Source: a bacterium
GTDB lineage: Bacteria; Bdellovibrionota; Bacteriovoracia; Bacteriovoracales; Bacteriovoracaceae
DNA: 32,758 nucleotides
Direction of reading: 5' to 3'
Assembly: GCA_030425045.1 (NCBI GenBank)
Contig: JAUHVL010000006.1
Span: 132,677-165,434, forward strand
In this document: piece by piece, positions 1-32,758 of the stretch
Layout of the letters: each line of letters starts with the position of its first letter
How positions within the stretch are numbered: position 1 is the first letter of the stretch
Notes under the pieces: model-generated
Seen by the model: only the letters and a program-made list of their open reading frames with translations
What the model was told of the DNA's origin: nothing
Databases searched by the model: none
Made by a program: the position numbers and the translations under genes

Positions 1-257
1 AACTGTGGATATTCATTCGCTTTTTGTTTAATGCCTGCAAGAACAGCATCTACATCTGATTTATTTTTAATAGAATTTATCGCTTCATTAAAATTATCAA
101 TAATAAGTTGTTGTCCCGTAGCTTCTGAGGCTATTGATCTCGGAGCATTTTGTTTAGGTTTAGGTATTGATACATAGTTCATCTTGTCCCAAGCTGAAAA
201 GGCTACAATTCCAAGTAAAAAACAAACTGCTCCAATAATCATTCCGACATTTTTCAT
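1..257 (-). CDS. Membrane-anchored or secreted protein, N-terminal part only (runs off the window)
   Basis: An open frame reads from an ATG at 257 to the window edge, giving 85 codons with no stop. An AGGA-type ribosome binding site lies about 8 bases upstream of the ATG. The first ~22 residues (MKNVGMIIGAVCFLLGIVAF) form one hydrophobic helix after a short basic start, so the protein is either anchored in the inner membrane or has a signal peptide. The rest that can be seen is polar and probably helical. I do not recognise a family. It is divergent from the RND exporter gene, with about 100 bases between the two starts. Confidence 0.6.
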   Translation of the reverse strand, partial: MKNVGMIIGAVCFLLGIVAFSAWDKMNYVSIPKPKQNAPRSIASEATGQQLIIDNFNEAINSIKNKSDVDAVLAGIKQKANEYPQ

Positions 258-356
258 GAATTTTTTCCTAGGTTTACCTTATTACTCTGAAATACTCAGA
301 TTTTCGACATTATCAAAAGTATATACTGCTTTGAGTACTTCCATCAATTAGGTAAA

Positions 357-2579
357 ATGTACATTGGCAAAGAGAAAAATAAACTAATAGTACAAAAGAT
401 ATTGATGAAATTTAATAATACAATTTACAAAATATTATCAATATCAATCCCAATCATTTTAATCAGCTTTTGTATTTTACGTCTCGGAAATATCAAACCA
501 TACCAAGTTCAGAAGCTATTAAGAGAAGGTCATCCCATTCGAGTTTCCTATGAAGAATTTAATAAAAAATATAATGACGAAGATAAAGTTTATATACTTA
601 TAAAGAACAATAAAAAGTTTGAATTTAGCTATGTCGAAAACCTCTTAAATAGAATTAGTCAGGTATTAAAAAGAACTCCAGGAGTAAATTCTTACTCCCA
701 TCTGGGAAATGCAAAGTTTATTAATTACGCAAATAATACCTTTAAACTTGAATCATTTATAAAAAACGGAAACCTTTCGAAGGGCTCTCAAAATCGACTT
801 GAAACAGACTTTTGGAGTAATCATCTTATTTCTGAAGATGGTACAACACTGCTCATTACAGTAACTCTTTCTTCAAAGATTGATCGAAAAAAAAGAGTTC
901 CCTTAATTAAAAAAATTATTCAAAAAATTGAAAGTATTACCAGCAAAAATAACGAGCTTAAAGCCAATTTTATTGGAACTGAGGTTGCGAACTATTGGTT
1001 TACCCATGAAATGATTCGAAATGCCGCACAGATCACGCCTTTGCTCTTTACAATTTTTGGGCTATTTTTCTTTTTAGTTTTTAAGTCCTTTAAGTCAATG
1101 CTTATAAGTTTTATCGTGATCGTACTGGCCTACGCCTCAACGAGTATTCTCATCACCTTTGTCGAGGAAGGTATTGGTCCCTATAGTAACTTTGCTCTCC
1201 TTTTTGTCATTATTGTTTCAACAAGTGACTTAATTCATTTTTTTATTCAATTTAAGCAAAGTCATTCAAACTTAAGCGACACAATAAAAAAAATAAGAAT
1301 CCCATGTCTTCTCACATCTCTTACCACAGCGATCGGTTTTAGTTCATTACTCATTAATGAAAATCTCCCACTCAAATACCTAGGGCTTTACTGTATATCG
1401 GGAACTTTTATAGCTTATTTTTTAACATTTAACTTTGTTCCCCTTACAATAAAAGCCTTTAATGTTACCGTCCCGTCACTAGAGAGCCCAAGAGAAAAGA
1501 CAAATCGTCTCTGGAGTATTATTTTTAATCACTATAAAAAGATTTCAACCTTTTTTATCTTTTTTGCAACACTTCTTTTCATAAATACTTTTAGTCTAAA
1601 GATTGACGATAATACCTATAATAAATTTAATGAAACCCATCCCTTATCCCAAGCTATTACCGCGTTTAAAGACAATCTTAATTTTATGGGATCTGTGGAT
1701 ATTATTATTAAATCTAAAAAACAATCCATCATTTCAGAAAAATCTATTGATGATATTAAAAAATTAGAAAATGATTTACTTAAGATTCCTACAGCAAGCC
1801 ATCTTAAATCATTTTCTCAATTTTACGATAATATGAGAGAAACTCTTGCCAATGATTTTTCAGAAGAAAGAATCGATTCTATCTTCACCATGCTTTACAA
1901 CTATGGCGCCCTCAACTCACTTTATAAATATACAACTAATGAAATAAGAACCACTCTATTTCTTAATAGTTTAAGCTCTACCGATCTAGAAAATACTATT
2001 ATTGAGATTACAAAACTAAAAGATCGTTACCCTCAATTTGAAGTTGAAGTAAACGGTTTTGCAGCAATTAGAAATTATATCAGTCAAAACGTTATCAAGA
2101 ATTTTATCACCTCAATAGCACTGACTTTTGTTTTGATTGCAATAGTTTTTCTCGCTTTATTTAAATCTATAAAATGGAGCCTCCTTGCACTTGTCCCTAA
2201 TCTTCTTCCCCTACTTGTAATCAGTGGGTTCATGGGAATATTTGATATTACTATTGATAATAATCTTCTTATCTTGGTTTCAATTACTCTAGGTATCAGT
2301 GTTGATGATACGATACACTTCATTTACAAACTTAAAGAGAACTTAGAAATAAGTAATCTTGAGATGGCCATTAAAAATACGGTCAACGCTACACTTTATC
2401 CCCTTCTATCTACAACAAGTATCTTTTTACTGACTTTTCCATCTTTTCTTCTATCTGATGTCGTTTTATTCGAACAAGTTGGCTTTTTCCTGATGGCATC
2501 TCTTCTTACAGCATTTGTTGCAGACTTTTTTCTCTTACCATCAGTTTTATTAATCATATCAAAAAAGGATAAGCCATGA
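357..2579 (+). CDS. RND-superfamily (MMPL/HpnN-like) exporter, probably of a lipid
   Basis: A 740-residue inner-membrane protein with the doubled RND layout: one helix at ~25-41, a large periplasmic domain, a block of helices at ~225-370, a helix at ~392-412, a second periplasmic domain, and a final helix block at ~575-735. Proton-relay-like motifs sit in equivalent helices of each half: TSDLIHF (D291, H294) and SVDDTIHF (D650, D651, H654). The second is typical of the COG1033/MMPL branch, whose members move lipids or other hydrophobic molecules. Its stop overlaps the start of the next gene as ATGA, so it is probably co-translated with the phosphatidyltransferase. That makes a lipid product of the neighbours the likely substrate (inference). 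The ATG at 357 has only a weak ribosome binding site; the ATG at 405 is a possible alternative. Confidence 0.85.
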   Translation: MYIGKEKNKLIVQKILMKFNNTIYKILSISIPIILISFCILRLGNIKPYQVQKLLREGHPIRVSYEEFNKKYNDEDKVYILIKNNKKFEFSYVENLLNRISQVLKRTPGVNSYSHLGNAKFINYANNTFKLESFIKNGNLSKGSQNRLETDFWSNHLISEDGTTLLITVTLSSKIDRKKRVPLIKKIIQKIESITSKNNELKANFIGTEVANYWFTHEMIRNAAQITPLLFTIFGLFFFLVFKSFKSMLISFIVIVLAYASTSILITFVEEGIGPYSNFALLFVIIVSTSDLIHFFIQFKQSHSNLSDTIKKIRIPCLLTSLTTAIGFSSLLINENLPLKYLGLYCISGTFIAYFLTFNFVPLTIKAFNVTVPSLESPREKTNRLWSIIFNHYKKISTFFIFFATLLFINTFSLKIDDNTYNKFNETHPLSQAITAFKDNLNFMGSVDIIIKSKKQSIISEKSIDDIKKLENDLLKIPTASHLKSFSQFYDNMRETLANDFSEERIDSIFTMLYNYGALNSLYKYTTNEIRTTLFLNSLSSTDLENTIIEITKLKDRYPQFEVEVNGFAAIRNYISQNVIKNFITSIALTFVLIAIVFLALFKSIKWSLLALVPNLLPLLVISGFMGIFDITIDNNLLILVSITLGISVDDTIHFIYKLKENLEISNLEMAIKNTVNATLYPLLSTTSIFLLTFPSFLLSDVVLFEQVGFFLMASLLTAFVADFFLLPSVLLIISKKDKP

Positions 2580-3160
2580 GCTTATATCAACTCAAACCAG
2601 CATTTCAGAAAATATTGAGGCCACTTGTTATCTTATTAAATAAATGTAACATCACGCCTAATTTTGTGACGATTTCAACATGTCTCATATCCTGCATATT
2701 TTCTTATCTCGTTTTTCTCAATAAAGACTTACTTATTTTTGTCCCACTTTTTTTCTTTCTAAGAATGGCGTTAAATGCAATTGATGGTATGCTTGCTAAA
2801 GAGTTTCAACAAACGACAAATCTAGGTGCTATGTTAAATGAATTAACTGACGTCGTAGCTGATACTGCTTTATATTTTTCGTTAAGTGCACACAGTCTTG
2901 TTTCAATAGACGTTTTACTACTTTTTATCTTTCTCTCAAACCTCTCTGAATTTGCAGGATTGTCTGCATTATCTATTTCTAAAGAAAGACGATTTGATGG
3001 GCCTCTTGGAAAAAGTGATCGTGCACTTTTTATTTCTTTAGTTGCGCTTTTGAGTCATTATTTTACGTTTCAAACAAGTACCATGAATTATGTTTTCTAC
3101 GCTGCAAACATACTATTAATCATAACAATTATTAAAAGAGTTAAAAACGCACTAAGTTAA
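2576..3160 (+). CDS. CDP-alcohol phosphatidyltransferase, YnbA-like, with variant catalytic motif
   Basis: A 194-residue polytopic membrane protein of the family that transfers a phosphatidyl group from CDP-diacylglycerol to an alcohol. The family motif is D-x2-DG-x2-AR-x8-G-x3-D-x3-D. Here it reads N67-x2-D70-G71-x2-A74-K75-x8-G84-x3-N88-x3-D92, so two of four aspartates are asparagines and the arginine is lysine. I recall the NEL(G/T)D variant recurring in YnbA-type proteins, so it is more likely a subfamily trait than decay. The start overlaps the exporter stop (ATGA). At the 3' end it shares the bases TTAA with the stop of the convergent methyltransferase. The acceptor alcohol cannot be told from sequence. 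The pssA gene at 13455 has the full canonical motif. Confidence 0.85.
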   Translation: MSLYQLKPAFQKILRPLVILLNKCNITPNFVTISTCLISCIFSYLVFLNKDLLIFVPLFFFLRMALNAIDGMLAKEFQQTTNLGAMLNELTDVVADTALYFSLSAHSLVSIDVLLLFIFLSNLSEFAGLSALSISKERRFDGPLGKSDRALFISLVALLSHYFTFQTSTMNYVFYAANILLIITIIKRVKNALS

Positions 3161-4131
3161 ATTGATTTCTTTTTAGCGCTTAGAACTCCCATGGTATGGG
3201 GGATGACATCTATTGAGTGATGTTTTACATCTTTAAAATCGCTTTCTACTAACATCCTCGTTAGATCTTTAATTTTTGGCACTCTACCATTTACCGTTCT
3301 CAGCGATAAGCCTAACTTATAAAGACTTCGTGCAAGTTCGCCTTCTTTTTTATTTCCGAAGCAATCAACAATCAAAATTGTCCCTTCATCATTTAAGCAA
3401 TCTCGAGTCTTATTGATAAGAGTTTTTAAATCATCATCTGATTCAAGATGAGCAACATTACCAAGAATTGCCAAGTCATTATTTTTGGAAAAATCTACAA
3501 GATGATAATTACCCTCAATTAGCGAGACTCTCTCCTCTAAGTTATTCTTAGCAATTCTCTCTTTTGCAACTTTTAAAACTCCAGGCCAATCAACCATATA
3601 ACCCTTTGCCTCATTATCTTTTGCTAAAAAGTAACTACTCCAAATTCCTGATCCGGCTCCAATATCAATGATACTTTTATATTTTTGGGGAAATAATTTT
3701 GTTAAATACTGTGCACTTGGCTCCATCATATGGCCAAGAGAGCGAACTTCATTTTGATAGATTTCTTCACTTTCATTCACATCATCCATTTTTCGAAAAG
3801 GAATATTTTCTAAAATAAATGTTGGAAGATGCTCCCAGTACTGAGAACTAAGTGTTTGATAATTGTCTTTCATCATCATAAAAACAGGAGCTAACTTATA
3901 GCCTTGCTCTTCTTTCACCAAGAGATCTAAAGCACATAAAACATCATAAATTTCTTCAAGTGTTTTGGAGTTTAAGCCTTTTTCTGATGCAATTTTTTCG
4001 GTGCTAACTGTATCTTCTACAAAAAAAGGAGCTAATAACTTAAGCTTCGAAACAGTATTAAAAACATAAGCTCCCCCATTCATCGTCATGAGATTAAAGT
4101 ATGTTTTTAATATCTCTTCGTTTGAGCTCAA
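3157..4131 (-). CDS. SAM-dependent methyltransferase, O-methyltransferase type
   Basis: A 324-residue soluble protein with the two-domain plan of acetylserotonin/caffeate-type O-methyltransferases. Residues ~1-85 look like a winged-helix dimerisation domain. Residues ~150-320 form a Rossmann methyltransferase with motif I DIGAGSG (156-162) and the acidic MVDW strand end at ~179-182. It probably methylates a hydroxyl on a small molecule or lipid headgroup; the substrate is unknown. The start is TTG, one base after the stop of the upstream hydrolase-methyltransferase gene, so the two form an operon with coupled translation. It gives the locus a second methyltransferase besides the one fused in its neighbour. 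Confidence 0.8.
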   Translation of the reverse strand: MSSNEEILKTYFNLMTMNGGAYVFNTVSKLKLLAPFFVEDTVSTEKIASEKGLNSKTLEEIYDVLCALDLLVKEEQGYKLAPVFMMMKDNYQTLSSQYWEHLPTFILENIPFRKMDDVNESEEIYQNEVRSLGHMMEPSAQYLTKLFPQKYKSIIDIGAGSGIWSSYFLAKDNEAKGYMVDWPGVLKVAKERIAKNNLEERVSLIEGNYHLVDFSKNNDLAILGNVAHLESDDDLKTLINKTRDCLNDEGTILIVDCFGNKKEGELARSLYKLGLSLRTVNGRVPKIKDLTRMLVESDFKDVKHHSIDVIPHTMGVLSAKKKSI

Positions 4132-4132
4132 C

Positions 4133-5905
4133 CTAACTCACCATTCGTGTATTTTTATTTTTTGAAAATTCAGCTGTCGAAACAGTGAAAATACCCCAAT
4201 TGTCTATTTCCATATCTACTTTTGAAGCTCCCGCTACTTCAAAAAGTTGATCCAACTCTTGCTGAGTCCGACGTCTCATAATCCACTTTTTTCCTTCTCG
4301 ATTACTTAAAGTATTTGCAATCATCTCAAGCTGAGGATGCCAAGGCTGTCCTGTATAAATAAGATAACCATCCTCTTGCATATTATCAGTAAAGCCCGAA
4401 ATAGATTCTGCAACAAGATCATTATCTGGGAATAACTCATAAAGGCCTGAAACAATCACAATATTAGGTGTATAGTCTTGAGTTTCAAAAGACTTTCTAG
4501 AAAATGCATCTTCAACTTTAAATTCAACATTTGTACAGTTTAATGATTTCGCAATCCTCTTTCCTTCATCGATATTTGCGTGAGAGTAATCTCTTAATAA
4601 TACTTTAAAATCAAATCGCTCATATTCTTTTGCTAATTCAATCAGGTAGCGACCAGGTCCAGATGCAATATCCATTATTCTAATTGGTTTTCCTTCTGCT
4701 AGTAACTTATCAACTACATTCCTTACACTATTTTGAAGATTAACTTTTCTTCTTCTAATACCTCTCCAACCGATGGCGTTTATATAGAAATAGTCGATAA
4801 TCTTTCCAAACCAAGTAAATCCTTCTGGCTTATTTTTATATACATGATCAAGTGAAACACCAGAATCAAAACCATATTTCATTCCGACCCGAATGCCCTT
4901 CGACATCCAGCCAAGAGTTTTCATCATCATCTTTTGAAACAAAAACATAAATTCATCAAATAAAGGAGGATGTTTTTGGTATAAGTTTTTATACTCTTCT
5001 CTTGTATATCCTTCTTTGTGAGCATTCGTTAATGACACCACCTCAAGCTCATTTGAAAAGCAATCATGAATAAAGTGAGCACACTCATTGAAAGCTTGAT
5101 GACGTTCTTTTTCATAGAGAACACCATGATAAAAACCACTTAAAGAAACAAACCTTTTTCTTGTAGAAGATAGTTTTTCAAAAAATTCTCTTTGTACTTT
5201 ATTATCAACGACATAATCTTTTTCAGCACTCAAAACAAGCGTCGGGACATGAATAGCTCCAGCGTCTTCAACAACTCGCTTACTGGTATCAAAAAGATCA
5301 ATAAGAATATTAACTGCAATTTGAGGAGTTATAAGAGGGTCAGAATCGTAAAGTTTCTGTTGTTCTACGTCATGGGTTAGAAATTTAGATTTCACATAGC
5401 TAGAAATAAACATCGGCCTTTTAATAAGATCCATTGTCCTCAAACCTGCTAAAGCAAAAGGTACGTATAACTTGACCTTAAAAGCTGGTGCAGCTAAGAC
5501 CATCCCTCTTATTTTTGGAGCATAATCATGAACCCATGTAGAAGCAACAACAGCACCAACACTATTGGCCACAACAAGCATTTCATCAACGGGGATATCA
5601 TATTTCTTTGAAACAAATCTCACAAAACTATCAAGGTCTCTTACCATATGGCCAAAGCTCGGTGCAAACCCTCTCTCTCCAGGAGATTCTCCGTGTCCTC
5701 TACCATCATACCCAAATACCCAATAACCATCTGTACCAATACCTTCAATAAGGTCATCGAGGCGTCCACTATGTTCGTGACCTCTATGTAGTACAATGAT
5801 CGCTTTCTTTTTCGTATCTTTAGATACCGGCATCCAGGATCGGTAAACTAATTTTGTCCCATCAAAAGTTTGGAACTCATCCTTGAGTGCCTCTCTATTA
5901 TGCAT
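4133..5905 (-). CDS. Bifunctional alpha/beta hydrolase - SAM methyltransferase fusion, YnbC-like
   Basis: A 590-residue two-domain protein. Residues ~10-285 are an alpha/beta hydrolase of the monoacylglycerol-lipase/serine aminopeptidase S33 type, with oxyanion-region HRGHEHSGR (40-48), GHGES (70-74), nucleophile elbow VANSVGA (Ser115), acid Asp230 in SAEKD and His260 in GFYHG. Residues ~375-580 are a methyltransferase with DIASGPGRYL (412-421) and DYSHANI (439-445). The same fusion and length are known for E. coli YnbC (~585 residues), which sits with YnbA and YnbB. A role in hydrolysing and methylating a lipid or its headgroup is inferred. The start has an AGGGG ribosome binding site about 6 bases upstream. 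The elbow has Ala instead of the first Gly of GxSxG. Confidence 0.85.
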   Translation of the reverse strand: MHNREALKDEFQTFDGTKLVYRSWMPVSKDTKKKAIIVLHRGHEHSGRLDDLIEGIGTDGYWVFGYDGRGHGESPGERGFAPSFGHMVRDLDSFVRFVSKKYDIPVDEMLVVANSVGAVVASTWVHDYAPKIRGMVLAAPAFKVKLYVPFALAGLRTMDLIKRPMFISSYVKSKFLTHDVEQQKLYDSDPLITPQIAVNILIDLFDTSKRVVEDAGAIHVPTLVLSAEKDYVVDNKVQREFFEKLSSTRKRFVSLSGFYHGVLYEKERHQAFNECAHFIHDCFSNELEVVSLTNAHKEGYTREEYKNLYQKHPPLFDEFMFLFQKMMMKTLGWMSKGIRVGMKYGFDSGVSLDHVYKNKPEGFTWFGKIIDYFYINAIGWRGIRRRKVNLQNSVRNVVDKLLAEGKPIRIMDIASGPGRYLIELAKEYERFDFKVLLRDYSHANIDEGKRIAKSLNCTNVEFKVEDAFSRKSFETQDYTPNIVIVSGLYELFPDNDLVAESISGFTDNMQEDGYLIYTGQPWHPQLEMIANTLSNREGKKWIMRRRTQQELDQLFEVAGASKVDMEIDNWGIFTVSTAEFSKNKNTRMVS

Positions 5906-6000
5906 TTCTAACCCCTATGTTGATTTTCTGATATGTGCTATCATTGAGTAACATTAGATTAATGGTAACAAGTTGATATGGTTGTTCTCAAGTAGGTCAA

Positions 6001-6945
6001 ATGATCCCATTTTTAATATTCCCAAATGAAATCACCTTTTTACTAATATGTTACTTTTTTGCTCTATTATTTTTCACTCTTATTTTTGTTCCACTAAACA
6101 AGTTAAAACCAAGTAATTTAACAAAGAATTTAAAAGAACGTGTTTTCTCTTGGTGGATCATTTTTATCTGCTACCTGATTTTCTTAGGTATCAATAAAGA
6201 AATTAGCTTTATAGGTTTTTGTCTCTGCTCTTTTATTGCCCATAGAGAGCTTATTTCAAACCTAAGTTTTCCTATTGAATCTAGAAGAATAGTCCTATGG
6301 TCATATCTTGCAATCCCTGTTCAATACTATATTGCTTATACCGGTAAACTTATCCCCTTTTTAGTTTTTCTACCCTTAGGAATGCTCTTTCTTATTTCAC
6401 TAAGAAATATTTTAGAAGATAAGCCAGAATTTAGTTTAAAGGTATTCACAGAGCTTTATTGGTCATTAATGTTAACGACTTTTACAATTTCACACATTCC
6501 ATATATTTTAAACTTACCAACATCTCCTGCGGAACAAAACGCTCCTCAAGCTCTAATCTTTTTTCTTATTTTCATCACTGCTTCAAATGATATCTTTCAG
6601 TATACCTTCGGTAAGCTCTTTGGTCGTAAAAAAGTATTTCCACAAACAAGTCCGAACAAGACTCTCGCTGGAATTATCGGAGGAGTGGTTGGTAGCTTAG
6701 CCCTAGCCTATTTATTCAAAGATATTATGCCACTATCACTAAAACAAACCTTGCTATTAGGAGCTATCATTTCACTTAGTGGTTTCCTTGGTGATATGAA
6801 TATTTCCTCTCTCAAAAGAAATTTAAACGTTAAAGATATGAGCAATTTTATTCCAGGTCATGGAGGCGTACTCGATCGCTTAGATTCACTTTGTTTTTCT
6901 TCAATCGCTTTCTTTTATACAATTTATAGCTGGATATACGCTTGA
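6001..6945 (+). CDS. Phosphatidate cytidylyltransferase paralogue, YnbB-like
   Basis: A 314-residue polytopic membrane protein that should convert phosphatidate and CTP to CDP-diacylglycerol. The CdsA signature is complete near the C terminus: SSLKRNLNVKDMS followed by IPGHGGVLDRLDSL (269-297). SNDIFQY...GKLFGRK...SPNKT (195-220) matches the upstream conserved block. It is a second copy; the housekeeping cdsA is at 17081. The N-terminal half is unlike that copy and fits the YnbB type (~300 residues). It diverges from the YnbC-like gene across 95 bases and overlaps the next gene by 4 bases. A dedicated CDP-diacylglycerol supply for the YnbA-like enzyme is the natural inference. Confidence 0.88.
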   Translation: MIPFLIFPNEITFLLICYFFALLFFTLIFVPLNKLKPSNLTKNLKERVFSWWIIFICYLIFLGINKEISFIGFCLCSFIAHRELISNLSFPIESRRIVLWSYLAIPVQYYIAYTGKLIPFLVFLPLGMLFLISLRNILEDKPEFSLKVFTELYWSLMLTTFTISHIPYILNLPTSPAEQNAPQALIFFLIFITASNDIFQYTFGKLFGRKKVFPQTSPNKTLAGIIGGVVGSLALAYLFKDIMPLSLKQTLLLGAIISLSGFLGDMNISSLKRNLNVKDMSNFIPGHGGVLDRLDSLCFSSIAFFYTIYSWIYA

Positions 6946-7574
6946 GAAAAGTACACGCCTTCTTATTAATCATTATTCATAAAGTTATTATGTATCCTTT
7001 CCTAAGAGTTTTTATAGGGATGGAAGTACAAAGAAATCAGAGTCTATTTTTAGGAAAATATATTATTGTATCTAATCACTCCTCACACACTGATACTTCA
7101 GCAATCCTTAGTATCTTACCACTCTCAAAGATACATAAACTAAGACCTGTTGCGGCTCAAGATTATTTTACTAAAAACAAACTTTTTAAAATATTTACTC
7201 AACTTTTCTATAATGCCATATTCATAGATCGCGTTACGAAAGATGGAAAACAAAACTCTATCAATATCATGGCACAAACCATTGATCGTGGAGACAATCT
7301 CCTCATCTTTCCAGAAGGCTCTAGAGTATCGAGTGATAAAGTAGGCCCTTTCAAATCTGGGGTTATAAAAATCCTCAAGGAGAAACCTGAAATTCCCTAC
7401 ATACCAATTTATATAGACTCATCCGCAAACACTCTTCCAAAGGGAGATGGCTTACTCATTCCTCATAATTTTAAAGTTGTCATTGGAGATGCGAAGTTTA
7501 TTGATCCAAAGATGAACGACGAGGAATCTTTGAAAAAAATTAGAGACTCTGTCGTGAGTTTAGCGAGCTTGTGA
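6942..7574 (+). CDS. 1-acyl-sn-glycerol-3-phosphate acyltransferase, PlsC family
   Basis: A 210-residue membrane-associated acyltransferase. Motif I is NHSSHTD (His46, Asp51; the HX4D catalytic pair), and motif III is FPEGSR (123-128), the acyl-acceptor phosphate site. An N-terminal hydrophobic helix (~7-26) anchors it. The family makes phosphatidate by acylating lysophosphatidate. The start is TTG overlapping the TGA of the cytidylyltransferase (TTGA), so the two are translationally coupled: acylation, then CDP activation. Because this is a separate set from general phospholipid synthesis, it may select special acyl chains (inference). Confidence 0.87.
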   Translation: MRKVHAFLLIIIHKVIMYPFLRVFIGMEVQRNQSLFLGKYIIVSNHSSHTDTSAILSILPLSKIHKLRPVAAQDYFTKNKLFKIFTQLFYNAIFIDRVTKDGKQNSINIMAQTIDRGDNLLIFPEGSRVSSDKVGPFKSGVIKILKEKPEIPYIPIYIDSSANTLPKGDGLLIPHNFKVVIGDAKFIDPKMNDEESLKKIRDSVVSLASL

Positions 7575-7700
7575 ATTCGAAGCCAACCGACTTAAATCAT
7601 ATTTGACCATTTTATACGAGTAAGTATGTACTGGACTTTTAAATGAAGTCACAACTTTAACAGTAACAACAAGTAAAAAGATAATACATAACTCTTTCAT
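7560..7700 (-). CDS. Possible small membrane or secreted protein (46 aa)
   Basis: This ORF of 46 codons reads from an ATG at 7700 to a TAA at 7562-7560. Residues 3-19 (ELCIIFLLVVTVKVVTS) are hydrophobic, as in a signal or anchor, followed by a short polar basic tail. An AGGAG lies upstream but about 12 bases from the ATG, which is long. The tail is antisense to the last 15 bases of plsC. It is the only plausible coding content in the 190-base gap. No family is recognised and it may be chance. Confidence 0.25.
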   Translation of the reverse strand: MKELCIIFLLVVTVKVVTSFKSPVHTYSYKMVKYDLSRLASNSQAR

Positions 7701-7794
7701 AAAAAGATTAAACTCCTAAATAGACTAACGGTTCCTCCCCAAAAAATATTGAATACCCCTGCCCGAGGTGGAAAAAAACTCCATTGTAAGTTAT

Positions 7795-8490
7795 ATGTAT
7801 AATAAGAGGATGAATGAAAACTTAGTACTTTTTAGTACAACACATTACATTTCCAGCTTAACTGTTATATTTATTATCGCTTTATCAGTCTTTCTTTGTT
7901 CTAAATTTAAGATATCATTTGGAAAAAAATATAGTGTCTTTCTTGTCATCTATTACGTACTTGACTGCATGATCAGAAATAGTGTCCGCGAACTTCATAT
8001 TATAGAGTACCTACCTCTTCATATCTGTAGTATCCTTTTTTTCATCTCAGCATATTCTTTCTATAAGGAAAGTATCATTGGCCATCAAATTACTTTTTTT
8101 TGGACCTTTTCACTAACTCTGCAATCATTAATTTTTCCAATTCCTGGTGACCACCTCTACTCGCTAGAGTTTTTTCGCTATTTTCTCACACACGGATTAA
8201 TTATATTTAATGCATGTTATGTTTTTTTTAGATTAAACATACCTCTTAATTTTCAATCTTTATTAAACTCTTTCTATGCTTTACAAGTACTCATACTCAT
8301 TGCCATTCCTTTTAATTACTTTTTTGAACTAAATTTTATGTTCTTAAATCAAAAACCTCCATCCCCAACTCCCGTCGACTACTTTGGTCCGTGGCCTTGG
8401 TATGTTTTAGTGGTAGATCTCATCACATTTATGGTATTTAGTTTACTGCTCTTACTTACTAAAATAATTTCGAGGATAAGAGGTAATTAA
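7795..8490 (+). CDS. YwaF/TMEM164-family integral membrane protein (TIGR02206 type)
   Basis: A polytopic membrane protein of about 230 residues with roughly six to seven helices. The family landmarks are present: an early FSTTH segment, ELHIIEYLPLHIC, FFWTFSLTLQSLIFPIPGD, FRYFLTHG, and near the end FLNQKPPSPTPVD followed by FGPWPWY. I know this pattern from TIGR02206/YwaF proteins. The animal relative TMEM164 is reported to be an acyltransferase for ether phospholipids using a cysteine, and the Cys in LPLHIC is a candidate equivalent. Next to a phospholipid-making block, a lipid acyl-transfer role is attractive but unproven. The start is uncertain: GTG 7768, ATG 7795 and ATG 7810 are in frame and none has a well-spaced ribosome binding site. 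A TATAAT at 7798-7803 could even favour 7810. Confidence 0.75.
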   Translation: MYNKRMNENLVLFSTTHYISSLTVIFIIALSVFLCSKFKISFGKKYSVFLVIYYVLDCMIRNSVRELHIIEYLPLHICSILFFISAYSFYKESIIGHQITFFWTFSLTLQSLIFPIPGDHLYSLEFFRYFLTHGLIIFNACYVFFRLNIPLNFQSLLNSFYALQVLILIAIPFNYFFELNFMFLNQKPPSPTPVDYFGPWPWYVLVVDLITFMVFSLLLLLTKIISRIRGN

Positions 8491-8492
8491 AA

Positions 8493-9248
8493 TTGAAAAT
8501 TTTACTATTAGTTCTTTCACTTTTATTAACCAAAACTTATGCAGAAAACCCATTATGCAATGAAAAACCCTACTTGATATCTCAATATGTTGATGTGATA
8601 GAAAAAAAAGAAGATATTAGTTTTCTTGGTACCTTACTTTCAAAAAGAAACAAAATGGCGCCAGGAATCGAAAGTTTTATTATTGGTTATATCAATTACA
8701 ACTACACTCCTAGCATTTTCAAAGGTAAAGACAACTGTTTATCTTACTGGAGCCTTATCAGCGGTTTAAATCAATTCCATCGCAAAAGAATTAAAAATCT
8801 AATCGGCACAAGTCCAATGAGACACTTAAAAATACTTAATGCTTCGCTTTTTTCAAACTTTGAAGACTATTTTCTACAAAGAGTTCAAATGATTTCAAAT
8901 TATAAAAAAGGCCCTCTCATCATTATAAAAAATAAAGTCGATGACAAGCTATCTCAGTTTACTAATAACAACCCAAACATAAGCCTTTATACAAAAAGTA
9001 TTTCTAAACTTCCTAATACATTTACATACAATACCGTTTTTGACATAGCTGCTAATGAGTTTTTAAACAAAAGGCTTGATAAAAAGAGTGTAGAAAAAGT
9101 GGTCCATAATATTTTGTCGGCTTCTGTAGAAGATACCCTTTGCCCTACTACAAAAATGCTCAGTAAAAATTATCAGGATTCTTTTTTAAAAGAAAGTGAA
9201 GCTAAAATATTCAATTTTTTAAAAGTCATCTGCCCTAGTTTGCTATGA
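8493..9248 (+). CDS. Secreted protein of unknown function
   Basis: A 251-residue protein with a clear signal peptide (residues 1-17, cleavage likely after TYA). The mature part has four cysteines (in PLCNE, KDNCL, DTLCP and VICPS), consistent with disulfides in the periplasm. No family is recognised. The TTG start has AAGAGG about 9 bases upstream and lies two bases after the stop of the YwaF/TMEM164-like gene, so the pair is probably one operon. The last 76 bases overlap the end of the convergent O-antigen-ligase-like gene, an unusually long tail-to-tail overlap. Confidence 0.65.
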   Translation: MKILLLVLSLLLTKTYAENPLCNEKPYLISQYVDVIEKKEDISFLGTLLSKRNKMAPGIESFIIGYINYNYTPSIFKGKDNCLSYWSLISGLNQFHRKRIKNLIGTSPMRHLKILNASLFSNFEDYFLQRVQMISNYKKGPLIIIKNKVDDKLSQFTNNNPNISLYTKSISKLPNTFTYNTVFDIAANEFLNKRLDKKSVEKVVHNILSASVEDTLCPTTKMLSKNYQDSFLKESEAKIFNFLKVICPSLL

Positions 9249-10324
9249 GGAACTGCATAAGCTAGAAAGTAAAAAAATAAAAACTCGTTGAGTCCATACA
9301 AGAAAAGCTGACAGAAGAGGATACAGCAAAAAAACCATCCTAAAATAAATGATTCACTTATTATTGAGTTATATATTTTAGTAAGTGTATATATCAATAT
9401 CATATAACCGACGAAACCAAACTCAACCAAGAACTGAACAAATGTACTATGAGCGTCAATATCTCTAAAAGGTATTTGGTATAAACCATTTTCAATTATA
9501 CTTGTCCCTGTTTCTCTATAAAGATGGAATAACTTATGAGATTGCAAATAACCTACTCCAAAAGGATTATCTAGAAACATCTCCAAAAACGAATGCTGTA
9601 TTGGATATCTTCCACTTGTAAGAAAAACTAACTTCATTTTCAAATGATCGTTTAACGTCCATTCAACAACATAAAGTAAAAATGGTGATATCAATATTAA
9701 TATTAAGAATACATGAGATAGCTTTTTAGAAAACTTGTTTTCTTTAAAATAAATTATGCAGCCAAGTATTGCTAATGCTGTCATTAAAAATGATGACCTA
9801 CTAAAAGTTAGAAGCTGAAGAAAAATTGAGAAAATAAACCATTTATATTTTTTACTGTGCAAAAAGACTAAGCCTACAATACCCATAAAAAAACCAGAAA
9901 AGTTAGAATAACCACTTGCTCCTTCAAATTTTGGGATAAATACTCCAGGAAGAACTTGCTTCATCGTTTGATTAAAAAGAAAAAACTCTAAAAGATATAT
10001 ACATACAAAGAAGTAAACAATACCTTTAGCCAACTTTATGTAGCCATCTTTGTTAAGGTTACTTTGTAAAAAAGAGGGAACGATAAAAACAAACAATGGT
10101 AGGATACATCTTATAGCTGAACCAACATCTCCCTTAAATCCAAAAATTATACTATTTAGAAAGAATGGAATAGCAAGATAGATGAATATCCTAGGATAAG
10201 AAAGTTCCTTAAGAAAATGAAAAAAACCCATCAGCGGTGTTATTAAATAAAGATAGAAATTAAACCCAAGAATATTATGAGAGATCCAAACTGGAAAATA
10301 GAGAAAATATCGTAAGAATCTCAT
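9173..10324 (-). CDS. O-antigen ligase/polymerase-like (Wzy_C) membrane protein
   Basis: A 383-residue protein made mostly of hydrophobic helices (about ten). The landmarks fit the WaaL/Wzy family: TFSRSSFLMTALA around residues 173-185, a periplasmic loop with NPFGVGY, and DAHSTFVQFLVEFGFVGY towards the C terminus, where the conserved histidine and 'E-x-G-x-x-G' of Wzy_C normally sit. Such proteins polymerise or ligate polysaccharide at the periplasmic face. There is no neighbouring glycosyltransferase cluster, so the substrate is unknown. It starts 52 bases after tig, beyond a hairpin, with ATG preceded by an A-rich stretch rather than a clear ribosome binding site. Its end overlaps the unknown secreted protein gene by 76 bases. 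Confidence 0.75.
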   Translation of the reverse strand: MRFLRYFLYFPVWISHNILGFNFYLYLITPLMGFFHFLKELSYPRIFIYLAIPFFLNSIIFGFKGDVGSAIRCILPLFVFIVPSFLQSNLNKDGYIKLAKGIVYFFVCIYLLEFFLFNQTMKQVLPGVFIPKFEGASGYSNFSGFFMGIVGLVFLHSKKYKWFIFSIFLQLLTFSRSSFLMTALAILGCIIYFKENKFSKKLSHVFLILILISPFLLYVVEWTLNDHLKMKLVFLTSGRYPIQHSFLEMFLDNPFGVGYLQSHKLFHLYRETGTSIIENGLYQIPFRDIDAHSTFVQFLVEFGFVGYMILIYTLTKIYNSIISESFILGWFFCCILFCQLFLYGLNEFLFFYFLAYAVPHSKLGQMTFKKLNILASLSFKKES

Positions 10325-10339
10325 TTTTTTAAAATGAAG

Positions 10340-10368
10340 AAGGCCATTGCTAGTATCTCAATGGCCTT
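10340..10368 (-). terminator. Hairpin after tig, probable terminator or attenuator
   Basis: A perfect 10-bp stem, AAGGCCATTG with CAATGGCCTT, encloses a 9-base loop between the tig stop and the start of the O-antigen-ligase-like gene. On the minus strand the downstream side is only pyrimidine-rich (CTTCTTCATTTT), so termination may be partial and the hairpin may pass some transcription into the next gene. On the plus strand it is followed by TTTT, which could stop transcripts coming from the left. Confidence 0.6.
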
Positions 10369-10376
10369 TTGCCAAA

Positions 10377-11663
10377 TTATTTTTCGTTAACAGTAACAGT
10401 TTCGTAAATTTTTTCGAACGTCTTTTCTTCACGTAAAGAGTACATCATATTACTTTTTACTTTTGGATCTTGACCGTAGAATTGTCTAACTTGCTCAACA
10501 TCTAGATTAGCACCAGCTGCTACTTCAGCCAATTTAGCTTCAAAGTCTTCTTCTTTAACTTCAACATTAAATTGGTTAGCAAGCTTATCTAAAATCAAAC
10601 CAGACTGTACTTGAAAAGCAGCTTTTTCATCCATATCAGACGCCCACTTAGAGAAATACTCCTCCATCATAGAATCATTAAAGCCTTGTTGCTTTAAGTT
10701 TCTTTCGAGGTCTTCTTTAAGGCTTTGTTTTTGACTTTCAACCATGGCCTTTGGAATATCAAATTTATTTTCCTCACACAGCTTTTGAAGAATATCTTGA
10801 TTAAGCTTATCCTTCACACCACGATCTTTTTGTTGAAATAAATTATCTTTTAGTTTTGTCTTCATATCTTCTGCAGAATCAAACTGAAATTCTTTAGCAA
10901 GATCATCATTTAACTCTGGATAGTTTTTCTCTTTTACTTCTAAAAGTTCAACATGAAATTTAACCGGTTTACCTTTTAGTTCTTCAGCGTGGTACTCTTC
11001 AGGGAAAGTGACTTCAATTGTTTTCTTCTCACCCTTTTTCATGCCAACCATTCCATCTTCAAAGCCAGGAATAAACTGACCTGAACCAATTTCTAAAAGA
11101 AATTCATTTCCTTTCATATTTTCAGGTTTCTCACCATCTTCTTTTTCACCCTCAAAATTCATAACAGCGAAGTGCCCTTTATCTAAAGTAACTTCATCTG
11201 TAATTTCTTTCATCTCAGCTTTTGATTCTAGGTATTGTTTAATCGTTGATTCAACTTCTTCTTCAGTCACTTCAACTTTCTCTTTATCAAAAGTTAAACT
11301 ATCTAAAGCTTTAACTTCTATTTCAGGGAAGATTTCAACAACTGCATTAAAGCTCATCGACTTTCCAGGATCATAGTTCATATCTTCCATTGCCGGCTGA
11401 CCAACTACTCGTAATTTTTCTTCGTCAATTGCTTCGAAAAGTTTGTTGTTGATAAATTGGTTAACGACATCAAGTTCAACCTGTCCCTTGTACATATTCT
11501 CAATCATAGATAAGGGAGCTTTACCTTTTCTAAAACCTTTCAAAGATACTGTTGCTCTCTTTTTTTCAAGAGCCTCTCCAATTTCTTTTGAGAAATCGAG
11601 TGTTTCAAAGTTAAATACTAGTTTTTTAGTACAAGAATCAATTTGTTCAATTTTGTAAGACAT
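10377..11663 (-). CDS. tig: Trigger factor, ribosome-associated chaperone and prolyl isomerase
   Basis: A 428-residue protein of the usual length and domain order. The N-terminal ribosome-binding domain contains the signature GFRKGKAP (43-50), which docks on L23/L29 at the exit tunnel. An FKBP-type prolyl isomerase domain lies around 150-240 (includes FIPGFEDGMVGMKKGE), followed by the helical C-terminal chaperone arms. It binds nascent chains in the cytoplasm. The ATG has GGAAGAGG just upstream. It has its own probable sigma70 promoter overlapping the end of truA, and a hairpin after the stop. Confidence 0.97.
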   Translation of the reverse strand: MSYKIEQIDSCTKKLVFNFETLDFSKEIGEALEKKRATVSLKGFRKGKAPLSMIENMYKGQVELDVVNQFINNKLFEAIDEEKLRVVGQPAMEDMNYDPGKSMSFNAVVEIFPEIEVKALDSLTFDKEKVEVTEEEVESTIKQYLESKAEMKEITDEVTLDKGHFAVMNFEGEKEDGEKPENMKGNEFLLEIGSGQFIPGFEDGMVGMKKGEKKTIEVTFPEEYHAEELKGKPVKFHVELLEVKEKNYPELNDDLAKEFQFDSAEDMKTKLKDNLFQQKDRGVKDKLNQDILQKLCEENKFDIPKAMVESQKQSLKEDLERNLKQQGFNDSMMEEYFSKWASDMDEKAAFQVQSGLILDKLANQFNVEVKEEDFEAKLAEVAAGANLDVEQVRQFYGQDPKVKSNMMYSLREEKTFEKIYETVTVNEK

Positions 11664-11707
11664 AGACCTCTTCCGATGCTTTGCGTTAAAAGTGTTTAGA
11701 TGGTCCG

Positions 11708-11736
11708 AGAGTACTGAGAATGGCCAGTATTGTCAA
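11708..11736 (-). promoter_or_regulatory. Probable sigma70 promoter of tig
   Basis: On the minus strand a perfect -35 TTGACA (11736-11731) is followed after 17 bases by TACTCT (11713-11708), a weak -10. A start near 11700 would give a leader of about 40 bases to the tig ATG. The -35 overlaps the truA stop codon. Confidence 0.5.
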
Positions 11737-12506
11737 TAAACTACTTCAACTAGATATAGCCCATGTGCCGGCGCAACCGGACCTATTTTTAAGTCGGTTT
11801 TTGCCTCGAGTGATTCAATGAAATGCTCATATGGACAGTGCTCACGTGCAACAGAAAATAAGGCCCCTACCATCAATCTTACCATTTGCTTCAGAAAACC
11901 ATTACCCTCAACAGAAAAAAGCCAGTAACCTGGTAAAAATGGCCTCCAGAACTGATCAGTATCAACATACTTAAGCTCACACTTAAAAATTTCTCTAACT
12001 GTTGAATTTACAGGAGTCCCCGTATTCATAAAGTTTTTAAAATTATGCTCTCCGACAAAAGCATCACAAACCTTTTGGGCTAAAGTGATGTCGAACTTAT
12101 GGGGGTGAGTAGCCAACATATGTCTCAAATGGGGAGGGCAAGAGTCATGCCCCAGAACAAACCTGTAGTCATATCTTTTCTTGGAAGCGGAATAAACAGG
12201 GTGAAAATCCTCTTCACAAGGTTCTATTTTTTGAATTTTGATATCAGTGGGTAGCAGTGAATTTAAGCCCTTTTGAAGGTTATCAATTGGAATTTCCTTA
12301 GGTGTAGTCAACTTCACCACTTGCGCTAACGCATGAACCCCAGTATCAGTTCTCCCGCTACCAATAACTTTAATATTTTTTGAGTCGAATATTTTTTCAG
12401 CACATTCAATGAGCGAACCCTGAATAGTCGGCCTTCCCCCTGGTTGAACCTGCCAACCTTGGTAGTTAGTTCCATCATAAGATAATGTACATTTATAATT
12501 AATCAT
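11733..12506 (-). CDS. truA: tRNA pseudouridine synthase A
   Basis: A 257-residue enzyme that converts uridines 38-40 in the tRNA anticodon arm to pseudouridine. The catalytic motif GSGRTDTGVHA is intact with nucleophile Asp54. The early YDGTNYQGWQ and the late FLKQMVRLMVG blocks also match the family. The ATG overlaps the stop of the preceding outer-membrane candidate by one base (TAATG), so translation is coupled. It is the last gene of the long minus-strand run before tig. Confidence 0.96.
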   Translation of the reverse strand: MINYKCTLSYDGTNYQGWQVQPGGRPTIQGSLIECAEKIFDSKNIKVIGSGRTDTGVHALAQVVKLTTPKEIPIDNLQKGLNSLLPTDIKIQKIEPCEEDFHPVYSASKKRYDYRFVLGHDSCPPHLRHMLATHPHKFDITLAQKVCDAFVGEHNFKNFMNTGTPVNSTVREIFKCELKYVDTDQFWRPFLPGYWLFSVEGNGFLKQMVRLMVGALFSVAREHCPYEHFIESLEAKTDLKIGPVAPAHGLYLVEVVY

Positions 12507-13483
12507 TAAAGATAATCAAAAGTGAAGCCTGCACCTATTGAAGATCCAGAAATAGATATTTCGTCCTGAAAGTTTTCATAAGTTTGATGTCTCATCATGA
12601 CATTTAAGTAATAGTTAGTAATTTTATAATCACTAAATAAGTTAAACATACTACTTGAAAAAATATTACCTAAACTTATCTTCAGCTTAGCCGTTGCAAA
12701 ATATCCCGGGCTAACCTGCCTACGGTACTTATATTTTTCACCAGATTCTTTATCGTCTCTATTTTGATAAAGTCCCATAGCAGATGGACCGCCAGATACT
12801 GCGAGGTTCAAAAATCTCCCAAGTGGTAGCTCCATAGTCAAAGAAAAATCTAGAGGAAGAGACCATAAAGTAAAAGTTGTATCACTTTCAGACTGTGAAG
12901 TTGAAAAGGAGCCCTTACCTTTACTCATTCCCATACCTAAGTTGAATCCATAGGCAAAGTCGAAAAAGCCTCGATAAAAATAGCGATCCATACCGAGCTG
13001 AACTCCACCATATCTATTAGCACCTGAGCTTTGTTCAAAAGTTTTTCTGTATATGCCTCGACTATCCGTTATTTCATAATCGTCACTGATGTAACTAAAC
13101 GATAACGCCCAAGTTCCTTTTCTATAAATATTTTTAAAAATATCTCTATTATTCGTTTCAAGATAATTTTCTCTTTTATTAAAAGGCATTGTTACACCAA
13201 AGCCTCCAATAGAACTTTTTATCTCAGCTTTTTCTGCTTTACTACCAGGAACGTGAAAGGAGTCCGCTTCTTCATCGTCGTTTTTAAATTCAGTAATTTC
13301 TTTTTCTAAGTCTTTGGAAGCACCAGGAACAAAAGCACTCTCTCCACTTTCAATTGCTTCAATTTCACTAAAGTCTTTTTTCTGATCACCAAGGTATTGA
13401 CCAGCATCCTCAGCATGAATGGAACTTAAAATAAGAACAAGGAATATAAGTAAACTAGTTTTCTTCTTCCCACTCAAAAGCAT
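12506..13483 (-). CDS. Secreted protein, candidate outer-membrane beta-barrel
   Basis: About 325 residues with a signal peptide (basic GKKKTS, then LLIFLVLILSS, cleavage likely after IHA). A charged Glu/Asp/Ser-rich linker of ~80 residues contains a doubled phrase (FVPGASKDLEKE and FHVPGSKAEKAE). After that, roughly 220 residues alternate aromatic and polar positions and end in GAGFTFDYL, as in small beta-barrels. No named family is recognised. TTG 13489, GTG 13486 and ATG 13483 are consecutive in-frame starts; ATG 13483 suits the AGGAAAG about 10 bases upstream. The 5' end overlaps the pssA 3' end by ~30 bases and the stop overlaps truA, so it is embedded in the phospholipid and tRNA operon. 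Confidence 0.65.
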   Translation of the reverse strand: MLLSGKKKTSLLIFLVLILSSIHAEDAGQYLGDQKKDFSEIEAIESGESAFVPGASKDLEKEITEFKNDDEEADSFHVPGSKAEKAEIKSSIGGFGVTMPFNKRENYLETNNRDIFKNIYRKGTWALSFSYISDDYEITDSRGIYRKTFEQSSGANRYGGVQLGMDRYFYRGFFDFAYGFNLGMGMSKGKGSFSTSQSESDTTFTLWSLPLDFSLTMELPLGRFLNLAVSGGPSAMGLYQNRDDKESGEKYKYRRQVSPGYFATAKLKISLGNIFSSSMFNLFSDYKITNYYLNVMMRHQTYENFQDEISISGSSIGAGFTFDYL

Positions 13484-14189
13484 CACCAAATTCTTTCCTA
13501 CGTTTCAAATAAACTGTTAGTGAAATGATAACATACAAATTCATAAAAACTAATGTCATGATTTTGTAGTAGGAAAACAAAAGAGCAGCAGCAACAATAC
13601 CAACAAAAAATCCAAATCTTTTATGTCTTTCAGCGAAGCTTGAATCTTTAAATGAGAAAAATGGTATCGTTGTCACCATAAGAATACTGTAAAGAAAGAC
13701 ATAAATTACCGATATAAAAGGAAAGGCATCAAACTCAGGAAATTTTTCAAAGAAAAAAACAAAACCGACGATTGCAGTGGCAGCACCGGGTATTGGTAAC
13801 CCCTGAAAAAAATCATTTCTTATATTTTTAATATTAGCATTAAAGCGAGCAAGCCTGAGTGCACCGCACAATATATAAATAAAGGCCACGACCGCGCCGA
13901 GCTTATTATAAAAAACTAAATATTTTTTGAACATCAAAATGGCAGGGGCCATTCCAAAGGAAATCAGATCACTCATAGAATCAAACTGCTCTCCAAACTG
14001 AGAAGATGTTCCCGTCATTCTAGCAACTCTTCCATCAACAGAATCAAAAATTGCTCCCAATATTAAAATCATACAAGCATCATCAAATTTCCCCTGAAGA
14101 GAAAAAACAATTGAGGCAAAGCCACATGCCATATTCAAAGCTGTAAAAATATTGGGAAGAAAAAATGCTAGTTTTTTAGAGTTTTGCAA
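13455..14189 (-). CDS. pssA: CDP-diacylglycerol-serine O-phosphatidyltransferase
   Basis: A 244-residue polytopic membrane enzyme that makes phosphatidylserine from CDP-diacylglycerol and serine. The full CDP-alcohol phosphotransferase motif is present: D49-x2-D52-G53-x2-A56-R57-x8-G66-x3-D70-x3-D74. The N-terminal LPNIFTALNMACGF and the motif spacing match the Bacillus-type PssA. The start is TTG with AGG-rich bases about 8 upstream, 7 bases after the psd-like stop. The pairing pssA-psd is common, but here the decarboxylase partner looks catalytically dead, so the fate of the phosphatidylserine is a real question. Confidence 0.93.
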   Translation of the reverse strand: MQNSKKLAFFLPNIFTALNMACGFASIVFSLQGKFDDACMILILGAIFDSVDGRVARMTGTSSQFGEQFDSMSDLISFGMAPAILMFKKYLVFYNKLGAVVAFIYILCGALRLARFNANIKNIRNDFFQGLPIPGAATAIVGFVFFFEKFPEFDAFPFISVIYVFLYSILMVTTIPFFSFKDSSFAERHKRFGFFVGIVAAALLFSYYKIMTLVFMNLYVIISLTVYLKRRKEFGDAFEWEEEN

Positions 14190-14196
14190 ACTGAAC

Positions 14197-14871
14197 CTAC
14201 CTATTTTCTATCGTGCCAGCGATCAGCGTTTCACCCGACTCTACACTTTGGCCTTCTTGAACGAGAATCTCAAAATTCTCTGGAAAGTAAAAATGCAATG
14301 TTCCTCCAAAGGGAAAATAGCCAATATTAGCGACATTTTTCCCACGATCTCCAGGCATAACATAAATATGAGGAGACATACCTAAAGGACAATTCGTAAA
14401 GTGTAATCCCAAAGTACCGTCTTGAATAGTTTCAAGCTGTAAGTAATACCCAGGTGGAATCTCACCTCCAAAGGAAATCGGCTTTGGCCATCTATATCTA
14501 AAGTTTGGTTTCCCAGCTTTATAAATAAGATCTTTTACTTCTGCTGTTTTCGGTAGATTGATACCAAACTCTTTCCACCAAGGAATAACAATCCTTATCT
14601 CACTTAAACTAGAACCAAAAACATCATGATTTATATTTTTTCTAATCGAAGTAACTGTTCCATTTACGGGAGAGAATAACACCTCATCTCGTTTGCCTTT
14701 ATCCTCTTTAAAAAAATGGTTAAATTTTCTAAAAATTAAAATAAGGGCGACATGAATAATAAAGAATAAAAAGAAAAAGGCACCCGAAAGAAAAATCATC
14801 AAGAATAAAGCAATTACCCAAAACCATACATGAAATCTAAATGGTAAATATGTTCTATAAAACCTATTCAT
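14197..14871 (-). CDS. Phosphatidylserine decarboxylase homologue lacking the catalytic residues
   Basis: A 224-residue protein with the fold landmarks of the short Psd type: two N-terminal hydrophobic segments (~12-48), SPVNGTVTSI (67-76), IVIPWWKEFGINLP, FGGTLHFYFP (188-197) and EGQSVESGETLIAG (206-219). In active Psd the chain self-cleaves at G-S-[ST], and the serine becomes the pyruvoyl cofactor. Here the codons read GGA GGA ACA, giving G189-G190-T191, so that serine is missing. The aspartate of the usual SPxDG is Asn70, and the usual histidine of the DxH block aligns with Gly103. The frame is intact, so it is a probable pseudoenzyme rather than a pseudogene. It overlaps tsaB by 8 bases and is followed after 7 bases by pssA. 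A lipid-binding or PssA-regulating role is possible; a divergent active enzyme is less likely. Confidence 0.75.
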   Translation of the reverse strand: MNRFYRTYLPFRFHVWFWVIALFLMIFLSGAFFFLFFIIHVALILIFRKFNHFFKEDKGKRDEVLFSPVNGTVTSIRKNINHDVFGSSLSEIRIVIPWWKEFGINLPKTAEVKDLIYKAGKPNFRYRWPKPISFGGEIPPGYYLQLETIQDGTLGLHFTNCPLGMSPHIYVMPGDRGKNVANIGYFPFGGTLHFYFPENFEILVQEGQSVESGETLIAGTIENR

Positions 14872-15466
14872 TCTTTTTCTTTTTTAATTTAAATTCATTT
14901 TCAGGTAGTCGGTAATAATTTAGCTGTAATGCCTTTTCATTTTTTTCAATTTCTGAAAATACTTTTTTTGGATTCTCATAAATCATATTTACAGTGATAT
15001 GTTTTTCAGACTGTACTAATTCAGTATCATGACTAAATGAAAATTCTGATACCTTATTATTTTCTACGGAAAGTAATTCAGTCTGTTCTTCATCCCCTTC
15101 CCAAGCGTAAATAAACATTTCACCTTTATAGGCATTGGCAACCCACTTGCCTGAGTTAATGTCACAAAAACGAGGAATTTGATAATGATAAAATGAGCGA
15201 GTTTTTATCCCCTGCCACTCCAAAAGCCTTGCAATTCCTTCACTAACTCTCATACCAGTATAACTTCCCGGTCCTGAGCAATAAAATAAAGTATCAACGC
15301 TCTCTAGCTTCAAATTATTTTTCTCTAATGACTCGTAAAGCATAGAATGAATTTTAGAAGCACTTTTTTTATTTACGTGATGTATATAATCGATCCAATT
15401 GTAGTCTTCATCTAATAGACCAATTGTAATATTTAAACTCGTATCTAAAAAAATTGAATAACTCAT
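14864..15466 (-). CDS. tsaB: tRNA threonylcarbamoyladenosine biosynthesis protein TsaB
   Basis: About 200 residues of the ASKHA fold. It starts MSYSIFLDTS, the standard N-terminal strand, and contains the diagnostic GPGSYTGMRVSEGIA. TsaB has no catalysis of its own; it scaffolds TsaD and TsaE in making the t6A modification next to the tRNA anticodon. I place the start at ATG 15466 because family proteins begin right at this strand; a GTG at 15502 would add 12 residues. The C-terminal third is diverged and lysine-rich at the end. The gene lies 9-45 bases after rseP and overlaps the psd-like gene by 8 bases. Confidence 0.9.
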   Translation of the reverse strand: MSYSIFLDTSLNITIGLLDEDYNWIDYIHHVNKKSASKIHSMLYESLEKNNLKLESVDTLFYCSGPGSYTGMRVSEGIARLLEWQGIKTRSFYHYQIPRFCDINSGKWVANAYKGEMFIYAWEGDEEQTELLSVENNKVSEFSFSHDTELVQSEKHITVNMIYENPKKVFSEIEKNEKALQLNYYRLPENEFKLKKKKNE

Positions 15467-15511
15467 AATGAATACCGTCTCTATCTGAGCAAGGAAGCTC
15501 ACGGCCTCATG

Positions 15512-17068
15512 CTAAAAGAAGTGACTAACGTCGTTATATATGGCACCAACCATTAACATAAGTAAAACTGAAAGGCCAAACTGCTGGGCGACTTCCATTT
15601 TTCTTCTCGATAAAGGTCCACCATTTATTAATTCTAAGAAAATAAAGAGAATGTGCCCACCATCTAGAACTGGAATAGGAAAGAGATTAATAATACCAAG
15701 GTGGATTGAAATCAATGCCATCAACTTAAAAAAGTTTGAAATGCTGGTGTTAAAAGAATCAGAGGCAACTTTCCCAATGGCCAAGGGACCACCTATATTT
15801 TTTAACGACGACTCTCCAACAATTAACTTCTTGAAGGATACAAATATTTTATCAACGGTATCAATAGACCTCGTAACAGCACCAGTTGTCGATCCCCAAA
15901 ATCCTCTTGATCCTGTTTCGTATTGCTTTATTGGTAAAAACTCTCCATTTGAGTAAACCCCAATTAATTTTAACTTTTCTCCAGCTATACTTTTCACTTC
16001 TGGCTTTAACGTTAAACTCATTAATTTTCCAGATCTCCAAAGCTCAATTGAAACAGTATCCCCGGTGGTATCTTGTAAAGTGTTTCTTAAGTCTTCAAAA
16101 CTAAAAATATTTGTACCATTTAAAGACTTTAAGATGTCACCTTCTTTTATTCCAGCTTCTTGAGCAGGTGAATTTGGTGTTGCATTTCTCACAACTAAAT
16201 CTAACGTTCTTAAATTATTTTCACCAAGGAACCTATAAAATGATTCAATATCTCCGTAGCTTCCTGAGAACTCTTTAAAAAGCTCTCCCGCTTTTCTTTC
16301 CTTTCCTGCTATGAACTCAAATAAGTACAAACCACTATACTGCTGACCAGTAGTAAACATCTCTTCTAGTGAAGTCTCAAAAGAAGCCGTTTCTTTATTT
16401 GTTGAAAGAATATATTTCTTTCCAGACTCACTTATTAAAATTGGAACCCTCATCACAGGAGGATACTTCATAAATTCTTTTAAGAAGTCGTCACTGTCTT
16501 TATTGATAGTCAGAACCATTTTTGAGTCATTCCTCATGACTGTTAATGTTTCAATTTGACTCTTTGTAGACAGAACCATATCTGTAGGTCCACTTATCAC
16601 TTCACCATTCACTCTTCGAATGACATCACCTGTACGTAAACCTTTCTCATATAGAACTGATTCTTTTTTTAATAATCCAACTTTAACTTCTGGAACTCTC
16701 TCTCCCACAAAAAGAAGTCCCCAGAATAAAAAGTAAGCCAAGATAAAGTTTGCAAGTGGCCCACCCATTACAATCCAAAAACGTTGCCATTTATTTTTGA
16801 AAGTGAAGCTATATTTTCTTTCTTCTTCGGGAACTTCATCTTTTCGAAGTGGGTCATCTCCATACATTTTCACATACCCACCTAAGGGTATTAATGAAAT
16901 GGCATAAACAGTATCACCTCTTTTGAAATTAAAAATTTTAGGACCAAAACCAATAGAAAATACTTCAACTCTTACGCCAAAGAGCCTGGCAAATAAGAAA
17001 TGTCCTAATTCATGAAAAAAGACGAGGGGACCAAGGAATAATACAAAAATAGCAATTTTTTCTAACAT
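15512..17068 (-). CDS. rseP: Site-2 intramembrane metalloprotease RseP
   Basis: A 518-residue M50 protease of the inner membrane. Zinc ligands are HELGH (His19, Glu20, His23) in the first helix and the LDGGH motif (Asp469) in a C-terminal helix. Two PDZ domains lie between: one around 125-200 (includes GLRTGDVIRRVNGE) and one around 295-365 (AGIKEGDILKSLNG). In E. coli RseP cuts RseA to release sigmaE, and clears signal peptides. At 518 residues it is longer than the ~450 of E. coli, with extra sequence between the PDZ domains. It sits 12 bases after cdsA, the usual order. Confidence 0.95.
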   Translation of the reverse strand: MLEKIAIFVLFLGPLVFFHELGHFLFARLFGVRVEVFSIGFGPKIFNFKRGDTVYAISLIPLGGYVKMYGDDPLRKDEVPEEERKYSFTFKNKWQRFWIVMGGPLANFILAYFLFWGLLFVGERVPEVKVGLLKKESVLYEKGLRTGDVIRRVNGEVISGPTDMVLSTKSQIETLTVMRNDSKMVLTINKDSDDFLKEFMKYPPVMRVPILISESGKKYILSTNKETASFETSLEEMFTTGQQYSGLYLFEFIAGKERKAGELFKEFSGSYGDIESFYRFLGENNLRTLDLVVRNATPNSPAQEAGIKEGDILKSLNGTNIFSFEDLRNTLQDTTGDTVSIELWRSGKLMSLTLKPEVKSIAGEKLKLIGVYSNGEFLPIKQYETGSRGFWGSTTGAVTRSIDTVDKIFVSFKKLIVGESSLKNIGGPLAIGKVASDSFNTSISNFFKLMALISIHLGIINLFPIPVLDGGHILFIFLELINGGPLSRRKMEVAQQFGLSVLLMLMVGAIYNDVSHFF

Positions 17069-17080
17069 AATATTCTATAA

Positions 17081-17905
17081 TTAAGAGTAATAAAAATTTA
17101 CCATAATTACGAAAAAAGGAGAAAGGAAAAGTAAACTATCAAGACGATCATAAACCCCACCGTGACCAGGAATTAGTCCAGAGGCATCTTTAACATCAGT
17201 TTGTCTTTTTATCTTAGATTGAATCAAGTCTCCAAACTGAGAAAGAATACCTAGCAATGAAAACAAAATGATCAGATATGGAGAAATATCACCAACAAAA
17301 TAATTCCAAGCCAAAGAACCTAGTATACTTGAGCACAAAGCACCACCAATCAATCCTTCAATCGTTTTCTTAGGACTTACTTTTTCCCATAGTTTTCTTT
17401 TGCCAAACTTTTTACCAAAGAACCAAGCACCGGTATCCATTCCAAAATTAATCAAAAGCATAATGAAAATTAGAGATCTCCAATTTTCATAACGATACAG
17501 TAAGGAAATATTCAGCCATGGCAGTAAAACCATAATTGCAATCAAAAAAGGAACCCACTCTCTTACCGATTTAATTAGATTAGACTTAATATCGATAAAA
17601 AATAAGTAAGCTAATAAGACTATATTCACGGCTAAGGCGGTATACATAGTCACTTCACTAGGAATCGTTAAGAACCTTGAAAAATTATAGACCAAATATG
17701 GTGCAACAAAGATCCCTTGAGTGACAAAGTAATAAACCTCTAATCTATTTCTACTCAGAATATTACAATAAACCTCATCAATAATGAGAACACCAAAACA
17801 TAACATCATCATTGTTAATGAAGCAGTACCCCAGTAAATACAAAAGAAGACTATGGCCATTAAGACAAATGCTGATAATATTCTTTTCTTTGTTTCAGAC
17901 GACAC
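17081..17905 (-). CDS. cdsA: Phosphatidate cytidylyltransferase (housekeeping)
   Basis: A 274-residue polytopic membrane enzyme that makes CDP-diacylglycerol, the precursor of all phospholipids. The CDS signature SKIKRQTDVKD followed by LIPGHGGVYDRLDSL (230-258) is complete, and DTGAWFFGKKFGKR with SPKKTIEG (157-184) precedes it. The start is GTG overlapping the uppS stop as TAGTG, with AAGGT about 8 bases upstream. Its place between uppS and rseP is the standard bacterial order. It differs from the 314-residue paralogue at 6001, which belongs to the accessory lipid block. Confidence 0.96.
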   Translation of the reverse strand: MSSETKKRILSAFVLMAIVFFCIYWGTASLTMMMLCFGVLIIDEVYCNILSRNRLEVYYFVTQGIFVAPYLVYNFSRFLTIPSEVTMYTALAVNIVLLAYLFFIDIKSNLIKSVREWVPFLIAIMVLLPWLNISLLYRYENWRSLIFIMLLINFGMDTGAWFFGKKFGKRKLWEKVSPKKTIEGLIGGALCSSILGSLAWNYFVGDISPYLIILFSLLGILSQFGDLIQSKIKRQTDVKDASGLIPGHGGVYDRLDSLLFLSPFFVIMVNFYYS

Positions 17906-18666
17906 TACTGATTGACCTTAGAGTGGGATGAATCTTTATTCTTTTTTGCCCAAAGAGATGAAATTTTAAAGCCCTCACACTCTTTTACGTAACCAAAACG
18001 TCTTTCTCTAGTCGTTACTTTTTCAATAATTTCACCAAACTCTTTTCTTGAGAAATCAGGCCAAGGCGTTTCTGTAAAATAAAGTTCAGCATAAGCAACT
18101 TGCCACAATAGAAAGTTAGAGATTCTTTGATCTCCTCCCGTTCTAATAAGTAAATCAACGTCCCCAAGCTCTGGTTGATATAAATATTTAGAGAAGTCCT
18201 CTTCAGTTACGTCTCTATCCTTAACTTCTTCCCTTAAGCGGTTAACGGTATCAATAATTTCAGAGCGACCACCATAACCAAAAGCAAAAGTTAATTTTAA
18301 ACCATTTAAATCTTTAGTTTCGTTTTCTAAGTCTTTAATAATTTTTTTAGTTTCTTCTGGTAAACCATCTAGTTTACCCATAACTTTAAAACGAATATTA
18401 TTATCGATGATTCTTTTTTTCTCTTTGAGCAAGAACTTTTTTAGTAAAGAGAAAAGTGTATTTATTTCTTGTAGTGGACGACTCCAATTTTCCGTTGAAA
18501 AGGCATATAGAGTTAAAGCTTCAATACCTCTATCATCTGCCTCTTCAACGATATCCGAAACAATCGAAGAGCCTCTAACATGTCCCCATACACGTTGACG
18601 TGATCGGCCCTCAGCCCATCTACCGTTTCCATCCATAATAATGGCAACATGTTTAATTGAAGACAT
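17905..18666 (-). CDS. uppS: Undecaprenyl diphosphate synthase (cis-prenyltransferase)
   Basis: A 253-residue cytoplasmic enzyme that extends farnesyl diphosphate to undecaprenyl diphosphate, the carrier for peptidoglycan and O-antigen. Conserved regions are all present: IMDGNGRWA with catalytic Asp12, GHVRGS, LYAFSTENWSRP, and near the end LLIRTGGDQRISNFLLWQ with ELYFTETPWPDF. It lies 7 bases after frr and overlaps cdsA by one base. Confidence 0.97.
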   Translation of the reverse strand: MSSIKHVAIIMDGNGRWAEGRSRQRVWGHVRGSSIVSDIVEEADDRGIEALTLYAFSTENWSRPLQEINTLFSLLKKFLLKEKKRIIDNNIRFKVMGKLDGLPEETKKIIKDLENETKDLNGLKLTFAFGYGGRSEIIDTVNRLREEVKDRDVTEEDFSKYLYQPELGDVDLLIRTGGDQRISNFLLWQVAYAELYFTETPWPDFSRKEFGEIIEKVTTRERRFGYVKECEGFKISSLWAKKNKDSSHSKVNQ

Positions 18667-18673
18667 AGTACTC

Positions 18674-19231
18674 CTAAACTGAGAGAAGTTCTTTCTCTTT
18701 TGCCTCTACTATTTCATCTACTTGCTTTACATACTTATCAGTGACAGTCTGAACTTCTGCCTGAAATTTTTTAGACTCGTCTTCAGAAATTTCTTTCGCT
18801 TTCTCAGACTTTTTGATGACTTCATTCTGATCTCTTCGTGCATTTCGAATGGCGATTCTCGCATCTTCTCCAATCTTTTTAATTTCACGAACTTGCTCTT
18901 TACGTCTTTCCTCAGTAAGAGAAGGAAATGGAATTCTGATTACATTACCATCATTCGAAGGTGTTAAGCCTAAGTTAGCACCCAAGATAGCTTTTTCAAC
19001 AGCCGCAATCATCGTCTTATCAAAAGGTTGAATTTGCAATAAACGGGCTTCAGGAGTTGAGACCTGCCCGACTTGATTTACCGGAGTCATCGCTCCGTAA
19101 TAATCAACAGAAACGCCATCAAGCACAGATGCTGATGCTCTTCCTGTTCTAACTTTTGTGAGTTGGTTTTTTAAAGATTCTATCGACTTACTCATAGAAG
19201 CATTTAATGTTTGCTTAATTTCATCAATCAT
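18674..19231 (-). CDS. frr: Ribosome recycling factor
   Basis: A 185-residue protein of exactly the family length. With EF-G it splits the post-termination ribosome. Family blocks include VRTGRAS (28-34), YYGAMTPVNQVGQVS, IQPFD, LTPSNDGNVIRIPFP and LTEERRKE. It follows pyrH by 18 bases. Confidence 0.97.
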   Translation of the reverse strand: MIDEIKQTLNASMSKSIESLKNQLTKVRTGRASASVLDGVSVDYYGAMTPVNQVGQVSTPEARLLQIQPFDKTMIAAVEKAILGANLGLTPSNDGNVIRIPFPSLTEERRKEQVREIKKIGEDARIAIRNARRDQNEVIKKSEKAKEISEDESKKFQAEVQTVTDKYVKQVDEIVEAKEKELLSV

Positions 19232-19249
19232 AATTACTACTCCATTAAT

Positions 19250-19963
19250 CTAATTTTCAGTTGAAATCACTGTTCCGATTTTTTCTCCAGAAATAGCTTT
19301 TGCAATATTATTATTACCAGCAATATTAAAAACGATAATATCCATTTTGTTTTCCATACAAAAAGTAATCGCTGTAGAGTCCATTACTTTAAGTCCTTTG
19401 CTAATAACATCAATATAATCTAATTTATCAAAACGAACGGCATCTGAATTTGTAACAGGGTCTTTGTCGTAAACACCGTCAACTTTAGTAGCTTTTAAAA
19501 TAACGTTAGCATTTACTTCACTTGCTCTTAAGGCAGCTGCCGTATCTGTCGTAAAATAAGGATTACCTGTACCAGCGGCAAGAATAACAACCCTTCCCTT
19601 TTCTAAATGCCTAACAGCTCTTCTTCTAATATAAGGCTCTGCTACTTCATTCATCTCAATAGCGGTCATCACTCTGGTTTGAACCCCTGCTCTTTCTAAA
19701 CAATCTTGGAGTGCAATCGAATTGATGACTGTTGCTAACATCCCCATATGATCAGATGATGTTCTATCCATTCCAATCGTAGCACCGGCTACACCTCTAT
19801 GAATATTTCCACCACCAATAACGATGGCAACCTCTGTCTCATTTTCTCTAATACTTTTAATTTGATTTGATAAACTTTCTAATATCTCAGGAGAGATGCC
19901 ATGACCTTGATCACCAGCTAAAGCTTCTCCAGATAATTTCAACAAAACTCTTTTATATTTCAT
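19250..19963 (-). CDS. pyrH: UMP kinase
   Basis: A 237-residue hexameric kinase that makes UDP from UMP in the cytoplasm. Landmarks are KLSGEAL near the start, [19 protein letters not shown], and [19 protein letters not shown]. An in-frame TTG at 19966 directly precedes the ATG at 19963. No good ribosome binding site is visible: only 13 bases separate the ATG from the T-run of the tsf terminator. Expression therefore seems to depend on readthrough, or on a promoter inside tsf. Confidence 0.97.
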
Positions 19964-19976
19964 CAATTAGTACCGT

Positions 19977-20006
19977 AAAAAAATAAAGGGGCCGTTAGGC
20001 CCCTTA
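19977..20006 (-). terminator. Rho-independent terminator between tsf and pyrH
   Basis: On the minus strand AAGGGGCC pairs with GGCCCCTT around a 4-base loop, followed by TATTTTTTT. The stem is an 8-bp perfect inverted repeat (19986-19993 with 19998-20005). It should end most rpsB-tsf transcripts, leaving a minority to enter the pyrH operon. Confidence 0.85.
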
Positions 20007-20021
20007 TTGGCTTTAAAATTT

Positions 20022-20903
20022 TTAGTTATTACCACCAGTCATTTTTGCAACTTCCTCAGCAAGGTTATCTTCTTTCTTTTCGATCCCTTCACCAAGGTTA
20101 AACTTTGCAAACTTTGTAACAGCAATATCAGCTCCCACACCTTCAATTAGCTTTTTCACTGTTAGGTCTGGATTCTTAATATATTTTTGCTCTAGAAGAC
20201 AAACTTCAGAAGCAAGTTTTTTAAGTTTTCCTTCAACAATTTTTTCAATCATATTCTCAGGTTTACCTTCTTCTTTTAATTGAGCAGCATAAATTTCAGC
20301 TTCTCTTTTCTTGAAACCTTCATCAATATCGTCTGAAGAAATAAACTTAGGATCAGCAGCAGCAATATGCATGGCCAGATCTTTCATCAAAGTTTGAAAT
20401 TGTTCAGAACTAGCATCACCAGCTGTCTTTGCACCAACAATTACTGAAATTCTTCCACCATGGTTATAGTAACCAACAGCAGATGCATCACTTACTCTAT
20501 CAAAACGACGGATATCAATTTTTTCTCCGATTTTTAATGTGAGCTCATTCACTTCAGCATCTTTCTCAGACTTTAAAGCAGTGATGTCAGCAGTGTTATT
20601 CTTTAATGTGTAGTCCGCAATTGATTTCGTAAAACCTTTGAAGTCATCACCTTTAGAAACAAAATCCGTTTCACAGTTTACTTCAACGATAACACCTGTA
20701 TTTCCTTCTACGATCGCTAGAACTTCACCTTCGGCAGCAACTCTTCCTTGCTTCTTTTTAGCAGCGGCAAGACCTTTCTTACGAAGAAAGTCGATTGCTT
20801 CATCCATATTTCCATTGCTTTCAGTAAGTGCTTGCTTACAAGCCATCATACCTGCACCAGTAGATTCTCTTAGTTTTTTTACATCAGCAGCGCTAAACGA
20901 CAT
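20022..20903 (-). CDS. tsf: Translation elongation factor Ts
   Basis: A 293-residue protein that recharges EF-Tu by exchanging GDP for GTP. The N-terminal UBA-like domain has LRESTGAGMMACKQAL, and the core motif CETDFVSKG (77-85), which contacts EF-Tu, is intact. It follows rpsB by about 45 bases and is closed by a strong terminator. Confidence 0.97.
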   Translation of the reverse strand: MSFSAADVKKLRESTGAGMMACKQALTESNGNMDEAIDFLRKKGLAAAKKKQGRVAAEGEVLAIVEGNTGVIVEVNCETDFVSKGDDFKGFTKSIADYTLKNNTADITALKSEKDAEVNELTLKIGEKIDIRRFDRVSDASAVGYYNHGGRISVIVGAKTAGDASSEQFQTLMKDLAMHIAAADPKFISSDDIDEGFKKREAEIYAAQLKEEGKPENMIEKIVEGKLKKLASEVCLLEQKYIKNPDLTVKKLIEGVGADIAVTKFAKFNLGEGIEKKEDNLAEEVAKMTGGNN

Positions 20904-20947
20904 CTTTAATCCTTTAGTTAAATATAATTTAAGTACTTAAAATTTTT

Positions 20948-21757
20948 TTAAGATTCTGTAGTAGTTTCTTCTTCAGTCTCTTCTTTTAAATCAATGTCTT
21001 GCTCAAACTTTGAGATAATTTCTTTTTCAAGAGATAAATCAGTTTTATCTTCAGAAACTTGTCTCATTGGCTTGTTTTTTGAACCTTCGATTACAGACTG
21101 AGAGAAGTAGTTAACAAAAAGACTAATTGATTTTATTGCATCATCATTACCTGGAACGACATAGTCGATACCATCTGGATCACAGTTAGTATCAGTGATA
21201 GCAACAACAGGAATTCCTAATTTATTAGCTTCTTTGATAGCGGTTCTTTCGTTACTTGGATCAACAATGAAAACAGCACCAGGTAGTTTTCTCATATCTT
21301 TAATACCACCTAAGTTTTTTTCAAGTTTGATAACGTCTTTTTCGATTTTTGATTGCTCTTTTTTAGTCAATAAACTGAAGTCACCAGTCTCTTTCATTTT
21401 TTCAACTTTTCTAAGTTTATCAACAGAAAGAGTGATTGTTTTATAGTTAGTGAGCATCCCACCAAGCCATCTGTGAGTCACATAAAATGCTCCACAAGAA
21501 TCAGCAGCATTTTTTACGGCATCAGATGCTTGTCTTTTTGTTCCAACAAAAAGAACTGGCTTACCTTCACTCGTAACTTTCTTCATAAAGTTATACGCTT
21601 TTTTGGCCATTGGAATCGTCTTAGCAAGATCAATAATGTAGATTCCATTTCTCTCACCATAGACATACTTTTTCATTTTTGGATTCCACTTATAAACTTG
21701 ATGTCCAAAGTGCGAACCTGCGGCCAATAAATCTTTTAATTCCAACTCATTACTCAT
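20948..21757 (-). CDS. rpsB: 30S ribosomal protein S2
   Basis: A 269-residue S2 with LKDLLAAGSHFGHQ near the start, then WNPKMKKYVYGERNGI, FVGTKRQASDAV and RWLGGMLTNY. The C-terminal acidic tail (EETEEETTTES) is longer than in E. coli. I choose ATG 21757 because GGAG lies 6-7 bases upstream; a TTG at 21769 would put that ribosome binding site inside the coding region. The leader upstream carries interleaved inverted repeats, described separately. Confidence 0.97.
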   Translation of the reverse strand: MSNELELKDLLAAGSHFGHQVYKWNPKMKKYVYGERNGIYIIDLAKTIPMAKKAYNFMKKVTSEGKPVLFVGTKRQASDAVKNAADSCGAFYVTHRWLGGMLTNYKTITLSVDKLRKVEKMKETGDFSLLTKKEQSKIEKDVIKLEKNLGGIKDMRKLPGAVFIVDPSNERTAIKEANKLGIPVVAITDTNCDPDGIDYVVPGNDDAIKSISLFVNYFSQSVIEGSKNKPMRQVSEDKTDLSLEKEIISKFEQDIDLKEETEEETTTES

Positions 21758-21770
21758 TTTTTTCTCCAAT

Positions 21771-21831
21771 GTTGATGGTTGTTCAAATCACCTGAAGCCA
21801 CACAAAAACGCGGACCATCAACCAGGTGATT
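21771..21831 (-). promoter_or_regulatory. rpsB 5' leader RNA: two interleaved 9-bp helices (pseudoknot or switch)
   Basis: Reading the transcript from 21831 down, the order is AATCACCTG (21831-21823), GTTGATGGT (21822-21814), a 19-base loop, CAGGTGATT (21794-21786), a 6-base link, then ACCATCAAC (21779-21771). Segment 1 pairs perfectly with segment 3, and segment 2 with segment 4. This crossing order is that of an H-type pseudoknot; segments 1 and 2 abut with no linker, so if both cannot form together the helices are alternatives. The last segment ends 3 bases before the GGAG ribosome binding site. S2 is known to repress its own rpsB-tsf mRNA through the leader in gammaproteobacteria; a similar role here is inference. 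Confidence 0.6.
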
Positions 21832-21852
21832 GGGTTTTTTTACATGGATGCA

Positions 21853-21881
21853 TTGATAACACAGGGGCTAAAAAGCGGCAA
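21853..21881 (-). promoter_or_regulatory. Probable sigma70 promoter of rpsB-tsf
   Basis: On the minus strand TTGCCG (21881-21876) and TATCAA (21858-21853) are separated by 17 bases, each with four of six consensus positions. A start near 21846 would begin the transcript about 15 bases before the interleaved helices of the leader. Confidence 0.45.
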
Positions 21882-21902
21882 GTAAATATAGGAAATTAAA
21901 GC

Positions 21903-24212
21903 TTATGCTTGATCAGGAGAGATCAGTACTTTTCTTCTTTTGGATCCCTCTGCAGGGCCGACAACGCCACGCGCCTCCATCTGCTCGATAAGATTAGCTG
22001 CGCGATTGTATCCAATTCGCAAACGACGTTGAAGCATTGAGGCACTAGCTGTGCGGTGCTCCAAGACTGTTTGAATTGCTCTATCGTATAGCTGCTGGTC
22101 ATCCGTACCACCAACTTCTTTGGTTGTTGTGAGATGAGAACCAACCCTAAAAGGGTCATCGCTGATATTTTCGGCACCATTTTCAAGGAATTCAACTGCC
22201 GACTCATTATAACTTTGCGGTATTTCAGCGAGCTTATTGGCAAGAACTTCGATTTCATCTTCATCGACAAAAGAAGCATGCACTCTTTTGTTATCAGTAC
22301 CATTTCGGTACAACATATCCCCTTTCCCAAGTAACTTCTCGGCACCAACAGTGGTAAGAATCGTTCTTGAATCTACGGGAGATGTAACGCGAAATGCTAC
22401 TCTCGTTGGAAAATTAGACTTTATTAGCCCTGTTATAACGTCAACAGAAGGTCTCTGGGTAGCTAACACCAAATGAATCCCCGCTGCTCTCGCTTTGGCC
22501 GCCAAACGACATATATTATTTTCAATTTCTTTTCCGGCTTTCGTCAAAATGAGGTCGGCAAATTCATCAACAATAATCACCAAATAAGGTAATTCATATT
22601 TTTCAGAGTCATCAGTATAGTACTGATGAATCGACGCTAACATTTCGGGTGTTGCCTTTTTAAGTTTGTTATTAAATCCATCAATATTTCGAACACCAAA
22701 CTCTTTTAAGATAGAGTATCTTCGCTCCATTTCTTCACAAGCCCAAAGTAATGCCATAGAAGATCTTTTTGCGTCTGTGATAACGGGCATAACAAGATGA
22801 GGAAGTTTTGCATACAACGCTAATTCTAATTGCTTTGGATCGATTAAAATTAGTTTTAGTTGAGCTGGAGATTTCTTAACAAGAATGGAAACAAGCAAAG
22901 TATTAATAAAAACAGATTTACCAGCTCCTGTTGCCCCAGCAACAAGCATATGTGGCATCGTCGCCAAATCGACAATAAAAGTTTTTCCAAAAGCATCTTT
23001 CCCCATCGCAATGGGTATTTTAAATTGATTATTTTGAAAATCTTTTGAAGAGAGAACTTCATCTAGGAGAATAAATTCTCTTGGATTCCTAGGAACTTCA
23101 ATCCCAACGGTATGCCTACCAATCATTGGATATACAATTCTAATCGGAGCACCAAGAAGGGCCATAGATAAATCTTTTTCAGAAGATAATACTTTTGAAA
23201 CCTTTACCCCACTTCCAAGCTCCAACTCAAAAGTATCGACAACGGGTCCTTTTAAAATATTGACAATGCTACCTTCAATATTAAATTCAGCTAACTTTCC
23301 TTCAATTCTTTCGATGATATTATTGAAGTACTCCTCATCTGGTCCATGCTCGACGCTACTTGATTTATAACTTTTCTTTAAGTTCACTAAAGAATGATAC
23401 TGCTCTTCGAAGTTTCTATTTTGCTTGTCTCTGAGCTCTTGTTGCTTACCTGTCGTAACCAATCGACGAGACTTCTTCTTTTTCTCATCACCACTAACTT
23501 CATTAGTAGATACAATTGAATCATCAAGCTTTGGTGTGAAACTGACGCTTTCTTCACTATCAACTTCTAGCTCATCAATAACGTTATTATTATGACCTTG
23601 AAGCATCGTAGGGACGTTTCTAACAATTTCTGTTTTCTTTCTCTCGATTAAGCGGCTTAAATTAATAAATTTTAAAAACCCTGTAAGACGAGAAAAGACA
23701 CTGACAACACCATAGTAGCACTTATTAAACATAGATTTGAAAATACCGAGATTTTCAGAAATCGTTCCTCGAAATGAGCTCACTAGAAAAGAAGTAAAAG
23801 ATGCCATAACAATTACGAGAATAAATGGCTTCGAGAAGTTTTTTAAAATCAAAAAGCGGGAACCTTCACCTAAAAAGCTTGGAGCGAAATAAGCCGTAGC
23901 AAACAAAACCATGAGCAGAATATTTACAAAGTTAAGAGCGTCAATCGTGGAGTTTCTTTTGGAGTAAACCAAAGCATAAAGAGATAGAAAAATGATAAAG
24001 CTAATCACAATCCAAGGACCCACAAAAAACCCAATAACCGAAACTAAGGAACTAGCATAATAGCTAAGAAAATTTACTCCATTAGAATCCGAAGTAATTG
24101 ATAGAATATTGTCAGGAGTAGAATCTTGAAAATAAAAAGCGATTAAACTTAACGTTGCCAGCAAAAATAAGGCTAACAGCTCAATTTTAAGAATTTTCGA
24201 AACGGATGGCAT
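21903..24212 (-). CDS. ftsK: DNA translocase FtsK/SpoIIIE
   Basis: A 769-residue protein that pumps the chromosome terminus through the division septum. The N-terminal part has about four membrane helices (~10-28, 53-82, 95-112, 128-146). A short charged linker (~185-290) follows. The motor has Walker A GATGAGKS (426-433), Walker B VIIVDE (545-550) and the family block LVLATQRPSVDVITG (581-595). The C-terminal ~65 residues form the winged-helix gamma domain that reads KOPS-type DNA (QRRLRIGYNRAANLIEQME). The linker is short compared with E. coli FtsK (over 1300 residues), nearer SpoIIIE. It ends about 20 bases before the rpsB -35. Confidence 0.95.
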   Translation of the reverse strand: MPSVSKILKIELLALFLLATLSLIAFYFQDSTPDNILSITSDSNGVNFLSYYASSLVSVIGFFVGPWIVISFIIFLSLYALVYSKRNSTIDALNFVNILLMVLFATAYFAPSFLGEGSRFLILKNFSKPFILVIVMASFTSFLVSSFRGTISENLGIFKSMFNKCYYGVVSVFSRLTGFLKFINLSRLIERKKTEIVRNVPTMLQGHNNNVIDELEVDSEESVSFTPKLDDSIVSTNEVSGDEKKKKSRRLVTTGKQQELRDKQNRNFEEQYHSLVNLKKSYKSSSVEHGPDEEYFNNIIERIEGKLAEFNIEGSIVNILKGPVVDTFELELGSGVKVSKVLSSEKDLSMALLGAPIRIVYPMIGRHTVGIEVPRNPREFILLDEVLSSKDFQNNQFKIPIAMGKDAFGKTFIVDLATMPHMLVAGATGAGKSVFINTLLVSILVKKSPAQLKLILIDPKQLELALYAKLPHLVMPVITDAKRSSMALLWACEEMERRYSILKEFGVRNIDGFNNKLKKATPEMLASIHQYYTDDSEKYELPYLVIIVDEFADLILTKAGKEIENNICRLAAKARAAGIHLVLATQRPSVDVITGLIKSNFPTRVAFRVTSPVDSRTILTTVGAEKLLGKGDMLYRNGTDNKRVHASFVDEDEIEVLANKLAEIPQSYNESAVEFLENGAENISDDPFRVGSHLTTTKEVGGTDDQQLYDRAIQTVLEHRTASASMLQRRLRIGYNRAANLIEQMEARGVVGPAEGSKRRKVLISPDQA

Positions 24213-24266
24213 AGTAATATTCTACCTTGCATCATTACGCATTGTCCATCCTGATGCTTCATTCAA

Positions 24267-25748
24267 CTATTGGATATTTTTGATTTTATACAAAACAAAG
24301 TTATCTACTTTATTTAAAGTAACGCCTTCGTTTCTAATCTTTTGATAACAAGGATTATTATTGTTTTCTGCTAAAATTGCGTAGGTATACCTACTGAGCT
24401 TTGATAAATCATCAATTTTACATTGACCTAAAAACTCCGTATCTGGACGCCCTCTAAATTGATGAATTCTAATTCCATCAGGAGCATAGAACTGCTGAGC
24501 AAATAAGTCTGATAAGACAATTCTCTTCTCTCTAGACGATTCCAAACCTCTCCAAATTCTTGAATAAGGTGAATACTCATTAACAATATCCATTGGAGAA
24601 CGAGAAATATATTGAGGAATGAAAGTTATTACTTTTTTAAGAGATTTATCAGCTTTGCTATCAATTAATATTATTAATAATAACAATGGTAGAAACTTTT
24701 TATAAAAATCATTTTTGTGGATAAAAATAAAAATCGATACTGTAATTAAGAAGTAACAGATAAAGAAAAAACGTTCGACAACTAAACCACCATTAACAAT
24801 TAAATAAAGTGCAAAGATTAATAAACTAAGAGCACTAAAGAAAAGATTTCTTTTTTTAATAATTTGATAGAGAAAAAGTGGAATCATCAAAATGAAAATT
24901 ATTTTCCCTGTAAAAAAAGAAACCAGTGCAGAGATTAAAGAGCTCAAAGTTAGAGCACTACTCATATGATACAAATAATAACTTTTCATTTCCTCAGTGA
25001 GAACACCTGGAAATATGTTGATAAGACCGGGAAAAAATGGATTTCCAACAAAATAAGCATTTCTCAAAAGAATGGGTGAAAAAACAATTAAAGCGATTGA
25101 AGCCACAAAAAAAACTTCCTTTAACTCTTTTCTTTTTAGATAAACAAAATAAATACTTAATGGCCCTACTATAAATAATCCACTCATTTTAATTGCTGGC
25201 ACCAAGCCCATCAAAACACCAATAAGCAGGTTTCTTTTATGCTTTTTATGGGAGAGAAAGCTATCGTCAAACAACATCAACGCTAAAATCAAACCACAAG
25301 CGGCAAGAGCTCCATCGTTTTTAGCGTACAAAAAGAAATCAGAAGAACGAGAGATCGTTAAAATCGTTAAACCTGATAAACTGCCAATCAACTCATTATC
25401 TTTTTTCTTAAAGTAAAAATATAAAACAAAAGCAGCTAGGCCTTGACCTAATAAAAAATGTATAAGCTGTGATGAGACCTGTCCCCACAGAGTATTTCCA
25501 AAAAGCATTAACGGAAAAAGATAAATAAGTTCAAAGACGCCAGATTGAAAATTTCCCCACAGATCATGAGTCATTTCTAACCAACTTGTCTCTAACCAAA
25601 AACGTGATCCAACAAGATGATAGTTAAGAGCATCCCCGTGTCTGAAAAAGCTCACGGCTTCTAGCATTTTCAAAATAAAAAAAGTGAAAAAAATTCTTAC
25701 AGTTACCTTTTTAAACAGATCACTTTTGTAAAAATTATATGATGCCAA
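24267..25748 (-). CDS. Polytopic membrane protein, GT-C glycosyltransferase-like
   Basis: A 493-residue protein with about ten hydrophobic helices in the first ~350 residues and a soluble C-terminal domain of ~120 residues. The first loop has HGDALNYHLVGSRFW (~37-51), placed where GT-C enzymes such as ArnT/PMT carry an acidic residue for polyprenyl-phosphate sugar. The downstream LYAKNDGALAACGL fits the second loop. A glycosyl transfer at the periplasmic face is a reasonable guess, but the family is not secure. The start is TTG with AGAGG about 7 bases upstream. It diverges from the coiled-coil protein gene. Confidence 0.6.
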   Translation of the reverse strand: MASYNFYKSDLFKKVTVRIFFTFFILKMLEAVSFFRHGDALNYHLVGSRFWLETSWLEMTHDLWGNFQSGVFELIYLFPLMLFGNTLWGQVSSQLIHFLLGQGLAAFVLYFYFKKKDNELIGSLSGLTILTISRSSDFFLYAKNDGALAACGLILALMLFDDSFLSHKKHKRNLLIGVLMGLVPAIKMSGLFIVGPLSIYFVYLKRKELKEVFFVASIALIVFSPILLRNAYFVGNPFFPGLINIFPGVLTEEMKSYYLYHMSSALTLSSLISALVSFFTGKIIFILMIPLFLYQIIKKRNLFFSALSLLIFALYLIVNGGLVVERFFFICYFLITVSIFIFIHKNDFYKKFLPLLLLIILIDSKADKSLKKVITFIPQYISRSPMDIVNEYSPYSRIWRGLESSREKRIVLSDLFAQQFYAPDGIRIHQFRGRPDTEFLGQCKIDDLSKLSRYTYAILAENNNNPCYQKIRNEGVTLNKVDNFVLYKIKNIQ

Positions 25749-25791
25749 TTAATACCTCTTTATAAACGAAGAGTTAGCTTGATGGTGCCAC

Positions 25792-25827
25792 AGTGGTCCC
25801 CCTATGTCGAATCTACATAGGGTCACT
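25792..25827. repeat. Inverted repeat in the intergenic region upstream of the coiled-coil gene
   Basis: CCCTATGT (25800-25807) and ACATAGGG (25815-25822) are a perfect 8-base inverted repeat around a 7-base spacer. AGTG and CACT outside it (25792-25795, 25824-25827) extend the symmetry with an asymmetric bulge. It lies 7 bases before the candidate -35, a position that suits a regulator-binding site. There is no T-run, so it is not a standard terminator. Confidence 0.45.
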
Positions 25828-25834
25828 ATGTCTC

Positions 25835-25862
25835 TGGACAATCTTACATTATAAGCTATAAG
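25835..25862 (+). promoter_or_regulatory. Probable sigma70 promoter of the coiled-coil/secreted protein operon
   Basis: TGGACA (25835-25840) and TATAAG (25857-25862) are 16 bases apart, each with five of six consensus bases. A start near 25869 gives a leader of about 45 bases containing GGAGG before the ATG at 25913. Confidence 0.5.
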
Positions 25863-25912
25863 GCTATCTAAGACGAGACGAAGAATATAAAGACATGAAC
25901 TTGGAGGAGATA

Positions 25913-28444
25913 ATGTCAAAGAAAACTAATATATTAATCGCTTCGACCATCATGGGTCTAAGCACGCACGCCGCTACTGTACAAGACTATCAGAATATAA
26001 GCATTCAATATGCTGGAAGTTACTTTGAATATCTTGAGTTCAAACAAACAGCTCCATCTAAAATTGCTTCTGTAAAAGCAAGTATCGCTAAAACACAACC
26101 AGTCTTTAATACTATTAAAGCTGAATATGATAGAGAAGCAGCTCTTTATAATAGACTTAATAATGAGCTTATCTCAATTCCAGGAAGAATTACGGCCCTT
26201 CAAACAAAAAAGCAAAACTCTATTGATGCTATTCCTGCTCTTAAGCAAGCAGCTAAAGTAAAAGGTCTTTTTTCTTCTTCTGAGAACCCTAACCAAGAAT
26301 TATCACAGAAAAAAATTAATGATCTCAAGCAAATCATTGTTGCTAAACAATCACAGATTTCAACTCTTGAAGCAAAAATTGATGAGATTGAAAATAGACC
26401 TGAATGGCAAAACCTAAGCTTTGAAAGATCTTCTAGTCTTAGTGAATTAAACGCTAAGAAAAACAGAAGACTTAATAAAGAATCAGAGGTGAATAGACTT
26501 TCAAGCAGAATTAATCAACTAGAAAATGAAATCAGAAATATTCAAACTACCCTATTTCAACTTGATGACAGAAAAGATTTTATCGATTCTCATTTACCAA
26601 CATTAGCTGCTCAATCAAGTCAGCTTAGTGTTGAGCTAAACAACAAAAACAATGAGGTTTTCTCTGTTGAAGAGTCTCTCTCTGAAGTCAATCGTAGAAT
26701 CAGTGTTATGGAGTCAAACAGAAGACAATTAGAAAGAGATCTTGAAAATAGTCGCAGAGACTTAAGATCAGCAAGAAGTGAGCTTGCTTCAATTAACCAA
26801 GTCTTAAACAATGTTCCTCAATTAGAGAATGAGCTTTCAAACCTTGAAGGAAGAATCTCAACGGGAAGAAGAAACCTACAAAACAAAGAAAATGAGAAGT
26901 CAGGAAAAGAAACCAGACTATCGACATTAAATTCTCAACTCAATAACAAAAAAGATGAAGTGAGAAGATTAAATCGTCAAATCAGAGAACTTGAAAACGG
27001 TACTGGTGATATCCCAGCTCAAATAGCTCGAATCGAAAGACAAATTCAAGAAAAGCAACAACTCGCTAGCACACTTCCAAATTTAAGAAGTGAAAAGCAA
27101 AGATTAGAAGCCGAAATTGCTGCTCTTGAAAACCAAACGCCAACACCTTCCGCTGACGAAGTTAGAGTACTTGAACTTGCTAACAAAATTCTTAACGGAA
27201 ATATTACAAAAGTAGAAAGAGCTGAGTTTATGAGATTGGCCGTAACTCTTTACGGAAGACTAGAAAGAAACCCAAAGAAATTTGCTCAAAAAATTGTTGA
27301 TGGTGATGTTCCTTCAGTTTCAAGTGGCTCTGATGGCGACTCTAATCAATTAAAAAGAAAGAAAAGACGTCTAAATAATATCGTTAACAACTTAATACCT
27401 GAGGCTCAAGCAGCGAAACAAGAAATTCCAGGACTTCAAGCAGAGCTTCAAGCTCTTCAATCGGGAAGTTCAGATGTTGCCGCTGAACTTGCAAGACTTA
27501 TCGCTCAAAGAGATGCGGCTCAAGCTGAAGTAAGAAGCCTCGAAAACAGAATCAACCCACTCCAAAGAGAAATCGATACTCTCACAGGAGAAATTAATCG
27601 TATTAAGGGTAATCTTGCTCAAGCAATAAAGAGAAAGAATGAAATCGAAACTAAACTTGCAGACATTCCTGAGTTAAGAAGAAAGAAGCAAAGATTAGAA
27701 AACAGAAGAATTCCTAATATTAATCAAGCAATAGCAGATTTAGAACAGCAAATTAGAAGAAATAATGGAGCTCTAAGAGTTGCTACTTCTAGAAGAGATA
27801 ATCTAAACGGTGAACTCAACGTTCTTAGAAGACAGAGAGATAGACTTGATAGTGAGTTTAGATCTCTTAACAACCAGATCTCTTCACTTGGCTCTGAACT
27901 TCAAGATATTGCCAATCAGTCTGCATCTCTTAGAAGACAAATGCGTCTGTCTGAAGGTGAACTCACGACAAAAAGATCCGACCTCTTTAGTGCAGAGTCT
28001 GAACTAAGTTCACTTAACGCTCAGATTCCAGGGTTACAAGCTAAATATAATTCTGCTCAGTCTGCGTACGATTCATACTATGCTAGTAATCAAGGACCTC
28101 ATCAGAACAACATCAACAGATTGAGTTCTGAAATCAGTGATCACAATAGTGATATTAGAGCATTTGAAAAGCTAATTGATGAGTTAAATGAAAATGAGCA
28201 AATCATTGCTGATTCAACGACACAGATTGCATCACTTGAAGCAAGACAGATAGAGCTTGCACCTCAAGTAGAAGCTCAAAGTGTTGTTTACGATGAAGTA
28301 AATGAACGATTTAAAGTTGCTGAAACTGCTTATAACAACGACCTTATTAAATTAAATCGTTTAAAAAGAGACTGGGAAACAATTTCTAGAGAAGCTCGAA
28401 ACCTCGAAGCTCAAACAGAAAATACTTTCCGTTCAATTAGATAA
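25913..28444 (+). CDS. Secreted long coiled-coil protein of unknown function
   Basis: An 843-residue protein. The ATG at 25913 is chosen because GGAGG sits 5 bases upstream; an ATG at 25895 would place that site inside the gene. A signal peptide (MSKKTNILIASTIMGLSTHA) sends it across the inner membrane. Nearly all the rest is heptad-rich helix in two arms, about residues 40-410 and 480-840, joined by a non-coiled middle (~415-480, includes TPTPSADE and KFAQKIVDGDVPSVSSG). Short hydrophobic-Pro phrases (IPALK, VPQLE, LPNLR, IPGLQ, IPELR, IPGLQ) recur and may mark bends. It resembles an SMC rod without ATPase heads. There is no membrane anchor or barrel. It probably forms a periplasmic, surface or extracellular fibre, and is followed after 27 bases by another secreted protein. 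Confidence 0.8.
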   Translation: MSKKTNILIASTIMGLSTHAATVQDYQNISIQYAGSYFEYLEFKQTAPSKIASVKASIAKTQPVFNTIKAEYDREAALYNRLNNELISIPGRITALQTKKQNSIDAIPALKQAAKVKGLFSSSENPNQELSQKKINDLKQIIVAKQSQISTLEAKIDEIENRPEWQNLSFERSSSLSELNAKKNRRLNKESEVNRLSSRINQLENEIRNIQTTLFQLDDRKDFIDSHLPTLAAQSSQLSVELNNKNNEVFSVEESLSEVNRRISVMESNRRQLERDLENSRRDLRSARSELASINQVLNNVPQLENELSNLEGRISTGRRNLQNKENEKSGKETRLSTLNSQLNNKKDEVRRLNRQIRELENGTGDIPAQIARIERQIQEKQQLASTLPNLRSEKQRLEAEIAALENQTPTPSADEVRVLELANKILNGNITKVERAEFMRLAVTLYGRLERNPKKFAQKIVDGDVPSVSSGSDGDSNQLKRKKRRLNNIVNNLIPEAQAAKQEIPGLQAELQALQSGSSDVAAELARLIAQRDAAQAEVRSLENRINPLQREIDTLTGEINRIKGNLAQAIKRKNEIETKLADIPELRRKKQRLENRRIPNINQAIADLEQQIRRNNGALRVATSRRDNLNGELNVLRRQRDRLDSEFRSLNNQISSLGSELQDIANQSASLRRQMRLSEGELTTKRSDLFSAESELSSLNAQIPGLQAKYNSAQSAYDSYYASNQGPHQNNINRLSSEISDHNSDIRAFEKLIDELNENEQIIADSTTQIASLEARQIELAPQVEAQSVVYDEVNERFKVAETAYNNDLIKLNRLKRDWETISREARNLEAQTENTFRSIR

Positions 28445-28471
28445 TTAATGATTTAAAAAAGGAATATAGAA

Positions 28472-29029
28472 ATGAAATTAAAAACAATAGCATTAGCAAC
28501 ATTACTAGCTCTACAAACGGTACAAGTTTTTGGAGCAACCATCAGTTCTTCAAAAAGCTGGTCTGCCGCAAGAGAAAGCCAGCACTGGGCATGGAATGAA
28601 CCTTCATGTAGAGCAGCAACGTTATCTTCAAACAAAAAGTCTGTTCTTGAAGTTTATGCCGAAAGAAGAAACGGTGTTTACACAGAGCCAACTGTTCAGT
28701 TTGTTACAAAGTACAACGCTTACCCCGTTAAGTTCTACAAGGTTAAACTTGTCGTAACCTCAAAAGGTCAAAACTACACGAAGTATTTAAGCTTGGTTAA
28801 CAGACCAGGACAAAATCTAGATCAAAGAGTCGCTATTGCCAAGCTTGGGGATAGAGAACAACTCGTTAACCTCCTTAAAGCTGGAAGTTCTGTTAAGGCA
28901 ACTTTTTACGGAAGTAAAAACAATGGAATCCTTTTCAGAGAACAAACTTTTTCTCTCTCTGGTTCAAGTGCAACCATCAATAATATGATGTCTGCTTGTA
29001 ACACGAAGTTTAATACAATCGATCTTTAA
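28472..29029 (+). CDS. Small secreted protein of unknown function
   Basis: A 185-residue protein with a signal peptide (MKLKTIALATLLALQTVQVFG, cleavage near FGA). The mature ~163 residues look beta-rich, with one cysteine near each end (EPSCRA and MSACNTK) that could form one disulfide closing the domain. An AAGGA ribosome binding site precedes the ATG. It follows the coiled-coil gene closely and is closed by a strong terminator, so the two form one unit and may act together outside the cytoplasm. I recognise no family. Confidence 0.75.
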   Translation: MKLKTIALATLLALQTVQVFGATISSSKSWSAARESQHWAWNEPSCRAATLSSNKKSVLEVYAERRNGVYTEPTVQFVTKYNAYPVKFYKVKLVVTSKGQNYTKYLSLVNRPGQNLDQRVAIAKLGDREQLVNLLKAGSSVKATFYGSKNNGILFREQTFSLSGSSATINNMMSACNTKFNTIDL

Positions 29030-29041
29030 AAATCTTGATAT

Positions 29042-29884
29042 TTAAGCGAGAAGGCCACCCATTGCGGTGGCCTTTTTTGATTTAATTTTTTCCCAATCAA
29101 TCGGGTCTCTTTCATTTAATGAATTTTTAATAAGACTAATTCTTAAAGCACACTTATTTTTAAATCTTTTTTTATTAATTCCTAAATTACTACAATGTAG
29201 CTGAGCCGTATCAAAAACAATGACATCACCGGGACACCATGAAAAAATATTTTCAACAGAAAAACCCGAAAATCTTTCTATCGGTGAAGTTCGGCCTAAA
29301 TCAAGTTGATTAAAAATCTCATCATCAAATCGATACTCTTTATAATCAATTTGTTTTCCCATAATGTCGTATAAATTTTTTAAATGATGATAATCTTCGA
29401 TACTATTGTAATGACTCTCACTTTTTGACGGCCCATTATCTAATGTCGTACCGTAATCAATTAATCTCTCATTGAAAGTGACAGGATGACAGTCAGAATC
29501 AACTGGCCTTAAAAACAGAGGAATTAAAATTGATTTGTAAGCATAGTCACCACTACAAAATCCAAGATCTTCTTCTTCAGGCATATCAGAGTGAAAGCCA
29601 TATTGATGAGGCGTAATAAAATAATTACCTCTTAAAGCAACCACATCATCTAAGTCTATTAAGTTTTTTAATTTTTCATAAAAAATACTAATAATAAAAT
29701 CGAAGTTTCCAGAAAAAAATATATTTCCCGATTTCCCTAGTCTTCTCTTACTAGTTCCTTTAAACATAAAACGTATAAGCTTCTCACATTCTTCTTCTGA
29801 AAAGATATTTTTATGACATTCACTCTTTGAAAAACTTTTCAAGTAATGATCGATATTTAAATCAATATTTAACTTATCTCTCAT
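29042..29884 (-). CDS. Fe(II)/2-oxoglutarate dioxygenase-like protein, paralogue A
   Basis: A 280-residue soluble protein with the iron-binding facial triad of the jelly-roll dioxygenases: H98-x-D100 in YGFHSDMP and distal H230 in FDTAQLHCSNLG. Arg248 in CALRIS is the likely 2-oxoglutarate anchor. The general plan is like phytanoyl-CoA dioxygenase relatives; the hydroxylated substrate is unknown. It is a tandem duplicate of the upstream gene, with all triad residues and the phrases TPHQYGFH, FNER, GTTLD, GPSKS and HYNSI in common. The start overlaps the upstream stop (ATGA). The C terminus runs 10-12 residues past the end of its twin (after DWEKIK), and that tail is encoded by the neighbour's terminator hairpin. 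Confidence 0.75.
   Translation of the reverse strand: MRDKLNIDLNIDHYLKSFSKSECHKNIFSEEECEKLIRFMFKGTSKRRLGKSGNIFFSGNFDFIISIFYEKLKNLIDLDDVVALRGNYFITPHQYGFHSDMPEEEDLGFCSGDYAYKSILIPLFLRPVDSDCHPVTFNERLIDYGTTLDNGPSKSESHYNSIEDYHHLKNLYDIMGKQIDYKEYRFDDEIFNQLDLGRTSPIERFSGFSVENIFSWCPGDVIVFDTAQLHCSNLGINKKRFKNKCALRISLIKNSLNERDPIDWEKIKSKKATAMGGLLA
29051..29078 (+). terminator. Rho-independent terminator of the secreted-protein unit
   Basis: AAGGCCACC pairs with GGTGGCCTT around a 6-base loop, followed by TTTT on the plus strand. It lies inside the last codons of the convergent dioxygenase-like gene, where it encodes the tail KATAMGGLLA. On the minus strand no T-run follows, so it acts one way only. Confidence 0.9.
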
Positions 29885-30684
29885 TTAAGTTTTTCCCAGT
29901 CTATCGGGTCTCTTTTATTTTTTAAGTTTTTATAAAAACTCATCCTTAAGCCAGCTTTATTTTTAAAGAGCTCTTTCTTTAATCCTAAATTACTACAATG
30001 TAGCTGAGTAGTATCAAACACCATCGCATCACCGGGAGTCCAATCATATACAGATTCTATAGAGAATCCATTAAATCTTTCTTTCGGAGAAGTAGCTCCC
30101 ATATTGTATTTTTCAAATAAATCATTATCAAAGTCTTTATCTTCATATTTAATTTCTAGTCCACTCTCATTGTACAGGTTTTCTATTTCATCATAGTTAC
30201 TAATACTATTATAATGAGTATCACTTTTAGAGGGTCCTCTATCAAGAGTCGTTCCGTGACTTAAAATCCTCTCGTTAAATAGCATGAAGTGACATTTCGC
30301 TTTTTGAGGAAGATGAAAAAGAGGAATTAAGATTGTACAAAAAGCAACATCACCTTCAACAAAATGATGATCTCCCTTCTCAGGCATATCTGTATGAAAC
30401 CCATATTGGTGAGGTGTTAAAAAAAAATTCCCCCCCACTTTAACTATTTCCGACAAATCTATCATTTCATTAAATTTATCAAAAAACTTTATAATTATTT
30501 TTTCGAAATTTTCAGAAAAAAACATATTACCAGAACTACCAAGACGATAAACACCTGTTTCTTTAAACATAAAATCTATCAACCATTCAACATCACTTGA
30601 ACTTAAAATATTTTGGTAACATCTCGAAGAACTAATATTAGACCTATAAAAGCTAATATTGTTTTTTATATCAATACTTGGCAT
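29881..30684 (-). CDS. Fe(II)/2-oxoglutarate dioxygenase-like protein, paralogue B
   Basis: A 267-residue twin of the following gene, collinear end to end. The metal triad is H97-x-D99 in YGFHTDMP and H229 in FDTTQLHCSNLG, with Arg247 as the likely 2-oxoglutarate contact. Both twins keep a complete set of ligands, so both are probably active, perhaps on different substrates or sites. Differences cluster in the N-terminal ~40 residues and in the loop around 100-135. It is first in the two-gene operon and faces the HTTM-like membrane pair across 59 bases. No signal peptide, so the action is cytoplasmic. Confidence 0.75.
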   Translation of the reverse strand: MPSIDIKNNISFYRSNISSSRCYQNILSSSDVEWLIDFMFKETGVYRLGSSGNMFFSENFEKIIIKFFDKFNEMIDLSEIVKVGGNFFLTPHQYGFHTDMPEKGDHHFVEGDVAFCTILIPLFHLPQKAKCHFMLFNERILSHGTTLDRGPSKSDTHYNSISNYDEIENLYNESGLEIKYEDKDFDNDLFEKYNMGATSPKERFNGFSIESVYDWTPGDAMVFDTTQLHCSNLGLKKELFKNKAGLRMSFYKNLKNKRDPIDWEKLK

Positions 30685-30743
30685 TCTACTTTTCTCTCAA
30701 CCATATAACAGTTTAGCTTAATAATAGTAACTTTCATATTATT

Positions 30744-31196
30744 TTGCCTTATAGTAAAATTAAGAGAATTATAATCTCTATTAAAACTATTCTAAACAAA
30801 AATCGGTCTTTAGTTTCAATTTATGTCCTCATAAGCTTAATTATTTCACAGATAGCACTGCCTTATTTTAATAATGGAAAAGATTATTTCATCTTTTCAA
30901 CATGGAACTTGTTCTCATTTCGTAAGAATACCAAGGTATTTCATTTATATTGTAGAGATAGCATTAATAGTTTTTATTTTTTTAGAGATAAAACCTTCCA
31001 AACTTACCAAAACCAACTAAATTACAAGGCTATTTTAAAAAGAGTTAAACAGAATAAAAATATCTCTATTCAACAGAGACAAAATGCTATGGAACTTTGC
31101 CCGGGTAGGCTTGAACTCCACTGGATTAAAATGAGCTATTTTGAACATTTTGCACTAAAAAAGGATGCAAATAATTATAATGAAATTAAATACTAG
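30744..31196 (+). CDS. Small membrane-anchored protein, partner of the HTTM-like protein
   Basis: A 150-residue protein with one clear membrane helix (~22-41, SLVSIYVLISLIISQIALPYF) and a soluble part with FSTWNLFSF just after it, then a basic helical tail. Many genomes pair an HTTM/vitamin-K-carboxylase-like protein with a small one-helix protein of this plan; that comparison is from memory. The start is TTG with no good ribosome binding site, so the true start may differ. The last 32 bases overlap the next gene, pointing to coupled translation. Confidence 0.55.
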   Translation: MPYSKIKRIIISIKTILNKNRSLVSIYVLISLIISQIALPYFNNGKDYFIFSTWNLFSFRKNTKVFHLYCRDSINSFYFFRDKTFQTYQNQLNYKAILKRVKQNKNISIQQRQNAMELCPGRLELHWIKMSYFEHFALKKDANNYNEIKY

Positions 31197-31935
31197 TACT
31201 TTATCTAAAATTCATTACATTATGCTCTCCTTTGTCGTTCTCATGTTAGGTAGCTTCTTTTCAAAAGGACCAGCAATAACACCTATCTATATTTGGCACG
31301 TCTCTTTTTTAAACAATTTAGATTTAAATCCTAATATCCTATACCCATTAATTTTTTCTATTACTTATATTTCAATAATCCTCAATATTCTTTATGAAAA
31401 AAAAGCTCTCAAAATATTTACTTTTATCTTTATGATTACTTTATTTTCGTTACGCTATAGCTTCGGACATATCAGTCATCCAAATCATATTTGGATATGG
31501 AGTTCTCTTTTTTTTATATTCATAGATCCAAAAAAAGAAATTACCTCAAGATCAAATATCAAAACGTTCCAATTTTTAATTGCTACACATTTTTTAATCT
31601 ATTTCAATGCTGGTATCTGGAAGCTAAGAAGCCTCATACGCAATAACGACTTTTCTCTTGTTTCCATTAAAGACTCTTCTCTTGAATCAATTGGTGTCTC
31701 GTTGGCCCATGGACTAAAAATTAATCCAGCAATTTTAGACTTTTTCATCAACTATCAAGACATAGCAGGTATAGGATTCTTTTTTATCATAGCTTTTCAA
31801 CTATCAACTATTTTACCCTTAATAAAATATGAGCTTGCGCCCAAGTTTTTTATCTTATCTATCTTTTTTCATTTAATAACAGGGATTTTTACTGGTCATT
31901 GGTATATGCAAACTGCATTTATCTTTATTTTTTAA
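31165..31935 (+). CDS. HTTM / vitamin-K-carboxylase-like integral membrane protein
   Basis: A 256-residue protein with about six to seven hydrophobic helices. The block THFLIYFNAGIWKLRS (141-156) and the earlier FGHISHPNHIWIW (100-112) fit the HTTM (horizontally transferred transmembrane) group related to gamma-glutamyl carboxylase. It lacks the lumenal C-terminal domain of the eukaryotic enzyme and ends right after a membrane helix, so it may be a minimal or slightly shortened member. The function of bacterial members is mostly unknown. ATG 31165 and ATG 31180 are both possible starts. It shares 32 bases with the upstream gene and ends 36 bases from a convergent hydroxylase-like gene. Confidence 0.6.
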   Translation: MQIIIMKLNTSTLSKIHYIMLSFVVLMLGSFFSKGPAITPIYIWHVSFLNNLDLNPNILYPLIFSITYISIILNILYEKKALKIFTFIFMITLFSLRYSFGHISHPNHIWIWSSLFFIFIDPKKEITSRSNIKTFQFLIATHFLIYFNAGIWKLRSLIRNNDFSLVSIKDSSLESIGVSLAHGLKINPAILDFFINYQDIAGIGFFFIIAFQLSTILPLIKYELAPKFFILSIFFHLITGIFTGHWYMQTAFIFIF

Positions 31936-31971
31936 CTTCGACTTTATTCAATAAAAAAACAATTATTACTT

Positions 31972-32592
31972 TTACTTAGCTTCAAGGTTTTCATAAACCC
32001 ACTTAACGGTATCTTCATTTATCTCAACATTGAGAACTAAGACTGTAGAATTATCACTGAAACTAAATAAAGAATGCTCTTTACGACTATCTAAAAAATA
32101 TAACTTATTTTTTGTCCAATTCTTTTTTTCACCATCTAACAATAAACAAAGCGACCCTCTATCATCAGAAAAAAAAGAAATTAATCTAAAGGATTTCCCA
32201 TAATCTCTATGAGGTGGAAAAAAGCCTCCAGCATCCAGCCTCAAAAAATGCGACCTTCCCAAATGAGTGGCCAAAAAAGACAATTTATTTGAAATCTCAG
32301 GTATACCTTTCCAAATTTCTGTTGGCGTTCGAAAAGACATTTCATCATATGAAGTATTGTTTAATTTGTTATACTCAAGAACAGAATTTAAATCGATTTC
32401 TCCATCAGTCTCTCCCTTCAAAGAAAAAAGACTCATTCCCCAGCGATTATTTTTTTTATTTTTATTATAAGGTCGCCAAAACTCTTTATACTTATCAATC
32501 TCACAAAGATCGTTACTTAATTCAAAATATGTGCTTAATGGAAAGAATGAACCGAGATCAGTAATTTTTCGATATAAGTTGTCTTCAATCAT
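31972..32592 (-). CDS. Aspartyl/asparaginyl beta-hydroxylase-like oxygenase
   Basis: A 206-residue soluble protein. HFLRLDAGGFFPPHRDYG holds the H128-x-D130 metal pair, and a second histidine, H173, lies in DSRKEHSLFSF before a final strand VLVLNVEI. This order and spacing suit the small 2-oxoglutarate oxygenases of the aspartyl/asparaginyl hydroxylase group; a basic residue for 2-oxoglutarate is not obvious, so activity is not assured. It is the third such oxygenase-like gene within 3.6 kb, not closely similar to the tandem pair. It lies just after the 5S rRNA terminator on the same strand. Confidence 0.65.
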   Translation of the reverse strand: MIEDNLYRKITDLGSFFPLSTYFELSNDLCEIDKYKEFWRPYNKNKKNNRWGMSLFSLKGETDGEIDLNSVLEYNKLNNTSYDEMSFRTPTEIWKGIPEISNKLSFLATHLGRSHFLRLDAGGFFPPHRDYGKSFRLISFFSDDRGSLCLLLDGEKKNWTKNKLYFLDSRKEHSLFSFSDNSTVLVLNVEINEDTVKWVYENLEAK

Positions 32593-32641
32593 ATTAACAT
32601 TCTAAGTTAAGACGACTAAATATTCACATAAATGTTTAGGC

Positions 32642-32670
32642 AAAAAAAAAGCCATCACAAGGATGGCTTT
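32642..32670 (-). terminator. Rho-independent terminator of the rRNA operon
   Basis: On the minus strand AAAGCCATC pairs with GATGGCTTT around a 5-base loop, followed by nine T in a row. It lies about 12 bases after the predicted 5S rRNA 3' end. Confidence 0.9.
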
Positions 32671-32681
32671 TTATATAAAAG

Positions 32682-32758
32682 ATTGGTGCACTTTGCTATT
32701 CTCACACTCAGTTCCCCGAGCACTACCTTCGCCGATGGCGGGCTTAACTGCCGAGTTC
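32682..32758 (-). rRNA. rrf: 5S ribosomal RNA, 3' part (runs off the window)
   Basis: The minus strand begins GAACTCGGCAGTTAAGCCC and continues through GCCATCGGCGAAGGTAGTG to GTGTGAGAATAG, the conserved second half of 5S rRNA (compare CCGAACTC, GCCGATGGTAGTG and GAGAGTAG in E. coli). About 77 bases are present; the first ~40 lie outside the window. The exact 3' end is set by comparison with E. coli and may be off by two to three bases. It marks the end of an rRNA operon read leftwards. Confidence 0.93.

Follow-up and report, generated by a model that had tools for sequence, protein, structure and literature searches.

A ynb-Type Gene Cassette with an O-Methyltransferase and an RND Pump in a Bacteriovoracaceae Bacterium: A Candidate Pathway to an Unusual Phospholipid

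Introduction

Six adjacent genes in a bacterium of the Bacteriovoracaceae, related to the ynb genes of E. coli, raised the question of whether they constitute one lipid pathway and what kind of lipid it would deliver. The ynbABCD genes of E. coli K-12 form a lipid operon without a settled product. An earlier note on this DNA had said as much of ynbABC, fairly, though published work gives YnbB a backup role in the synthesis of the glycolipid MPIase (PMC6362211; PMC7018664), an assignment resting largely on overproduction. Literature searches for PF12147 and for ynbABCD gave no match, and in the literature searched no product or enzyme activity was reported for any YnbA, YnbC or YnbD. A transposon mutant of E. 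coli ynbC showed a polyphosphate phenotype that was absent in the Keio deletion (PMC2435150); this phenotype may be polar or stress-related.

Results

Organization of the Locus

In the window, i.e., the whole stretch of 32,758 nt analyzed, all six ORFs were found where the earlier note had placed them, and the domain profiles agreed with its family assignments (Table 1). The three junctions were also as described. The stop codon of the pump gene and the start of ynbA overlap as ATGA (2576–2579, with AAAAAAGGAT upstream), the ynbB stop and the plsC start overlap as TTGA (6942–6945), and a single base (4132) separates the ynbC stop from the TTG start of the O-methyltransferase (OMT) gene. Since ynbA (+) and the OMT gene (−) are convergent, with a 4-bp overlap (3157–3160), and ynbC (−) and ynbB (+) are divergent, the cassette is made of three transcription units on two strands and is no single operon. 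The homologues of YnbA, YnbB and YnbC are all encoded within 4.4 kb.

Table 1. Features of the cassette and its left flank, in window coordinates.
Feature	Position	Strand	Evidence or remark
P530, N-terminal 85 residues	3..257	−	gene runs on left of the window (G000:C86:131341-132933)
P530/pump intergenic region, 99 bp	258..356		sequence read; shared promoter region presumed
RND/MMPL exporter, 740 aa	357..2579	+	MMPL 3.7e-20
YnbA, PIP-synthase-like CDP-alcohol phosphotransferase, 194 aa	2576..3160	+	PF01066 5.1e-9 (CDP-OH_P_transf)
OMT, Methyltransf_2-type O-methyltransferase, 324 aa, TTG start	3157..4131	−	PF00891 3.7e-14
YnbC, monoglyceride-lipase-like hydrolase + Methyltransf_20 fusion, 590 aa	4133..5905	−	PF12147 5.6e-110, PF12146 4.1e-64 (Hydrolase_4)
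Divergent YnbC/YnbB intergenic region	5906..6000		sequence read; promoters presumed
YnbB, second CDP-diacylglycerol synthase, 314 aa	6001..6945	+	PF01148 8.6e-57 (CTP_transf_1)
PlsC-type acyltransferase, 210 aa, TTG start	6942..7574	+	PF01553 1.8e-18 (Acyltransferase)

The description of YnbB as a second CDP-diacylglycerol synthase was confirmed by the presence of the housekeeping cdsA gene in the window (17081–17905); the housekeeping PssA/Psd/CdsA route is encoded there, beside the cassette. A TMEM164-like gene (7768–8490) was considered as a further member and rejected, its profile having matched nothing in related loci. The whole gene set recurs in the same order in the loci L009/L015 and L108, at a pump identity of 41–46%, so the arrangement in the window is not due to chance. 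Conservation of the neighborhood in relatives, on which the earlier note had staked its reading, was thus observed, and standard neighbors were also found across a wider set of 66 YnbC loci.

The Cassette across Bacteria

The YnbC loci came from an alignment-based scan of genome contigs (best 80 of 548, a sample that leans to closer relatives); a single-sequence scan of genome contigs with the window YnbC gave no matches. Neighbors were counted at 66 YnbC loci flanked by 3.5 kb or more of sequence on either side, which belong to several phyla: YnbA was found at 60, YnbB at 56, YnbD at 49 and PlsC at 47. PlsC had been taken for an added acyl supply; as a standard neighbor in 47 of 66 loci it belongs to the common cassette, and it is merely missing beside the E. 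coli K-12 genes. The cassette occurs commonly among bacteria that are not predators (Pseudomonas, Chromobacterium, Verrucomicrobia, Campylobacterota), and most of the window organism's own phylum is without it (YnbC in 14 of 369 genomes).

YnbA was present in each of the 13 tested genomes holding YnbC or the pump–YnbA pair and absent from one pump-only genome. On one Planctomycetia contig (L076), YnbA and YnbC share a single frame of 866 aa; because the iterated YnbA profile had taken up this fusion, assignments were made by best score only. The genes do look like parts of one lipid pathway, as had been proposed; the three coupled pairs, lying on both strands, do not make one operon.

YnbA Resembles PIP Synthases but Has an Altered Metal Site

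The predicted structure of YnbA (AlphaFold, pLDDT 95) had its best PDB fold match in RsPIPS (Z 20.2; PGP synthase, Z 11.5), and PIP synthases are also the closest solved structures by sequence (7.7e-18). Both this fold and the PF01066 profile place YnbA among the CDP-alcohol phosphotransferases. It misses the full signature D1xxD2GxxAR...GxxxD3xxxD4: D2, G, A, G and D4 are kept, N67 stands for D1, N88 for D3 and Lys75 for the arginine of the AR pair. Asparagine occupies D1 and D3 in every YnbA homologue read, whereas the organism's PssA and PgsA retain the full set of four aspartates. As D1 and D3 are metal ligands in PIP synthases, ordinary catalysis by YnbA cannot, judging by sequence, be taken for granted. 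D96 was rejected as a YnbA-specific substitute ligand, because the aligned PIP synthases and AF2299 also have Asp there.

N67, D70, N88, D92, K146, R149 and R188 are invariant among 40–42 homologues, and the window YnbA carries the P-N-x-x-T CDP motif. In the alignment with PIP synthases, R149 and R188 fall on conserved arginines and are matched by position and the RxxR motif to R153 and R191 of RsPIPS. The latter are absolutely conserved in PIP synthases and not in eukaryotic PI synthases, and their MtPIPS equivalents are required for activity (PMC4634129). The acceptor pocket of YnbA may thus be a phosphate-binding one. The PIPSynth model NF045883 scored 51.7 against a cut-off of 170. Inositol-1-phosphate made de novo is an unlikely acceptor, because no inositol-1-phosphate synthase (PF07994) was found in the genome.

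YnbC, YnbB and PlsC

YnbC is the Hydrolase_4–Methyltransf_20 fusion expected of a ynbABC member. Its triad (S115, D230, H260) and SAM-site residues (D412, G416, D439) are invariant in 38 homologues, and in the fold search, where the matches listed cover the lipase half only, the hydrolase half matched human MGL (Z 35). YnbB carries the C-terminal CDP-diacylglycerol synthase signature K-R ... G-H-G-G-x-x-D-R-x-D as SSLKRN...GHGGVLDRLDS. PlsC, one of five PF01553 proteins in the genome, is 32–40% identical to the PlsC proteins of related cassettes.

An O-Methyltransferase in Place of YnbD

YnbD of the common cassette is a PAP2-dual-specificity phosphatase (DSP and PAP2 domains). As the earlier note had observed, the window encodes none, and the domain search found no DSPc domain in the whole genome; YnbD's one match there is a stand-alone PAP2 protein of 222 aa, encoded on another contig (28% over residues 9–187). 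The window OMT is 39–42% identical to the YnbC-adjacent OMTs of genomes G029 and G017. In these three cassette OMTs, H228 (presumably the catalytic His of the Methyltransf_2 family) and D156/G158/G160 are invariant and the DIGAGSG SAM site is kept.

On the YnbC tree, an OMT in YnbD's place turns up at no fewer than four distinct positions, in most cases together with a small DMT/SMR-like protein; this protein was not found in the window organism's genome. In raw counts of the flanked loci, 12 OMTs occurred without YnbD against 1 with it (Fisher p 1.5e-8). The tree holds only 3–5 independent OMT/YnbD pairs, which run in the same direction wherever both traits were scored and are too few for significance, and a related OMT lies 4–8 kb away in three Verrucomicrobia that also have YnbD. 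Strict mutual exclusion was therefore rejected; the alternation of OMT and YnbD is a tendency, not a rule.

The RND Pump and P530

Pump orthologues share 39–46% identity. The family scores were 126 bits for HAE3 and 49.7 and 28.5 bits for HpnN, the latter so far under the cut-offs (752 and 1100) that an HpnN-type hopanoid exporter was dismissed. YnbA directly follows the pump in four genomes including the window's; in the three of them that were inspected, from three genera and at about 41–46% pump identity, stop and start overlap (ATGA, ATGA, TTGA), and in the fourth genome (G150) the genes are adjacent. G029 has both genes, not adjacent. The pump is absent from most ynb cassettes, and at other loci the genes downstream of its subfamily are of Rieske, SDR or ferritin-like type.

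Its more constant partner is P530, a divergent membrane-anchored protein of ~530 aa (full gene at L011:16342-17934) without a Pfam or NCBIfam match. Homologues of P530 lie next to the pump at L009/L015, L108, L153 and a further eight loci, and L159 has a fragment. Among the pump loci for which upstream sequence is available, most have P530 as a neighbor. The claimed coupling of the cassette to an RND exporter hence holds for the conserved pump–YnbA junction, but pumps of this subfamily also occur apart from the cassette.

Discussion

We favor, at roughly even odds (about 0.5), a dedicated phospholipid pathway of the ynb cassette, in a Bacteriovoracaceae-type version, operating beside the housekeeping PssA/Psd/CdsA route; its product in the window organism is probably an unusual phospholipid. 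The comparison establishes which genes are present and their orthology, the couplings kept between relatives, the integrity of the catalytic residues, and the Asn/Asn signature and predicted fold of YnbA; all reactions, their order, the phosphorylated acceptor and lipid export by the pump are inferred. PlsC would build or restore a particular phosphatidate, YnbB would convert it to CDP-diacylglycerol, and YnbA would move the phosphatidyl group onto a phosphate-bearing acceptor, which K146, R149 and R188 would hold in the manner of PIP synthases. Next, an acyl chain may be removed or moved by the lipase half of YnbC and the product methylated by the other half, a methyltransferase. Where the cassette has its common form, YnbD would finally strip the head-group phosphate; in the window, the OMT would replace this step, to which relatives may add the small DMT/SMR-like membrane protein. 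The RND pump, presumably co-translated with YnbA, would take the product out of the inner membrane.

The lipase half of YnbC, a monoglyceride-lipase fold with an intact triad, also suits remodeling or salvage with YnbC as the point of entry, in which this half would degrade or deacylate a lipid (the cell's own, a damaged one or, in predators, one derived from prey), YnbA, YnbB and PlsC would rebuild it and the methyltransferases would mark a fragment. PlsC-type enzymes reacylate lysolipids, and the organism's family is known for predators; the frequency of the cassette in non-predators and its rarity in the phylum nevertheless make this explanation unlikely. It is very improbable that YnbB acts chiefly as a backup enzyme for MPIase (GlcNAc-PP-diacylglycerol), with neighbors that are separate or serve the same glycolipid. 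In E. coli, MPIase rises when YnbB is overproduced, and cells cannot grow on YnbB in place of CdsA (PMC6362211; PMC7018664), but deletion of ynbB leaves MPIase unchanged (PMC6362211), and a stand-alone role fails to explain the company of YnbA, YnbC, PlsC and YnbD in many phyla.

Other doubts concern single members of the proposed phospholipid pathway. The replacement of both metal ligands in all YnbA homologues read, beside PssA and PgsA with four aspartates, could mean that YnbA is no longer a phosphatidyltransferase and has become a binding or regulatory protein or catalyzes another reaction, e.g., with a single metal. We doubt this, as D2, the presumed catalytic base D4, the basic acceptor pocket and the CDP motif are kept, and 15 positions invariant across phyla are not expected of a dead enzyme. 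It is distinctly possible, though we lean against it, that the pump and P530 form an export unit of their own, which arrived ahead of YnbA and plays no part in moving its product. The prevalence of P530, the other downstream genes, the occurrence of YnbA after the pump in only four genomes and the separated genes of G029 all fit such a passenger, but neutral adjacency should have broken at the divergence over which the stop–start overlap was kept in three genera.

A broader proposal is offered tentatively, as a rather doubtful one when all its parts are taken together: YnbA would define its own subclass of CDP-alcohol phosphotransferases, marked by an Asn/Asn metal site, and would make an undescribed phosphatidyl-X-phosphate; the ynb cassette would be the pathway to this lipid across many phyla and would end in one of two ways (removal of a phosphate by YnbD, or O-methylation by OMT with the small DMT/SMR-like protein), and some Bacteriovoracaceae-type bacteria would export the finished lipid through a dedicated RND pump. 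The comparison recasts the ynb cassette as one that includes PlsC and, as a rule, YnbD, and that comes in a YnbD form and an O-methyltransferase form. It also recasts YnbA as PIP-synthase-like, with an altered metal site and a putative phosphate-binding acceptor pocket. For E. coli it predicts a phosphorylated lipid intermediate in the absence of ynbD and a new lipid upon overexpression of ynbAB with PlsC.

Comparison with Known Systems

The actinobacterial PIP synthases (RsPIPS, MtPgsA1, MkPIPS) resemble YnbA in fold (Z about 20) and have D2, D4 and the two phosphate-binding arginines in common with it; YnbA differs in having Asn at D1 and D3, in an identity of only about 19% and in a genome without inositol-1-phosphate synthase. 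YnbC residues 7–286 resemble monoglyceride lipases (human MGLL, Rv0183; Z about 35, triad kept), with a methyltransferase fused on at the C-terminus. The pump has the MMPL domains and, at 740 aa, belongs beside the RND lipid exporters (HAE3/HpnN/MmpL), but it scores far under the HpnN and HAE3 cut-offs and is linked to P530 and YnbA.

With E. coli K-12 ynbABCD (b1408–b1411), the window cassette shares the domain layout and YnbA, YnbB and YnbC homologous throughout (40, 35 and 45% identity, respectively). The E. coli genes lie on one strand and include YnbD, with no PlsC, OMT or pump beside them, whereas the window lacks YnbD, has all three of these genes and is split over two strands. The common cassette YnbA-YnbB-PlsC-YnbC-YnbD (e.g., Chromobacterium L055, Pseudomonas L078, Verrucomicrobia L020) shares its first four members with the window. 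What sets the window version apart is the missing YnbD with the OMT in its place and the extra RND pump ahead of YnbA.

Gene Content and Layout of the Cassette

The window carries a real, conserved, unusual version of the ynb cassette. ORF calls and family profile searches placed the six genes in the families named by the earlier note, and the gene junctions, read in the window sequence, were as it had described them. The designation ynbABC-like proved correct as homology, the products being 40, 35, and 45% identical to E. coli K-12 YnbA, YnbB, and YnbC, respectively. The genes do not form a single operon, being arranged in three units: pump–YnbA, YnbC–OMT (the O-methyltransferase), and YnbB–PlsC. 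Since the housekeeping phospholipid genes pssA, psd, and cdsA all lie within the window (source genome G000, 3.97 Mb), YnbA and YnbB represent extra members of their families that serve a different role. The idea of a full lipid pathway, the chemistry of which we infer throughout, stays plausible and is sharpened here, with corrections concerning PlsC, the operon structure, and the specificity of the pump.

Just 3' of PlsC, a TMEM164/TP0381-family integral membrane acyltransferase gene (Pfam 1.8e-34; NCBIfam above the cut-off) precedes an ORF of 251 aa that has no match; searches of the related cassettes turned up neither gene.

Positions of the cassette genes and of other features in the window and at compared loci
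Feature	Location	Strand	Remark
P530, first 85 residues	window 3-257
RND/MMPL exporter (pump)	window 357-2579	+	740 aa
YnbA	window 2576-3160	+
OMT	window 3157-4131	-
YnbC	window 4133-5905	-
YnbB	window 6001-6945	+
PlsC	window 6942-7574	+
TMEM164/TP0381-family gene	window 7768-8490
pssA	window 13455-14189
psd	window 14197-14871		named by eye
cdsA	window 17081-17905
Two neighboring similar ORFs	window 29042-30684	-	~270 aa each; tandem-duplicate look (by eye)
YnbA–YnbC single frame	L076:9119-11719		Planctomycetia contig
PigE-like protein	L104:12642-14690		Bacteriovoracaceae genome
Pump-family gene set	L155:10613-16664
Hexapeptide-repeat-like protein locus	L016:13675-15736		Bacteriovorax

Conservation of the Cassette

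Whole-genome search detected YnbC (PF12147) in 14 of 369 genomes of the phylum, and the window YnbC clustered with Bacteriovoracaceae YnbC on the YnbC tree. The full six-gene set, in the same order, recurred in G017 (L009, on one contig with L015, Bdellovibrionales RIFOXYC1) and G075 (L108); in both, a further small membrane gene lies between YnbA and OMT. Contigs of 84,980 species were scanned for YnbC relatives and the best 80 of 548 matches were kept; ORFs were called at these loci, families assigned by profile, and neighbors counted at the 66 non-redundant loci that had 3.5 kb or more of flank on each side. In this sample of the best 80, YnbC was commonly accompanied by YnbA (60/66), YnbB (56/66), YnbD (49/66), and PlsC (47/66), and rarely by OMT (12/66), a small DMT/SMR-like membrane protein (11/66), or the pump (3/66). 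PlsC, regarded earlier as an added acyl supply, is thus a normal cassette member and the E. coli operon a reduced form.

A separate search found YnbA in 13 of 13 tested genomes with YnbC or the pump–YnbA pair, including those lacking YnbA–YnbC adjacency, and did not find it in the pump-only genome G020. In a single case, from a metagenome assembly (L076), one 866-aa frame joins an N-terminal YnbA to a C-terminal YnbC.

YnbD and OMT Forms of the Cassette

YnbD was absent from 12 of the 13 loci with OMT or the DMT/SMR-like protein and present in 48 of the 53 with neither. The OMT/SMR-type cassettes (the Bacteriovoracaceae group, Woeseiaceae L034, planctomycete L054, and the pair of acidobacterium L019 and myxococcote L075) appear at four or more separate positions in the YnbC tree, on which parsimony requires five changes between the forms; with phylogeny considered, the independent contrasts are too few for significance. 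Whole-genome search of the window's genome revealed no DSPc domain; no homologue of the DMT/SMR-like protein was found there, and its closest match to YnbD is a PAP2 protein of 222 aa located elsewhere. A ~140-aa small membrane protein stands beside YnbD, after it at L036, L078, L031, and about 18 other loci. It falls into three sequence clusters, one weakly matching the 8xMP family; an example of another had no Pfam or NCBIfam match.

In E. coli, MPIase rises upon YnbB overproduction and does not fall upon ynbB deletion, and YnbB cannot replace CdsA (PMC6362211; PMC7018664). YnbD has no assigned function and failed to complement mutants in undecaprenyl-pyrophosphate or PGP phosphatases (PMC7413402). 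Polyphosphate rose in one strain carrying a ynbC transposon insertion, though not in another strain with ynbC deleted (PMC2435150).

The Pump and its Neighbors

Identity to the window's pump drops stepwise among its closest relatives, from 39–46% (G075, G017, G150, G029, G020) to 28–36%; other MMPL proteins come next. YnbA directly follows the pump in G000, G017, G075, and G150; for G150 the evidence is limited to adjacency, since its contig stops within YnbA. Reading of the junction in three genera showed the pump's stop codon overlapping the YnbA start codon, downstream of an AAGGA- or AAAGGA-type ribosome site. Elsewhere, Rieske, SDR, and ferritin-like genes come after members of the pump family, so the pump is not specific to the ynb cassette. 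Its commonest neighbor is P530, a divergently oriented ~530-aa protein that, by eye, begins with a membrane anchor and that matches no Pfam or NCBIfam model; it was found at most pump loci having upstream sequence, though not at L154. We infer from this that the pump is a module for exporting lipids or hydrophobes, which part of the family has coupled to YnbA.

At L155 and L156, the pump family and P530 occur with SDR, ferritin-like, and Rieske oxygenase genes nearby, which apparently belong to a further lipid or hydrophobe pathway served by such an exporter. In Bacteriovorax cassettes (L013, L014, L016, L033), a 222-aa hexapeptide-repeat-like protein adjoining YnbA stands, with a divergent cytochrome P450, in the pump's place.

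YnbC, OMT and the Predicted YnbA Acceptor

YnbC residues 7–286 match monoglyceride lipase (sequence 1e-22; structure Z 35) with S115, D230, and H260 invariant. The SAM site is kept in its methyltransferase half and, together with H228, in OMT; judged by these residues, both look active. Near YnbC, genes for a patatin-like phospholipase and an SDR enzyme turn up repeatedly, at L017, L040, L065, L069, L079, and L081 (Oxalobacteraceae, Bacteroidota, one Desulfobacterales genome). Close to YnbB, L104 encodes a PigE-like protein with an acyl-ACP-reductase match, where L110 and L111 have ORFs of like size and arrangement.

The solved proteins nearest to YnbA, by sequence and by predicted structure (pLDDT 95; Z 20.2), are PIP synthases. 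YnbA R149 and R188, invariant across 42 homologues, align with conserved PIP-synthase arginines, the acceptor-phosphate pair of RsPIPS, matched by position and RxxR motif. The two RsPIPS arginines bind the acceptor's phosphate, and loss of their counterparts cripples MtPIPS (PMC4634129). A phosphorylated acceptor is accordingly predicted for YnbA from its sequence. PIP and PGP each need a phosphatase, as a phosphatidyl-X-phosphate made by YnbA would; a phosphorylated acceptor would then explain YnbD, a PAP2-DSP protein, as the phosphatase of this product.

At D1 and D3, every YnbA homologue with a readable motif has Asn, departing from the signature rule of CDP-alcohol phosphotransferases, in Pseudomonadota, Campylobacterota, Bacteroidota, Verrucomicrobiota, Planctomycetota, and Bdellovibrionota; PssA and PgsA of the window's genome keep the normal aspartates. 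YnbA thus shares with PIP synthases the conserved phosphate-binding arginines but differs from them by Asn at these two positions.

Follow-up and report, generated by a model that had tools for sequence, protein, structure and literature searches.

The window, i.e. the whole 32,758-bp stretch of DNA that was analysed, carries upstream of pssA a gene recognizable as a phosphatidylserine decarboxylase (Psd) homologue, in which a glycine codon stands where the self-cleavage serine is expected. This raises the question of why the gene is kept beside pssA, and which enzyme supplies phosphatidylethanolamine (PE).

The psdX gene and its former active site

The gene, here called psdX (14197–14871, minus strand), is an intact ORF, as the first-pass annotation had stated, which starts with ATG and encodes 224 amino acids. 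On the basis of its ORF, its Pfam and NCBIfam matches and its orthologues, the product was classified as a catalytically dead homologue of the short (type II) Psd. It matched PF02666 at 29.9 bits, above the curated cut-off for family-level similarity (Pfam gathering score 22), with the best stretch at residues 171–218, while its best NCBIfam matches were type II Psd models, for which the score of 41.5 bits did not reach the equivalog cut-off of 225.

Alignment and codon reading placed Gly189-Gly190 (GGA GGA, 14302–14307, minus strand) at the position of the Gly|Ser self-cleavage site, with codon 190 at 14302–14304 and codon 189 at 14305–14307, and Asn70 (AAT, 14662–14664, minus strand) at that of the SPxDG aspartate; both substitutions had been read correctly in the first-pass annotation. 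The histidine had been assigned one residue off, at Gly103, whereas alignment with 20 catalytic type II Psds showed that the invariant histidine of the VHVNRxP motif (E. coli His144, according to an excerpt of PMC7952604) aligns with Phe102 (14566–14568, minus strand). The residues used by E. coli Psd are D90/D142-H144-S254 (same excerpt, PMC7952604); the position of Asp142 is occupied by Lys100 in psdX in the alignment with the 20 catalytic enzymes, and that of His147 by Asn105. The latter position has Arg in 20/20 catalytic type II Psds and also in an archaeal type II enzyme, as given in an excerpt of PMC9385802. Hence, psdX of the window has neither the Gly-Ser self-cleavage site nor the Asp and His of the triad of an active Psd; the changes affect the serine as well as each of the two His and the two Asp positions. 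The loss of the serine is the decisive change; judging from the sequence, no pyruvoyl group could be formed by the known route.

Two N-terminal membrane helices, residues 11–27 and 30–49 (14725–14841, minus strand), were predicted from the model and from hydropathy. The AlphaFold2 model, built with 23 sequences, consisted of two N-terminal helices and a beta domain with a mean pLDDT of 74. Foldseek with this model returned nothing at E ≤ 0.001, with Psd absent from the best 50 matches, and a sequence-profile search of solved structures found no Psd. VIA-align placed EIIA-Glc first (1gla_F, Z 10.4, 3.4 Å, 134 residues), followed by E. coli Psd (7cnx_C, Z 8.1, 2.9 Å, 125 residues), a weak match scoring lower than EIIA-Glc, and by six further Psd/PsiD entries at Z 6.7–7.9. 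The structural match to Psd stopped at psdX residue 188, corresponding to E. coli Psd residue 253, just before the pyruvoyl group. The predicted model is thus consistent, if weakly, with assignment of psdX to the Psd fold, a match to a solved Psd having been found.

Conservation among psdX sequences peaked around the former active site, with 2.45 bits for residues 184–197, 2.30 for 65–73, 2.04 for 166–183 and 1.98 for 98–110, as compared with 0.92–1.68 bits elsewhere. Pro68, Gly71, Pro107, Gly174, Gly184 and Gly189 were retained, in keeping with the initial remark that the landmarks of the fold persist. Residues conserved in at least 90% of catalytic type II Psds and lost in psdX included Asn104, Glu140, Arg165 and Arg166. 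Seventeen columns had switched from one common residue to another, including S190G, V103G and I167P; 7 of the 17 fell in the former active-site segments, an enrichment that was not significant (P 0.07).

Orthologues, selection and gene order in the class

Homologues of psdX were found in 35 of 59 genomes (own genome and relatives) by protein search, and a psdX profile of 25 rows had matches in 43 of the 59. In a set of 116 class genomes, all of one family and at least 80% complete, the same profile matched 109, including G101, in which the match was a canonical Psd elsewhere and not psdX. Named relatives were matched with a 7-row alignment at 24 loci, whose records carry the names Bacteriovorax, Halobacteriovorax, Bacteriovoracaceae or broader ones; the named relatives of these bacteria include predators.

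Among the 112 orthologues, from 112 class genomes, residue 190 was Gly in 107, Ala in 1 and Ser in 2, and was not alignable in 2 (L244 of G003, an orthologue by position scoring 18.5 bits, and L250 of G068, cut by the contig end); L243 of G101, the canonical Psd with neither tsaB nor pssA beside it, was left out of the residue counts. Both Ser190 cases occurred in broken motifs (FNS in L125 and AFS in L126), with neither the preceding Gly nor His102. Asp70 was kept in 4/112 and His102 in 6/112, and Asp70, His102 and Ser190 together in 0/112. Asp, His, Gly and Ser were all kept in 20/20 catalytic type II Psds (L089–L091, L123 and L261–L276) that were examined from elsewhere in the phylum, outside this class. 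Because the same Gly is present in 107/112 class orthologues, its occurrence is far beyond chance; the alignment of relatives proposed at the outset thus gave a conserved Gly, and a sequencing error at codon 190 was ruled out.

It was also noticed that psdX of G103 (L206, G103:C36:2576–3188) contains stop codons, by frameshift, assembly error or true loss, G103 being the one genome where both psdX pieces carry stops. The extra canonical Psd of G101 (G101:C394:6052–6690) is short and scored 138 bits, and G101 belongs to the same genus as G025, which has lost psdX. In addition, weaker PF02666 matches were located in ORFs of 517–552 aa in G019 (C11:112490–113155), G025 (C11:16936–17439) and G101 (C174:4310–4582), two of these genomes being known to be without psdX.

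Pairwise dN/dS of psdX was calculated in four genera for pairs with dS between 0.1 and 2; the medians were 0.200 (44 pairs), 0.081 (33), 0.192 (4) and 0.136 (6), and the highest single value was 0.443. The corresponding medians were 0.052–0.089 for pssA and 0.119–0.248 for tsaB, and psdX is therefore constrained about as much as TsaB. On a fixed tree psdX was the fastest of the ten genes compared, with 36.8 substitutions per site in total versus 13.7 for pssA; tig, missing in two genomes, was omitted from this branch-length comparison and included in the background alignment. Loss of the catalytic residues (0/112 triads) is thus combined with purifying selection (medians 0.081–0.200), the two marks of a pseudoenzyme. 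A decaying gene was ruled out by the dN/dS values and the intact frames. The sequences bear out the initial suggestion of a pseudoenzyme, and psdX is almost certainly one conserved throughout the lineage.

In the window, psdX is preceded on the minus strand by uppS (17905–18666), cdsA for phosphatidate cytidylyltransferase, whose product is the PssA substrate (17081–17905), rseP for an M50 peptidase with PDZ domains (15512–17068), and a tsaB-like gene (14864–15502) overlapping the psdX start by 8 bases. It is followed by pssA (13455–14189), which encodes CDP-diacylglycerol--serine O-phosphatidyltransferase with an intact CAPT motif and has a TTG start 7 bases past the psdX stop, and downstream (11733–13489) by an outer-membrane beta-barrel gene (12506–13489) and truA (11733–12506). 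The coupling to tsaB and pssA noted from the window alone therefore stands. Genomes of the class share the arrangement uppS-cdsA-rseP-tsaB-psdX-pssA-(omp)-truA-tig, with tsaB before psdX in 112/112 loci and pssA directly after it in 109/112. The remaining three have pssA as well: in G138 and G068 it was hidden by a contig break, and in G132 some 1.5 kb of inserted DNA, with a toxin-antitoxin-like pair in opposite orientation, separates psdX from the first pssA codons at the contig end. By eye, from the translation, this opposite-strand pair (L235:375–943, G132:C145) was named MazE/MazF-like. The contig begins 9.3–9.8 kb upstream of psdX in about 30 genomes (e.g. G016:C100, G033:C184 and G014:C2), suggesting that a repeat, perhaps an rRNA operon, occupies a constant upstream place.

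Four genomes (G019, G025, G028 and G029) had cleanly lost psdX, with tsaB abutting pssA, and G003 had a very divergent ORF at its place; losses were counted without G011, G101 and G134, the tsaB-pssA place not being seen in the latter two. Because of these four clean losses psdX is dispensable, and since tsaB and pssA abut there, PssA can work without it. The CAPT motif, which we take to be that of PssA, was intact in 113/113 full-length copies.

In genomes of other classes, a catalytic psd was located directly before pssA in 8/8 loci examined, and the retrieved stretch also contained truA in 7/8. An unrooted FastTree analysis split 27 psdX and 20 catalytic sequences into two groups (support 1.00, branch 1.24). 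Because both forms occupy the same psd-pssA place, psdX would most simply be a direct vertical descendant of the operonic catalytic type II psd. Replacement by a gene from elsewhere found no support, place and neighbours being the same as those of the catalytic psd of sister classes.

A separate type I decarboxylase

PE had been proposed to come possibly from another Psd or another route, with a search for a second psd carrying GS[ST] as the check. Such a gene was found in the own genome: a type I Psd of 299 aa (L001, G000:C86:61663–62217) on the same contig, about 85 kb away, carrying DYHRFH and FGGST. The possibility that the genome has no other Psd was thereby ruled out. Strong type I matches were present in 112/116 class genomes (G031, whose sole match was psdX, excluded), and HxxH and Ser were kept in 31/31 type I loci looked at. 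The PE supply is explained by this separate enzyme, present in the own genome and in the 112 class genomes. These loci (L001:1426–2325 and L033–L062), some of them outside the class, have Glu at the place of E. coli Asp90 (AEAR, CEAR) in 27/31 cases.

No convincing type I Psd was found in G031, G077, G105 and G133, even when they were searched with the type I protein of the own genome (G105 gave a match at E 0.02 only); these genomes, which carry psdX, are drafts of 84–92% completeness. None of the eight genomes from other classes that carry a catalytic type II Psd gave a second strong Psd match, and the type I and type II forms therefore tend to replace each other. This class is an exception, having kept the type II gene but not its activity. 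A Pfam match above the gathering score can thus label a dead protein a decarboxylase while another gene does the step.

Possible roles of psdX and comparison with known systems

The explanation that we favour starts from what the sequences show: an ancestral pair of type II psd and pssA, whose psd has remained catalytic elsewhere in the phylum, kept its place in this class, but here the psd lost its Ser, His and Asp in all genera sampled, and PE synthesis is left to a separate type I Psd. The product keeps a predicted membrane hairpin and Psd-like beta domain and is under purifying selection. We infer that psdX may carry out no chemistry of its own and, anchored in the membrane, may assist the neighbouring PssA as a partner, by holding it, by tuning it or by passing its product on. 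This whole course of events, in which a pseudoenzyme is retained for some non-catalytic task at the phosphatidylserine branch, most likely that of partnering PssA in the membrane, is given a chance falling just short of even. Partnership with PssA is the simplest role because psdX has been kept as a membrane-anchored protein before pssA; taken by itself it is a tentative assignment, possible and somewhat less than evenly probable. Rather doubtful is a further step: once decarboxylation had moved to the unlinked type I Psd, the whole class would have turned its operonic Psd into a dedicated non-catalytic subunit by which PssA is anchored or regulated, and which thereby governs how much CDP-diacylglycerol is channelled into PE.

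Control of PssA had been suggested in the first-pass annotation. The invariant gene order fits this suggestion, but the rates do not bear it out: covariation between psdX and pssA was not significant (rho 0.25, P 0.08, 51 branches; rho 0.08 on 27 tips from 27 genomes), although this rho was the highest of nine comparisons that included type I Psd and tsaB, none of them significant, and PssA of the four psdX-less genomes had no clear signature, with two weak columns only. The fixed place next to pssA can also be operon inertia, because tsaB, rseP and cdsA are equally fixed. By analogy, phospholipid enzymes can sit together: excerpts of PMC9385802 describe complexes of E. coli PssA with ACP, PlsB and YbgC, and place archaeal Ass as well as Asd at midcell. 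Such co-location may lend indirect support to the PssA-partner role. No report of a Psd-family pseudoenzyme or inactive Psd paralogue was found in the openly licensed literature searched, and the search for lipid papers on Bacteriovorax and Halobacteriovorax gave nothing useful. If the role at PssA is true, it would be a new way of controlling PE synthesis. The 112 orthologues, the 20 catalytic sister sequences and the four natural losses make the function of psdX directly testable.

An unlikely alternative to partnership with PssA is that psdX binds lipid or hands it on, with phosphatidylserine (PS) or PE sitting in the former catalytic pocket without being decarboxylated. The Pro and Gly landmarks from Pro68 to Gly189 are kept around the former site, which is the most conserved part of the protein, but they may be merely structural, and many other residues of catalytic type II Psds have been lost, such as Glu140, Arg165 and Arg166. 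Because these residues, together with Asn104 and others, are gone, PS held in the old way is less likely, and the initial proposal of PS binding, at least via the ancestral pocket, has lost ground.

It is also conceivable, though quite improbable, that psdX associates with the active type I Psd and aids its maturation or work, as the prozyme does in trypanosome AdoMet decarboxylase (analogy drawn from excerpts of PMC5201418 and PMC10211241). Both proteins co-occur in almost all genomes, and a dead paralogue that activates a decarboxylase has a precedent in the excerpt of PMC5201418. However, psdX would descend from type II and not from the type I enzyme that it would bind, its rate showed no covariation with that of type I Psd (rho 0.05), and each gene occurs without the other, psdX in the four draft genomes with no type I Psd detected and type I Psd in the four genomes that lost psdX.

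Very improbable is an evolutionary leftover, the frame being kept mainly since translation of psdX couples tsaB to pssA. The genes are tightly packed with overlaps, four genomes lost psdX cleanly with the operon unbroken, and psdX evolves fast; nevertheless, dN/dS of 0.08–0.20 and class-wide conserved amino acids indicate constraint on the protein, beyond that on the frame alone. A new catalytic activity in a rebuilt site, to which the new common residues (S190G, V103G, I167P and a PGDRG stretch) might point, is highly improbable, as the newly fixed residues are mostly Gly or Pro, no obvious acid, base or nucleophile is present beyond Asp175, Glu111 and the partly conserved Cys161, and the excess of switched columns there was not significant.

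psdX can be set beside several known systems. Like psdX, the trypanosome prozyme is a dead relative of a pyruvoyl decarboxylase kept beside a live enzyme; according to the excerpt of PMC5201418 it is a paralogue that was shown to form a dimer with its partner and to activate it, whereas psdX accompanies a live enzyme of another subfamily. EIIA-Glc, the best structural match of the psdX model, shares the beta fold only, with PF00358 at 15.8 bits versus a cut-off of 27.2. In E. coli Psd (7cnx), the beta chain up to the cleavage site aligns with the predicted beta domain of psdX; this enzyme (7cnx, 6l06) and the own type I Psd keep HxxH and Ser and have about 300 aa, unlike psdX. From the short, archaetidylserine-type type II Psd (PF02666/PRK05305/TIGR00164), psdX differs in having no self-cleavage Ser, His or Asp and in not reaching the NCBIfam equivalog cut-offs, whereas it shares the length, the two N-terminal hydrophobic helices, the Pro and Gly landmarks and the place before pssA.

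Follow-up and report, generated by a model that had tools for sequence, protein, structure and literature searches.

A diverged pseudoknot leader before rpsB in Bacteriovoracales and its probable role in autorepression by ribosomal protein S2

Introduction

In Escherichia coli, ribosomal protein S2 represses translation of the rpsB-tsf mRNA with the assistance of S1, a protein that binds pseudoknots with high affinity (PMC10931766). The step at which repression acts is unclear, and the operator reportedly includes neither the Shine-Dalgarno (SD) sequence nor the ribosome site (PMC10931766). A wider class of rpsB leaders, the rpsB motif, is known from Alphaproteobacteria and others, and is composed of a stem P1, an optional P2 and a P3, with a junction strand that pairs with a 3' extension of P1 (Meyer et al. 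2009, PMC2704228). The rpsB motif is represented in Rfam by RF01815, and the E. coli form by RF00127 (t44), with which the E. coli leader scores 83.5 bits.

Here we compare these systems with the rpsB leader of a member of the Bacteriovoracaceae, contained in a stretch of 32,758 nucleotides that we refer to as the window. All features described below lie on its minus strand.

Results

The rpsB gene of the window (20948..21757) encodes an S2 protein 66-79% identical to named Bacteriovoracales S2 sequences, the closest of which come from Bacteriovoracaceae and Halobacteriovoraceae (76-79% identity). It is followed on the same strand by tsf (20022-20903) and then by pyrH, frr and uppS. Translation of rpsB starts at the ATG at 21757; a longer reading frame from a TTG at 21769 is a mechanical ORF only.

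Read 5' to 3' on the mRNA strand, the leader runs AATCACCTG GTTGATGGT CCGCGTTTTTGTGTGGCTT CAGGTGATT TGAACA ACCATCAAC ATT GGAG AAAAAA ATG. A preliminary description of this DNA had drawn attention to four 9-base segments at 21771-21831 that pair perfectly and in crossing fashion, 1 with 3 and 2 with 4, and this reading is borne out. Segment 1 (AATCACCTG, 21823..21831) and segment 3 (CAGGTGATT, 21786..21794) are the two strands of P1, while segment 2 (GTTGATGGT, 21814..21822) and segment 4 (ACCATCAAC, 21771..21779) are the 5' and 3' strands of the pseudoknot helix. Segment 4 ends 3 nt before the SD sequence GGAG (21764..21767), the distance given earlier, and is separated from P1 by a linker of 6 nt (21780..21785), whose length in most relatives is 6-8 nt. 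A third helix, which had been overlooked, lies in the 19 bases separating segment 2 from segment 3: a P3 hairpin (CCGCG ... TGTGG, 21798..21813), within the P1 loop and present in the MFE fold.

Upstream of the leader, a bipartite element, TTGCCG-N12-TGTGTTAT (21856..21881), is probably its promoter. Of 75 Bacteriovoracales leaders, 49 (within L003-L110) carry the same element, with the consensus CTTGCNC-N12-TRTGYTAW, some 115-170 nt upstream of the rpsB AUG. Its spacing is almost constant among leaders and shorter than the usual sigma-70 spacer, and its strict form has just one further occurrence in the window's own genome. We infer the 5' end of the leader from this conserved promoter-like element. 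In many relatives (L009, L012, L014, L021, L023, L057, L081), an extra short hairpin (e.g. UCGCAAUAUUGCGA) is seen about 7 nt 5' of P1, and is possibly a 5'-end stabiliser; the window leader does not carry it.

The crossing helices were said at the outset to be very unlikely by chance. This is a fair statement, but the pairing is not overwhelming on its own. Within the window, 21771-21831 is the sole place where crossing perfect 9+9 helices occur within 80 nt. First-order Markov sequence of the window's composition gave 19 such pairs in 8.19 Mb, which corresponds to 0.076 per window, and random 103-mers of the leader's composition gave 2 in 30,000. When 521 kb of real DNA was scanned, such pairs turned up elsewhere only in rpsB leaders and at a single repeat locus (L190). 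The nested, pseudoknot-free MFE fold of the leader is of unremarkable stability (z -0.53), as the folding program cannot draw pseudoknots. Crossing helices of this kind are thus unusual yet possible by chance, and it is covariation that settles whether they are real.

We gathered 75 distinct rpsB leaders from same-family relatives and named Bacteriovoracales. Of these, 59 were aligned with MAFFT by sequence, not fitted to the structure (alignment A1); near-duplicates and leaders lacking a clear anchor (L022, L028, L033, L034, L107, L111) were omitted. Paired base changes, which the preliminary description had proposed to look for in related leaders, were found in both helices. In P1, 87% of cells are paired and 8 of the 9 pairs show two-sided changes; for the pseudoknot helix the figures are 88% and 6 of 8. 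P3 varies in both length and sequence among relatives; 78.5% of its cells are paired, and two-sided changes were seen at 4 of its 5 pairs. For the whole structure, the number of doubly changed cells was 216; shuffled alignments gave 74 (sd 10), and controls with slid partners at most 70. The covariation score of 0.388 compares with 0.166 in shuffles and at most 0.123 in slid controls. Every whole-structure measure was higher than in all 500 shuffles and in each of the slid controls. When the leaders were searched freely, one by one, for their best crossing helices, chance competitors were chosen in some cases, the window included, so it is the alignment-based counts that serve as evidence.

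The GGU of segment 2 is almost invariant, and its partner in segment 4, an AACC core, is kept from E. coli to the window; the corresponding pairs (51-101, 52-100 and 53-99) are formed in 58-59 of the 59 leaders. The architecture is nevertheless kept where the core has changed, as in L010 (UGGCGGU/ACUGCCA) and L017 (UUUGAGGU/ACCUCAAA), and it is also carried with altered sequence by two leaders outside the alignment, L028 (UGCUUGU/ACAAGCA) and L111 (GGUGGU/ACCGCC). On inspection, the structure was not recognisable in the Bacteriovoracales leaders L022, L033, L034 and L107. The last three of these have in common a different conserved end, UUUCAGGAGAAGAC-AUG.

In a subgroup of leaders (L016, L020, L026, L079, L099, L100, L103), the pseudoknot helix is interrupted at its centre by an A-A mismatch (GGAUGGU/ACCAACC). 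Most of the cells left unpaired at columns 49/103 are due to this mismatch, which might represent a specific contact.

Judged from this alignment, there is a conserved structured RNA in front of rpsB in Bacteriovoracales, and its structure is real. Its distribution was followed with the covariance model R1, which represents P1 and P3 but not the pseudoknot. Against the window's own genome, R1 gave a single convincing match, before rpsB, at 68.6 bits, the runner-up scoring 22.1. In a sample of 290 genomes from the phylum, 89 of the 97 family genomes had a match at E<=0.1, a count in which the position of some of the weakest matches was unchecked; about 8% of the 97 had none. Matches in three genomes outside Bacteriovoracales (G212, G100, G241; E 3e-5 to 1e-4) were not before rpsB and were set aside as chance or unrelated.

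In its arrangement the element corresponds to RF01815. Both occupy the rpsB 5' leader; P3 caps the P1 stem, and the 3' extension of P1 is the partner of a strand in the junction, as the covariation confirms. The loop strand ends in GGU and pairs with AACC after P1, and the 3' strand of the pseudoknot lies a few nucleotides 5' of the SD sequence (RF01815 consensus UUAACCGGUAAAAAGgAg). The E. coli leader has the same order, its GGGGU pairing with AACCCC after GAUACGUGGAGGCAU.

The differences are in the flanks and dimensions. No P2 helix, an optional part of the published motif, is visible here; the linker that separates P1 from the pseudoknot strand (L1) is 0-6 nt long in most relatives. In Bacteriovoracales, P1 is not flanked by CACAC at its 5' base or by GGAGG/GGuGG at its 3' base, the A1 consensus at these positions being CAnTCACTT ... 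AGGTGATTAGATTAACC, whereas E. coli has CACACAC/GUGGAGG and a longer internal stem. The pseudoknot reaches 9-10 bp here, against 5 in RF01815, and often touches or overlaps the SD sequence; it lies 13 nt before the AUG in the window and about 20 nt before it in E. coli.

The element also falls below the gathering cut-off of RF01815 (40 bits). Searches of the window leader at the curated cut-off and at E<=5 returned nothing relevant, with both RF01815 and RF00127 unmatched, and neither model exceeded its cut-off in any of the 290 phylum genomes. RF00127 gave three weak matches in the 59 relatives and two in the 290 genomes, and these were discarded; the one checked, in G026, lay off the rpsB contig. 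The Rfam models likely miss the element because the CACAC and GGAGG/GGuGG flanks are gone.

Discussion

We consider it likely that this element is the Bacteriovoracales form of the rpsB motif, beyond the reach of Rfam recognition, and that through it S2 represses translation of its own rpsB-tsf mRNA by means of the pseudoknot adjoining the SD sequence. In the mechanism that we propose, the 5' leader would fold into a 9-bp P1 whose loop contains the pseudoknot strand and the P3 hairpin, and the loop strand GUUGAUGGU would pair with ACCAUCAAC immediately 5' of the SD sequence. Free S2, when in excess over its 16S rRNA sites, would bind the P1/P3/pseudoknot core and stabilise the pseudoknot, probably with the assistance of S1 as in E. 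coli. The stabilised pseudoknot would keep the 30S subunit off the adjoining GGAG, so that less S2 and, by coupling, less EF-Ts would be made. Once S2 is consumed by ribosomes, the pseudoknot would open and translation restart.

The helices, their covariation and conservation, the position of the element and its homology are established by the comparison, while the roles given to S2 as ligand and to repression are inferred from E. coli, and SD occlusion is a proposal for this lineage. As the E. coli SD sequence reportedly lies outside the operator, SD occlusion may not be the mechanism here, and since the CACAC and GGAGG flanks are absent, the contacts made by S2 may differ. Transcription attenuation was ruled out, as a simple scan of the leader found no terminator-like site.

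A purely structural role for the pseudoknot, in which it would protect the mRNA or aid initiation, for example via S1, with no feedback from S2, would be in keeping with the high affinity of S1 for pseudoknots (PMC10931766). We regard it as improbable, given that the element occurs before rpsB-tsf only and that the homologous E. coli leader is under S2 control.

The preliminary description had offered either a pseudoknot or a two-state switch, and of these the pseudoknot is supported: P1 and the pseudoknot helix have no base in common and are therefore compatible, and both covary in the same molecules. Mutually exclusive helices are not supported. In most relatives the first linker, L1, leading from P1 to the 5' strand of the pseudoknot, is 0-6 nt long, and in many an L1 of 2-6 nt together with a constant L3 of 6-8 nt fits simultaneous pairing. 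With an L1 of 0, the leader in the window may be unable to stack all 18 pairs simultaneously. The strain that two full-length helices would suffer without a linker, in the window and in several other leaders, is the argument for a switch in which 1-3 and 2-4 are alternative, exclusive hairpins, one of them closing the ribosome site. Set against the unshared bases, the linkers of many relatives and the description of the homologous rpsB motif as a pseudoknot (PMC2704228), such a switch seems to us very unlikely.

In about half of the 75 leaders the gap from the pseudoknot to GGAG is at most 1 nt or the two overlap, compared with 3 nt in the window. A different arrangement is suggested by family f2. 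In L037, and less clearly in L036 and L040, 11 bases of complementarity link the P3 loop UCUUUUAGGUU to AACCUAAAGGA, a segment that takes in the SD sequence. The partner strand of the pseudoknot may here have shifted from the junction to the P3 loop.

Common descent of the Bacteriovoracales leader with RF01815/RF00127 is supported by comparison with sister families. A search with R1 of 37 rpsB loci, of which nearly all came from outside Bacteriovoracales, found three matches (L173, 5.9e-9; L122, 0.042; L042, 0.045), each at the leader, on the right strand and in register. In the sister family f21, R1 matched L206 (3e-9, the same place as L173), L203 (6.8e-5) and L205 (0.0021). The leaders L042, L050, L203, L205 and L206, all of the same phylum, share with Bacteriovoracales a pseudoknot CUGGU/ACCAG immediately 5' of the SD sequence. 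Of these, L042, L050, L203 and L205 differ in retaining CACAC (GCACC in L205) and GGAGG or GGuGG/GGCGG, and RF01815 scores two leaders below its cut-off of 40 (L042, 34.7 bits; L046, 29.0). L203 is canonical (UUCACACC...GGGGAGGUAUAACCAG; UUCACACCCUUCGG...CCGAGGGGGAGGUAUAACCAG), and L206 has nearly the Bacteriovoracales form (S2 46% identical), its CUCACUUCUCGG...CCGAGAAGGCGGUUUAACCAG being intermediate toward AUCACCUG...CAGGUGAUUAGAUUAACCA. Canonical leaders of different phyla were also aligned (A2, MAFFT), but the quality did not suffice for counting pairs, and A2 was left unused.

It is these graded intermediates and the cross-matches of R1 that lead us to class the element as a diverged member of the S2 leaders; by Rfam score it is not a member. 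The earlier suggestion of an independent or distant form of S2 control thus holds in its second half, with both the architecture and the chain of sister families linking the element to the known rpsB motif. Independent invention, in which the S2 leader would have had an origin separate from that of the rpsB motif and converged on a similar pseudoknot, would explain why RF01815 and RF00127 are blind to the window even at E<=5, why no phylum genome passes their cut-offs, and why CACAC/GGAGG is absent. It is nonetheless hard to reconcile with the identical order P1 - pseudoknot strand - P3 - P1' - AACC - SD and with the intermediates of f21 and other families, and we give it little credence. Chance complementarity, although random sequence with the window's composition yields one crossing 9+9 pair in about 430 kb, is refuted by the covariation counts and opposed by conservation across dozens of genera, and can practically be discounted.

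A more far-reaching and rather doubtful possibility is that the S2 operator was rebuilt in Bacteriovoracales, with the ancestral CACAC/GGAGG contacts lost, the pseudoknot lengthened into the SD sequence so as to occlude the ribosome site directly, and recognition by S2 achieved via the GGUC/AACC core alone. If true, this would be a mode unlike that of E. coli, where the ribosome site is reportedly outside the operator.

The S2 leader is now extended to the predatory Bacteriovoracales and other Bdellovibrionota, a phylum in which the Rfam models place none of 290 genomes over the cut-off. The comparison separates the parts of the S2 operator that appear dispensable (CACAC, GGAGG and P2) from those that appear indispensable (the pseudoknot, GGU/AACC and P3). 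It bears on how S2 recognises an mRNA without visible likeness to its rRNA site, and on the manner in which S2 blocks translation.
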